A DNA stretch of 64,000 nt from Gemmatimonadaceae bacterium (GTDB lineage: Bacteria; Gemmatimonadota; Gemmatimonadetes; Gemmatimonadales; Gemmatimonadaceae). The position numbers were made by a program, and so were the translations under genes. The stretch covers positions 1 to 64,000 of the forward strand of contig JACDDT010000004.1 in the NCBI GenBank assembly GCA_013816855.1, written 5' to 3'. Below, one piece after another: positions 1 to 64,000 of the stretch (the stretch's first letter is position 1; each line of letters begins with the position of its first letter). The notes below the pieces were generated by a model that was given only the letters and a program-made list of their open reading frames with translations, made no database searches and was not told where the DNA came from.

Positions 1-46
1 GCGATCGGCTTCTCGAATTCTAGTGTTGTGGCTGAGCTTGCCATAA

Positions 47-3000
47 TTAACTAGCCCGCTTCAGAGTGACGGATGATTCGCCGAGTAGATCGCGCAGCGC
101 GAGGAGCGCTCCGTCCACCCCGACGCGAAGAGACCGGGAGCGCAGTCGCTCGACGCGACCATCTTCATTCCAACGCAGCTCGAGCTGCGCGTTTCCAGGA
201 TAGAGATCGACGATGGCGCGCACGTCGCTAATGACATCGGGGGTAAGGCCTCTCGGCAAATCGATGGCGAGCAGCATCTGGCCGTTGCTGCGAAGGTCGG
301 CGAGGCGCTCGATCTTCTCGACGATGAACGCGGGATTGTCCGCACTCTCGTCGCGTGCGGAAAACGCGCCGCTCAGCAGCACGGGAATGTCGGTCTCCGC
401 ATTTCTCTTTTCTTTTTCCCACGTGTCGGGAAAAACAAGCACTTCGGCGGAGCCGGAAAAATCCTCGACGACGATACGCGCAAATTCTTTCCCTGATTTT
501 TTGCTAAGCTGCGGTTTGATTGCGGTGAGAACGGCGGCGAGCTTCATCGGCCCGGCTCGCCACGCCCCAATGTCGGCAACGTTGTGAGTGCGGTTGAGCT
601 CGCAGTCCGAGCGGAAAGGCTCAAGCGGGTGGCCTGAAATATAGAAGCCAAGAATTTCCTTTTCTCTGGTAAGCCGCTCCGATTCCTTCCACGGCGCTAT
701 GGTCGGAAGAATAAGCTCGGCGTGCACGATCGCACCGGAGGGCGCGACAGTGCCAAAGAGGGATCCCTGGCCGCTGACTGCTTCCTCCTGCTTGAGTGAC
801 GCCTCGCGAATGCCGGTATCGAGAGCCGCTGACAGTTGCGCGCGGTGTCCGCCGAGGGAGTCTAGCGCCCCCGACGCAACGAGCGCCTCGAGCACGCGCT
901 TGTTGCAAATACGGAGGTCGATGCGCTCGCAAAGATCGAACACCGTCTTGAAAGGTCCGCCCTTGTTGCGCGCCTCGAGGATAGAATCGATTGCGGTGCG
1001 GCCGACGTTGCGGATCGCGCCGAGCCCGAAACGCAGGCGCGTCTCGCCGACGACGGTGAATTTGTAGCCGGATTCGTTAACGTCGGGCGGCAGAATCTCG
1101 AGACCGGGCTTCGGCGCGCCCGGCACTGCGAGCTGCCGCGCTTCGTTGATGTATTTAACGACGCTGTCCGTATCGCCGATCTGCGACGAGAGGAGGGCAG
1201 CCATGAAGTCGGCAGGATAGTGCGTCTTCAGCCAAGCCGTTTGGTAGGAGATGATCGAATACGCGACGGAGTGCGACTTGTTGAACCCGTAACGGCCGAA
1301 CGTCTCAAGCTGCCCGGCGATGTCCTCGATGATCTTCCTGTCGAAGCCGCGGTCGACGGCTTTCGTGATGAACTTCCCGAGCTCCTCGCGAATTAGCTCG
1401 GCGTCCTTCTTTCCGACCGCCTTACGGAGGATGTCGGCTTCGGCGAGAGAAATTCCCGCGAGCGTCTGCGCGATGCGCATCACCTGCTCTTGGTAGGTGA
1501 TGACACCGTAGGTGCTGGAAAGAATCGGTTCGAGCTCCGGAAGCACATACGTCACCGCTTCTTCGCCCCGCTTCCTCTTCATGTAGACGCGATGCATTCC
1601 CGCGTCTAGCGGACCGGGACGCATCAATGCGTTCGAGGCGACGAGATCGTCGAACCGGTCGGCGCGCATCGAGCGCAGCATGTCGGTTGCGAGCGGTGAC
1701 TCGAACTGAAATACTCCTGCAGTCTTTCCCGCGCGGAGAAGCCTGTAGGTCTCAGTATCGTCGAGCGGAAGATTGTCGAGGTCCGGCGCGGAACCTGTCC
1801 TCGCCTTGATTCCGGCGATTGCATCGGTGACGACGGTGAGCGTGGTGAGGCCGAGGAAGTCCATCTTAAGCATCCCCGCCTTCTCGAGCGCATTCATGTC
1901 GTACTGCGTTACGACGATCGATTCTTCGCCGAACTCCCTTCCGCCTGCGCCCTTCGAAGGAGCGGTGCAGATGGGGACGTAATCCGAGAGGGGGCCCGGC
2001 GCGATGACGATGCCAGCCGCGTGCACACCCGCGTGACGGGAAAGACCTTCGAGCTTGATGGCGTAGTCTAGAAGCTGCTTGTAGCGCGTCTTCTTGTCGC
2101 GCGTCTCGCCCGCGTCATCCTTCCTGATGTTGTAAAGCTCCTTCACTTCAGGAATGCGCTCGATCGCTTCCTTCACGGTGAGCGAGAAATTCGGCTGATT
2201 CGGAATCAGCTTCGCGAGCCAATCCGTTTCGGCGGGGGTGAAGCCAAGTGTGCGGCCGACGTCCTTGATGGCCGCGCGCGACTTGAGAGTTCCGAAGGTG
2301 ATGATCTGGCCGACGGAGTCGCGGCCGTACTTCTGCCTCACGTATTCGATTACTTCGCCGCGGCGCTCGAAGCAGAAATCGACGTCGATGTCGGGCATCG
2401 AGACGCGCTCGGGATTGAGAAACCGTTCGAAGAGGAGATCGAACCTGATCGGGCAGACGTCGGTGATGCGGAGAGCGTACGCGACAAGGGAACCGGCGGC
2501 CGATCCGCGGCCCGGTCCTACTGGGATTCCGCGATCGCGGGCGGCCTTGATGAAATCGGCGACGATGAGGAAGTAGCCTGCGTATCCGGTGCCGGTGATG
2601 ACGGCGAGCTCGTAGTCGAGACGCTCTCTCACATTCGCCGGCAAAGGATCGCCGTACCGTTCGCGCGCGCCGGCCTCGGCGAGTTGAACGAGGAGATCGT
2701 TCTCGCTCCCGATGTCGGCAGGGAGGGGAAAGGACGGGACGCGGTACTGCTTCGAAAGCTGAACGCTTGCTTCCTCTCCGATCTTGAGCGTGTTCTCGAG
2801 GACGTCGCGTCGCCCGGGGAACGCGGCGGAGATCTCATCGGCGTTCTTGAAGTAGAGACCTTCGTCGTACTTGATCCTGTTCGTATCGGTCCAATCTTTT
2901 CCGAGGCCGATGCAGAGGAGGATGTCGTGCGAATCATGATCTTCGCGTCTCAGGAAATGCGCGTCGTTGGTGGCGACGACAGGCAAGCCAACCTCCTCAG

Positions 3001-3583
3001 CGAGCTGGAAGACCCGCCGGTTGAGATCGTCCTGATTTTCCGAATGATGCGCCTGAACCTCGAGGTAGTAGCGATCCTTGAAAACGTTCGCGTACCACTC
3101 AGCGGCCTCGCGGGCGGCGTCGAAATTGTCTGAGAGGAGATTGCTCGCTACTTCACCGGCCATGCAGGCCGAGGAAACGATGATCCCTTCATTGAACTTG
3201 GCGAGGAGCTCGCGGTCGACGCGGGGCTTGGAGTAAAAGCCCTCCGTGTAGGCCAAGGAGGAGAGCTTCACTAGATTCCGGTAGCCGACAGCGTTTTGAG
3301 CGAGGAGAACCAGGTGGTAATAGGGCTTTCCCCGGTCGCCGCTGACACGCTCGCGGGCACGCCGATCTCCAGGCGCCACATAGGCTTCCATGCCGATAAT
3401 CGGACGGATGCCTGCTTTTTTGGCTTTTTCCTGGAACTCCCACGCCGCGTGAAGGTTACCGTGATCGGTGATTGCCAGGGCCGGCTGCTCGAACTCAAGA
3501 GCCCTGTTGATCAGGTCATCTATGCGATTTGCGCCGTCTAAAAGGGAGTATTCGGAGTGGCAATGAAGGTGAACGAATGACAC
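47..3583 (-). CDS. dnaE: DNA polymerase III subunit alpha
   Basis: PHP domain start (FVHLHCHSEYSLLDGA), PDIDVDFCFERR, GPGRGSAAGSLVAYAL. ORF extends to 3658 but the likely start is GTG at 3583. Confidence 0.97.
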   Translation of the reverse strand: MSFVHLHCHSEYSLLDGANRIDDLINRALEFEQPALAITDHGNLHAAWEFQEKAKKAGIRPIIGMEAYVAPGDRRARERVSGDRGKPYYHLVLLAQNAVGYRNLVKLSSLAYTEGFYSKPRVDRELLAKFNEGIIVSSACMAGEVASNLLSDNFDAAREAAEWYANVFKDRYYLEVQAHHSENQDDLNRRVFQLAEEVGLPVVATNDAHFLRREDHDSHDILLCIGLGKDWTDTNRIKYDEGLYFKNADEISAAFPGRRDVLENTLKIGEEASVQLSKQYRVPSFPLPADIGSENDLLVQLAEAGARERYGDPLPANVRERLDYELAVITGTGYAGYFLIVADFIKAARDRGIPVGPGRGSAAGSLVAYALRITDVCPIRFDLLFERFLNPERVSMPDIDVDFCFERRGEVIEYVRQKYGRDSVGQIITFGTLKSRAAIKDVGRTLGFTPAETDWLAKLIPNQPNFSLTVKEAIERIPEVKELYNIRKDDAGETRDKKTRYKQLLDYAIKLEGLSRHAGVHAAGIVIAPGPLSDYVPICTAPSKGAGGREFGEESIVVTQYDMNALEKAGMLKMDFLGLTTLTVVTDAIAGIKARTGSAPDLDNLPLDDTETYRLLRAGKTAGVFQFESPLATDMLRSMRADRFDDLVASNALMRPGPLDAGMHRVYMKRKRGEEAVTYVLPELEPILSSTYGVITYQEQVMRIAQTLAGISLAEADILRKAVGKKDAELIREELGKFITKAVDRGFDRKIIEDIAGQLETFGRYGFNKSHSVAYSIISYQTAWLKTHYPADFMAALLSSQIGDTDSVVKYINEARQLAVPGAPKPGLEILPPDVNESGYKFTVVGETRLRFGLGAIRNVGRTAIDSILEARNKGGPFKTVFDLCERIDLRICNKRVLEALVASGALDSLGGHRAQLSAALDTGIREASLKQEEAVSGQGSLFGTVAPSGAIVHAELILPTIAPWKESERLTREKEILGFYISGHPLEPFRSDCELNRTHNVADIGAWRAGPMKLAAVLTAIKPQLSKKSGKEFARIVVEDFSGSAEVLVFPDTWEKEKRNAETDIPVLLSGAFSARDESADNPAFIVEKIERLADLRSNGQMLLAIDLPRGLTPDVISDVRAIVDLYPGNAQLELRWNEDGRVERLRSRSLRVGVDGALLALRDLLGESSVTLKRAS

Positions 3584-4677
3584 ATAGTAAGAATATGCGA
3601 CGCCCGTTGTTGGCGATAGCGTTTCTCGCTCTGATAATGCTGATTTTCGCTGCGCCAACCGCTTGCTATTTGAGTCGTGGCGCGTGGGAGGAAGCGAAGA
3701 TCCTCAGCCGGCGAAAATCCATCGCGGAGATGGTGGCCAATCGCGAGACCTCGGAAGCCGAACGGCGGAAGCTTAAAGTCGTATTGGCAGCCCGGCAATA
3801 TGCCAAGGATTCAATAAGACTGAAAACTAAAGACAGTTTCACGACATTTTCGCATGTTGATAGCGACACTCTAGTGCTTGTCCTATCCGCCGCTTACCGC
3901 GATGCCCTAAAGCCGTATACCTGGTGGTTCCCTATTGTGGGTACTGTGCCGTACAAAGGGTACTTTGATTTCGCTGCAGCCAAGAGAGCGCAGCAAAAAT
4001 TCCGCGAGGACGGGTTCGACACTTACCTTCGGCCGTCGGATGCGTTCAGCACGCTCGGTTGGTTCAACGATCCTCTTCTGAACACCTCGCTCCGCCGGGA
4101 TTCGATCGACCTCGCGAACACGGTCATTCACGAGCTGACCCACAACACGTTCTACGCGGCGGGACAGGCGTCCTTCAACGAGTCGTTCGCGATGTTCGTG
4201 GGAGCACGTGGAGCGGCAGCATTCTTCAGAACGCGGGGGTCGGACTCGAGCGCGAAACTGCTCGACGCGCGATGGGAAGACGACAAGCTCCTCGCCGCGT
4301 TCTGGGCGCATCTCATCCGCTCGCTCGATTCCGCTTACCACGCGCATCCGGATGACAAGGCGTGGAGGATAGCGGTGCGCGATACGGTGTACACCGCAGC
4401 GAGGGCCGCGCTCATTGCGGAGATCGCGCCAAAGCTGCAAACGATCAATCCGCGTTACGCGCAGCGCACTCCGCTCGATAATGCATCGCTTCTCGCGAGA
4501 CGGGTGTACGCGAGTGATTTGCAGCTGTTCGACGATGTGTACGAAAGGGAAGGGAGGATTCTTCGCCACACGATCGGGAGGATCATTTCCCTGGCGAAGG
4601 CGAAACCGGAAGACCCGTTCGGGGCGGTCAGGACATGGGTTGGCGTTCGTGCGGATTCGTTACGGTGGGCACACTGA
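3577..4677 (+). CDS. Putative aminopeptidase (PF10023-like, HELTH zinc-binding motif)
   Basis: N-terminal signal/TM segment, VIHELTHNTFY...FNESFAMFVG. Start 3577 or 3595. Confidence 0.75.
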   Translation: MTHSKNMRRPLLAIAFLALIMLIFAAPTACYLSRGAWEEAKILSRRKSIAEMVANRETSEAERRKLKVVLAARQYAKDSIRLKTKDSFTTFSHVDSDTLVLVLSAAYRDALKPYTWWFPIVGTVPYKGYFDFAAAKRAQQKFREDGFDTYLRPSDAFSTLGWFNDPLLNTSLRRDSIDLANTVIHELTHNTFYAAGQASFNESFAMFVGARGAAAFFRTRGSDSSAKLLDARWEDDKLLAAFWAHLIRSLDSAYHAHPDDKAWRIAVRDTVYTAARAALIAEIAPKLQTINPRYAQRTPLDNASLLARRVYASDLQLFDDVYEREGRILRHTIGRIISLAKAKPEDPFGAVRTWVGVRADSLRWAH

Positions 4678-4691
4678 GAACTGCGAACTGC

Positions 4692-4883
4692 AACTGAGAC
4701 TGAACACGTACCCGTTGCCAGTAGCACAGTAGCTCAGTTTTTCAGCTTACTGCTGGATTGACCTGTCGGCCCAACTGGCCAACTGACAGCTCGCCCTCTG
4801 CTGCTTTGTGGCGTCGTAGAGTCCTTGACATTTTTTGCCGGGCTACTGGGCTACTTGAGACTGGTACGTGTTCGGTCTCAGTT
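4692..4883. repeat. Long imperfect inverted repeat (42-bp arms, about 108-bp loop) between convergent genes
   Basis: Arm 4692-4733 AACTGAGACTGAACACGTACC...AGTAGCACAGTAGC versus reverse complement of 4842-4883 AACTGAGACCGAACACGTACC...AGTAGCCCAGTAGC; about 36/42 matches by hand. Confidence 0.85.
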
Positions 4884-4929
4884 AACAGTCCGTCCCGGCT
4901 TCCAGTTATCGGTTCCGTTTGGTTTTCAG

Positions 4930-7017
4930 CTATGAGGTCGCCCCAAACTTTGACCGAAGCAGCGCCCTCAGGTCGAGCACCTGTGCCGCCGGTGGCGCCG
5001 TGTCGACGTTCACCGCCGGAGAGTCGCCGGACCCGAGTGCAACGCGCTGCATCTTGTCGCGCACTCCTTTGTCCATGAAACGCGAGAGCTGGTCGAGCGA
5101 ATAGTCGGAGCTTCGCCGAGTGGAGTAAGCGTTGAGTGGGTAGGTGACGAGAAGGTGATTGCGCGCGCGGGTGAGCGCAACGTACATGAGTCGGCGCTCT
5201 TCCTCTGTTCCTTCGTCGCTGTTGAGGCATCTCGCCGAGGGGAACCATCCGTCCACCGCCCAGATGAGAAACACGGCGTCCCATTCTTTTCCCTTCGAAG
5301 AATGCGCCGTGCTGAGCACGAGGCAGTCCTCGTCTTCCTTGCTCCCGCCGGCGAGATCCTGAGAGGCCTGCGGCGGCTCGAGGGCGAGTGCGGAAAGAAA
5401 CGTCGCGCGATCGGGGTAACCCGCGGCAATCACCTGGAGCTGATCGAGATCCGCGAGCCGCGGCTCGGGCTTGTCGTAGCGCTCGCGCAGGATGTCGTCA
5501 TAGAGACGGCGAACATTGGCGATCTCGAGCGCGACCTGCGCATCCTCGGGAGTTTGTCCTGAGCGGAGCGTCTCAAGCAGAGATACGAGAGCACCGTGGG
5601 CGGCCCTCGCGCGCGGCGGCGGAGAGAATCTTCCGAACGCTCCGGACTGCCATGCGGCCGACGCCATCGAATCGATCGCGGCGCGCGCAGTCGCATCGCC
5701 GATTCCCGGGAGAAGCAGGAGCAGGCGGTACCAGCTCACTTCGTCGCGCGGATTCTCGATTATGCGGAGGAATGCTAGCACGTCTTTGACGTGCGCCGCC
5801 TCGAGAAACTTCAGCCCGCCCCACTTCTCGAACGGGATCTTCCGGTTGGTGAGCTCGATCTCCAAATCGGCAGACATGTAGCCGGCGCGGAAGAGAACCG
5901 CAATCTCGCGCAGCGGAGTTCCTTCCTCGTGGAGCTCGAGAATGCGGTCAACCACGAAGCGTGTCTGCTGCTGCTCGTCGCGCGCGCAAACGAGCCACGG
6001 CTGTTCGCCGCCTTCGCGCTCGGTGCGAAGGTTCTTGGTAAAGCGCTCCGCCGCGCGCGAGATGAGCGTGTTCGTCACGTCGAGAATCGGCTTCGTCGAG
6101 CGGTAGTTCTGCTCCAGGGTCACCGTCGTAGCGCCCGCGAACTGCTTCGGAAAATCGAGGATGTTCCGGAAGTTCGCGCCGCGGAAGGAGTAAATACTCT
6201 GCGCGTCGTCGCCTACCACGGTGATGTTGCTATGGCGAACGCACATGCCTTTGAGGATTCGCGCTTGCAGCGTGTTCGTATCCTGATACTCGTCCACGAG
6301 AACGTGGTCGTACAGTCCGCCGATCCGATCGCGCAGCTCGGGAGAGGCTTCGAGCATGAGTGCCCAGAACAAAAGCAGATCGTCGTAGTCGACGAGATTC
6401 CGCTCCTGCTTTCGCTTCGTGTAGTCGGCGAAAATTTTCGTGAAATCTTCCAGGTACTCGACGAACTGCCCGTAGTCGTCGCGAACGATGTCTTCGACGG
6501 AGAAACCGGTGTTGATGTGGCGCGAGTACACGTACTGAAGCGTCTCTTTCTTCGGGAATCGCTTTCCCATTGACGCGTAACCGAGCTGCGCTCGCGAGAG
6601 CTGCATCAGGTCGGTGGAGTCGCCCTGGTCCATAATGGTGAAATCCTTCGACAACCCGGCAGACGGACCGTACTTCCGGAGGAGACGGTGCGCCGTCGCG
6701 TGAAACGTTCCGCCGTGCACGCGCCGGCTATTCCCCCCGACGAGACGCTCGGCGCGGGCGAGCATCTCCTGTGCGGCTCGGCGCGTGAAGGTGAGGAGAA
6801 GAATGCGATCTGCCGGCACGCCGCGATCGATGAGATGCGCTACGCGATAGACGAGTGTGCGGGTTTTCCCGGTTCCAGCACCCGCGATAATCAGCAGCGG
6901 GCCATCACCGTGAGTGGCTGCTTTCGCCTGCTCCGCATTCAGCTCGGCGGCGAAGTCGCGCGTCTGGCCGGGCTCGACGGTTCGATCGCGCGCGGGATAG
7001 ATGATCGCTTCGCTCAC
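4930..7017 (-). CDS. ATP-dependent DNA helicase, UvrD/PcrA/Rep family
   Basis: GPLLIIAGAGTGKTRTLVYRVAHLI, LVDEYQDTN, VVGDDAQSIYSFRGA, LEQNYRST, LMYVALTRARNHL. Confidence 0.93.
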   Translation of the reverse strand: MSEAIIYPARDRTVEPGQTRDFAAELNAEQAKAATHGDGPLLIIAGAGTGKTRTLVYRVAHLIDRGVPADRILLLTFTRRAAQEMLARAERLVGGNSRRVHGGTFHATAHRLLRKYGPSAGLSKDFTIMDQGDSTDLMQLSRAQLGYASMGKRFPKKETLQYVYSRHINTGFSVEDIVRDDYGQFVEYLEDFTKIFADYTKRKQERNLVDYDDLLLFWALMLEASPELRDRIGGLYDHVLVDEYQDTNTLQARILKGMCVRHSNITVVGDDAQSIYSFRGANFRNILDFPKQFAGATTVTLEQNYRSTKPILDVTNTLISRAAERFTKNLRTEREGGEQPWLVCARDEQQQTRFVVDRILELHEEGTPLREIAVLFRAGYMSADLEIELTNRKIPFEKWGGLKFLEAAHVKDVLAFLRIIENPRDEVSWYRLLLLLPGIGDATARAAIDSMASAAWQSGAFGRFSPPPRARAAHGALVSLLETLRSGQTPEDAQVALEIANVRRLYDDILRERYDKPEPRLADLDQLQVIAAGYPDRATFLSALALEPPQASQDLAGGSKEDEDCLVLSTAHSSKGKEWDAVFLIWAVDGWFPSARCLNSDEGTEEERRLMYVALTRARNHLLVTYPLNAYSTRRSSDYSLDQLSRFMDKGVRDKMQRVALGSGDSPAVNVDTAPPAAQVLDLRALLRSKFGATS

Positions 7018-7703
7018 GCGGCTGCCTCAAAGAGTTCGGCGACAGACGTCTCAACCGGTGTAAGATCGAATAACGAAGCAAGCTGCGCCGCGAAAACCTC
7101 TGCGGTGCGCTCGACCGTCACTGCCTCGGCGGTTTCGCGTTCTATTGATGTCATCACGACACCGGCGATGCCGCAGGGCACGATGAAATCGAAGAAGGAA
7201 AGGTCAGTACTCACGTTGAGAGCGAGGCCATGCCACGTGACCCAGTCGCGCGCATGAACGCCGATTGACGCGATCTTCTTTCCTTTCGTCCAAACGCCGG
7301 TGTAGCCGGTGCTGCGCTCTGCTTGGATGCCGAACTTTGCGAGCGTGTCGATAGTCGCCTGCTCGAGCTGGCGCAGATACCAGTGAAGATCTTGCTTGTG
7401 GCGCTTGAGATCGATGATGGGATACCCGACGAGCTGGCCGGGCCCGTGAAAGGTCACGTCACCTCCGCGCTCCACTTCGTGGAGCTCCACGCCGCGCAAA
7501 GCCAGAAAATCTTTCGAAGCGACGAGATTCTGTTCTTTTGACGACCGGCCGAGGGTGATGACCGGAGAGTGTTCGAGCGCGAGCAGAACGTCCTGGCTTA
7601 TTTCACCGGTGATGCGTGCTGCTGCGATGCGTCGTTGCAGCTCGAGGATCTCAGCGTAGGATGTGACACCCTGTCGGACAATCCAGAGCTCACGCTCCGA
7701 CAA
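7014..7703 (-). CDS. lipB: Octanoyltransferase LipB
   Basis: VERGGDVTFHGPGQLVGYPI, KKIASIGVHARDWVTWHGLALNV, FIVPCGI. Confidence 0.95.
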   Translation of the reverse strand: MSERELWIVRQGVTSYAEILELQRRIAAARITGEISQDVLLALEHSPVITLGRSSKEQNLVASKDFLALRGVELHEVERGGDVTFHGPGQLVGYPIIDLKRHKQDLHWYLRQLEQATIDTLAKFGIQAERSTGYTGVWTKGKKIASIGVHARDWVTWHGLALNVSTDLSFFDFIVPCGIAGVVMTSIERETAEAVTVERTAEVFAAQLASLFDLTPVETSVAELFEAAA

Positions 7704-7718
7704 CGATCCTCCCGGCGA

Positions 7719-9125
7719 TCACGCGTGGATGACCCGCCCCAGCGAATCGAGGGCCGCTTCGGCAACGGCTTCCGACAGCGTCGGATGTGCGTGGATGGCG
7801 AGATCGAGCTCCTCGACGGTGTATTCGTTCTCCCGTGCAACGGCGATCTCGTGGATAAGCTCGGTCGCGTGCGCGCCGACGATGTGCGCACCGAGTATTT
7901 CGCCGTACTTCGCGTCGCGAATGATCTTTACGAAGCCGTCGGTCTCGCCCGAGGTGCGGGCACGTCCGTTGGCGGAAAAGGGAAAGCGGCCGATCTTGTA
8001 GTCGAGCTTCTTGTCCTTGCACTGCTGTTCCGTCATGCCGATCGACGCAACCTCTGGATGACAGTATGTCGCGTTCGGAATGTTGCCGTAGTTCACCGGG
8101 TGCACGTGCTTTTGCCCAGCCAGGTATTCGGCGAGAACTACACCTTCGCGTGAGCCCTTGTGGGCGAGCATCGGCGGCCCGGCGACGTCACCGATCGCGT
8201 AAATGCCCTTCGCGGTGGTCTCCATCTTCGGCGTGATCTTGATGAACCCGCGATCGTCGACCTGCACGCCGTTTTCCTTCAGTCCAAGGTCTTCGACGTT
8301 GGGAGCACGCCCTGCGGCGACGAGCACTTTTTCGACTTCGAGCGATTTCTTGGCGCCACCGCTCTCGATGTTCATCTTCACCGACGTCTTACCGATCTGC
8401 ACGTCGCTGATCTTCGCGCCTGTGAGAATTTCGATCTTTCGCTTCTTGAAGCTCTTGGTGAGCTCCGCGCTCGAGTCTGCGTCTTCGAGCGGAAGAATCG
8501 TCGGCGCGATATCGATGAGCGTGACCTGCGATCCAAAGGCGGCGAATACGTCGGCGAATTCGCATCCCACCGCTCCCGCTCCGACAACTGCGAGTGTTTT
8601 CGGCGCCTTCTCCAGGATGAGCGCCTCATCGGACGAAATCACCGTCGTCTTGTTCAGCTCAAGACCGGCCTTCGCCAAGCCGCGCACGCGCGAACCGGTA
8701 GAGATGACGACCGCCTTCTTCGCTTCGTGCTTTTCCTCTTTGCCGTCGGCGCCCTTAACCGATACAGAGTTCTTCCCTGCGAGCTTCGCCGTGCCCTTGA
8801 TGTAAGTGACTTTGTTTTTCTTGAAGAGAAACTCGACGCCCTTCGAGTTTTGGGTGCTGACGCCGCGGGAGCGCTTCATCGCCACGCCGTAGTCGAGGGT
8901 AACGTTGCCGGCTGTCACTCCGAACTCAGCGGAGTGTGTGAGCTTCGTGGCAATGGCCGCGGCTTCGAGCAGCGCTTTTGCCGGGATACATCCCCAGAGA
9001 ACGCAGGTACCGCCGAGGGCTTCGCGCTCGATAACGGCGACCGACATTCCGAGCTGCGCGGAGCGGATGGCACCGACATAACCGGCGGGTCCACCGCCGA
9101 TGAAGATCACGTCAAACGTGGCCAT
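7719..9125 (-). CDS. lpdA: Dihydrolipoyl dehydrogenase
   Basis: FAD motif GGGPAGYVGAIRSAQLG, redox motif GGTCVLWGCIPAK, C-terminal HAHPTLSEA. Confidence 0.96.
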   Translation of the reverse strand: MATFDVIFIGGGPAGYVGAIRSAQLGMSVAVIEREALGGTCVLWGCIPAKALLEAAAIATKLTHSAEFGVTAGNVTLDYGVAMKRSRGVSTQNSKGVEFLFKKNKVTYIKGTAKLAGKNSVSVKGADGKEEKHEAKKAVVISTGSRVRGLAKAGLELNKTTVISSDEALILEKAPKTLAVVGAGAVGCEFADVFAAFGSQVTLIDIAPTILPLEDADSSAELTKSFKKRKIEILTGAKISDVQIGKTSVKMNIESGGAKKSLEVEKVLVAAGRAPNVEDLGLKENGVQVDDRGFIKITPKMETTAKGIYAIGDVAGPPMLAHKGSREGVVLAEYLAGQKHVHPVNYGNIPNATYCHPEVASIGMTEQQCKDKKLDYKIGRFPFSANGRARTSGETDGFVKIIRDAKYGEILGAHIVGAHATELIHEIAVARENEYTVEELDLAIHAHPTLSEAVAEAALDSLGRVIHA

Positions 9126-9166
9126 GAAATTTCCAATGTGATGTGTAGATGTTAGTCACGCGATCT

Positions 9167-10540
9167 TCAGACGATCAGCGCGACGGGATTCTCGATGAGG
9201 CGGCGTACGGTCTGAAGAAATTTCGCGCCCGTTGCTCCGTCGATGACGCGATGGTCGCAGCTCATGGTGATGCGCATGCGCTTGCGGAGGACGACGGTTC
9301 CTTCAACGACGACTGGCTTCTCCTCGACGCCACCGACGGCGATGATTCCCGCTTCCGGCGGATTGATGATCGCGGTGAATTGATCGATGCCGAACATCCC
9401 GAGGTTCGATACGGAGAAAGTCGAGCCGGTGTACTGCTCGGGCGTGAGCTTGCGGTCGCGCGCCTTGCCGGCGAGCGTCTTCGCTTCCGCGGAGATGTCC
9501 CACATTCTCTTTCTATCGGCGTCGAAAATCACGGGCGTGATCAAGCCGTCTTCGACCGCAACCGCCATTCCCACGTGGATGCGATTGAACTGGCGGATCT
9601 TGTCGCCGAGCCAATGCGCGTTGACTTCAGGATGCTCGGCAAGCGCCATCGCCACGGCCCGGATGGCGATGTCGTTGAACGACACTTTGTACTGATCGCC
9701 CATCGAAGCCAGCTCTTCGCGAAGCTCGGAGGCGCGCGTTACATCCAACTCGACGGTGAGGAAAAATGTCGGAACGGGTCCATTTGATTCGGCGAGACGC
9801 TTCGCGATCGTCTTTCTGATCTGCGTGAGCGGAATATCCTTGTAGTCGCCCTCGAGCTGAGCGCGCGCTGTCGCCGGGGAGCGTGACTGGCCGCCTGACG
9901 CGACAGCGGTTTCTACGTCGCGCTTGACGATTCGCCCGCCGGGGCCGGATCCACTGATGGAGCCGAGTGGTATTCCGCGATCGGACGCAAGCCGCCGCGC
10001 GAGCGGTGACGAACGCTGCCGTCCCCCGGCTGCGGCGACAGGAGGCGGTGCAGATGGGCGCGATCCATTTCCCGCTGCGCGACGCGGAGCGTCACCGGGG
10101 GCTCGGCCGGACGAAGCCACAATCGGAGCGGAAGCGCTTTTCTCTTGCGGCGGAGCGGGCGTCTCACCCTGCGACTGAGCGGGAGATGCCGGCACTGACG
10201 TCTCACCTGGCGCGGAAGCTTCGGCCGGAGCGGCCTGTGCCGCCGGAGCTGTCGCGGCCGCAGGCGCACCTGATGACGCAACGATGCTGTCGACGTTTTC
10301 GTCCGCGGTGCCGATGACAGCAAGCAGAGTTCCGACTGGCGCTGCGTCGCCTTCATTCGCGATGCGCTTTCGAAGCACGCCGTCTCCGCGGGCGACGAGC
10401 TCCATCACCGCCTTGTCGGTTTCGACTTCAGCGAGGACGTCACCGGATTTCACGGCGTCGCCTTCATTCTTCAGCCATTTAACGAGACGCCCCTCTTCCA
10501 TCGTCGGGGAGAGCGCCTCCATCACAACTTTCGTCGCCAT
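9167..10540 (-). CDS. pdhC: Dihydrolipoamide acetyltransferase (pyruvate dehydrogenase E2)
   Basis: Lipoyl domain VETDKAVMEL, E3-binding SPLARRLASDRGI, catalytic MSCDHRVIDGA. Confidence 0.95.
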   Translation of the reverse strand: MATKVVMEALSPTMEEGRLVKWLKNEGDAVKSGDVLAEVETDKAVMELVARGDGVLRKRIANEGDAAPVGTLLAVIGTADENVDSIVASSGAPAAATAPAAQAAPAEASAPGETSVPASPAQSQGETPAPPQEKSASAPIVASSGRAPGDAPRRAAGNGSRPSAPPPVAAAGGRQRSSPLARRLASDRGIPLGSISGSGPGGRIVKRDVETAVASGGQSRSPATARAQLEGDYKDIPLTQIRKTIAKRLAESNGPVPTFFLTVELDVTRASELREELASMGDQYKVSFNDIAIRAVAMALAEHPEVNAHWLGDKIRQFNRIHVGMAVAVEDGLITPVIFDADRKRMWDISAEAKTLAGKARDRKLTPEQYTGSTFSVSNLGMFGIDQFTAIINPPEAGIIAVGGVEEKPVVVEGTVVLRKRMRITMSCDHRVIDGATGAKFLQTVRRLIENPVALIV

Positions 10541-10546
10541 AGTGGG

Positions 10547-11527
10547 CTAGTCGAGGTACATGACTTTTCGCACGGCTGCGATTGTCTTTGCGGCGTCGGG
10601 CTTCGCTGCTTTCTCGAGATTCTTCGCGTAAGGCATAGGAACGTCTTCCTGGTGCACGCGGATAACGGGTGCGTCTAGATCGTCGAAGCACTCGCGCTGT
10701 ATGAAATCAACGACCTGCGCGCCGACTCCGCAGATCTCCCATCCTTCCTCGAGCACGACGGCGCGATTCGTTTTCTGCACGGACTGCGCAATCGCCTCAA
10801 CGTCCATCGGGCGTATGGTGCGAAGGTCGACGACTTCGATACTGATATCGTCCTTGGCGAGTGCGTCCGCTACCTGCATGGCGACGAGGACCATCTTTCC
10901 GTGAGTGACGATGGTGCAGTGCTCGCCTTCACGCTTAAGATCGGCTTTACCGATCCGAATGAGGTAATCCTCTTCCGGGACTTCGCCCTTGGTATTGTAG
11001 AGCATCTCGCCTTCGAGGAAGACGACCGGATTGTCATCCCGAATCGCAGACTTCAAAAGACCTTTCGCGTCCGCGGGAGTTCCGGGAGTAAGAACCTTGA
11101 GTCCGGGAATGTGAGCGAGCCAGCTCTCCCAAGCCTGCGAATGCTGCGCGCCGAGCTGGAGTGCGCTGCCGTTCGGTCCCCGGAACACCATCGGCATCTT
11201 GTATTGACCGCCGGACATGTAGAGCATCTTCGCGGCGGCGTTGACGACTTCGTCTAGAGCGAGAAGCGCGAAGTTCCACGTCATGAACTCGACGACAGGC
11301 CGCAGCCCGACCATCGCGGCGCCGACGCCCACGCCGGCGAAGCCAAGCTCAGTGATCGGAGTATCGACAATGCGACGCGGGCCGAACTCGTCGAGCAATC
11401 CCTTGGAGACTTTGTACGCGCCGTTGTACTGCGCGACTTCCTCGCCCATGAGGAAAACGCGGTCGTCTCGCGCCAGCTCTTCGCGAAGCGCGGACGTAAG
11501 CGCTTCACGGTAGGTCATGACGGCCAT
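10547..11527 (-). CDS. pdhB: Pyruvate dehydrogenase E1 component subunit beta
   Basis: MTYREALTSALREELARDDRVFLMGEEVAQYNGAYKVSKGL; adjacent to E1 alpha and E2. Confidence 0.96.
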   Translation of the reverse strand: MAVMTYREALTSALREELARDDRVFLMGEEVAQYNGAYKVSKGLLDEFGPRRIVDTPITELGFAGVGVGAAMVGLRPVVEFMTWNFALLALDEVVNAAAKMLYMSGGQYKMPMVFRGPNGSALQLGAQHSQAWESWLAHIPGLKVLTPGTPADAKGLLKSAIRDDNPVVFLEGEMLYNTKGEVPEEDYLIRIGKADLKREGEHCTIVTHGKMVLVAMQVADALAKDDISIEVVDLRTIRPMDVEAIAQSVQKTNRAVVLEEGWEICGVGAQVVDFIQRECFDDLDAPVIRVHQEDVPMPYAKNLEKAAKPDAAKTIAAVRKVMYLD

Positions 11528-12586
11528 CTAGGACTCCGACTCGGCGAGCACATCGGTCCACAGCTCTTCGGGAGCGGGCTCCGGACTCGCGTCGGCAAAG
11601 TCCCACGCGTCCTGCGCCGCGGCTTTGGCATCGTCATCGATCTTGGAGAGCTCGCCTTCACTCAGCTCGTCGTGCTCGTGCATGAACTGGTGCAGGAGGA
11701 GAATCGGATCGCGCTTCATGTTCTCCTCGAGCTCTTCGCGAGACCTGTAGGTTCCGGCGACGGCATCGGACATCGAGTGGCCCATGAACCTATAAGTGCG
11801 CAACTCGATGAGAGTGGGACGCTTTTCTTTTCTCCCGCGCTCAATGGCGCGTCCGACGCAATCGCGAACGGCGAAAAGATCCTGGCCGTCCACGGATTCT
11901 CCGATCATGCGGTATCCCTTGGCGCGGACGATTACGTCTTCATTCGCGGTCGAGCGCGAAATAGCGGTTCCCATCCCGTAGCGATTGTTCTCAATGATGA
12001 AGATGACGGGGAGATTCCACAGCGACGCCATGTTGAGCGCTTCGTGGAACGCGCCGATGTTCACCGCCGCCTCGCCAAAGAAGCAGACGCAAACCTGATC
12101 GCCGTCCTTGTACTTGATTGCGAAGCCGACGCCCGCAGCAACTGGAACGTGACCGCCGACGATGCCGTGTCCGCCGAGGAAGTTCGTGGCGGAATCAAAG
12201 ATGTGCATGGAGCCGCCCTTGCCGTGCGAGCAGCCATCCGCGCGGCCAAAAAGCTCGGCCATGATGGCGCGCGGAGAGATCCCGCGAGCCAGCGCCTGCC
12301 CGTGATCACGGTAAGCGGTGATGACGTAATCGTCGGGGCGGAGCATCGACATTGTGCCGGTCGAGATTGCTTCCTGTCCGATATAGAGGTGGCAGAATCC
12401 ACCAATCTTTCCGAGCGCGTATGCTTCCGCGCACTTCTCCTCGAATCGGCGCTGAAGCAGCATGGAGCGAAGGAGCTCCTTCCGCATGGCGACGTCGGTC
12501 CCGGAGATTTTTTCCGGAAGCGGTTTCTCCGCGCGCGCGCTCTCTGCGCTTTTGCGCTCCTTCGCCGGCTTTGCGCCCGCGCTCAT
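11528..12586 (-). CDS. pdhA: Pyruvate dehydrogenase E1 component subunit alpha
   Basis: GGFCHLYIGQEA, GCSHGKGGSMHIFD, TPP motif GEAAVNIGAFHEALNMASLWNLPVIFIIENN. Confidence 0.96.
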   Translation of the reverse strand: MSAGAKPAKERKSAESARAEKPLPEKISGTDVAMRKELLRSMLLQRRFEEKCAEAYALGKIGGFCHLYIGQEAISTGTMSMLRPDDYVITAYRDHGQALARGISPRAIMAELFGRADGCSHGKGGSMHIFDSATNFLGGHGIVGGHVPVAAGVGFAIKYKDGDQVCVCFFGEAAVNIGAFHEALNMASLWNLPVIFIIENNRYGMGTAISRSTANEDVIVRAKGYRMIGESVDGQDLFAVRDCVGRAIERGRKEKRPTLIELRTYRFMGHSMSDAVAGTYRSREELEENMKRDPILLLHQFMHEHDELSEGELSKIDDDAKAAAQDAWDFADASPEPAPEELWTDVLAESES

Positions 12587-13491
12587 ACCCCGGCCGCCTG
12601 CACCTGCTCCCAGGCGTGGTAGCTCGAGCGAACGAGCGGTCCTGATTCAACGTGGCGAAAACCCATCTCCATTCCGACGTCCTTCAAGTATTTGAATTCT
12701 TCCGGCGCGTAGTAGCGATCAAGAGCGATGTGCGAGCTCGAGGGCCGGAGGTATTGGCCAACGGTAAGGATATCAACATCAACTTCACGGAGGTCGCGCA
12801 TCACTTCGATGACCTCTTCGATCGTCTCGCCCATTCCGAGTATGATTCCAGTTTTTGTCGGGATGGCGGGGGCAATACGCTTCGCGAAACGGAAAATCTC
12901 GAGCACCCGCGGGTAGCGTCCGCCCGGCCGGGCTTTCTTGTAGAGACGCGGAACCGTCTCGGTGTTGTGATTGTAGATCTCGGGCCTGGCTTCGAGCACA
13001 GCGGTAATGCTCGACTCGCTCCCTTGAAAATCCGGGACGAGAACTTCGACGGAGCAGCCGGGCACGCGGGCGTGAATCTGACGAATGGTCTCGGCGAAGA
13101 TGTAGGCGCCGAAATCGGGGAGATCGTCGCGGTCCACCGATGTGATGACAGCGTGCTGGAGGTTCATCTCCGCGATCGCCTGGGCGACGCGTGACGGCTC
13201 GGCGATGTCATACGCAGGGGGACGGCCGTGCGCGACGGCGCAGTAAGCACAATTTCGCGTGCAGACGTCGCCGAGGATCATAAAGGTCGCGGTCCCATGC
13301 TCCCAACATTCGCCGACGTTGGGGCAGTGCGCTTCGGCGCAAACCGAGTGCAGGTCGAGGTCGCGCATCAACTGCTGGAGGCGCAAATAGTTAGGGCCAC
13401 CAGGCGCTTTGACTTTCAACCAGCCCGGCTTTCTTTCCGGGAGCGGCTCGGAGCGGTGGCGCCCGAGAATCTGATAGAGGGTTTCGCTCAT
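12583..13491 (-). CDS. lipA: Lipoyl synthase (radical SAM)
   Basis: CPNVGECWEHGTATFMILGDVCTRNCAYCAV, VTSVDRDDLPDFGA. Confidence 0.97.
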   Translation of the reverse strand: MSETLYQILGRHRSEPLPERKPGWLKVKAPGGPNYLRLQQLMRDLDLHSVCAEAHCPNVGECWEHGTATFMILGDVCTRNCAYCAVAHGRPPAYDIAEPSRVAQAIAEMNLQHAVITSVDRDDLPDFGAYIFAETIRQIHARVPGCSVEVLVPDFQGSESSITAVLEARPEIYNHNTETVPRLYKKARPGGRYPRVLEIFRFAKRIAPAIPTKTGIILGMGETIEEVIEVMRDLREVDVDILTVGQYLRPSSSHIALDRYYAPEEFKYLKDVGMEMGFRHVESGPLVRSSYHAWEQVQAAGV

Positions 13492-13511
13492 GTCCAGTCT
13501 GCCAATCTACA

Positions 13512-14579
13512 TTAAAAGCGGTCCGGGCGAAATTGCGCCAGGTCGTGCGGAAGTGGTGATCCTGTAACGAGATCGGCGACTAAATCCCCCGTTAGGGGGG
13601 CCATGAGAATGCCGTTTCTGCCGTGGCCGCAAGCGTAGATAATCGAGGGGCGCGAGGGATCGGGTCCGAGGAGCGGAAGAAGATCGGGTGTCAGCGGCCG
13701 AAGTCCCGCCCAAAAAGAGGTCGGCTCCGCGTTGGCGAGGCGTGGCAAAATTTCCCCCGCTGCCGAGCGGATTTTGGCGATGCCGGTTTCACTCGTGGAA
13801 GCGTCGAATCCTGTTCGCTCCATCGTGCTGCCGGCGATTATGGCCGCCCCCCGGGGCACCAGATATCCGCGCGGACCGTACGTAACGTGCCCGAGCGAAG
13901 CGCCGTGATACTCGAGCAGCTGGCCCTTGGCAGGAGAGACGGCGGCGGCGAACGCTGCGCCGGAGATATGTGCAGACCAGGCGCCGACAGCCAAAATGAA
14001 GCGCTCCGCCGAAATCGCCCCGCCGTCTGCTAGCCGGACAGCCACAGATTCCGCAGTCGCATCGATCTGCGTGACGCGGCCCGTCGATAGCCTGATGAGT
14101 GGGGTTCGCTGAACCGCGGCGAGAAGCGCCTCCATCAGTGCGACGTTATCGACACATCCGTCTCGCGGATTGTAGACCGCGCCGAGCGAGTGGGAGAGAG
14201 CGGGCTCGAGCTTCGAGACCTCACTTTGGTCGAGCCAACTGCTCGTTGCCGGTGCGGATTTACGCAGGCCTTTAACGCCCGCCGGCGACAGCGCGATCTG
14301 AAGAATTCCTCTGCGGTTGAGCGCCGCGCGTATTCCGGTTCGCTCCTGCAGATAGTCCAAGTAATCCGGGTAGCGGTCGCGCGCTGCTAGCCCGAAAGTG
14401 TCCGCTTCGGCGGATGCGCGCTCGACGGACGGAGCAAGCATTCCGGCGGCGGCACGGGACGCCTCTCCAGGGGCGCTCTCTCCCACGACGGTGACCTTCA
14501 CTTTGCGCTCCGCGAGAGCAAGCGCGCTGCACAGTCCTATCACTCCCTGGCCGGCAACTACGACATCCGGATTCATCAA
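13512..14579 (-). CDS. thiO: Glycine oxidase ThiO / FAD-dependent D-amino acid oxidase family
   Basis: DVVVAGQGVIGLCSALALAERKVKVTVV; C-terminal WAGLRPLTPDLLPLLGPDP...YACGHGRNGILMAP. Confidence 0.85.
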   Translation of the reverse strand: MMNPDVVVAGQGVIGLCSALALAERKVKVTVVGESAPGEASRAAAGMLAPSVERASAEADTFGLAARDRYPDYLDYLQERTGIRAALNRRGILQIALSPAGVKGLRKSAPATSSWLDQSEVSKLEPALSHSLGAVYNPRDGCVDNVALMEALLAAVQRTPLIRLSTGRVTQIDATAESVAVRLADGGAISAERFILAVGAWSAHISGAAFAAAVSPAKGQLLEYHGASLGHVTYGPRGYLVPRGAAIIAGSTMERTGFDASTSETGIAKIRSAAGEILPRLANAEPTSFWAGLRPLTPDLLPLLGPDPSRPSIIYACGHGRNGILMAPLTGDLVADLVTGSPLPHDLAQFRPDRF

Positions 14580-14645
14580 ACTGCCTGAAACCCGTCGGCC
14601 CGGCCCGGCGTAGGGCAGGATGTAACTCCTTCGGAGAGATTTCCT

Positions 14646-14879
14646 ATGTTGCGCGCCATTCTGATGCTCGGCCTCTTAGTCGTCCTCGGCATGTTTGCCG
14701 CCGGACTGGTTTTCAATGTCCTTGGCGGACTCGTCGGTCTCGTTATCTGGGCCGCTGTTCTCGCAGTCAAGTTACTCGTCGTTGGCGGAATTCTGTATTT
14801 AGGTCTCTGCGTGCTGAGTCCCAATACGGCGCAGCGGCTCAAAGAGCGATGGACGGAAACGAGAGTCCAACAGTACTAA
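14646..14879 (+). CDS. Small membrane protein, 77 aa, two predicted TM segments
   Basis: Hydrophobic stretches; GGAGAGA ribosome-binding site just upstream; rho-independent terminator downstream. Confidence 0.65.
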   Translation: MLRAILMLGLLVVLGMFAAGLVFNVLGGLVGLVIWAAVLAVKLLVVGGILYLGLCVLSPNTAQRLKERWTETRVQQY

Positions 14880-14906
14880 GCGCCATCGCATTAGCTGACG
14901 TGCAAA

Positions 14907-14939
14907 GGGCACCACTTATTGTGGTGCCCTTCTTTTTTC
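14907..14939 (+). terminator. Rho-independent terminator
   Basis: GGGCACCAC-TTATT-GTGGTGCCC followed by TTCTTTTTT. Confidence 0.93.
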
Positions 14940-14954
14940 TACCTATCGCAACGG

Positions 14955-15698
14955 CTACTTCGAAGTAGGAGTGAAGTACGACTTCAAGTAGAGATTGAGC
15001 GAGCCGAAGGACACCTTCGACTTGAGCTGCAGGACGATCTTCCGGTCGTCATCGGACAGCCAGATAAGGGCCTGGCCGTTTTCCGAAAAAATTCCCGTGG
15101 TTTTGATGACAGGCTGGATTACGATTGCGTTGAACATTCCGGCGGGGACAGTCACCTTCTCGCGCCGAAGGACGCGGATGCGAACCGGGTTACGGTCGGG
15201 ACGGAAGTAACGATTGAAGTCGTACGTCTGGCCGACGACGAGCGGAATCGTTCTGATGAAATACAAGAATGATCCGTCGTCGAGTGGCTGCGGCGACGCA
15301 GGATGCTCGCGCGGCGGCTTCTTGTGCATCTCGAAATACACATTGCGATCGGGATAGATGTCGTATCGTCTCTCCTTTTCGTTGGTGCCTTCTTCGAGCT
15401 GCTGTACGAAACGGAGCGAGGAGAAGCTGGCGGTGTCGATCCAGCTCTCATACACGTCGTTCACTTTGTAGAAGAACGTCCCGCCCTGGACCCAGAACGC
15501 GGTATGAAATGCGCCGCGCCCACGAATGTTCTCGACGCCGACTATTTCCATGTGGCCGTTCCCGACCTTGACCGGTCCGAAGCGGACTTCGTATTCCATC
15601 CTCTCGCCGACGGTAAAAGCGGTTTTCGTTTGCGCTGTAGTGGTCGGAAGGAGCGCGACGATTGCAAGCGAAACGGTGCGAGCAAAAATTGGATTCAT
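14955..15698 (-). CDS. DUF3108-like periplasmic protein
   Basis: FTVGERMEYEVRFGPVKVGNGHMEI, VWLSDD-type C-terminus (LIWLSDDDRKIVLQLKSKVSFGSLNLYL). Confidence 0.75.
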   Translation of the reverse strand: MNPIFARTVSLAIVALLPTTTAQTKTAFTVGERMEYEVRFGPVKVGNGHMEIVGVENIRGRGAFHTAFWVQGGTFFYKVNDVYESWIDTASFSSLRFVQQLEEGTNEKERRYDIYPDRNVYFEMHKKPPREHPASPQPLDDGSFLYFIRTIPLVVGQTYDFNRYFRPDRNPVRIRVLRREKVTVPAGMFNAIVIQPVIKTTGIFSENGQALIWLSDDDRKIVLQLKSKVSFGSLNLYLKSYFTPTSK

Positions 15699-15700
15699 GA

Positions 15701-16519
15701 TCAGGTGCCTGTCGCAAGGAGCCGGCGCGCGTTCCGGCCGACCCGGTAAATGCCGAGAGCGCCCGCGAAAGGCTGTAGCCGCGTTCCGCGGACGCGCAGG
15801 TCGTATCTCGGCTCTTGTGCCAGAGTTTCAATGCGTCGCGCCAGTGGAGCGGTACGAAAAAGAAGCTCCGCGTTGGCGGCCCAACCGTCCGACGTGATGA
15901 AAGGCGCGTCGCCGGCGGACTTGATGAGGTCCTTGAGGACGGTGATGCGATAGCAGCGAAAAGTCGTGAAGGCATCGGCCGGCGCGTTGCGCGGCATGAC
16001 GATCTTTCGGATCCAGTCGCTGAGATGTTTGAGACGCTTCACCTGCACTGGCGCGCCGGCGGAAGTCTGCGCCGTGGTGACGATATCCGTGCCGCCTTCG
16101 AATCTTTTCACGAGCTCGGGGATCTGCTCGGGTTGATCCGTGAAGTCTGCCTGCATGACGATCATTGCATCGCGCCGGGGATAGCGGGTTTTTCGAGTAA
16201 CCTCGCGGCAGAGCGCTTCGAGCGCCCGCCCATACCCGACACGCTCCTTTCCTCCGATGACGCTGAGAGGAATGACTTCCTTATATGGCTCGAGGGTCTC
16301 CCGCGTCGCATCGGTGCTGGCGTCGTCATACACGATGATCTCGTACTCCCGGGAATAGTCCTGGAATACACGGCGGATCCGCCATAAAAGCAGACCGACC
16401 GTTTCCGATTCGTTGTATGCGGGAATGCAGATGTAAAGCAAAGGCGCCCCGTGCGGTTTACGTCGTGACGTGCAAGATAGAAGATTCCGCGCTTTTGATG
16501 CTACCCTGCGCGACATCAT
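15701..16519 (-). CDS. Glycosyltransferase family 2
   Basis: YICIPAYNESETVGLLL, EIIVYDDASTDATRE, VMQADFTDQPEQIPEL. Start uncertain (overlaps upstream gene). Confidence 0.82.
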   Translation of the reverse strand: MMSRRVASKARNLLSCTSRRKPHGAPLLYICIPAYNESETVGLLLWRIRRVFQDYSREYEIIVYDDASTDATRETLEPYKEVIPLSVIGGKERVGYGRALEALCREVTRKTRYPRRDAMIVMQADFTDQPEQIPELVKRFEGGTDIVTTAQTSAGAPVQVKRLKHLSDWIRKIVMPRNAPADAFTTFRCYRITVLKDLIKSAGDAPFITSDGWAANAELLFRTAPLARRIETLAQEPRYDLRVRGTRLQPFAGALGIYRVGRNARRLLATGT

Positions 16520-17669
16520 CGTACACCGCCAGCGTACGTTCGGTCATCAGATCGTCCGTAAAGGCCCGTGCCCGGCGGCCCGCGCCCTCGGCGAGGCGGC
16601 GCCTAAGAGCGGGATCGCGAATGAGCGATGCGGAAGCGCGGGCAAAGCCCGAAATGTCACCGGGCTTGATGAGGCGTCCGCTGATGCCTTCTTCGACGAG
16701 CTCGGGGAGGCCGCCGACTGCGAACGTGACGGGCGGAACGCCGAGCGCCATAGCGTCGATGACTACTGTTCCCAAACCCTCGGACCGGGAAGGATGCCAA
16801 AGAATATCAAGTCCCGCGATCGCCTCCTCTACTTCCGGCAGAAAACCGGCGCGGAAAGCTTCGACGCCTCCGCATGTCGTCGCGCCCGCGTCCGTTCCGC
16901 CGATCAACACGATGCGCACCGAACGGAAGACATCATCGGGAAGATGGCCGGCGATGGCATCTAGATCGGCGAGTCCCTTTTCAGCGGTCATCGCCCCCAC
17001 AACTCCACAGATGACCGATGCCTTTGGCCAACCCCGCTGAGCGCGCCAATCCCGCGGTTTTATCTTGGGCGGCATCTGCACTCCCGAATGCACCACGCTG
17101 ATGCGGGAATCTTCGATGCCGGCCGCAAGCAGGGATTGCCGCACCGCGGCGGAGATGGCGATGAATCGTCCAACGCGCTTCCCATACTTCCAGCGCGCGT
17201 TCTTCGGCGGGAATGTCACGCGGCGCGCAACGATCAGCGCAGGGGACTTTTTCCCGAGCAGCGCGAGCAAACTGACGCCATGCGCGTGCGCGTCGTGCGC
17301 GTGAACGACATCGGGCTTCCAATGGGCGATGATTTTTCGAATCGCCAGAGCGGATGAAACATCGAGGTCGCCGCGAAGAGGAAGCGCGAATGTCGCGAGC
17401 CCGTGCGCGCGCGCCTTTTCGATGAGGGGCGAATCACCGGGCGCTACGATGGCCGTCTCGTAACCCCGCGCCTTCATTCCGGACGCGAGCAGGTACACCT
17501 GGCGCTGGCCGCCGCGCCATCCGCGCCCGGAGTCTACGTGTAAAACGCGGTGGGAGGTCAGCTCGCCGATGAGAGCCGCTCGGCGAAGGCGTGAAACAAT
17601 CCCCGGTCCCACGGCTCCGGAGAGTCGGTCATCTCTTCCGGGTGCCATTGCACCGCAACCATCCACCAT
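16458..17669 (-). CDS. Glycosyltransferase family 4 (GT-B)
   Basis: GWRGGQRQVYLLASGMKARGYE, DVVHAHDAHAHG, HPSRSEGLGTVVIDAMALGVPPV. True start is probably inside the ORF, near 17560-17600. Confidence 0.85.
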   Translation of the reverse strand: MVDGCGAMAPGRDDRLSGAVGPGIVSRLRRAALIGELTSHRVLHVDSGRGWRGGQRQVYLLASGMKARGYETAIVAPGDSPLIEKARAHGLATFALPLRGDLDVSSALAIRKIIAHWKPDVVHAHDAHAHGVSLLALLGKKSPALIVARRVTFPPKNARWKYGKRVGRFIAISAAVRQSLLAAGIEDSRISVVHSGVQMPPKIKPRDWRAQRGWPKASVICGVVGAMTAEKGLADLDAIAGHLPDDVFRSVRIVLIGGTDAGATTCGGVEAFRAGFLPEVEEAIAGLDILWHPSRSEGLGTVVIDAMALGVPPVTFAVGGLPELVEEGISGRLIKPGDISGFARASASLIRDPALRRRLAEGAGRRARAFTDDLMTERTLAVYDDVAQGSIKSAESSILHVTT

Positions 17670-18304
17670 TCTGGATCATTCGCCTCCAGCCCTTCGATTA
17701 CGCCGTCGCTCGATGTCGAAGTGATCTTAAGGTCGGGGCTGACATCCCTCACGGCCTGATGGTGGAGCGAGTTTACGGAGCAGTGAGTAGTTCCCAGCGC
17801 GCGCGCAGTGAGCGAATTCTCCACGACAGTTAGGTCGTGCGTGCGCGAATTTCTCGGGCTGCCGTCGTCGTGGTCAAAAGCGCCTGCACACTCCGCGCGG
17901 ATGTCCTGAATGAGAGTTCCGCCGAGCGCGACGTTTATCACTTGTATGCCGCGGCAGATGGCAAGGGTCGGGGTGCGCCGGCGCTTTGCTTCGCGGATAA
18001 GAGATATCTCGGTGGAGTCGCGCCGGTCGTTGACGGCCTTTAACTTTGGGTGAGGCTGGGCACCATAGCACGACGGATTTACATCCTCGCCTCCGGTGAA
18101 AAGCAAGCCGTCAACCGCTGACAGGATCGCTTCTGCACTTTCAGGGGAGGCGAGGGGCGGAACGACGATTGGTACAAGGCCTGCACTCTCGAGGGCTTCG
18201 ACATAGGACATAGCGAGCCGGACGCGCCGGCTGTCTTCGTCCATACGGCTGGTTGCGGTAACAGCGACGATTCGGGCGGGACCAACCTTGCGCGCGGGTG
18301 ACAC
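17558..18304 (-). CDS. Gamma-glutamyl-gamma-aminobutyrate hydrolase family (peptidase C26 / class I glutamine amidotransferase-like)
   Basis: GLLFTGGEDVNPSCYG, PTLAICRGIQVINVALGGTLIQDI, HHQAV, QWHPEE. Likely GTG start at 18304. Confidence 0.88.
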   Translation of the reverse strand: MSPARKVGPARIVAVTATSRMDEDSRRVRLAMSYVEALESAGLVPIVVPPLASPESAEAILSAVDGLLFTGGEDVNPSCYGAQPHPKLKAVNDRRDSTEISLIREAKRRRTPTLAICRGIQVINVALGGTLIQDIRAECAGAFDHDDGSPRNSRTHDLTVVENSLTARALGTTHCSVNSLHHQAVRDVSPDLKITSTSSDGVIEGLEANDPEWWMVAVQWHPEEMTDSPEPWDRGLFHAFAERLSSAS

Positions 18305-20031
18305 GAGTGATCGCTCTCCAACATCTGTGGTTGATCCTGCAGGCGGGCACGACCGCAATCGCCCCGCTCGATTCCTCAAGTTTGAGCGGGTCGGGAATCG
18401 CCTGCAAGGGGCAGGCGATAACGCGCATCGACGTGCACCCGCGGCCGCCGTTTGAAGTGAGAGGCAGCAACCTCGTAAAGAAAGCCCTCCGCTTCGCAAC
18501 CGACCTCCACGTGACGACCAAGGACGTAATCGTCCGGCGCTTTCTCGCGCTCAAAGTCGGGGACGAATGCAGCGAGATACGTCGCGCCGAGTCCGAGCGC
18601 ATTCTGCGCGCGCAGCCATTTCTCGCAGACGCCGCCGTGTCAGCCATCCCCGACGGAGCGGGCGGGATCATTCTCGACGTGACGACGGTGGACGAGCCCT
18701 CGCTCATTCTCGGCGGAGGAATCTCGGCTAAATCACCGCACATCCGATCGGTTCGCCTCGGCGAATCAAATCTGATGGGCCAGGCGATCTATGTGTCCGG
18801 CGAATGGCGTCACGCGCAGAATTTCCGCGACGTGCTCCGCGGTAAGGTCACTCTCTACCAGTTCCTAGGCAGGCCTTACCAGCTCGCCGTATGGGGAGGG
18901 AGACGCGAGATAGGCAGCGACATCGCGATGGAAGCCAGCCACCCGTTCCTCACCGACCTGCAGAAACTTTCGTGGAGGACGACGGCGGGGAAGGAGGACG
19001 GCCCGTTCTATTTCCAGCGGCCGAATGCCGAGCCCGTGGGACTGAAATTCAAGCGCACTTACGGTGACTTGGGCGGAGTAATCCGCGTCGGGCGCCCGGG
19101 GTCGAGCGTCGGACTCCTCGGCGGATCGATTTCCCACGAAGTGGAAGATCCTGCTCAACTCCCGTTTCGAATTCGGGATTCGGTGACTGTACCCGATACG
19201 AGCAGGGCGCTGATAAACCGGTATCAGCGGGGGCGCAGCACCCGCGTTAACGGGCTGTGGGGAGTGAGGCGCGTGCGGTACCTGAGAGTGGCCGGATTCG
19301 ACGCACTCGAGGGCACGCAGGATTTGCGGCTGGGAAGCGAGGTGTCAACGTTGCTCGGCAAGGGAGTGAAGACTCTCGGGGGCGCCGATGACGACATCTT
19401 CGTGTCGACCGATGTGTATCTGGGCTTTGGGTCGCGCTCTTCCTTTGCGGCGCTCGATTTTTCATCAGAGGGGAGAAAGCCGCGCGAAGGGGATTGGGAC
19501 GGTGTTCTCACCCACGGCCGCGGCGCGATCTATCTCAAGCCTTTTCCGAGCCACACTTTCACTGCGGATGCGACGTGGAGCGGGGGATGGAATCAGCGCG
19601 TGCCGTTCCAGCTGACGCTTTCGGACCGCGAGGGTGGCCTTCGCGGCTTCCACGATTCAGATATCGGCGGCGCGCGGCGAGCTGTGGTGAGAATGGAAGA
19701 CCGGTATCGCGCGGGGCATCTCGGCTCATTCGCGGCCGTCGGCCTCGCCGGCTTCGTCGATATGGGAAAGCTGTGGGCCGGAGACGTTCCTTTTGGGATG
19801 ACGTCAAATCTTTCGATCGGCGCGGGAGTGAGTCTTCTCGCCGCGCTGCCGTCTCAGTCGCGGCGCATGTGGCGGGTCGATCTCGCGTATCCCATTCGCG
19901 GAGAAACGCGCAGGGGCTGGGAAGTGCGATTCAGCAACCGGGATTTCACGCGCATATTCCGGAACGAGCCCCGCGACATCTCCAGCAGCCGCGAGCGCTC
20001 GGTTCCGTCAAGCATTTTTAACTGGCCCTAG
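18298..20031 (+). CDS. Omp85/BamA-TamA-like outer membrane protein with POTRA-like N-terminus
   Basis: VRGSNLVKKALRFATDLHVTTKDVIVRRFLALKVGDECSEIRRAESERILR (POTRA-like); C-terminal LSDREGGLRGFHDSDIGGARRAVVRMEDRY (surface-antigen-like). Confidence 0.72.
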   Translation: MTRVIALQHLWLILQAGTTAIAPLDSSSLSGSGIACKGQAITRIDVHPRPPFEVRGSNLVKKALRFATDLHVTTKDVIVRRFLALKVGDECSEIRRAESERILRAQPFLADAAVSAIPDGAGGIILDVTTVDEPSLILGGGISAKSPHIRSVRLGESNLMGQAIYVSGEWRHAQNFRDVLRGKVTLYQFLGRPYQLAVWGGRREIGSDIAMEASHPFLTDLQKLSWRTTAGKEDGPFYFQRPNAEPVGLKFKRTYGDLGGVIRVGRPGSSVGLLGGSISHEVEDPAQLPFRIRDSVTVPDTSRALINRYQRGRSTRVNGLWGVRRVRYLRVAGFDALEGTQDLRLGSEVSTLLGKGVKTLGGADDDIFVSTDVYLGFGSRSSFAALDFSSEGRKPREGDWDGVLTHGRGAIYLKPFPSHTFTADATWSGGWNQRVPFQLTLSDREGGLRGFHDSDIGGARRAVVRMEDRYRAGHLGSFAAVGLAGFVDMGKLWAGDVPFGMTSNLSIGAGVSLLAALPSQSRRMWRVDLAYPIRGETRRGWEVRFSNRDFTRIFRNEPRDISSSRERSVPSSIFNWP

Positions 20032-21607
20032 AAGTAGAGGGCACGTCGCGCATCATGTTCCTGATGGGGATGACGAGAAGCGCGCAGAGGACAGCGGCGA
20101 CGGCGAGCCACAGCGCAGTCAGCTGGAAGAGCTGCGGCATTTGGTCGAGCTTCTCAGGATCGACTTTTCCTCCGACAAGTCCCGCGATCAGGTTGCCTAT
20201 TGCGGCCGCCATGAACCATACGCCCATCATCTGACCGGCAAACTTGCGCGGCGCCAGCTTCGTCATCGAGCTCAATCCCACGGGACTTAACGAGAGCTCG
20301 CCCCAGGTCTGGAAGAGGTAGCTCAGGGTAAGCCACCAGGCGGAAACTCGAAGCGTCCCGCCGCTGGCGAGAACCATGTTCGCGGCGGGCACCATGACCC
20401 AGAAGCCGACCGCTGCGAAGGCAAGTCCGGCGGAAAACTTCGCCGCGCTGGAGAGGTCCCTGTTACGCTTGCCCATCGCCACCCAAATGGCGGCGAACAC
20501 GGGCGCAAAGGCGATGACGAAGATGGAGTTCGCCGCCTGAAGCCAGAGCGTGGGCATTTCCCATCCGAAGACTTTTCGGTCGGTGTAATCGCGCGCGAAG
20601 AGATTGAGCGAAGTAGGCGCCTGCTCGAACGCGGCCCAGAAAATCGTGGCAAAGACGAAAAGCACGATGATGACCGCGACGCGTTTCTTCTCGTCACCGG
20701 TGAGCTTTCCGAGCGTGAACAGGTAAATGAAATACGCGAGGGCGAGAACGGCCATCACCAATCCCATCTTCTTAGCGAGAGAGACTGGATTCAGGTGAAT
20801 GAGCCCTGCCATAACGGAAATCACGAGAATCGCGATCGCTGCCACTCCCAACCCGGCGAACAATTTGACGCGGCGATGTTCTGCGGGATCCGTCGATGAC
20901 GGTAAAACTCCCATGTCGCCGAGAGTGTGGTCCGCCCGGAGGCGATAGGTGATGAGCCCGATGAGCATCCCGATGCCGGCGGCGCCGAAGCCCCAGCCCC
21001 AGCCGACACGCTCACCGAGGTAGCCGGTCACAAGCGGTGCGACGAGGGCGCCGATGTTGATTCCCATATAGAAGATCGAAAAGCCGGCGTCACGTCTCGC
21101 GCCCCCTTCAGGATAAAGATCGCCGACGATGGCGGAGATATTCGGCTTGAGAAGTCCGGTGCCCATCACGATGAGGATCAGCCCAAGGAAAAAGGCGGCC
21201 TTGTCGAACACGATGGATGCCGCGATGGAAAGATGTCCGAGAGCAATGAGAATTCCGCCGTACCAGATCGAGCGGCGCAGGCCCAGAAGGCGATCTGCGA
21301 TCCAGCCTCCGGGAAGCGAGGCGAGATATACGCACGCGGCGTAGATGCCGACAATCGCCGATGCAGTCTGCCGCTCGAATCCAAACCCGCCGCTCGTGAG
21401 AGCCGCCGTCATGAAGAGCACGAGCAGCGGTCGGATACCGTAGTAGGAGAAGCGCTCCCACATCTCCGTAAAGAAGAGAGTGGACAGCCCGCGCGGATGT
21501 CCGAAGAAGCCGGTTTGATCGCCGGCGCCTCGAAGGTTCGGCGGCGTGTCGATGGTCACGTTACCCGCGGATGGCTGCTCGAATACGCTCTTGTCGTCTC
21601 TCGCCAT
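20018..21607 (-). CDS. POT-family proton-dependent oligopeptide transporter
   Basis: LSTLFFTEMWERFSYYGIRPLLVLFM, multiple TM segments, GTGLLKPNISAIVGDLY. Confidence 0.92.
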   Translation of the reverse strand: MARDDKSVFEQPSAGNVTIDTPPNLRGAGDQTGFFGHPRGLSTLFFTEMWERFSYYGIRPLLVLFMTAALTSGGFGFERQTASAIVGIYAACVYLASLPGGWIADRLLGLRRSIWYGGILIALGHLSIAASIVFDKAAFFLGLILIVMGTGLLKPNISAIVGDLYPEGGARRDAGFSIFYMGINIGALVAPLVTGYLGERVGWGWGFGAAGIGMLIGLITYRLRADHTLGDMGVLPSSTDPAEHRRVKLFAGLGVAAIAILVISVMAGLIHLNPVSLAKKMGLVMAVLALAYFIYLFTLGKLTGDEKKRVAVIIVLFVFATIFWAAFEQAPTSLNLFARDYTDRKVFGWEMPTLWLQAANSIFVIAFAPVFAAIWVAMGKRNRDLSSAAKFSAGLAFAAVGFWVMVPAANMVLASGGTLRVSAWWLTLSYLFQTWGELSLSPVGLSSMTKLAPRKFAGQMMGVWFMAAAIGNLIAGLVGGKVDPEKLDQMPQLFQLTALWLAVAAVLCALLVIPIRNMMRDVPSTSRAS

Positions 21608-21629
21608 GAATTTTTTTGTTGGAGTGGAG

Positions 21630-22694
21630 CTATCTGAGTGCGGCAGTCGGTAGATATCGCTCAGGGGGCTTCGTACCGCCAGCCTGCTGTTGCTGTTCCC
21701 ACGAAACTTGGGTCGGTGGCTGCTTGATGCAAGCCACGAAGTGTCCTTCCGCTTTCGCCTCGAGCGGGGGAATGATCTTCGTGCACGCCACGTCCTTCGC
21801 TGGATGGTGGCAGCGCGGGTGGAAAACACACCCGGGCGGAAGCTTCGCAGGGGAGGGAACATCTCCCTGAAGGATGATGCGTTGTTTTTTCACCGCAGGA
21901 TTCGCGACAGGCACCGCAGAAAGGAGCGCCTGCGTGTACGGCATGAGGGGCTCGCGGTAGAGCGCCTCCGCCGGCGCGAGCTCGACGATACGGCCGAGGT
22001 ACATCACGGCGACACGATCCGCGATGTGCTGCACGACGGAGAGGTCGTGCGCGATGAACATGTACGTGAGATTGTGCTCGCGCTGAAGATCCTGGAGCAG
22101 GTTGATGACCTGCGCCTGCACCGATACGTCGAGCGCGGAGACAGGCTCGTCGCAGACGATGAACTTGGGCTCGACGGAAAGCGCACGCGCAATGCCGATG
22201 CGCTGCCTCTGACCCCCGGAAAACTCGTGCGGATATCTCGTGCGATGCTCGGGGCGGAGACCGACCTCGTCGAGAAGCTGGCTGACGCGCGCGTCGGCAG
22301 CGGATCCTTCGGCGAGCTTGTGGATGGTGAGCCCTTCGCGAATGATGGCGCCAACGGTCATGCGAGGATTCAGCGACGAAACAGGATCTTGAAAAATGAT
22401 CTGCATGTCGCGCCGCACCGCGCGGAGCCCCGAGGTGTCGAGTGCGCGAACGTCTTTCCCCTCGAACAGAATCTCACCTGCGGTCGGCTCGATAAGGCGA
22501 AGGATGGACCGGCCGGCGGTCGTTTTTCCGCATCCGGACTCGCCGACGACGCCGAGAGTTTCTCCGCGAGCGATGTCGAAGGAGACATCGTTCACAGCTT
22601 TCACCGCGCCCACCTGCCTGCTCAGAAGTCCTTTGCGGATCGGGAATTCCTTGCGAAGGTTTTTCACGGAGAGCAACGCGCCGTTGTCGCTCAT
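21630..22694 (-). CDS. oppF: Oligopeptide ABC transporter ATP-binding protein OppF-like
   Basis: Walker [57 protein letters not shown]-terminal PGCVFHPRC. Confidence 0.92.
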
Positions 22695-23722
22695 GCTACC
22701 GCTACTCCCTGCTGGACGACGAGCGGCGGATGCGGATGGTTCCGGCGTTCGGGCTCAATGGCGAGATGACAACGTGAGACGTGTCCGACGCCGATCTGGT
22801 AAAGCGGCGGATGGTCGCGCCCACAAAGTTCCCATGAGTACGGGCAGCGATCGCGGAAGCGGCAGCCGTGCGGCCAATCGGTCGGGGCGGGAACGGTCCC
22901 GGGAATGACGTTGAGCCGGTCGCGCTCGTGGCCGATCTGCGGCATCGCGTGCATCAAGCCTTCAGTATAAGGATGGTGGGCCGCTGCAAAGAGTCCCTCC
23001 ACCGGGGATTCTTCGACAACTTCACCGGCGTACATCACAATCACCCGCGAAGTCGTCTCGGCGATGACGCCAAGGTCGTGCGTGATCATGAGAACCGAAG
23101 TGTTGAAGCGCGACTGAAGATCGCGAAGGAGATCGAGAATCTGCGCCTGAATGGTGACGTCGAGCGCGGTTGTCGGTTCGTCGGCGATGATGAGGGCGGG
23201 CTTCATCATGAGTGCCATCGCGATGAGAACGCGCTGGCGCATTCCACCGGAGAGCTGATGCGGATATTCCTTCGCGCGCTCTGCGGGCGCGGGTATGCCG
23301 GTCAGCGCGAGCGTCTCGACTGCGCGGGCAAAAGCGGCCTTCTTGCTCAGTCCTTCATGGATGCGCGCGACTTCAGCGACCTGGTCTCCCACGTTAAAGA
23401 CGGGGTTGAGCGCGGACATCGGCTCCTGAAAGATCATCGAGATGCGATTGCCACGGACGCCGCGGATGTCCTCCTCCGAAACCGTGGCGAGATCCTTCCC
23501 TTCGAATATGATGTGGCTGCCCGGCTCGATTCTCCCCGGCGGCTGAATCAGGCGCAGGATGGAGAGAGCGGTCACCGATTTTCCGCAGCCGGATTCTCCA
23601 ACGATGCCGAGCATCTCACCGGCGCCGACATCAAATGACACTCCATCCACAGAGCGGGCGACGCCTGCGGAGGTGTGGAAGTAGGTGCGAAGGTCCTGGA
23701 TCGAGAGAAGCGGTTCGGTCAT
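22691..23722 (-). CDS. oppD: Oligopeptide ABC transporter ATP-binding protein OppD-like
   Basis: [61 protein letters not shown]. Confidence 0.92.
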
Positions 23723-23723
23723 A

Positions 23724-24551
23724 TCAGCGCGTTGATTGAAACGTTTCCCGGATTCGCTCGCCTAGGGTGTTCAAGGCGATGACAGCGGCGAGCAACGCGA
23801 GTCCCGGGAAGAGTGAGAGCCACCATAGCCCCGATACATTCTCCGCGCCATCCTGAATGATGTTCCCCCAGCTCGCGAGCGGCTGCGGAACGCCGATGCC
23901 CAAATACGAAAGGCCGGCCTCAAGAACGATGACATGCGCAAAGCCGAGGGTCGCAGCGACGACGATGACAGAATAGAGATTCGGAAGAAGGTGTGTCACG
24001 ACGATGCGTCCACGGTTCGCTCCGATGGCCCGCGCGGCCATCACGAATTCGCTCTCCTTTAACGCAAGAACCTGACCCCTCACGATGCGGCTCAAGCTGA
24101 ACCAGCCCGTGAATCCAAGAAACAGAATAAGCGTGGTTATCGGAAGTGAATGCCAGGCGGCGAGGAGGGCGATGAGAAGAAGGAGCCGCGGGATAGCCAT
24201 GAACGCATCCAGCACGCGCATCATCACTGCGTCGACGAATCCTCCGGCGAGGCCCGACATCGCTCCGTAAGCAACTCCGAGAGTGACACTGATGAGGGTA
24301 GCGAGAAAACCGATGCCCATCGAAAGCCGCGCGCCGTAAACGACGCGGCTTAACACGTCTCTGCTGTAGGGGTCGGTGCCGAACGGGTGCGCGACCGAGG
24401 GAGGAAGATCCTTGAGCGCGACGATATCCGGCTGTGCAGTCGGGTTGTAGGGTGCGACCACAGGCGCAAACAGGGCACCCAGGAAAAAAATCGCGAGTGT
24501 GACGACAGCGACGCGCGTAGATGGTCGTGACCAGACGGTAGTGCGCTTCAC
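23724..24551 (-). CDS. oppC: Peptide ABC transporter permease OppC-like
   Basis: HPFGTDPYSRDVLSRVVYGARLSMGIG, EAGLSYLGIGVPQPLASWGNIIQDG. Confidence 0.92.
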   Translation of the reverse strand: MKRTTVWSRPSTRVAVVTLAIFFLGALFAPVVAPYNPTAQPDIVALKDLPPSVAHPFGTDPYSRDVLSRVVYGARLSMGIGFLATLISVTLGVAYGAMSGLAGGFVDAVMMRVLDAFMAIPRLLLLIALLAAWHSLPITTLILFLGFTGWFSLSRIVRGQVLALKESEFVMAARAIGANRGRIVVTHLLPNLYSVIVVAATLGFAHVIVLEAGLSYLGIGVPQPLASWGNIIQDGAENVSGLWWLSLFPGLALLAAVIALNTLGERIRETFQSTR

Positions 24552-25519
24552 AGCTGGCGCAGTCGCGGGTCGGCCCAGCGGTAGAGAAGATCAGCGAGAA
24601 GGCTTCCGAGCACGACGAGAACGCTCCCCACGATGACGCAGCCGATGACGAGCGGGTAATCGCGCGCGCCAATAGCGCCGACCATAGCGAGCCCCATTCC
24701 CGGCCACGCGAAGACTTTCTCAATGAACACCGCGCCGGTGAGCAGCGCGGGAAAGCTCAATCCAATAAGCGTGATGAGAGTGAGCAGAGCGTTGCGCATC
24801 GCGTGATGCAGTAAAATCTGCCTTTCGCGAAGCCCCTTGCTTCTTGCGGTGCGAATAAAATCGAGTGGCATTACATCGAGCAGCGCGCCGCGCTGAAAAC
24901 GCGCGATCCCGGAGGCGTAGAGAAGCGTTAGCGTCACTGCGGGAAGAATGAGATGCCAGAGCGAATCGAAGAATCGCGCGTAAGGCGGGAGCATATCGTG
25001 CACGACCGGGTCGACTGCGCCGCCTATTGAAAAAAACGGAATCCAGTAGCTGAAGGCGAGCAGGATGAGGATCGCCAGCCAGAAATCCGGCATCGACGCC
25101 AGGAACAGCGACGCGCGATCGAGAAACCCGTCGAGCGCGCTGCCGCGCCGCGAAACCTGCACCGTCGCCACGCCGACACCGATGAGGAAGCTCGCAACAA
25201 GCGCCGTCGCCATAAGTAAAAGCGTGCGCGGCAAGACGTCGCCGAGCACGGCGCGCACGGACCGCCCGCGCGAGAACGACCAACCCAAGTTCCCGCGCGC
25301 GAGTTGGGCCACGTACTTCACGTACTGCTCGGGCAGCGGCCGGTCGAGCCCGTACTGCGCGCGAAGGTTTGCGCGGATAGCCGGATTCACCCGCGGGTTG
25401 TCGAGCGCCCCGGCGAATGGATCGCCGGGAGCAGAGTGAATGAGGAGAAACGAGAAAGTCACCACCAGCGCTACGATGAGAGCCGACTGCAGGCCTCTCG
25501 ATACGAGTAGTGACAGCAC
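24548..25519 (-). CDS. oppB: Peptide ABC transporter permease OppB-like
   Basis: HSAPGDPFAGALDNP, QYGLDRPLPEQYVKYV, FIRTARSKGLRERQILLHHAMRNALL. Confidence 0.92.
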   Translation of the reverse strand: MLSLLVSRGLQSALIVALVVTFSFLLIHSAPGDPFAGALDNPRVNPAIRANLRAQYGLDRPLPEQYVKYVAQLARGNLGWSFSRGRSVRAVLGDVLPRTLLLMATALVASFLIGVGVATVQVSRRGSALDGFLDRASLFLASMPDFWLAILILLAFSYWIPFFSIGGAVDPVVHDMLPPYARFFDSLWHLILPAVTLTLLYASGIARFQRGALLDVMPLDFIRTARSKGLRERQILLHHAMRNALLTLITLIGLSFPALLTGAVFIEKVFAWPGMGLAMVGAIGARDYPLVIGCVIVGSVLVVLGSLLADLLYRWADPRLRQL

Positions 25520-25522
25520 TCT

Positions 25523-27199
25523 TTACGGGTTCTTCTTCGCTGGGTCCGTTGTCACCGCGCCCGAAGCATCGCGCGCGATGCGCTCCTTGGCGGGTATCCA
25601 CCAGTCGGCGATGTGCTGCCACCACGCGTCGGGCCTAAGCCCGGTGACGTGAATTCGGCGCTGAACCCCGACCATCGCCTTCGGCTCGGCGAGCCAAATA
25701 GCGGGCGCGTCATCGTTGATCACGCGATACGCTTTCCTGAACAGCGTGTTCCGGGCAGCAGGGTCATAGGCTGCCGTCGCACTGTCTACGAGAGCGTCGA
25801 ACACGGGGTTGGAGTACGAGCCGGTGTTATTTCCGCCCTTGATGCCCGCCGTCGCCCAATCCTGGCGCGCACCGCTCGGGCTCGGGTCAGCGTGGATGGA
25901 ATTGATCTCCGCGTCGTAATCGGATTTGTCGCTGCGATCCGAAAACACCGGAAACTCGACCGGTTCGATACCTACTGTAACTCCGACGCGCCGAAGTTGC
26001 TCCTGGATGAGCACCGCCATGCGTGTGCGCGCTTTGCTCGAGCTCGGAACGAGAATATTGAAAGCGAGGTCGTGACCGTTCTTCTCGCGGATGCTGTCGC
26101 CATTGGAATCTCTCCAGCCGAGCGAGTCGAGCTTTGCGCCGGCGGCTGCGATATCAAACGGTATCGGGGGAACGCTCCGATCTGCTGTCGGGTACGCGCG
26201 AAGACTCCCCGCGAGCGCGGGCTCGGCGAGTGAGTCGTAGACACTGCGCACGATGGAGTTTCTATCGACTGCCATCGTGAGCGCGCGGCGCAGCTCGCGA
26301 TCGGCGAAAAGCCTGTTCGGCTTGGCAGGGTTTCTCGGGTCCCTTAGGTTGAACTGGAGGAACGAGTAGTCGATCCCCTGGAAGGCGACCAGTTTGAGAT
26401 TTGGATTGCTCTGCGCCTGGGCGACGGCGTCGGCTCGTATCGCTTCGAAGAAATCGGTCTCACCGCCGAGGAATCGAGCGAGAGCCGCGTTGAAATCAGG
26501 TGCGATGCTCCAAATGATTCTGTCGAGCTTGGGCCGGCCTCGGTAGTTCCCGGTGTCTGCGACGAGAGTCACGCTCTCGCCTTGTTTCCACGATGCGAAG
26601 CGGAATTGTCCGCTGCCAATGGGATGATTCGCCTGGTCCGAGCTCCGCCACGAGGCAATGGGAATCTTTTTCCAGATGTGCTCGGGAATAATGCTCATCT
26701 GGTCTGTCGCGTTGTAGAACTGCTCCGGCGCGCGCGAGTGAAACCACACGACTGCGGTGACGCTGTCGGGCGCGCTCACAGAATCGATCGACGAAATGAG
26801 CGCCGCCGCAGTCGACTGCAGCGAGCTGTCGCGGTATGCGCCGAGTGTGAAGCGCACGTCGGAGGAGGTAACGGGCACGCCGTCATGCCACTTGGCGCGC
26901 GGATTAAGATGGAAGGCGATGCTGAGCGAATCGTGCGCCCACGTCCAACTCTGGGCGAGCTGGGGAATGAATCCCCCGTCGCCGAGCGTGTTCAGCGAGT
27001 CGCCGAGACTGGCGAGCCGGTCATAAACGAGATCGGTAACCTGACGCCCCTGTGTCGTTCCAACGAGCGGCGGCAAGAGCGAATTGGGGTCGCCACCCGT
27101 CGCTATCACCAGTGTCCCGCCACCGAGGGCGGGCGATGTATTGTCGCCGCCGGCGCACGCGGCGGTGAGAAGGAGTAGTGCGGCGGCGGCTTTTCTCAT
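25523..27199 (-). CDS. oppA: Peptide ABC transporter substrate-binding protein (SBP family 5), lipoprotein
   Basis: LLLLTAACAGGDNTS lipobox; FHLNPRAKWHDGVPVTSSDVRFTL; RRALTMAVDRNSIV. Confidence 0.9.
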   Translation of the reverse strand: MRKAAAALLLLTAACAGGDNTSPALGGGTLVIATGGDPNSLLPPLVGTTQGRQVTDLVYDRLASLGDSLNTLGDGGFIPQLAQSWTWAHDSLSIAFHLNPRAKWHDGVPVTSSDVRFTLGAYRDSSLQSTAAALISSIDSVSAPDSVTAVVWFHSRAPEQFYNATDQMSIIPEHIWKKIPIASWRSSDQANHPIGSGQFRFASWKQGESVTLVADTGNYRGRPKLDRIIWSIAPDFNAALARFLGGETDFFEAIRADAVAQAQSNPNLKLVAFQGIDYSFLQFNLRDPRNPAKPNRLFADRELRRALTMAVDRNSIVRSVYDSLAEPALAGSLRAYPTADRSVPPIPFDIAAAGAKLDSLGWRDSNGDSIREKNGHDLAFNILVPSSSKARTRMAVLIQEQLRRVGVTVGIEPVEFPVFSDRSDKSDYDAEINSIHADPSPSGARQDWATAGIKGGNNTGSYSNPVFDALVDSATAAYDPAARNTLFRKAYRVINDDAPAIWLAEPKAMVGVQRRIHVTGLRPDAWWQHIADWWIPAKERIARDASGAVTTDPAKKNP

Positions 27200-27993
27200 C
27201 TTCTCCACGTCCAATTGTCGTCGAGGTACTCAGGCAGAAGGGCGAGAGCGCCCGGCCGAACGTGTTCTTCGCCGAGCATTTCGCCAGCACATTCTTCAAG
27301 CTCCGCGACAGCGCCGAACATCGCGGCCGCAACTTCCCCGGAGGTTGGCGTCGAGCCGAGCAAATCGCGCAGCGTCGCGGGCGGCGGTGGAGCAGTCGCG
27401 GCCTCACCTTCCGGATCCGCGGCGAGTGATGGGAGCGCCGACTGGTCGTCGTCGATGAGGATAGACCCGTGCTGAAGAAACGCCTTCTCCTCCCGCCACT
27501 GGGCGCTGCCGACAAGCTTCCGTCCATCGGCCACAATTTCGCCCGCCGACGGAAGCTCGAAGCAGGGAAGCGCGCTTGGCGGCAATGCTGATCCCTCGGC
27601 GGCGACTTCGGCGTCGACGCCGAGCGAGCGAAGGCCGGCGATCAAAATCAGATTGATCTGATTGTAGGAGTCGCGAAGAGAGACACCTTCGCGGACTGGC
27701 GCGGCGACGCTGTACGTGACCTCGCGATGATGAAGAATGGCGCGTCCTCCCGTTGGACGGCGGACGACGTCGATGTTTCGTCCCGTTATTCCCGCGCGAT
27801 CGTACTGGCCGAGGGCGCGCTGGTTTCTGCCGAAGGAGAGAGTCGGTTTCTCCCAGGAGTAGATGGAGAACACGCTCTCGCCGGTGGCGGCGGCGCGCGC
27901 GAGGAGGGACGCATCCCGCGCCATATTCTCCGCTCCGGAGCGAGGCGGCGCGTGCATGAACCGCCACCGCGCGGAACTTCGCTGAGAGTGCAT
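27196..27993 (-). CDS. LipM-like octanoyltransferase / lipoate-protein ligase A family
   Basis: NMARDASLL, VVRRPTGGRAILHHREVTYSVAAP, LPCFELPSAGEIVADGRKLVGSAQWREEKAFLQHGSILID. Confidence 0.83.
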   Translation of the reverse strand: MHSQRSSARWRFMHAPPRSGAENMARDASLLARAAATGESVFSIYSWEKPTLSFGRNQRALGQYDRAGITGRNIDVVRRPTGGRAILHHREVTYSVAAPVREGVSLRDSYNQINLILIAGLRSLGVDAEVAAEGSALPPSALPCFELPSAGEIVADGRKLVGSAQWREEKAFLQHGSILIDDDQSALPSLAADPEGEAATAPPPPATLRDLLGSTPTSGEVAAAMFGAVAELEECAGEMLGEEHVRPGALALLPEYLDDNWTWRR

Positions 27994-28014
27994 AGGTGTT
28001 AAATTGTCACTCTT

Positions 28015-30924
<2,910 letters not shown>

Positions 30925-30938
30925 TCAGTTTCGGCCTG

Positions 30939-31197
30939 ACTGCAACCGAGAACTACGCGGGTGAGAGGTTACAGAGACGCATAGTTGACAGGTACTAGAG
31001 TGAGACGATATCGAAACCCCCACTCTGAACTGATGGCGAGGCACGAGTCAACGACACGAACCTGTTGCTTCACCGATGCATATGTAATCTCTACTCTCGT
31101 TAGGAAGCTGGCGCCGGAGGTTTAGATACCGTCGTAACTCGCGCCTCTCCCCTATGCATCTCCGGCAACTCGTACCCGTGTCTCTCTCGGTTGCCGT
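30939..31197. repeat. Long imperfect inverted repeat (about 83-bp arms, about 94-bp loop) between convergent gcvP and gcvH; related to the 4692-4883 element
   Basis: Arm 30939-31021 (ACTGCAACCGAGA...GACGATATCGAAACCCCC) versus reverse complement of 31116-31197 (GGCAACCGAGA...GACGGTATCTAAACCTCC); about 34/47 over the outer part and 15/18 over the inner part by hand. Confidence 0.75.
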
Positions 31198-31217
31198 TAT
31201 GAGCTGCGAGTAGCCAG

Positions 31218-31604
31218 CTACCCGCCAATCTGCTGAGTGTACGCCTCGGCCTTGAGCAGCGAATCCTTCTCCGCAGCTTCGGTCATCTTCAGCTTTACCA
31301 TCCAACCGGCCCCATACGGGTCGGTGTTGACCAGCGCTGGCTCCTTGTCGAGTCGCCCGTTCACTTCGACGATCTCGCCGCTCACCGGGCAGAAAAGCTC
31401 GGACACCGCTTTCACCGCTTCGATAGTGCCGAACACATCGTGCTTGCCGAATTTCGCGCCGACTGTGGGAAGCTCGATATAAACGACGTCGCCGAGCTCG
31501 CCTTGGGCGTAGTCCGTGATTCCGATTTCCGCGATGTCGCCGGAGACACGCAGATACTCATGCTCGGCAGTATAAAAAAGATCAGCAGGAACGTTTGCCA
31601 CCAT
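31218..31604 (-). CDS. gcvH: Glycine cleavage system H protein
   Basis: YTAEHEYLRVSGDIAEIGITDYAQGELGDVVYIELP, lipoyl site GTIEAVKAVSEL. Confidence 0.97.
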   Translation of the reverse strand: MVANVPADLFYTAEHEYLRVSGDIAEIGITDYAQGELGDVVYIELPTVGAKFGKHDVFGTIEAVKAVSELFCPVSGEIVEVNGRLDKEPALVNTDPYGAGWMVKLKMTEAAEKDSLLKAEAYTQQIGG

Positions 31605-31630
31605 TCACCTCGTAATGTTTTGGATGCTGC

Positions 31631-32260
31631 TCAGGAATCGCCGGCAGCGCGGCGCGATCCCGATGCTTTCTTGTTGAGCGTGGCCCACAGCTTATCTACG
31701 TCCTTCTCGAGATCGCTGAGCGAGCCCGCGTTCTCGATGCAATAATCAACGCGTGCGCGCTTGAGCTCGGCGGGCATCTGCGATGCGATCATGTTCATGG
31801 CATCAGCCTCGTCCAGGCCGCGCGTTTCCGCCAGACGCTCGAGACGGAGCGCGCGCGGTGCATCGATGAGCACCAGATAGTCGAAGTCGTTTACGAGATT
31901 CCGCTCGAAGAGAAGGGGAATGACGCAGACGACCACTTTGTCGCCGCGAGACTTGGCCTTCTCGATCTCGAGGTCACGCAGCCGGGTGACTTCCGGGTGC
32001 ACCATCGCGTTTAGCTTCTCGAGCTCGCCCTGATCGGAGAAAGCGATGCGGCGAAGGGCGCCCCGGTCGAGCGTTCCGTCAGCGGCGAGGACCTCCTTCC
32101 CCCAATTCTGAACGATCTTTTCGAGGGCTTCGGTGCCAGGCTCGACCGCTTCGCGGGCAAGAATGTCTGCGTCGATGAGCGTCGCGCCACGCTCCCGAAG
32201 GAGGCGCGCGACCTCCGATTTACCGCTGGCGATGTTTCCGGTGAGTCCGACTAGCAGCAT
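31631..32260 (-). CDS. coaE: Dephospho-CoA kinase
   Basis: LLVGLTGNIASGKSEVARLLRERGATLIDADILAREAVEPG. Confidence 0.95.
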   Translation of the reverse strand: MLLVGLTGNIASGKSEVARLLRERGATLIDADILAREAVEPGTEALEKIVQNWGKEVLAADGTLDRGALRRIAFSDQGELEKLNAMVHPEVTRLRDLEIEKAKSRGDKVVVCVIPLLFERNLVNDFDYLVLIDAPRALRLERLAETRGLDEADAMNMIASQMPAELKRARVDYCIENAGSLSDLEKDVDKLWATLNKKASGSRRAAGDS

Positions 32261-32338
32261 GGACCCAAAGCTATCGAGGTAACCCCGCAGTGTCACGCAA
32301 AACCTTATGCCCGGCTTCTTTTGCTACCTTTTACGTAG

Positions 32339-32926
32339 ATGACACTCACTTCGGCTGCCGTCGTCCTCTTTCTCGTACTCGACCCGCTCGGGAACGTACC
32401 CTTCTTTTTGAGCGCTTTGAGGCATGTCGCGCCCGAGCGCCAAGCCAAGGTTATTTGCCGTGAGCTGCTCATCGCGCTCGCGGTGATGGTCATCTTCCTC
32501 TTTCTTGGGCAGTACATCCTCAACGTGCTGCACGTCACCCAGCCCGCGCTCACTGCGGCGGGCGGGGTCGTTCTGTTTCTGATTGCGATCAGGATGGTCT
32601 TTCCATCGGATGAGACACCTTTGGAAGAAACGGTGACAAGCGAGCCGCTCATCGTGCCGCTGGCGATTCCTTACGTCGCAGGCCCGTCAGTGCTCGCTAC
32701 CGAGCTGATCTTCATGAGCCGTAACCCGGAGCAGTGGGTGACGTGGCTCTCGGCGCTCCTCATCGCGTGGGCGGCGGCAGGAGTCATTCTTCTATTTTCA
32801 CCAGCGGTGCGACGGTTGCTCGGCGAAAGAATTCTTCAAGCGACGGAGCGGCTGATGGGGATGGTGCTCATCGTCATCGCCATCCAGATGCTGCTCACCG
32901 GATTGACGGAAGCACTCCGGGCCTAG
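32339..32926 (+). CDS. MarC family integral membrane protein
   Basis: LVLDPLGNVPFFLSALRHV, multiple TM segments, IAIRMVFPS, LAIPYVAGPSVLAT. Confidence 0.9.
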   Translation: MTLTSAAVVLFLVLDPLGNVPFFLSALRHVAPERQAKVICRELLIALAVMVIFLFLGQYILNVLHVTQPALTAAGGVVLFLIAIRMVFPSDETPLEETVTSEPLIVPLAIPYVAGPSVLATELIFMSRNPEQWVTWLSALLIAWAAAGVILLFSPAVRRLLGERILQATERLMGMVLIVIAIQMLLTGLTEALRA

Positions 32927-32931
32927 CCGAG

Positions 32932-33555
32932 TTACGCGGTATTTCTAAAGAGCGTGACTTGCCCGGCGTCCGAGGCGGGGACTTCATGACACATCCGGCA
33001 GCGCGCCTCGTAGGCTTCGGTGCCGCCGACCATCACTTGCGGTGAGTTGTAGGGAGCGGGCTTCCCTCCGATGAGGCGCTGATTTCTGCTCGCCGGCCCG
33101 CCGCATAACACGCAGATCGCGTGGAGCTTATCCACCACTTCCGCGATCGCCATGAGCTGCGGCATCGGACCGAACGGCTCGCCGCGGAAATCGGTGTCTG
33201 TACCGGCGAGAATAACGCGGCGTCCACGGGCAGCGAGGGACGTCACGAGCTCGACGATGCCGTCGTCGAGAAATTGTGCTTCGTCGATGGCGATGACATT
33301 CGCTTGGGGATTGATCTGCTGCGAAATCTGCGCGGCGGAATCGGCCGGAACCGCTTCGACGGTGCGGCCGTCGTGGCTGGAGACTTTGTAAAGCCCGGCG
33401 TAGCGCGCATCGAGGTGCGACTTGAACACCTGCACTTTTTTCTTCGCGATCATTGCTCGCCGCACGCGGCGGATCAGCTCTTCACTCTTCCCGCTGAACA
33501 TCACGCCCGCCACAACTTCGATCCACCCGCCGGTCTGATGAAATGGACCGCTCAT
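32932..33555 (-). CDS. tdk: Thymidine kinase
   Basis: [80 protein letters not shown]. Confidence 0.96.
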
Positions 33556-35303
33556 CTTTCAGGGCGTCCCTTGCGTGGGGGTCCGGAGCGCGGGCGATCC
33601 GCACCGGGACGCTTGCGATCCGACCCAGGACGGGGGCGATCCGATCCGAAACGTGGCCTATCGGAGCTGGGACGCGGCCGATCGGCCCCTGGACGCGGTC
33701 GGTCTGACCCGGGGCGCGGCCGATCGGAGCCGGGACGCGGCCGGTCGTAGCCAGAGCGCGGACGGTCTCCCGCTGCGCGCGGAGGACGGGGTCCGCTGGG
33801 ACGCGGGCGATCATCGCGATCGAATGTGCGCCGCGGCGGCCGATCGCCCCCGCGCGAGTCACCCTCGCTGCTCTTTCGCTCGGATTTGGGCCGATCGGCT
33901 CGCACCGCGACTTTCCGCCCCTTGATCGTCTTCCCATTGAGTGCGGTAATGATCTTTTCCGATTCGGCGGCCGGCACCTCGACGATTGTGTGGGATTCGT
34001 AGACCTCAACCTTACCGATCGAGCCGCCCGGGATTCCCGCTTCGCCTGCAATCGTCCCCACGAGATCGCCCGGCTTGATGCCGTCGCGGTCACCAAGCGT
34101 CACAAAAAGCTTCGAAGTGGCGCCTGTCCACTCGGGCGCAGCTGCGGGAGTCGTGGCCATAGACGGCGGTGCTGCTTTCGCGACACGCCGCTCCCGCTCG
34201 AGAAGCTGAAGCGCCGCGGCGGCAATCTCGACCGCATCGTATTCCGCGAGCAGGGGCTCGAGGGGCGCGATTTCTCTCGGCGGAATTCCCGCGGAGAGCA
34301 CCGAGCGCAGCTCGCTGCGCATGGCGTCGTCTCGTCGCCGGAGCTTGTCGGTGCCCGCAGAGAAATTGAGCGGAGACAGCTTCGCGCCGAAGAGTTCGCG
34401 GATGGGCGAAAGCTCCGCCGGCGTAACGAGCGTGACCACATTGACGGCGCCGACCGTGCCGAGTGCATGAATTTCGCTTCGCCGCACCGGCGCATCGTAG
34501 ATAATGATCGTATGCACTGCCGCGGAGGGCGCACCGCGAACGACCGTGACCGGCGAATCTTCTCCAGAGTAGCCAAGCGTGTGGAGAACCCGCTCTGCAT
34601 CGATCTCGCCTGCGGCGGTACGGACGACAATCGCAGCAGAAGGGGGGTCGAGCTCGTCCAGAAGGCGGCGAAGCGAGGCCGGCTTGGCGATTCCAGCGGT
34701 TGTTAGATACTTAACTTCCGGTATCTCGCCGGTGCCGATGTCGTCCATAGGCATCGGTGCGCGACGGGCCCGACGGGCGTATCGCTCGACGAAATCTTCG
34801 ATTGGCTTGCTGATCCGGCGCGTCACGATAATGCGATCAGCGGATTTTCCAGCGTCCGAGAGGATGGTTTCCAACGCCGTGACGGCGCGCTCGCCCTGAT
34901 CGAGAAGATCCTCCGCCCAGGCGATCACGACGACGCGGAGCTCATCGAGCTTGAGGGCAGAGGCCGAAACGAGAGCGATAAGCTCTTCGGGCGTGCCCGA
35001 GATCGCGCGCACCGGCCGGGCCTTGAGGAGGCGTGCTGAACGCGAAGCGCGGGTGGCGGGAAGAACTTCGATTCCTGTTGCCCCGTTCAACGAATGTGCC
35101 ATCTCCGCAATCGCGAGCGCGTTTTCGCCGTCCGCCGTGAGAATGAGGACCTGAACGGACGGTGATTCGGGGTCGATGCGACCGAGCGCTGCTGAAAGGA
35201 ACTCGGGGATCGAATCGGACGTGTGAGGAAGGACGTAGACCGTTCCAGGGCTCCGGCCGATGGTTGCGGTCGCTTCTGTGGTTTCTGACTGCTCTTCCGA
35301 CAT
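33552..35303 (-). CDS. Degenerate DEAD-box helicase-like protein with DbpA-type RNA-binding domain and DRPRPGS-repeat tail
   Basis: C-terminal [46 protein letters not shown]...[11 protein letters not shown] (DbpA RBD). Helicase-like core retains [31 protein letters not shown] and [20 protein letters not shown], but Walker A, DEAD and HRxGRxGR are absent. Confidence 0.75.
33583..33770 (-). repeat. 21-bp tandem repeat encoding (DRPRPGS)n heptads
   Basis: [56 protein letters not shown]. Confidence 0.85.
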
Positions 35304-35472
35304 CCGATTCCTCTCGTGCAATGGCGCCGTTCAGTCCGCGCGGATTATGTTATCAAACAGGCCGCAGCGCAAAAAAATCGCCGGCGTCAACCCAAGTATA
35401 GCGGGAAAAACCCCGGTGTGCGCAGGCCTCGCGTAAGACTGTCATCAACCATCCGCCGGAAGCATCGTCACC

Positions 35473-35751
35473 ATGATCACAGCGATTGTCCTCATCAAGG
35501 CTGAGCCCAAATCCATTACGGGTGCGGCGACGAGAATCGCCGGGATTGATGGCGTATCGCAGGTTTTTTCAGTGAGCGGAGAATGGGACCTCGTCGCCAT
35601 TCTCGAGGTGACCGATTACGAGGCGGTGGCGGCCATCGTCACTGAAAAAATGGCGCCCGTCCCCGGGCTTCAGCTCACGCAGACATTGACGGCTTTCCGG
35701 GCCTACTCGAAGAAGGATTTAGAGCAGGCCTGGGACATCGGACTGGAATAA
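35473..35751 (+). CDS. Stand-alone Lrp/AsnC ligand-binding (RAM) domain protein
   Basis: MITAIVLIKAEPKSITGAATRIAGIDGVSQVFSVSGEWDLVAILEVTDYEAVAAIV; no HTH. Confidence 0.88.
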   Translation: MITAIVLIKAEPKSITGAATRIAGIDGVSQVFSVSGEWDLVAILEVTDYEAVAAIVTEKMAPVPGLQLTQTLTAFRAYSKKDLEQAWDIGLE

Positions 35752-35755
35752 CCGG

Positions 35756-36751
35756 GTGATCGGCTCTCGGAATTCAGGGCCTGATCTCTCAAGTCGAGCC
35801 GCGCTAACCTTTTTAAAATCCGAATTTCCGGACATCAGCGTCTCGGACGCGCCGGCAGTCGTGCTCGAGCGCCCCGCCGCTGCCGATCCGCCGCGGCTCA
35901 GCGCGGTCGAGCTCATCGAGCATAAAAAATTCTCCAGCGTCCCGCTCGTCGCCGAGCCGGCGGCCAATCGGACGAGTGGTTTTGGCGGATTCCTCGACGG
36001 TGCTCAGAAAGTACAGGTCCTCGCCTACCCCAAAGGCGTTCCTATAGTACTCGGCACCGTTTCCGCAGGCATCCGCTGCCGGGTGGAGCGCAGGCTCATC
36101 ACGTGGAAGGAGCGCGATCCCGCGGTGGAGAGGAAGCTTTATCTCCCGCTCGCATTCCTCGGCGGGACGCGCCTCGCCTCCAGCGAGCGCTTCGAAGTGG
36201 TGGACACTTCTGCCGACAGGGAGGGTGCAGGCGTCGACGCGCATCCGCTGGGGTTGGTCGACCGCGCGATGCAGCTCGTGCAGGAGAATCGCGAGTCACT
36301 TGAGAATCGCTTCGCAGAAGATTGGTGCGACACCGAGGGAACTCCACTCTTCATTGATGGCGGAATCAGCGGTAGCGCGCGTGTCGCGACTTCCGGCCTC
36401 GCGGTTGGCGTTATCAAGAGCCATCGCACTCTTTATCTCGAAGATTCAGCGCTGCCCACTCTCTTCGCGCTGAAGAAAGGCGAGCGCTCGAGTGTGTTTC
36501 GGGTTTCCGCGCGGTCGCGGCGGACGGTGGCGAGCTGGTACCTCCGCATTCGCTCGGCTGCGGGGCAGGACCCGCTTTGGGGGTTGGTGCGAATCGAGAT
36601 CGCCGATTCACCAGACGCGGTTTCAAGAGTTGACGAGATCTCGCGGTGGGTGCTCGCCGAATCGTCGCCCCTTTCGCTTCCTGATGGGCGATGGGACAAG
36701 ATGGCGTACGGGATTCGCGACGCGGAAGAATTTCTGAGGGCGATCTCGTGA
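35756..36751 (+). CDS. nurA: NurA-domain nuclease
   Basis: GGFLDGAQKVQVLAYPKGVPIVLGTVSAGI, PLFIDGGISGSARVATSGLAVGVIKSH; translationally coupled to a HerA-like ATPase. Confidence 0.78.
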   Translation: MIGSRNSGPDLSSRAALTFLKSEFPDISVSDAPAVVLERPAAADPPRLSAVELIEHKKFSSVPLVAEPAANRTSGFGGFLDGAQKVQVLAYPKGVPIVLGTVSAGIRCRVERRLITWKERDPAVERKLYLPLAFLGGTRLASSERFEVVDTSADREGAGVDAHPLGLVDRAMQLVQENRESLENRFAEDWCDTEGTPLFIDGGISGSARVATSGLAVGVIKSHRTLYLEDSALPTLFALKKGERSSVFRVSARSRRTVASWYLRIRSAAGQDPLWGLVRIEIADSPDAVSRVDEISRWVLAESSPLSLPDGRWDKMAYGIRDAEEFLRAIS

Positions 36752-38697
36752 CGTCAGCGCTCGGGAGAGTCGTCGCGACGGAGCGGAAGCCCAACACTCC
36801 GCACGAATTTCATTTTTGGACCGCGCTCGACTCGCCGGTGGGAATCGGAACGATCGTGCGCGTGGATGGAACGCAGCCGATCGAAGGGCAGATTCCGCGC
36901 ATTTACGGAATCGTCGTGGAAGGATTTAGCTACACGGATCTTCAAACGCCGATGCACGACGTGCTCGGGCACGATGGCTCGCCGTCGGATGCCGGATACG
37001 CCCTCACCGAGCGCGCGGAAATTCGGCTCTACACGGCCGCAGTTCTAAGGCAAATCCCCGAAGAGCCGTTACAGCCCGTGCCGATGGGTCAGGTGTTTCT
37101 CGCCGAAGAACCGGATGTGCAGATCGCGCTTCGCATGGACACCTATCTCCGTGAAGGAGCGAACACCGGTATTCCGATAGGCGTGTACCGCGCCGGTGGC
37201 ACCGAGGCGACTGTCTATCTCGACGCCGATTTCCTCCTCGGTCCGGAGGCCGCTCACCTCAACATCACCGGCGTATCCGGTCTTGCGACCAAGACGAGCG
37301 CGGTCGAGTGGCTTCTCTCGTCGCTGTTCACGCATTTTCCGGAAGAGAAGGGGTCTATTGCGGCGGTCTGCTTCAATGTGAAAGGTCCCGATCTCTGTTA
37401 TCTCGACCAGCCTGGCCGCGTCGAGGATTCCGACAGGAAGCTCTACGAAAAGCTTGGCGTTAAGCCCGAGCCGTTTGAGAAAGTGCAGTACTTCGCGCCC
37501 TACACGGCGAAGGGATTCACTCTGAATACGCTGCGGTCGAATCCCGCGCTGATGCACAACGTGAACGCGCTCACGTGGGGACTCCGTGAGGTTCTGCAGT
37601 ACGCTGAGGTGCTGCTCAACCGCGACGATGTCGATGCCAAAGCGGATGCGCTCATCGACTTCATCCGCGAGCAGGTGCTTGACAAGCAGTTCGATGACCC
37701 GCTTCTCACGCGAACCCACACGGTTCAATCCTTTGCCGACCTCGACGCGTGGTTCCGCGAGGTGCTGCGCGGACTCGAGCAGAAAGACGATCAGAGCTGG
37801 CGCACTCATCACGTGGCCACGATCAGGAAGGTTCGCAACCGCCTCTCCAACATCTCGACACGCTGCGCCGGGCTCGTCACCGATTTCGGCGAAGTGAGCG
37901 ACCTGCCGTTCGGGGAGTTCGAGGACCGCACGGTTTATGTGGTCGACGTCGCGAACCTCGAGGAAGACGCGCAGGACCTGATCTTCGCGCGCATCGTGTC
38001 GAAATTGCGCGAGCATCTCGAGCGACGCGACCTCGGTGTGAAGCACCTCGTCGTGTTCGTGGACGAGCTCAATAAATACGCGCCGAGCGATGGCCTCGAT
38101 AACTATGTGCGGAAGATGCTGCTGGATATTTCCGAGCGCGGCAGATACCTCGGCCTGGTTTTATTCAGCGCGCAGCAGTTCCGCTCCCAGGTGCATCGCC
38201 GCGTAGTGGGTAATTCATCCACATCCGTCTTCGGGCGCATGGATTCCGATGAGCTCGCAACGCCGGGCTACGCAACGCTTAGTCCGGCAACGAGAACGAA
38301 GCTCGCCACGCTCGATAAGGGCCAGCTGATGATCCGTCATCCGCACTTCACGCAGCCGATCTTCGTGCGCTTTCCCCGTCCATCGGTGATGCAGGGAAGA
38401 GAAGGAGCGGAGAAATTTCCAGCGGCGCGGGAAGGCTCGCTCGACGCCGCGGTTTTTCGCGCGCTTCGCCAGCTCGATCCGGACATAACGCTCAATTGGG
38501 TGCAGGACGCAACCGCGCTCTATACCGAGCAGGAAGTTTTGAAGGCGCGCAACGCGACTCTCCTCGCGAAACCGAAAGACGTGCGCGCATTCTTCCTGTC
38601 GCAATTCCGGCGCATCATTCCGGCGCAGCAGGCGCATGAGCGCCCGGTGGTGGCGGCAATCAAGGGACTTCCGCTGGACGATCCGTATGGTTTTTAA
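36748..38697 (+). CDS. herA: HerA-like ATPase (FtsK/HerA superfamily)
   Basis: LNITGVSGLATKTSAVEWLLSSLF (variant P-loop), KHLVVFVDELNKYAP (Walker B), ISERGRYLGLVLFSAQQFRSQVHRRVVGNSSTSVFGRMD. GTG start overlaps nurA stop (GTGA). Confidence 0.85.
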   Translation: MTSALGRVVATERKPNTPHEFHFWTALDSPVGIGTIVRVDGTQPIEGQIPRIYGIVVEGFSYTDLQTPMHDVLGHDGSPSDAGYALTERAEIRLYTAAVLRQIPEEPLQPVPMGQVFLAEEPDVQIALRMDTYLREGANTGIPIGVYRAGGTEATVYLDADFLLGPEAAHLNITGVSGLATKTSAVEWLLSSLFTHFPEEKGSIAAVCFNVKGPDLCYLDQPGRVEDSDRKLYEKLGVKPEPFEKVQYFAPYTAKGFTLNTLRSNPALMHNVNALTWGLREVLQYAEVLLNRDDVDAKADALIDFIREQVLDKQFDDPLLTRTHTVQSFADLDAWFREVLRGLEQKDDQSWRTHHVATIRKVRNRLSNISTRCAGLVTDFGEVSDLPFGEFEDRTVYVVDVANLEEDAQDLIFARIVSKLREHLERRDLGVKHLVVFVDELNKYAPSDGLDNYVRKMLLDISERGRYLGLVLFSAQQFRSQVHRRVVGNSSTSVFGRMDSDELATPGYATLSPATRTKLATLDKGQLMIRHPHFTQPIFVRFPRPSVMQGREGAEKFPAAREGSLDAAVFRALRQLDPDITLNWVQDATALYTEQEVLKARNATLLAKPKDVRAFFLSQFRRIIPAQQAHERPVVAAIKGLPLDDPYGF

Positions 38698-39514
38698 AAT
38701 CGCCGCAGGACTCGCGCTTTCGATGGCGGTTGCGGCGCAGCCGGTATCCGCCCAAAAGATTCTTTTGCAGATCAAGCCGCACGTCGGCGATACCATCAAG
38801 ATGCACCTGACGCAAACGATCGAGATGACGGGCACTCCGTGGAGCGCCGGGTTCGACTCCGCGCGGAAGCTCACCGCTTCCACCGAAGTTTTTTCGCGTG
38901 CGGTGCCATACCAGTGGACTGCAGGTGGGACTCTCATTCACGCCATCACCGACTCGATGACTTCCTCCGCAGTGCCTCAGAGCGGAAGCCCGGCGAAAGT
39001 GCGCCGGGTTCCACCGCCCGCGCCCGCGGTTCTGCGCGTCGCTTCCGACGGAGCGATCGAGGTCGTAGACGATGGCGATGCTGCGAGCGAGATCAAGCAT
39101 ATTTTTGCAGAGATGCCTTCGATGCTGCCAAGACAACCGGTTGCCGTTGGAGAAAGGTGGAAGAAGGAGATGCGCATTCCACTCGCCGGCGATCCGGGAT
39201 CCGAGGGCACCGTGAAGGCGACGCTGCAGTTCGACTCGCTCTCGAAGAATGAGCAGGTCGCCTTCATCTCCATCCGTGGCAGCATCTCCCGCGTTACCGC
39301 CGATCGACGTGTCGCGCCAAGCAGTTACCAAACTTCCGGAACGTTCACCGGCACAATGCGGATCGACCGCGCCCTCGGCTGGATCACCGATGCGAAGAGC
39401 GTCATAAGCGTGCGCGCGGAAATCGCCGATGAGCGACCGTCGCAACGGAAGGTGGCGAAGCCGCTCGAGGTGCAGACGAAAATCAGTGTTTGGACGCGCG
39501 CGGTGAAGCAGTAA
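38687..39514 (+). CDS. Secreted/periplasmic hypothetical protein (DUF6263-like)
   Basis: Signal peptide MVFKIAAGLALSMAVAAQPVSAQ; VGDTIKMHLTQTIEM; overlaps herA and mre11 ends. Confidence 0.65.
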   Translation: MVFKIAAGLALSMAVAAQPVSAQKILLQIKPHVGDTIKMHLTQTIEMTGTPWSAGFDSARKLTASTEVFSRAVPYQWTAGGTLIHAITDSMTSSAVPQSGSPAKVRRVPPPAPAVLRVASDGAIEVVDDGDAASEIKHIFAEMPSMLPRQPVAVGERWKKEMRIPLAGDPGSEGTVKATLQFDSLSKNEQVAFISIRGSISRVTADRRVAPSSYQTSGTFTGTMRIDRALGWITDAKSVISVRAEIADERPSQRKVAKPLEVQTKISVWTRAVKQ

Positions 39515-40701
39515 TGAGAGTCGTTCACATCTCCGACATCCACCTCGGCTTCCGCCAGTATCAGCGGCAGACGCAGGCCGGTCTCAACCAGCGCGAAGTC
39601 GATGTCGCAAAGACACTGCATCGCGTGGTGGACAAGATCATCGAGCTTGAGCCGAACATCGTGCTCGTTGCCGGAGACGTGTTTCACACCGTGCGCCCGA
39701 CCAACCCGGCGATCCTTCACGCGTTCAGCCAGTTTCAGCGGCTGGTGCAGCGGCTGCCGGAAGCGCAGATCCTTATAGTCGCCGGTAACCACGACACTCC
39801 GCGAACGACGGAGACGGGATGCATTCTCCGCCTGTTCGTGCCGCTCGGAATAAGAGTGATCGAGGGCAAGCCCGATCGCATTCCGCTCTTCAACGGAGAG
39901 GTTTCCGTACTCGCTGTACCGGATCTGCCGACCGGCTCGCGCCCTTCGCTCACTCCTGATGCATCGGCGAAGTACAACATTCTTCTCATTCACGGGGAAG
40001 TCGAAGGCATTCTTCCGAAGTACGCGACGGCGCTCGATCGCACGCCGATGACCATTTCCGAAGAAGAGCTTGGCGCGCACCGTTGGGACTACGTCGCGCT
40101 CGGGCATTATCACGTGTACCGCTCGGTGGCGCCGAATGCGTTCTACTCCGGCTCGCTGGATTACACGAGCAGCAATCCGTGGGGCGAGCTCGTGGAAGAG
40201 CGTGACGCGCAGATTCAAGGGAAAGGATTCATCGAGCACGATCTTGCCGCGCGCACGCATCGGTTCCACCACATCGCGCCGGAGCGGAAATGGGTCGATC
40301 TTGCGCCGATTTCCGGCGAGGGACTTTCGGCAGCGGACCTCGACGCGCGCATCAAGGAAGCTCTCGCCGGCTGCGACGGCGGAATCGACGGCAAGATCAT
40401 CCGGCTGGTCGTTCGTGACGTGCCGCGTCACGTCATTCGCGAGCTGGATCACAAGGCACTTCGGGAGTTCCGGCGTGCCGCACTGCATTTCCATCTCGAC
40501 ACGCGGCGCCCGGAGATCGTGCGGCGGGAAGGCCAGGGCGCGCCGGGAAGAAGGCAGTCTCTTTCTGAAACGCTGCGCGACAGCCTTCGCTCTCGAACTC
40601 TGACAAGCGATTTGAGCCGCGAACGGCTGGTCGAGCTCGGTCTTCATTATCTCGAGGAAGCCGACGCATCAGCTCCCGCCTCAGAGGTCGAGGCTCTGTG
40701 A
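39514..40701 (+). CDS. sbcD: Mre11/SbcD-family DNA repair exonuclease
   Basis: MRVVHISDIHLGF, VLVAGDVFHTVRPTN, LIVAGNHDTPRTTE, ILLIHGEVEG, YVALGHYHVYR. Confidence 0.93.
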   Translation: MRVVHISDIHLGFRQYQRQTQAGLNQREVDVAKTLHRVVDKIIELEPNIVLVAGDVFHTVRPTNPAILHAFSQFQRLVQRLPEAQILIVAGNHDTPRTTETGCILRLFVPLGIRVIEGKPDRIPLFNGEVSVLAVPDLPTGSRPSLTPDASAKYNILLIHGEVEGILPKYATALDRTPMTISEEELGAHRWDYVALGHYHVYRSVAPNAFYSGSLDYTSSNPWGELVEERDAQIQGKGFIEHDLAARTHRFHHIAPERKWVDLAPISGEGLSAADLDARIKEALAGCDGGIDGKIIRLVVRDVPRHVIRELDHKALREFRRAALHFHLDTRRPEIVRREGQGAPGRRQSLSETLRDSLRSRTLTSDLSRERLVELGLHYLEEADASAPASEVEAL

Positions 40702-43178
40702 GACTAAACAGTCTTAAGCTGGTCAACTTCCGGCAGCACGCGGACACTGAGATCAACTTCGATTCCGGCCTCACTGGAATCATCGGTCCCAACGGCGCAG
40801 GCAAGACAACGATTCTCGAGGCGATCGCGTGGGCGCTGTACGGCAATCAGGCAGTGCGCGGTAATCGCGACTCCATTCGCTTTCTCGGCGCCGGTGCGCG
40901 CGCGCAGGTCGAAGTGCAGCTCGACTTCGAGCTCGGCAGCCATCGTTACAAAGTGGTGCGCGGCCTCACCAGCGCTGAGCTTTATCTCGACGGCGCGCTC
41001 GAGCCGATAGCGAACTCGATTACATCGGTCACCGAGCTTCTTCAAAGAAGAATCGGAATGTCACTCTCCGAATTCTTCCACACCTACTTCACCGGGCAGA
41101 AAGAACTGGCGGTGATGGCAGCGATGACACCGGGGAAGCGCGGACAATTCCTCTCGCGCGTTCTTGGCTATGAAAAGCTGCGTCTCGCACAGGAGCTCGT
41201 GCGCGACAAAAAGTCGCAGGTGAAAGCCGCCGCCGATGGAATGGTTCGCGGCATGCCGGATCCGGAGACCGTCGCCCGCTCGCTCTCCGAAGCGGCGGCG
41301 AAGAAGGCGGAAGCGGAGGAGCGCTCGCAGCAGGCGGCGCATCGTCATGCGATTCGCCATCTCGAGATGAAAACCGTCGAGCCGCGCTGGCAGCTGGCGC
41401 AGCGGCAGAGGGAACAAGGACTGCAGCTTCAGGCGCAGATCACCGTCGCCGAGGAGAAGGAGAGCTCGCACCAACGCGATGCTGAAAGAATTCGCGGCGA
41501 GCTCGATGCGATCTCCACCGCCAAGCTCGAGCTGAAACAGTTGAGAGAGCAGGTTGAGCCGCTATTCGCCCTCAACGTCGAGCTCCAGGCGCTCGACATT
41601 TTGCACCGCGAGGAAGGCCGGCGCCGGACGCTGATTGAGTCGGAACAGGTCCTTCGCGAGGAAATCGCGCGGCTCGAAGAGCGCCACGAAAAGATCGAGC
41701 GCGCCCCGGCACTCGAGGAAGAAGCCACTGTCGAACTCGAAGCAAAACGCGCGGAGCTAGAGGACACGCAGGGGATGCTGGAGGCACGGCGCACCGAATG
41801 GGTGCGCGACAGACAGGAAGCGGACACCAAACGTCAGTCGCTCCGCCAGCAGTATGCGGAGCTCAAGCAGCAGCGTGACCGCGTGGTTTCGCTCGGCGAA
41901 GACAGCGAATGCCCCACGTGCAGCCGGCCCCTCGGCGGGAGCCTCCACACCGTGGTCGAGCATCTCGACGAGCTGATTAAGGCTGTTGAGACCGACGGAA
42001 CGTATTACAAGAGCAGAGTCGAGCAGCTAGAGCAGATGCCGGATGATGTGAAAGCGCTCGACGAGAAGCGCCGCGCGATTACCACTGAAGTCGGCGCTCT
42101 GGAGCGGAAGCTTGCCAAGGTGCAGCTCGCGGTGCAGGAGCTGAGCACCATCGGACGCGACATAGCAGCGAAAAAACAACGGCAGCTACAGATCAAGAGC
42201 GACATCTCAAAGATCCCGCCCGGATATGACGCGGCGCGTCACAATGAAGTTCGCGCGGACATCGACCGCCTCGCCCCGATGGAGGCGAATGCAGCGCTGC
42301 TTCAGGCGCGAGTGGAGAAAGAGCCTCAGCTTCAGCTGCAGCGGCAAGAGCTGATGCGGGAGCTAACGCGGATTCAGTCGACCCTCGGCACGCTGCGGAT
42401 TCGGCGCACGCAAGTGTCGTCGGCGGAAGGTGACTTCGATTCGCTGCGAGGGACGTATGAGCGTGTGCGTCACGAGCTCGAGGACGCGAAGATTTCTGGA
42501 GCGCGCGCGCAGGAAAAGCTGAGCAGCGCAATGGTGGCGCTGAGTGCCGCCGAAGAATCGTGGCGCGACCTAAAGAAGAAGGAAGAAGAGCTCGAGCTGC
42601 TCGTCGCCGATCGCCGCATGCACGAGGAGCTGGATCGCGCATTCTCGGACCTGCGAACCGATCTCAACTTCCAGCTTCGCCCCGAGCTTTCCGAGCTGGC
42701 GAGCGCGTTTCTAAGCGAATTAACAGATGCACGATATTCGGAGCTCGAGCTGGACGACGACTACAACATCGTCATTCTCGAAGACGGGATTCCAAAACCG
42801 GTGTTGTCGGGCGGCGAAGAGGATCTGGCGAATCTCGTGCTGCGCCTCGCTATATCGCAGATGATTGCGGAGCGCGCCGGCCAAAGTTTTTCGCTGCTCA
42901 TTCTCGACGAAGTGTTCGGCTCGCTCGACGAGACACGACGCTTCAATGTGGTCGAGCTGCTGCGCGGTCTTCAGGACCGCTTCGAACAAGTCATTCTCAT
43001 CACGCATATTGAATCGGTGCGCGAAGGACTGGATCGTCTCATCACGGTGGGGTACAACGCGGGCACCGGCACTTCCAAGGTGCGCCAGGAAAAAGGCGGC
43101 TCCATTCCAGCCGAGGATGCCTTCGCTGAGGGAGAAGCGTTGCCGGACTCGGGATCCGAGCACGGGGCGGCAGCCTGA
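40698..43178 (+). CDS. sbcC: Rad50/SbcC-family SMC-like ATPase
   Basis: LVNFRQHADTEINFDSGLTGIIGPNGAGKTTILEAIAWALYG, zinc hook SECPTCSRPLGG, VLSGGEEDLANLVLRLAISQMIAE, LLILDEVFGSLDE. Confidence 0.95.
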   Translation: MRLNSLKLVNFRQHADTEINFDSGLTGIIGPNGAGKTTILEAIAWALYGNQAVRGNRDSIRFLGAGARAQVEVQLDFELGSHRYKVVRGLTSAELYLDGALEPIANSITSVTELLQRRIGMSLSEFFHTYFTGQKELAVMAAMTPGKRGQFLSRVLGYEKLRLAQELVRDKKSQVKAAADGMVRGMPDPETVARSLSEAAAKKAEAEERSQQAAHRHAIRHLEMKTVEPRWQLAQRQREQGLQLQAQITVAEEKESSHQRDAERIRGELDAISTAKLELKQLREQVEPLFALNVELQALDILHREEGRRRTLIESEQVLREEIARLEERHEKIERAPALEEEATVELEAKRAELEDTQGMLEARRTEWVRDRQEADTKRQSLRQQYAELKQQRDRVVSLGEDSECPTCSRPLGGSLHTVVEHLDELIKAVETDGTYYKSRVEQLEQMPDDVKALDEKRRAITTEVGALERKLAKVQLAVQELSTIGRDIAAKKQRQLQIKSDISKIPPGYDAARHNEVRADIDRLAPMEANAALLQARVEKEPQLQLQRQELMRELTRIQSTLGTLRIRRTQVSSAEGDFDSLRGTYERVRHELEDAKISGARAQEKLSSAMVALSAAEESWRDLKKKEEELELLVADRRMHEELDRAFSDLRTDLNFQLRPELSELASAFLSELTDARYSELELDDDYNIVILEDGIPKPVLSGGEEDLANLVLRLAISQMIAERAGQSFSLLILDEVFGSLDETRRFNVVELLRGLQDRFEQVILITHIESVREGLDRLITVGYNAGTGTSKVRQEKGGSIPAEDAFAEGEALPDSGSEHGAAA

Positions 43179-44152
43179 TGGCATTCGCGCGGACGTGGAG
43201 ACACGCGAGCGCAGCGGAAGGACCGGCGCGTGTTATGGAGGCGGACATTCCAGCCCTCAACACCGTCTTCAGCGAAGCGTTCACCGACCGGTATCGGAGA
43301 GACGGACTCATTGGAGTGAGAGTTCCACATCTCAACCCGGCGGTGTGGCGGTTCGCCATCGCGGACGCAGAAGGCGGCGCAATGTGCTGGCGTAATTCGC
43401 GCGGTTCAATCATCGCGTTCAACATCGCGCACCGCTCGGGAGTCGAGGGTTGGATGGGTCCGCTCGCGGTTCATCCGGATCACCAGGGGCACGGTATTGG
43501 AAAGTCCGTCGTTCTTGCAGGAGTGGAATGGCTCAAGGAGCGCGGCGCGCGTGTGATTGGTCTTGAGACGATGCCGCGGACGATGGACAACGTCGGGTTT
43601 TATTCCGCACTTGGATTCACACCCGGCCGCCTCACCGTCACTCTCACACTCGAAGGCGTCCGCGGACGTCAGCACGCGATTTTGTATTCAGCGCTCGACG
43701 ACACTGCAAAGTCGGAGATTCTCGAAAAAAGCGCGGATCTCACCGACGCGTTCGCGGCGGGCTACGACTATCGTCGGGAGATTTCGCTCACCGGTGCGCA
43801 CGGCCTCGGCGAGACTCTCGTGCTCGAGAGCGGGGGTCAGATACGCGCGTTCGCCATTTGTCACAGCGTTCCGCTCGTGCAGGGAAGAATCCGCGAGGAA
43901 GTTCGGGTGCTCAAGCTCGTCGCGCGTACTGCGGCAGACGCGGACGAGCTAATCACGCAGCTCTGCATTTACACCAGGAACACCACCGCCAAGCGAATGG
44001 CGGTGCGCGTGCAGAGCGAATACGACGAAGTCTACCGCGGGCTCATTCAGCGCGGCGCGCGTGTACGATGGACGGATTTGCGGATGTCGCTTTCAGGATT
44101 CGGCGAGGGAACGCCGGAATCCGGGATCGTACTCTCCAACTGGGAGATCTAG
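43178..44152 (+). CDS. GNAT-family N-acetyltransferase
   Basis: GPLAVHPDHQGHGIGKSVVLAGVEWLKERGARVIGLET...GFYSALGFTPGRLTVTL; ATG overlaps sbcC stop. Confidence 0.85.
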   Translation: MAFARTWRHASAAEGPARVMEADIPALNTVFSEAFTDRYRRDGLIGVRVPHLNPAVWRFAIADAEGGAMCWRNSRGSIIAFNIAHRSGVEGWMGPLAVHPDHQGHGIGKSVVLAGVEWLKERGARVIGLETMPRTMDNVGFYSALGFTPGRLTVTLTLEGVRGRQHAILYSALDDTAKSEILEKSADLTDAFAAGYDYRREISLTGAHGLGETLVLESGGQIRAFAICHSVPLVQGRIREEVRVLKLVARTAADADELITQLCIYTRNTTAKRMAVRVQSEYDEVYRGLIQRGARVRWTDLRMSLSGFGEGTPESGIVLSNWEI

Positions 44153-44166
44153 CTCACTCTCAGTAA

Positions 44167-44204
44167 CCGACGCACCGGAATCGGCGAAGCAGAATCGGCG
44201 TCGG
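44167..44204. other. Hairpin between convergent genes (possible weak terminator)
   Basis: CCGACGC...GCGTCGG, 7-bp stem, no U-tract. Confidence 0.3.
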
Positions 44205-44210
44205 AGCGTT

Positions 44211-45161
44211 CTAGTGCCGGTGAAACAACGAACTGAGCGCCGATGACGCTGTGATTCGCTTCAGGTACGCAAGCTCATCCGGTGCGAAGGGAGTCGGAGT
44301 AATTCCAAAAACCTCGGTGATCGCGTTCTGCTGAACTGTGTTATCCAAGCTGAGCAGCTCAAGTAGCGACGTCGTCACAGGCGGATTTGGCAGCGCTTTC
44401 GTTGCGAGCGCGATGAGCGGCTTGAGTGCGCTGATTGGAACGGAAACGATTTTTCGCGAAACACCCATCGCGGCAAGGATTCTCTCTGTCATTTCGCGCA
44501 GAGAAAGAGCCGCCGGCCCGCCAATGGCATAAGTGCCTCTCCGTGTCGCCTGCTTCTCGAGAGAAACGCGCACCGCTTTTGCGACATCGCGCACTGCGAT
44601 CGGCTGAAAGCGCGCCCGTCCGCCGTCGGGCAGCGGATACACGACAGGGCTCAGACGGACGAGACGCGCCAGAACATTCACAAATTCATCCTCCGGCCCG
44701 AAAATAACCGAGGGCTTGAGGACGGTGTGCGAGAGGCCTGACGCGACCACCGCATCCTGGGCCAGTCCTTTGCTTCGCAAGAAGGAATGCGGCGAAGCGC
44801 TGTCCGCCCCGTTCTGCGACATGTAAACGAAGCGATCGACCCCTGCAATCTGCGCCGCGTCGAGCAGGGTCGTCGTACCGTCGGTATTGACGTCGTCGTA
44901 GCCCTGGCCCTTCCGCTCGATTGCAACGGCCGCTAGATGGACGACGGTTCCGCACCCGGCCATCGCTTTCGCGACGGAATCCGCGTTGCGGATATCACCG
45001 ACCTGAAGCTCGACCGGCAGATGGGCGAGACGCATCGCGGCTTTGGATGGATTGCGTACGAAGGCGCGCACTTTCCACCCTGCTTTCGTCAGCTCTTCAC
45101 ACGTGTGGCGGCCGACGAGACCAGCTGCGCCTGACACGAGGACCGGCTTGGACTGAAGCAT
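44211..45161 (-). CDS. NAD(P)-dependent atypical SDR / NDUFA9-like NAD-dependent epimerase
   Basis: PVLVSGAAGLVGRHTCEELTKAGWKVRAFVRNPSKA, VVHLAAVAIERKGQGYDDVNTDGT, VFGPEDEFVN. Confidence 0.87.
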   Translation of the reverse strand: MLQSKPVLVSGAAGLVGRHTCEELTKAGWKVRAFVRNPSKAAMRLAHLPVELQVGDIRNADSVAKAMAGCGTVVHLAAVAIERKGQGYDDVNTDGTTTLLDAAQIAGVDRFVYMSQNGADSASPHSFLRSKGLAQDAVVASGLSHTVLKPSVIFGPEDEFVNVLARLVRLSPVVYPLPDGGRARFQPIAVRDVAKAVRVSLEKQATRRGTYAIGGPAALSLREMTERILAAMGVSRKIVSVPISALKPLIALATKALPNPPVTTSLLELLSLDNTVQQNAITEVFGITPTPFAPDELAYLKRITASSALSSLFHRH

Positions 45162-45232
45162 TCTTACCGCTTCGGGCTGTTCCGCCACAGCGGATGCTGC
45201 GCTGCCGTACGGACGGCCCGATGCGCCGCCGC

Positions 45233-45406
45233 TCACGTCTTCGGGCGTGTTCCGTCCCGGTGTGTGCCGCGCACGACTATGCGGTAGATCAGAAGAAACA
45301 CGCCGAGTGTGAGGAGGACGTGAATCCAGCCCGGCGCGTCTCCGCGAAAGGTGATCACTCCCCAAACTGTCAGCATCAGAACGGCGGAAACGATTCCTAA
45401 ATCCAT
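45233..45406 (-). CDS. Small membrane protein, 57 aa (below ORF-track cutoff)
   Basis: Hand translation: MDLGIVSAVLMLTVWGVITFRGDAPGWIHVLLTLGVFLLIYRIVVRGTHRDGTRPKT*; similar in layout to lmo0937-type small membrane proteins. Confidence 0.6.
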   Translation of the reverse strand: MDLGIVSAVLMLTVWGVITFRGDAPGWIHVLLTLGVFLLIYRIVVRGTHRDGTRPKT

Positions 45407-45417
45407 AGTAATTGTCG

Positions 45418-45446
45418 TTGACGGTAGTTTGCGCGATTCCTAGATT
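45418..45446 (+). promoter_or_regulatory. Candidate sigma-70 promoter
   Basis: TTGACG - 17 bp - TAGATT directly upstream of the structured RNA candidate. Confidence 0.6.
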
Positions 45447-45452
45447 CCAGAG

Positions 45453-45660
45453 AGAAGAAACTGCTACACCGTTGGGACGGAGAGATCATTTTTTGAGCCA
45501 ACAAGTCCTTCGGGTGGGTTCGATAAACTTTGCTGACGTCATGCCCCAGTGCGGGGAAGACGGTAGGTAGGGTGAGGACCTCATACATTCGACCGGGCTT
45601 CAAAAAACCTCTCCGTTCCCTGTTTAGAAGAAGCTCCGCCTCGGCGGAGCTTCTTCGTTT
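45453..45660 (+). ncRNA. Candidate structured RNA: rod-like with long closing stem (6S-like or cis-regulatory leader)
   Basis: GGGACGGAGAG(AUCA)UUUUUUGAGCC (45474-45499) pairs with GGCUUCAAAAAACCUCUCCGUUCCC (45596-45620). Inner stems GUCCUU/GAGGAC, ACUUUGCU/GGUAGGGU and CGUC..CCCC/GGGG..GACG. Promoter upstream, strong hairpin downstream. Confidence 0.6.
45627..45660 (+). terminator. Strong hairpin, terminator/attenuator-like with short U-tract
   Basis: GAAGAAGCTCCGCC-TC-GGCGGAGCTTCTTC, perfect 14-bp arms, then GTTT; 24 bp upstream of the PTPS start. Confidence 0.7.
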
Positions 45661-45679
45661 CCGATATCTTACGCAATAC

Positions 45680-46093
45680 ATGCCCACCGTGACAGTAACC
45701 CGCCGAGTGCGCTTTAACGCCGCCCACAGGGTGCATAACCCGGCGCTGCCCGACGATGAAAACGCCCGCCTCTTCGGAAAGTGCAACAACCCGAACTGGC
45801 ACGGTCATAATTACACGCTCGACGTCTCCGTCGAGGGGCCGATGGATCCGAAGACCGGCTACGTCTTCGACCTCGCCAAGCTAAAAGCGGTTGTGCAGAA
45901 GGAAATCACCGATATCGTCGACCACCGGAACTTCAACCTCGATGTCCCGTTCATGAAGGACGTCATTCCGACGACGGAGAACATCGTCGTCGCTTTTTGG
46001 AAACTACTCGCGCCGAAAGTGGCGCCCGCCGCGCTCAAGCGGCTGGTGTTGTGGGAGACGGAGAACAACTATGTCGAATACGACGGGCGATAA
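45680..46093 (+). CDS. 6-pyruvoyl-tetrahydropterin synthase family, resembling the BH4-type enzyme
   Basis: [78 protein letters not shown]. Confidence 0.9.
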
Positions 46094-46652
46094 AGAGCTC
46101 GAAGAGCTGATTAGGCGGCAGCTCGAGCTGATTGGCGAAGACCCTGCGCGGGAAGGCCTCGTTCGCACGCCCGCGCGCGTCGCTGCCTCTCTCAAGTTTC
46201 TCACGCAGGGCTACGACGGCGATGCGCGCTCGGTCATCGGCGACGCCATTTTCGAGGAAAAGCACGACAACATGATCATGGTGCGCGACATCGAGCTGTA
46301 CTCGATGTGCGAGCACCACATGCTTCCGTTTTTCGGCAAGGCGCACATCGCCTACATCCCGAACGGCAAGATCGTCGGCCTTTCAAAGCTCCCGCGCATC
46401 GTCGATGTCTTCTCGCGCAGGCTCCAGGTGCAGGAGCGGCTCACCGATCAAATTGCCGAGGCGATTTGCTCCGTGTTGAACCCCACGGGATGCGGTGTCG
46501 TGATCGAGGCCCTCCACCTCTGCATGATGATGCGCGGAGTGCAGAAGCAGAACTCGAGGACGATCACTTCCGCGCTGCGCGGCAGCTTCCTCAAGGATCC
46601 CAAGACGCGCGACGAGTTTCTCCGCCTCGCGCATCACAACGGCAATTCGTGA
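46071..46652 (+). CDS. folE: GTP cyclohydrolase I
   Basis: [75 protein letters not shown]. Confidence 0.97.
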
Positions 46653-47356
46653 GCGGGAAGCGGCTGACCGGCTGTAACGTCGTCATCACAGGGGGGTCGC
46701 GCGGAATAGGCGCGGTCACCGCCGGCCGGCTCGTTGCCGAGGGCGCGCGCGTTCTCTCGCTGTCGCGAAAAGCCGGAGAAAAACAGGCCGGCATGGACCA
46801 CGTGCAGTGCGATGTGACAAAAGCGTCGAGCGTCGCCCATGCTGCCGCCAATGTTGTCACGATGTTCGCCGGCGCTCCCGACATCGTCATCAACAACGCG
46901 GGCATCTTCCAGATGGCGTCCGTGGCTGAAACGAAGACCGAGATGTTCGCCGATGTGGTCGGCACGAATCTCTTCGGGCCGTTTCACGTCATAAACGCTT
47001 TTCTTGCGGGAATGCTCAAGCGAGGGAAGGGGCACGTGATAAGTATCGGGTCGATCGCCGACCAGCTCGCCTTCGCCGAGAACGGTGCCTACTCAGCGGC
47101 GAAGTTCGGGGTTCGCGGACTGCATCAGGTTCTGCGCGCAGAGCTCAAAGGCACCGGCGTTCGCTCCACTCTGATCTCGCCGGGCAATGTGGACACCAGC
47201 ATGTGGGACGCGCATCTCGAAAGCGCCGAGGCCGCCGCAAAATTTCCGGCACGCGACGCGATGCTTCGCCCCGATAACATCGCCGACGCCATCTTGTTTG
47301 TGCTCACGCTGCCGCCGTCAGCGAACGTCGACGAGATCCGCATCACGCCCGCCTGA
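46649..47356 (+). CDS. Short-chain dehydrogenase/reductase
   Basis: [41 protein letters not shown] start overlaps folE stop. Confidence 0.88.
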
Positions 47357-47359
47357 TCC

Positions 47360-47983
47360 ATGTTCATTGAGCTTGTCGAGCTGCTGCGATGCATTCGCGC
47401 GCACGATGAGAGCTGGCTGGTTGCATCGATAGACGAGCTCCACGAGCGATCGATCCGGCGCGGAACGCTCGGCTGCCCGGTCTGTCAGGCTGAATATCGA
47501 ATCATCGATGGAACCGCGGATTTTTCTGGCGCAACGGCTTCCGCCGTTCCCGCGGCGGAAACTCTCAACTCCTATGAAGTCGCGCTCCGCGCCGGCGCTT
47601 TCCTCGGTCTCGCGGATTCAGCCGGTACGGTCATCCTCGGCGGATCATGGGCAGCCGGCGCGTCAACCCTCGCAGAATCAACAGGCGCTCGAGCGTTCAC
47701 CGCGAACGCCATGACGGATGCTGAGCAACCCGGCGTTGGGCGCATTCTCGTTCAAAATATTTTTCCGTTCGCCATCGCGTCGTGCGCCGGGATCGCGCTC
47801 GACGCCACTTTCGATGACAGAGCGGTCGAAGGCGCCCTGCGCGTCATTCGCCCCGGCGGACGAATCGTCGGACCAGCCGCCATCGCCCGCCCGGATGGCG
47901 TGGCATTACTGGCTGAAGACGCGGAGTGGTGGGTCGGTGAAAAACCGCCCGAGGTTACGACCCTTCGTAGAGGGAGTCGATAA
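47360..47983 (+). CDS. Hypothetical protein: Trm112-like zinc-binding N-terminus plus degenerate methyltransferase-like C-terminus
   Basis: ELVELLRCIRAHDESWLVASIDELHERSIRRGTLGCPVCQAEYRIIDGTADFS; ALRVIRPGGRIVGPA. Confidence 0.55.
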   Translation: MFIELVELLRCIRAHDESWLVASIDELHERSIRRGTLGCPVCQAEYRIIDGTADFSGATASAVPAAETLNSYEVALRAGAFLGLADSAGTVILGGSWAAGASTLAESTGARAFTANAMTDAEQPGVGRILVQNIFPFAIASCAGIALDATFDDRAVEGALRVIRPGGRIVGPAAIARPDGVALLAEDAEWWVGEKPPEVTTLRRGSR

Positions 47984-49802
47984 GCGCCTTGTAGGTTTTG
48001 TCGATAACACGGCGCTTCACTTTTTGCGTCGGTGTGAGCTCGCCGCGCTCGAGCGTGAAGTCGTGCTCTAGCAGCCCCACCTTCTTGGGAATCTCGAAGT
48101 GCGCGACGCCGGCGAGCTCGCCGAGTACTTCTTTGTCCATCTTCATTTGAATGGTGGGCATTTTCAGGAGCTGCGCGCGGGCGGTCCAAATGATCGGCGG
48201 GCTTTGGCGCATCGCCCATTTCTCGAGCTGATCGAAGTTCGGAACGATGAGGATGACGGGGAACTTCCGCTTGTCGCCGATCATCACCGCCTGAGCGACG
48301 TACTTGTTCGTCTTGACTTTGTTTTCCATCGGCTGCGGCGCGATGTTTTTTCCGCCCGCCGTGACGATGATGTCTTTTTTGCGATCGGTGATCGCCAGGT
48401 AGCCGTCGCGCAGCTCGCCGATGTCCCCGGTGTGAAACCAGCCATCGGCGTCAATCGCCTCGCGCGTGGCTTCCGGCTTGTTGAAATAGCCCTTCATGAT
48501 CTGGGGGCCGCGCGCGAGGATCTCGCCGTCTGCCGCGATTTTCACCTCGGTGCCTGCAATGGGCCGCCCGACCGTGCCGATGCGGAACGCGTCCGGAGTA
48601 TTCACCGCGATTACCGGTGACGTCTCCGTGAGGCCATAGCCCTCGAGGATCTCCAGGCCGGCGGCGTAGAAAAACTTGTTGATGTCTGGTGAAAGCGGCG
48701 CGCCTCCGGAAACGAAATAGCGGAGTCTGCCGCCTGTGCGCGCCTTCAGTTTAGAGAACACGAGCTTTTGCGCGATGGCGTACTTCCTCTCTAGCATTCC
48801 GCCCGGCGTGCGGCCGGCGAGCTTCTCGTCCGCCCATTTGTCGGCGACGCCCTTCGCCCAGAAGAAGATTTTCTTCTTCATCGTTCCGCCGGAGAGCGCC
48901 GTCTCGAGAATGCGTGCATACATCTTCTCGTACAGGCGCGGCACCGAGAGCACGACCGTCGGCTTCACCTCGCCCATGTTGATCGGAACGGTATCGATGG
49001 ACTCGGCGTAAGCGATCGAAGTGCCGGTGGTAAAGGGGAGATAATGTCCTCCCGTCCGCTCGAAGATGTGCGAGAGGGGAAGGAAGCTCAGGCAAACGTC
49101 TTTTCCGTCGAAGGGAATCGCGTCCTTGATGGACATCACATTCGAGAAAATGTTGTCGTGCGAGAGCATCACGCCCTTTGGCTCTCCGGTGGTGCCCGAG
49201 GTGTAGATGATGGTGGCGACTTCATCGGGCTTCACGGCGAGCGCCCGCTGCTTGTACGCCGCCAAAGCGGCCGGAGATTCGTCGGCGCTCCCCGTTCTCT
49301 CCAGCTGATCGAGTGACATGTCGGCCAGCTCACCCACCTGGTCGAAGCTGATGAAAAAACGCAGCGCGGGGAGCGACGCGGCCGGCCCGCTCTGCGCGCG
49401 AAGCTCTGCGATCTTCTCCGCTTGTGCGCGTGTGGATACGAAAATACCGATCGCGCTCGAGTCTCTCAGGATGTACCCGATCTGATCCGCGGGCAGTGTT
49501 GGATAAATCGGAACGTCGGCGAGACCGGCAGTGAGGCAGGCAAAATCTGCGATTGCCCACTCCGGGCGGTTCTCTGAAAGAAGGGCGACGCGGTCACCGG
49601 GCTGGGCGCCCAATCGAGCAAGACCCGCTGCCGCGCGGCGCACGCGCGCCTCGACTTCCTTATGCGAAATCGGTTTGTAGCTTCCGTCGACTTTCACCTG
49701 AAGCGCGTCCGGCCGGTTGAAGCGCGAGACCGCATCGAAGAAGAGCTGATTCAGAGTGCCCGGGGCCGGTCGGCTTCCACCGCTTGCCTGCATTTCCGTC
49801 AC
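47955..49802 (-). CDS. Long-chain fatty acyl-CoA synthetase (AMP-forming)
   Basis: TIIYTSGTTGEPKGVMLSHDNIFSNV, EGYGLTETSPVIAVN, GWFHTGDIGELRDGYLAITDRKKDIIVTAGGKNIAP. Confidence 0.95.
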   Translation of the reverse strand: MTEMQASGGSRPAPGTLNQLFFDAVSRFNRPDALQVKVDGSYKPISHKEVEARVRRAAAGLARLGAQPGDRVALLSENRPEWAIADFACLTAGLADVPIYPTLPADQIGYILRDSSAIGIFVSTRAQAEKIAELRAQSGPAASLPALRFFISFDQVGELADMSLDQLERTGSADESPAALAAYKQRALAVKPDEVATIIYTSGTTGEPKGVMLSHDNIFSNVMSIKDAIPFDGKDVCLSFLPLSHIFERTGGHYLPFTTGTSIAYAESIDTVPINMGEVKPTVVLSVPRLYEKMYARILETALSGGTMKKKIFFWAKGVADKWADEKLAGRTPGGMLERKYAIAQKLVFSKLKARTGGRLRYFVSGGAPLSPDINKFFYAAGLEILEGYGLTETSPVIAVNTPDAFRIGTVGRPIAGTEVKIAADGEILARGPQIMKGYFNKPEATREAIDADGWFHTGDIGELRDGYLAITDRKKDIIVTAGGKNIAPQPMENKVKTNKYVAQAVMIGDKRKFPVILIVPNFDQLEKWAMRQSPPIIWTARAQLLKMPTIQMKMDKEVLGELAGVAHFEIPKKVGLLEHDFTLERGELTPTQKVKRRVIDKTYKALIDSLYEGS

Positions 49803-49818
49803 TCCTCCGTGTAGCGCG

Positions 49819-50580
49819 TTAGCCGCGCGGTTTGATGCGTACGACGAGCCTTACCGGCCCGCCCTTCAAAACTTTTCCTCGATACTTCGCAGTTGCGTTA
49901 ATGACTATCGAATCGTTCAGCGTCGGACTGCTGAGGAGCGTAGCGTGCAGCCGAATGCGCCGCCCCGCAAGACCGTTCGTGTCGGTGGTGTCTACATTCG
50001 ACTTCCGCCCCGCCTCGTCGACGAGATCAGCGACCGCTGAGCCCGATGGTGACACGACTGCGAAGCTCACGAGGTAGGCATTAACGGCGCTGTCCGCCCC
50101 CGTGACACCGTGACGAAGCGAGACTGTAACGGCCGAGGAAAGGTTGAGCGTTGTGTCGAGCAGCGAATAGCGGATGCTGTCAACTCTGTTGCCCGCGAAC
50201 ATCGTATCCGGGCGGAGTGTCACCGACAAAAGGCGCTCGGCTTGGATTTCTCCGACGGTGGCAATGATACGGACAGGCGTTGCGCGGACGCTGTCGCCTC
50301 GAATGAGGCCGGTGATGCTGTCTACTGTGACGCCGCGGTCTGCGGTGTAGTACCGCACTGTCGCCGTCGGTATGACGGCGCCACCGAAGTCGAACGCTGT
50401 CACGCGGGGGAGCGCAATAGCGCCTGTCGTGTCGCGAAGTGAATCACCAACTACCACAGACGGAAATGCGAGCGAGTCGAACTGGATGGACAAGATCTCA
50501 TTCTTGGCGCCGGTGACGTCGGTGCATGCGCCGGCGGCGATTACCCCGACCACCGCGAGAATGAGCGCGCACTTCCTCAC
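49819..50580 (-). CDS. Hypothetical lipoprotein, Ig-like/adhesin-like domains
   Basis: Lipobox-like VIAAGACTDVTG; beta-rich sequence with repeated SVTLRPDT-type segments. Confidence 0.55.
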   Translation of the reverse strand: MRKCALILAVVGVIAAGACTDVTGAKNEILSIQFDSLAFPSVVVGDSLRDTTGAIALPRVTAFDFGGAVIPTATVRYYTADRGVTVDSITGLIRGDSVRATPVRIIATVGEIQAERLLSVTLRPDTMFAGNRVDSIRYSLLDTTLNLSSAVTVSLRHGVTGADSAVNAYLVSFAVVSPSGSAVADLVDEAGRKSNVDTTDTNGLAGRRIRLHATLLSSPTLNDSIVINATAKYRGKVLKGGPVRLVVRIKPRG

Positions 50581-51344
50581 GACATGCGCTCGGCGAGAAT
50601 CGTGGAAAGATTCACGTACGCCTGCGCCGCAGGATCCGCTGGTGTGCGCACCACTACCGGTAGCCCCGCCGCGAACGCATCCGCGGCTGCAATCGTTCTC
50701 GGAATCATGATGTCGAAGACGATGTTCGCGGGCAGATGCTTTCTCACATAGTCGACCACCCGGTCGCTGGCGCCACTATCGGGGTCGTACATGGTGAGCA
50801 GAATTCCGTCCAGAGCGAGGCGTTCGTTAGTGGAGACGATGTCCTGGATGCCGCGGAGAATCTGGGGGGTGGTCTGCAGTGCCAGCGGCTCGCACTGAAG
50901 CGGAACAATGACGTGATCGCTTCCGCGCAGAACCGTTCTCGTCACGTTTCCAAGCCCCGGTGGCGTGTCGACGACTACGATTTCGCAGCGCGACTGCGCC
51001 ATCTCCAGCAGGTCCTTGAGAACATCGGTCTCGCCGATGAGCTGCTGATAAATTGCGTGATCGGCCTCATCCGCGACGGAACCCGCGAGAATAACGCGCA
51101 GCCAGGGAAGGGCGGTCGGAAGGATAATCTCCCGAAGCTGGCGCTCACCGTTGAGATAGTCGGCGAATCCGAATGTCGGGTGCCCCCGCTGCAAGCCGAC
51201 GCCATAACGCACCGATCCCTGCGGATCCACGTCGATGAGGAGCGTCTTCAACCCGCGGCGCGCGAAGGCCGCTGCGAGATTCACTGCCGTCGTGGTCTTT
51301 CCCACTCCACCCTTCTGGCTTACGACAGCCAACACGCGACCCAT
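50577..51344 (-). CDS. ParA/Soj-family ATPase
   Basis: MGRVLAVVSQKGGVGKTTTAVNLAAAFARRG (deviant Walker A), LLIDVDPQGS, VVVDTPPGLG. Confidence 0.93.
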   Translation of the reverse strand: MGRVLAVVSQKGGVGKTTTAVNLAAAFARRGLKTLLIDVDPQGSVRYGVGLQRGHPTFGFADYLNGERQLREIILPTALPWLRVILAGSVADEADHAIYQQLIGETDVLKDLLEMAQSRCEIVVVDTPPGLGNVTRTVLRGSDHVIVPLQCEPLALQTTPQILRGIQDIVSTNERLALDGILLTMYDPDSGASDRVVDYVRKHLPANIVFDIMIPRTIAAADAFAAGLPVVVRTPADPAAQAYVNLSTILAERMS

Positions 51345-51827
51345 CTACTCGATCGTCCCCGGAAACTCCCTCGCCGGCATAACGTCGTCTTTCGATTCTG
51401 TGGGCGTGTGAAGCTGATCGAGGGTGCGCTTCGCGTGACCGATCCACCGTTCCGCTTCAGGACCGGTTGGCGCATCCATGAGAAACGCTTCGAGATGGTA
51501 CGCCGCGTCACGCTCTTCCCCGCGTTTCAGCAGCAGGTAGGCGAGGCCATAGTGCGCGCCTGAAAGCTTCGGCTCGATTGAGAGGGCGTGCTTGTAACTC
51601 CGAATCGCATCGTCGAGCTGGCCGCTTTTGGAAAACGCGATCGCCATGTTCTCCAGCACACGGACATTGTTCGGGCGTTCGCGCAGCGCGAGGCGATATG
51701 ATGTCAGCGCTGCGTCGTAGTCGCCCCGCTTCTCGAGCGTGATACCCTCACTCAAATAATCGGGCTTGCCGCTTCCGGCCGGGTGGGAAGAAGATTTTGC
51801 GCCGCGGAATTTGTCCCAGAACGACAT
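51345..51827 (-). CDS. TPR-repeat protein
   Basis: YLSEGITLEKRGDYDAALTSYRLALRERPNNVRVLENMAIAFSKSGQLDDAIRSYKHALSIEPKLSGAHYGLAYLLL. Confidence 0.8.
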   Translation of the reverse strand: MSFWDKFRGAKSSSHPAGSGKPDYLSEGITLEKRGDYDAALTSYRLALRERPNNVRVLENMAIAFSKSGQLDDAIRSYKHALSIEPKLSGAHYGLAYLLLKRGEERDAAYHLEAFLMDAPTGPEAERWIGHAKRTLDQLHTPTESKDDVMPAREFPGTIE

Positions 51828-51876
51828 CCCCCGAATCTACCGAGCGGAGAGGGTGAGGTCTACGCCGGCTGAACGG

Positions 51877-52395
51877 CTATCCCTCGGCGGCGCCTATCCT
51901 CTCCCAACCCTCGCCGGCACGCATACGCTCGTAGGCGTCATCCATCATCTCAGCGTTGCCGGCGAGAAAGCGGCAGGTCGCACTCCCTTCCGAACTGCAC
52001 TCGATCTCCATCACCGCGACCGGGTAATCCGCGAGCGGCGCGAGGAATCCCGCCAGCACTCCGGTGGTGACGTTACAGCCTCCCCCCGAAGAGGCTTCCC
52101 AGCATCCGTCGATGTCGACGACGGCAAGAGCGTCGTGCGAAGAGCGCAGCGTGAGACGGCCCCAGCCGGCTTCGGAGAAGAACGAGCTCGCCTTCGCGGA
52201 AAAATCCTCGAGCGGCATCTCCGATGGACCTGCTCCACCTTCCGATCGAACTTGTTCGGCGAAGGCCGCATAAAGTGCTGCCCCGCTGGCGTGGCCCGCT
52301 TCGCGTAGAGCCTCGGCGCCACCGGACGTTTCGGCCGCAGCTTTCAATCGACGAACGGTTTCGCCGGCCACGAGAACAAGGTTGGGAGCAGTCAT
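51877..52395 (-). CDS. V4R-domain-like protein
   Basis: WEASSGGGCNVTTGVLAGFLAPLADYPVAVMEIECSSEGSATCRFLAGNAEMMDDAYERM. Confidence 0.6.
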   Translation of the reverse strand: MTAPNLVLVAGETVRRLKAAAETSGGAEALREAGHASGAALYAAFAEQVRSEGGAGPSEMPLEDFSAKASSFFSEAGWGRLTLRSSHDALAVVDIDGCWEASSGGGCNVTTGVLAGFLAPLADYPVAVMEIECSSEGSATCRFLAGNAEMMDDAYERMRAGEGWERIGAAEG

Positions 52396-52429
52396 TTATG
52401 AATGGACGATTTCAAGTCGTAGATGTTGC

Positions 52430-55461
<3,032 letters not shown>

Positions 55462-55472
<11 letters not shown>

Positions 55473-55851
55473 TGCTCTTGCCGAGAAAGCGCTGGACCTC
55501 CGCCACTACCGCCCGCGGCTCGCACGGCTTCGCGAGATAGCCGTCGCATCCGACCTCCATCGCCTTCTCACGATCGGAAGCAAGAGCGTGCGCGGTAAGC
55601 GCAATGATGGGGATGGCCTTCGTGGCGGGATCGTGCTTGAGCACCTGCGTCGCCTCCCAACCGTCGATGATCGGGATGGAGATGTCCATGAGGATGAGGT
55701 CCGGCTTCTCCGAGCGCGCCTTCGCGATTCCTTCCTCGCCGTTCAGAGCCTCGCTCACGTCGTAGCCGAAATGCTTGAGAATCGTGGAGTACACGATTCG
55801 ATTGTCTTCGTTGTCTTCAACAAGCAGCACGGTCTTACCAGATTCACTCAT
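55462..55851 (-). CDS. Single-domain response regulator (DivK-like)
   Basis: TVLLVEDNEDNRIVYSTILKHFGYDVSEALNGEEGIAKARSEKPDLILMDISIPIIDGWEATQVLK, ALTAHAL, GCDGYLAKP. Confidence 0.9.
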
Positions 55852-55968
55852 TTGCATACCTCGCACGGCTATTGCACGATTCGAACTGGAATCGAGACTA
55901 CCCCGCAATGGGGTGAGATTGTGACGTACTCCAAAGCCTAGGAAGCAATTTTCTTACCATTTGAGATT

Positions 55969-56289
55969 ATGAGCGAAATGTTTACCACCGACATAGAAGA
56001 CGGACAGCGGAAATCGGCCCTTATTCCTCTCACCGAACCGCCCCCCGAAATGGTCGCGGATTGGAACCAGATCGGCCTCTTCACAACCGGCGTCGCGCTG
56101 GGCGCCGTATTGGGCGCGACCATCGCGCTCCTGGTGGCGCCCGCTAGCGGCCGCGACACCCGCGGGCGAGTCGCGCGGAAATTTGGCCATGGCTCGGCCG
56201 GTGAGTCGGTGTGGGACGAGCTCGCCGATGAGCTCGCCCAGGCGGAGCGCGAGCTCAGGAAAGCCGGCGAAGAATCCGCTCCGGCCTAA
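55969..56289 (+). CDS. YtxH-like small membrane protein
   Basis: IGLFTTGVALGAVLGATIALLVAPASGRDTRGRVARK. Confidence 0.72.
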   Translation: MSEMFTTDIEDGQRKSALIPLTEPPPEMVADWNQIGLFTTGVALGAVLGATIALLVAPASGRDTRGRVARKFGHGSAGESVWDELADELAQAERELRKAGEESAPA

Positions 56290-57041
56290 AGCGACTTCAG
56301 CGCTTTGGCCGCTTCAGCCTTTAAGTGCCGATCGTTGGAATCGCCGATGGGCAGGTCGATCACCGCCTGATACTCCGCGCGCGCTTTGGCTTTGTCCTTC
56401 CGATCCTTGTAGATGGCGCCGAGGTCGAGATGATGCACAATGCGGGTCGGCTCGATCGCGACTGACTCCTGCATGTAACGCACTGCCTCCGCCCAGCTCG
56501 CCGATCCGAACACTTTTCCCCCGAGCAGATTCCGCGCGATCATGCGGGTGAACCCGTTGAGACGCATCACTTCCGCGTTCCAGACGCCCATCACGTGCAG
56601 ACAGCCGGCGTGCTTCGGGTTGAACTTGAGGCAGTCGAGCGCCTGCGCCCGCACGTCGGTTGCGTACTTGATGCGTTCCTTCGCTCCGAGTGAGAGCGCG
56701 CGCTTGCCGAGCGCTCGCGCGAGGTGAAAATGGCCCTCAGCATCGTTGGTATTCGCCGCGACCGCTCTGCGTGCGTACAATTCCGATTCAACGAACATTT
56801 TCTTTTGGACGTCGCCGTTCAGGTCGAATGAGGCGAGGTCAACTGCGGAGCGCGCCGTCTTCCACTGCGCTTCATAGTTGCTCGGATCGGCGTCTGCTGC
56901 TTGCTTGTAGTGACCCAGCGCCGCCGACGCGTTGAGCGCGACGTACTCACGATCGCCGAGCGCGACGTGGTTGACCGTTTGAGCGTTCGCGCTTGCTGCT
57001 ATGAAAAGCGCGAAGCAGGATGCAAAATGGCGCAGACGCAT
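56286..57041 (-). CDS. Secreted TPR-repeat protein
   Basis: Signal peptide MRLRHFASCFALFIAASANAQ; AALGHYKQAADADPSNYEAQWKTARSAVDLA. Confidence 0.72.
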   Translation of the reverse strand: MRLRHFASCFALFIAASANAQTVNHVALGDREYVALNASAALGHYKQAADADPSNYEAQWKTARSAVDLASFDLNGDVQKKMFVESELYARRAVAANTNDAEGHFHLARALGKRALSLGAKERIKYATDVRAQALDCLKFNPKHAGCLHVMGVWNAEVMRLNGFTRMIARNLLGGKVFGSASWAEAVRYMQESVAIEPTRIVHHLDLGAIYKDRKDKAKARAEYQAVIDLPIGDSNDRHLKAEAAKALKSL

Positions 57042-57094
57042 TGCTTGCTCCGAATTGAGATAGGTACGCGTTCCCAGACACCCGACAGGAATTA

Positions 57095-58432
57095 ATGATC
57101 GTTCCAAGACTCATAGAGCGCAAACGGAATGGCCGGGCCCTCACCAGGGACGAACTGCGGGAGCTCGTACTGGCGTATTCGCGCGGAGAAGTGCCGGATT
57201 ATCAGATGGCCGCCTTTCTCATGGCCGTCTATTTCAAGGGACTGGATCGCGACGAGATGACAACGCTTATGGAAGCGATGCTCGCGAGCGGAAGCCATCT
57301 CGATTTTTCCCATCTCCAGATCGCCCGGGTGGACAAGCATTCGATGGGCGGTGTTGGCGACAAGACATCGCTCGTTCTCGCGCCGCTCATCGCTTCACTC
57401 GGCATCGCCGTGCCGATGATCTCGGGTAGGGGTTTGGGTCACACGGGTGGGACGCTCGACAAGCTCGAAGCCATTCCCGGTTTTCGCACCCAGATGACGA
57501 TGGCCGAGACGACCCGTCAGGTCGAAGACATCGGATGTGCGCTGGTCGGTCAGACCGCCGAGCTCGTGCCCGCCGACAAAAAGATGTATGCACTGCGCGA
57601 CACGACTGCGACGGTCGAGGTGATTCCGCTTATCGCGGCGAGCATCATGAGCAAAAAACTCGCGGAATCACTCACTGGTCTAGTCCTCGACATTAAGTGT
57701 GGCAGCGGATCATTCCTGCCCGAGACAGAGAAAGGCCTCGAGCTCGCGAAGGCGATGATCCAGCTCGGAGAATCACACGGGTGCCCGGTGGTGGCGCTGA
57801 TGACGGCGATGGACCGTCCGCTGGGACACGCCTGCGGGAACGCACTAGAGACGAAGGAAGCAATCGACATGCTTCACGGCGGCGGTCCGCCCGATTTTGT
57901 CGAAGTAACCTTCGCGCTCGGCGCTGAGATGCTGCTGTTAAGTGGTGTATGCCGGTCGATGGAAGAGGCACACAGCGAGATGCGCCGCGCCATTGCGGGC
58001 GGTCAAGCTGCGGAGAAATTCGAAGAGATCATCGCCGCACAGGGCGGAGATAGCGGAGTAGTGTCGGATACTTCGCGGTTGCCGCAGGCGGCGTGCGAGG
58101 GAGTGTATGAGGCGCCCGCGGATGGGTTCATCACACGCGTCGAGCCGCGCGCCATCGGACACGGCATCATCGCCCTCGGAGGCGGCCGCCTCACCATGGA
58201 AGATACAGTGGACCCGTCCGTAGGTTTTGTCATCACAGTTAAACCGGGTGACAAGGTTGCGAAGGGTCAGCCGATCGCGACGGTCTATGCGCGGCGCAAG
58301 TCAGCCCTCGAGATCGGGCGGCGCACACTGCAGGCGGCCATCGCGGTTGGAGACGCTCCGGCAGAAGGCTGCGCGCTTATCTCTCATCGGGTGACCGCGA
58401 GCGGGGTTGAGAATTTCACCGCTCACGGGTGA
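57095..58432 (+). CDS. Pyrimidine-nucleoside / thymidine phosphorylase
   Basis: LIERKRNGRALTRDELRELVLAYSRGEVPDYQMAAFLMAVYFKGLD, DKHSMGGVGDKTSLVLAPLIASLGIAVPMISGRGLGHTGGTLDKLEAIPGF. Confidence 0.95.
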   Translation: MIVPRLIERKRNGRALTRDELRELVLAYSRGEVPDYQMAAFLMAVYFKGLDRDEMTTLMEAMLASGSHLDFSHLQIARVDKHSMGGVGDKTSLVLAPLIASLGIAVPMISGRGLGHTGGTLDKLEAIPGFRTQMTMAETTRQVEDIGCALVGQTAELVPADKKMYALRDTTATVEVIPLIAASIMSKKLAESLTGLVLDIKCGSGSFLPETEKGLELAKAMIQLGESHGCPVVALMTAMDRPLGHACGNALETKEAIDMLHGGGPPDFVEVTFALGAEMLLLSGVCRSMEEAHSEMRRAIAGGQAAEKFEEIIAAQGGDSGVVSDTSRLPQAACEGVYEAPADGFITRVEPRAIGHGIIALGGGRLTMEDTVDPSVGFVITVKPGDKVAKGQPIATVYARRKSALEIGRRTLQAAIAVGDAPAEGCALISHRVTASGVENFTAHG

Positions 58433-58482
58433 GGCCGAATGAGCTCGGCTGTTCGGGGCGTTGTGAGATCGTGGGACAAATA

Positions 58483-58513
58483 AAAAAAGACCGGCGCAAG
58501 GCCGGTCTTTTTT
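58483..58513. terminator. Bidirectional rho-independent terminator
   Basis: AAAAAAGACCGGC-GCAAG-GCCGGTCTTTTTT between convergent genes. Confidence 0.95.
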
Positions 58514-58532
58514 CGAGAAGTCCGAATTTTTA

Positions 58533-60554
<2,022 letters not shown>

Positions 60555-60618
60555 CTAGCGCGAAAGCAGGCAAATAGCAACGCAATTCGCCTGTGGGAAA
60601 GTCTTATTTCCCAAGCGC

Positions 60619-60930
60619 TTAGCGTGTCAGCCGAAACCGTATTTTTTTGATCGAGCCGGTGCTCTTGTCTTTATTAATCGAGCGGAGCAGCTCGGGCTCC
60701 ATCAGCGACAGCTCGGACATCCACGCGCTCGTCTTCACAGCGACGAAAAGGATCCCCCCTGCGCTCACCGAAATCGGCTCGGTGACGGCCGCGATCTGCG
60801 TGCCGACGAGCATTTTCCAGTTCGGAATCACGCCGGCCTGCTCGACGCGTGGCGCCAATCCCGAGCTCTTCAAATAATCCTGGAGCGCATCCCCGATTTT
60901 TCCCGGACGCGAGCCCTTCGGGTTTTTCAC
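60619..60930 (-). CDS. DUF721 / DciA-like protein
   Basis: IGDALQDYLKSSGLAPRVEQAGVIPNWKMLVGTQIAAVTEPISVSAGGILFVAVKTSAWMSELSLMEPELLRSIN; located between recF and gyrB. Confidence 0.85.
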   Translation of the reverse strand: MKNPKGSRPGKIGDALQDYLKSSGLAPRVEQAGVIPNWKMLVGTQIAAVTEPISVSAGGILFVAVKTSAWMSELSLMEPELLRSINKDKSTGSIKKIRFRLTR

Positions 60931-62057
60931 GCCGCCTCCGCTTCGATGACGCCGCTTCGAACCCTGAAGCGCGGGAGCTTTGTCAGCTCCGAGGGAATGT
61001 CGGTCGCTCTAGGGACGACGAGGATCGTTTGGCCTCGGCCGCTCTCCTGAATGAGATCCAGAATGCGCTCGGCTCTCCCTGCGTCGAGCTCCGCGAACGG
61101 ATCGTCGAAAAGCAAAATTGGCTCAGCGCCCGCCGCGCGCTTCAGGGTCCCGCCCTCGAGGATCCGCAGCGCGATCGCGGCGGTGCGATGCTGCCCAGCC
61201 GATCCGAATACTCTCAGCGGCTGATTGTCGAGCGTGAGCACCAGATCGTCCCGGTGCGGTCCGACCGACGTTACTCCCCGGCGTATGTCGTTGGCTCGCT
61301 TCGACGACAGCTCCCCGGCGAGATCGTCTTCAAGGGAATCCGAGATGTCGAACGCCGAGTGGTGACACATGGTCGCTTCACCGCGCTCTCCGATGCGCTC
61401 GCAGAGCGAAGTGAACTCGGAGCGCGAGCTCTCCACCCATTGAGCGCGTTCGCGCATGACGATCGCCCCGTTTTCCGCGAGCGTCCGCTCCCAAACGGAC
61501 ACACCGTCTTCGGTCGAGCGGCCTCGCGCGGCGGAGCGGAGAGCGGAATTGCGCTGCGCGAGCGCGCCCCGGTAGCGCTGAAGCGCGTGCAGATAGCGTC
61601 GCGACGTAAGGGCCAGAATCAGATCGAGAAATCTCCGGCGTTCTCCGGCCCCGCCTCCTACCAGCTCGACATCCCGCGGCGAGAAGATGACCGAAGGAAG
61701 TGCGCCGAGTCCATCGCTCAGGCGCTTCGGCGCCACGCCATCGTGGAGGAGTTTTTTCTTTTTTGTCGCGAGCTCGAAGCCGAGCTCGATCTCGTGCGCG
61801 GAAGGCGTCAGCGCGTCGGCGAAGAGATGAAAGCCCGACTCGCCGAACCGGGTGAGATCCACGTCGCGCGCGCCTCGAACGGAGCGAAGTGTCTGGAGAT
61901 AAGTGATCGCCTCGAGAAGGTTCGTCTTACCGTGACCGTTATCGCCGACTACGGCGATGCCTTCCCGCGGTAATGCGAGATCGACCCGCTCCAGGTTCCG
62001 GAACTCCTGAATTTTGAGTCGCCGCAGCCAGACGCTCGGCGGCGCCGCCTCCGTCAT
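60927..62057 (-). CDS. recF: DNA replication and repair protein RecF
   Basis: LKIQEFRNLERVDLALPREGIAVVGDNGHGKTNLLEAITYLQTLRS, LFDDPFAELDAGRAERIL. Confidence 0.95.
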   Translation of the reverse strand: MTEAAPPSVWLRRLKIQEFRNLERVDLALPREGIAVVGDNGHGKTNLLEAITYLQTLRSVRGARDVDLTRFGESGFHLFADALTPSAHEIELGFELATKKKKLLHDGVAPKRLSDGLGALPSVIFSPRDVELVGGGAGERRRFLDLILALTSRRYLHALQRYRGALAQRNSALRSAARGRSTEDGVSVWERTLAENGAIVMRERAQWVESSRSEFTSLCERIGERGEATMCHHSAFDISDSLEDDLAGELSSKRANDIRRGVTSVGPHRDDLVLTLDNQPLRVFGSAGQHRTAAIALRILEGGTLKRAAGAEPILLFDDPFAELDAGRAERILDLIQESGRGQTILVVPRATDIPSELTKLPRFRVRSGVIEAEAA

Positions 62058-62839
62058 CTCCCCTTGAACGACGCAGTACGCTTGTCGAGAAAAGCGCCCA
62101 TTCCCTCGCGCATGTCCTCGGTCGCAGCGAGGAGGCCGAAATGATTCGCCTCGAGAATGAGACCTTCATCCAGTGACATCTCGAGACCGCGATCGACTGC
62201 TTCGATGCAGAGTGCGACAGCGAGAGGGCCGTTGGCGAGAATCTGCTTCATCATCTGCTTCGCCGATCCCATCAGCTCCGCGGCGTGGACAACTCGATTC
62301 ACGAGACCGATGCGATATGCTTCGGACGCGTCGATCATCTCGCCGGTGAGAAGAAGCTGAATGGCGCGGCCTTTCCCTACTAGCCGCGCGAGACGCTGCG
62401 ACCCGCCGAATCCCGGAAGTATTCCGAGCTTCGATTCCGGCTGTCCGAACTTCGCGGCCTCAGAGGCGATGCGAATGTGGCAGGCCATCGCCAGCTCGCA
62501 TCCTCCGCCCAGCGCGAAGCCGTTGACGGCGGCAATGACCGGTTTCGGGCAGGTCTCGATGCGACGAAAGACATCCTGTCCGGCACGCGAGCGGCCTTTT
62601 GCGAGAACCGGAGTCTGGCTGGCGAGCTCGGAAATGTCAGCACCGGCGACGAAGGCGCGACCGGCGCCGGTGACGATGATTCCCGCGACCGACTCGTCGA
62701 GACGTATTTCATCGAAAGCGTGTCCGATCTCGGCGATGGTGGCGTCATTCAGCGCGTTCAGCTTGTCGGGCCGGTTGACAGTGAGAACTGCGATTCTGTC
62801 GGCGACTTCGAGGGTGAGGTTTTGAAAAGCCATTTTCAT
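62054..62839 (-). CDS. Enoyl-CoA hydratase/isomerase family
   Basis: DRIAVLTVNRPDKLNALND, GAGRAFVAGADISEL, KPVIAAVNGFALGGGCELAMACHIRIASEAAKFGQPE. Confidence 0.95.
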   Translation of the reverse strand: MKMAFQNLTLEVADRIAVLTVNRPDKLNALNDATIAEIGHAFDEIRLDESVAGIIVTGAGRAFVAGADISELASQTPVLAKGRSRAGQDVFRRIETCPKPVIAAVNGFALGGGCELAMACHIRIASEAAKFGQPESKLGILPGFGGSQRLARLVGKGRAIQLLLTGEMIDASEAYRIGLVNRVVHAAELMGSAKQMMKQILANGPLAVALCIEAVDRGLEMSLDEGLILEANHFGLLAATEDMREGMGAFLDKRTASFKGR

Positions 62840-62950
62840 CGAGGCGGGTGATTGTCGTGTGCGCTCCACGAATTTATGGCGCGCCGTCGCCGCGTGCATC
62901 GGCTAGATTCAGCGCATCGTCTCCCAAACTCCCGTGCCCGCCTAATACCG

Positions 62951-63973
62951 ATGGCTTCGAAGTGGATTCTGCGAAAAGGCTCGAAGGAGAAGGGCTTCAG
63001 CTACGCCGCACCCAACGGCAGTGCGCTGAAAAGCAAAGCCGAGTTGGGGAGAATCGATGCGCTGCGAATACCCCCGGCGTGGCGTGACGTGCATATCGCT
63101 GCGAGCTCGCGCACCGCGATTCAGGCGTGGGGGCTCGATGCACGCGGACGCAAGCAGTACCGGTATCATTCGCGGGCCGTCGAGAAAGGCCAGATGCGGA
63201 AGTACTACCGCGTCCGGGAGATGGCGCGTGATCTTCCGCGAATTCGCGCCCGGCTGAACGCGGATTTCAGGAAGCGTGGCCTCTCGCGGGACAAAGTCTG
63301 CGCAGGGATCCTGCTCTTCATCAGCGACGGATTCTTTCGTGTCGGGAGTGAGCGGTACGAGCGCGACAACAATACCTTCGGCATCACCACTCTCCGCAAA
63401 AAGCACGTCTTCGTCGACGGCGACAACGTCCTCTTCGATTACGTGGGCAAGAGGTCGATCAGACATCGCCGGATTGTGCAGTCGGCTACGATGTCGCGTT
63501 TTATAAAGCAGCTTATTCTCACGCCGGGTCCACGCCTGTTCCGGTATCAGCTCGCCGGCGAGTGGCGCGATGTAGATGCGGGCGACATCAATGACTACCT
63601 CGAAGCGGTAGCGTCATTCCCGTACACCGCAAAGGACTTTCGCACGTGGGGCGGAAGTCTTCGAGCCGCCACCGTGCTGGCCGAGCTGGGCAGCGGGAAG
63701 AGTGTTACCGAGCGAAAGCGAAATGTCGCGACCGCGGTGAGACTCGTCGCCTCCGAATTGGGCAACACGCCCGCGATCTGCCGCAAGTCTTACGTCCATC
63801 CAATTATCATTTCGAAATACATGAGAGGCGGCGCGGTCATTCAGCCGGAGACCAAACGCGGCGCAGGGTCGAAGGAGAGCGGCAGGTTCGCTCATGCGCC
63901 CGAAGAAAAATCCCTCATCGCTTTTCTCGACGAGCACTTTCCGGAGCGACGCAGCGAGCGCAGGGATGACTAG
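62951..63973 (+). CDS. DNA topoisomerase IB (poxvirus/bacterial type)
   Basis: RIPPAWRDVHIAASSRTAIQAWGLDARGRKQYRYH, LLFISDGFFRVGSERYERDNNTFGITTLRKKHV, DFRTWGGSLRA, CRKSYVHPIIISKY. Confidence 0.92.
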   Translation: MASKWILRKGSKEKGFSYAAPNGSALKSKAELGRIDALRIPPAWRDVHIAASSRTAIQAWGLDARGRKQYRYHSRAVEKGQMRKYYRVREMARDLPRIRARLNADFRKRGLSRDKVCAGILLFISDGFFRVGSERYERDNNTFGITTLRKKHVFVDGDNVLFDYVGKRSIRHRRIVQSATMSRFIKQLILTPGPRLFRYQLAGEWRDVDAGDINDYLEAVASFPYTAKDFRTWGGSLRAATVLAELGSGKSVTERKRNVATAVRLVASELGNTPAICRKSYVHPIIISKYMRGGAVIQPETKRGAGSKESGRFAHAPEEKSLIAFLDEHFPERRSERRDD

Positions 63974-64000
63974 CGGGTGCGTGCTCGCGCTCGACCAGGG
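63966..64000 (+). CDS. 5' fragment of an FGGY carbohydrate kinase, possibly glycerol kinase (truncated by window end)
   Basis: Only 12 codons visible: M-T-S-G-C-V-L-A-L-D-Q-G, matching the LALDQG start of glycerol kinases. Confidence 0.45.
   Translation, partial: MTSGCVLALDQ

Follow-up and report, generated by a model that had tools for sequence, protein, structure and literature searches.

A predicted divergent 6S RNA gene beside pterin-synthesis genes in a Gemmatimonadaceae bacterium

Comparative sequence analysis identifies, with little doubt, a divergent 6S RNA gene (ssrS) of a Gemmatimonadaceae bacterium, the product of which would act in trans. 6S RNA is a known small RNA whose mimicry of an open promoter allows it to block RNA polymerase. 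The element lies in the window, by which we mean the whole 64,000-nucleotide stretch of DNA that was analysed, and positions 45418–45656 of its + strand hold a complete small-RNA gene with a promoter, a rod-shaped RNA of roughly 200 nt and a terminator hairpin. The features of this region are as follows.

45418–45446, + strand: sigma-70-type promoter of the predicted 6S RNA gene, TTGACG-17-TAGATT (sequence scan; recurrence in homologous loci)
45453–45660, + strand: predicted 6S RNA primary transcript, about 205 nt (start from the −10 spacing, end from the terminator)
45474–45484, + strand: closing stem, 5′ strand GGGACGGAGAG (pairs with 45609–45620; covarying helix 1)
45489–45499, + strand: second stem, 5′ strand UUUUUUGAGCC (pairs with 45595–45607; template strand of the predicted product RNA, or pRNA)
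45500–45515, + strand: central bubble, 5′ strand AACAAGUCCUUCGGGU (in register with U44 of E. coli ssrS)
45516–45581, + strand: inner stem (GGGUUC/GGACCU) and apical arm (covarying helices 4–8)
45544–45556, + strand: apical hairpin CCCC-AGUGC-GGGG at the end of the apical arm
45582–45594, + strand: central bubble, 3′ strand (unpaired in the consensus)
45595–45620, + strand: 3′ strands of the second stem (GGGCUUCAAAAAA) and closing stem (CUCUCCGUUCCC) (consensus structure; covariation)
45626–45656, + strand: terminator hairpin (folding; terminator-like element recurring in homologous loci)
45680–46093, + strand: 6-pyruvoyl tetrahydropterin synthase (PTPS; Pfam PF01242, E = 3.4e-34)
46071–46652, + strand: GTP cyclohydrolase I (FolE; Pfam PF01227, E = 1.2e-75; TIGR00063 above cut-off)

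The promoter TTGACG-17-TAGATT proposed in a preliminary description of this DNA is located at 45418–45446, and 56 of 84 homologous loci have a similar promoter upstream, compared with 4 of 84 shuffled flanks. A terminator-like element likewise occurs just 3′ of the RNA in 56/84 homologous loci, versus 2/84 shuffled flanks. The hairpin at 45626–45656, which had been called terminator-like, is perfect and recurs in relatives, many of which have a T run 3′ of it; the window copy, unlike these, lacks a strong T run at this place (TTCGTTTCC, in which the consensus scan counts none). As described, the hairpin sits just before PTPS, at a distance of 23 bp from its start codon at 45680 rather than the 24 bp originally given. 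Together with the near-universal occurrence described below, these elements indicate that the RNA is an independent transcription unit, as 6S RNA is, and that it is conserved like a housekeeping gene.

The interrupted closing stem, nested inner stems and hairpin that had been discerned by reading are all present. The paired ends are GGGACGGAGAG/CUCUCCGUUCCC (45474–45484 with 45609–45620) and UUUUUUGAGCC/GGGCUUCAAAAAA (45489–45499 with 45595–45607). Folding, which had been proposed as a check, gives −92.2 kcal/mol for 45440–45680, which is more stable than shuffled sequences (−71.8 ± 4.8 kcal/mol; z = −4.3) and unmatched by any of 200 shuffles. Covariation had been named as the point on which the structure might fail, yet the stems do covary and persist in relatives: in alignment A4 (57 sequences over several orders), a fresh RNAalifold run predicts 40 pairs, 35 of them with a double compensatory change. 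When the model structure is counted on A4, 37 of 42 pairs are changed on both sides (shuffled mean 27.0; 0/500 shuffles as high), and the covariation score is 0.558, compared with 0.208 for shuffled alignments and no more than 0.107 when the partners are slid. Because alignments A3 and A4 had been fitted to the model, their pair counts lean toward the structure. The MAFFT alignment A1 of 30 homologs, which was not fitted to the model, agrees more weakly, with double changes at 18 of its 42 consensus pairs. All 10 pairs of the closing stem show changes on both sides in A4, where 96.6% of cells are paired in this stem and 97.2% in the second stem. The best-conserved parts of the RNA are the 6S-type borders of the bubble. 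In the model, the RNA is a rod with a closing stem, a central bubble and an apical stem-loop, which is the shape of 6S RNA, and its predicted transcript length of about 205 nt is close to the 180–200 nt typical of 6S RNA.

The RNA is a near-universal gene of its phylum. Relatives identified by way of folE are MAGs of Gemmatimonadaceae and Gemmatimonadetes, which places the window in a Gemmatimonadaceae genome. Among 61 relatives, 41 gave a match to the element in a DNA search. A covariance model built from A1 (R1; Gemmatimonadaceae and close relatives) detects it in 160/163 genomes of the order that are at least 90% complete and, at a loose cut-off, in 278 of the 297 phylum genomes, nearly always as one copy in both sets. 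The broader model built from A4 (R2; Gemmatimonadota sequences only) detects it at E ≤ 0.001 in 284 of 295 phylum genomes at least 90% complete, mostly as a single copy. A plasmid search for the RNA gave no match. Two copies per genome were observed in G152 (C2:105978–106141 and C30:51022–51191) and in several genomes of family f6 (G186, G255, G280, G309, G322, G325, G333 and G339). These pairs are possibly paralogs resembling 6S-1 and 6S-2, with contamination as an alternative for some.

Rfam at its gathering threshold yields no match anywhere in the 64-kb window. Under a relaxed threshold, the 6S family (RF00013) scores 17.8 bits over positions 45458–45637, which falls below the gathering threshold of 46.4. 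We read this missed threshold as a limit of the model cut-off caused by divergence, not as a biological feature, because R1 also matches, at identical coordinates, the homologs that do pass RF00013. Specifically, two class-level relatives lie above the threshold, one (L193) with 56.6 bits for RF00013 and 62.0 bits for R1, the other (L194) with 53.3 and 42.2 bits, and in each case both models match at the same coordinates; a relative from another class (L195) scores 42.3 and 34.4 bits. The earlier expectation that a strong 6S match would mark a known RNA holds for L193 and L194 and fails for the window copy. Across the phylum, RF00013 matches occur in 35/297 genomes, about 30 of them at the place found by R1 (about 28 checked by coordinates), and the best match to a family-level homolog has a whole-genome E value of 1.9e-6. 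In a scan of 20 homologous loci with all 4227 Rfam families, 6S alone recurs among the families found on the RNA itself, matching in eight loci and each time exactly on this RNA.

The relationship is also detected from the opposite direction. In the E. coli locus, the best match of R2 is ssrS (491–655 of the annotated 484–666; 25 bits, E = 8.8e-4 in 52 kb). The alignment pairs UGAGCCGAU with UUGAGCCAAC in register at the pRNA template, and the 5′ strand of the second stem, UUUUUUGAGCC, is aligned in register with CCCCUGAGCC of ssrS. R1 gave no match on E. coli ssrS at E up to 10, R2 gave nothing above noise on the proteobacterial-type 6S of locus L031, and no second 6S match was found elsewhere in the window's genome. 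By these covariance-model comparisons, homology to established 6S RNAs is detectable, both through RF00013 in about 30 genomes and through R2 on ssrS. The 6S-like reading in the preliminary description is thereby borne out and raised to homology, with reciprocal model matches, a common central bubble and a common pRNA template.

Several other matches were set aside. The strong 6S match in G016, a Gemmatimonadaceae genome (contig C266:2218–2411, which is L031; 62.5 bits), is probably a contaminant, because G016 has its own homolog on contig C376 and R1 finds no match on L031; C266 is a short contig. The matches of istR (Rfam E = 0.044) and BSnc120 (E = 0.094) on the window reflect mainly the terminator hairpin, which is of a generic kind, and neither family turns up again in the homologs. 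Matches to a microRNA and to Hsp83 in one homologous locus (L021) fall in a low-complexity repeat outside the RNA.

On the basis of established 6S biology, we infer that the RNA is transcribed, binds RNA polymerase and serves as a template for pRNA synthesis. The central bubble would mimic an open promoter and bind the holoenzyme of RNA polymerase with its housekeeping sigma factor, which would be held by the 6S RNA during stalled growth. On the return of nucleotides, the polymerase would initiate opposite C45502 and make a short pRNA, predicted as 5′-GUUGGCUCAAAAAA and beginning 5′-GUUGGCUC, the synthesis of which would refold the 6S RNA and free the polymerase. In the R2 alignment, C45502 coincides with U44 of E. 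coli ssrS, which we take from earlier work to be the start of its pRNA. The measured pRNA of B. subtilis 6S-1 is 5′-GUUCGGUCAAAACUA (PMC12005410). The ssrS register at UGAGCC and the likeness to the B. subtilis pRNA both place the predicted template strand on the 5′ side of the bubble, as in 6S RNA.

Genes for pterin synthesis frequently follow the RNA. Of 48 order-level loci, 44 have PTPS and/or folE on the same strand downstream of the RNA, as do 23 of 30 class-level loci within 1.5 kb. In three loci (L123, L173 and L125), a 1.2-kb membrane-protein gene on the opposite strand stands between the RNA and PTPS, and three further loci (L130, L131 and L192) have neither PTPS nor folE within the stretch examined. 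From its sequence, the intervening gene of L123 (2243–3475, − strand) and L173 (2239–3465, − strand) reads like a sodium/calcium exchanger; the arrangement occurs in some families of the order.

Other observations concern the immediate surroundings of the RNA. A small membrane protein of 57 aa (MDLGIVSAVLMLTVWGV...; about 45232–45405, − strand), with no NCBIfam match, is encoded divergently from it. The PTPS start has no obvious ribosome-binding site, and several relatives of the genus share the sequence GATATCTTAC, which lies within 45663–45680 and about 9 nt upstream of the start codon. This sequence could serve as a −10 element for a PTPS mRNA that has no leader, although a good −35 element is lacking upstream. 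Directly after folE lies a short-chain dehydrogenase gene (46649–47356, + strand), which could complete a tetrahydrobiopterin pathway with PTPS and FolE as a sepiapterin-reductase-like step.

The gene order raises the possibility, which we consider plausible without favouring it, that some 6S transcripts read through the terminator into PTPS–folE and also feed these genes, an addition to the main explanation rather than a replacement for it. The order is class-wide, and there is a precedent in E. coli, where the folate gene fau/ygfA (5-formyl-THF cyclo-ligase) is the gene after ssrS and is reported to be co-transcribed with 6S RNA, the significance of which is unexplained or only speculated upon (PMC2848244); adjacency of 6S RNA and ygfA is seen in several other groups (PMC9130861). 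Read-through is harder to reconcile with the terminator-like element that follows the RNA in 56/84 loci and with the opposite-strand gene that parts RNA and PTPS in some lineages, and plain inheritance accounts for the gene order too. No counterpart of E. coli fau was found near the Gemmatimonadota loci. The class-wide 6S–PTPS–folE neighbourhood is an intriguing echo of the 6S–ygfA linkage in Proteobacteria and may have a functional meaning. That the 6S unit is functionally tied to folate and pterin (and hence GTP and purine) metabolism, for example by regulated read-through, with the G-initiated pRNA sensing the GTP consumed by FolE, is a speculative and rather improbable extension.

Less probable still is the proposal in the preliminary description that the RNA is a cis-acting leader (a riboswitch or attenuator) of the PTPS–folE operon, with the 45626–45656 hairpin as its switching terminator. 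The hairpin does sit just upstream of PTPS in the window, and the co-directional genes downstream (44/48 and 23/30 loci) fit such a role. Because an opposite-strand gene intervenes in some lineages and PTPS and folE are absent near the RNA in others, an obligatory leader role is excluded for the RNA, since such a leader would always be contiguous and co-directional with its genes; this form of the proposal was rejected on gene order. The RNA also retains its own conserved promoter and terminator, is a near-universal and single-copy gene of the phylum, and is best conserved at the borders of a 6S-type bubble. Folding of 45440–45680 predicts no alternative pairing of the RNA core with the hairpin. 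No riboswitch family matches 45380–45720 at E up to 10 and none exceeds threshold in the window, so that of the families proposed for an Rfam search, 6S is found below threshold, and THF, preQ1 and other riboswitches are not matched. We consider it similarly improbable that the RNA belongs to another class (an Ms1-like RNA that binds core polymerase, or a new family) and is 6S-like by rod shape alone. The window copy is indeed far under the Rfam threshold, and its 6S function is predicted from comparison, but homologs exceed that threshold, the match on ssrS is reciprocal and in register, and 6S is the only recurring Rfam signal.

Recognition of this RNA as 6S RNA would supply the missing 6S RNA of a phylum widespread in soil and water and remove its apparent lack of a global transcription regulator. 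Only 2 of the 297 sampled phylum genomes yield it at the Rfam threshold (one probable contaminant set aside), whereas R2 detects it in about 96%, and the alignments offer a basis for an improved 6S model. An independent lineage would also be added to those in which 6S RNA adjoins a folate or pterin gene. A literature search found no paper joining 6S RNA with Gemmatimonadetes or Gemmatimonas; the surveys Barrick 2005 and Wehner 2014 were not covered by it, so an earlier prediction is possible.

Among known RNAs, E. coli ssrS (RF00013) shares with the window RNA a rod composed of closing stem, second stem, central bubble and apical arm, a template UGAGCC beside the bubble with the pRNA start aligned by R2 at the third nucleotide after CC (U44 and C45502), and a folate or pterin gene downstream. 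The window RNA differs in having diverged below the Rfam threshold (17.8 bits), in its core of about 147 nt (compared with 183 nt for the whole E. coli RNA), in a predicted pRNA that starts with G rather than A, and in its neighbour, which is PTPS–folE in place of ygfA. For B. subtilis 6S-1, compared by its published pRNA only, the predicted GUUGGCUCAAAAAA resembles the measured GUUCGGUCAAAACUA, including the G start (PMC12005410). Ms1 RNA of Actinobacteria likewise forms a rod resembling 6S RNA and interacts with RNA polymerase (PMC9130861, PMC11077062), but its partner is the core enzyme without the primary sigma factor; among Rfam families, 6S alone recurs on the RNA described here.
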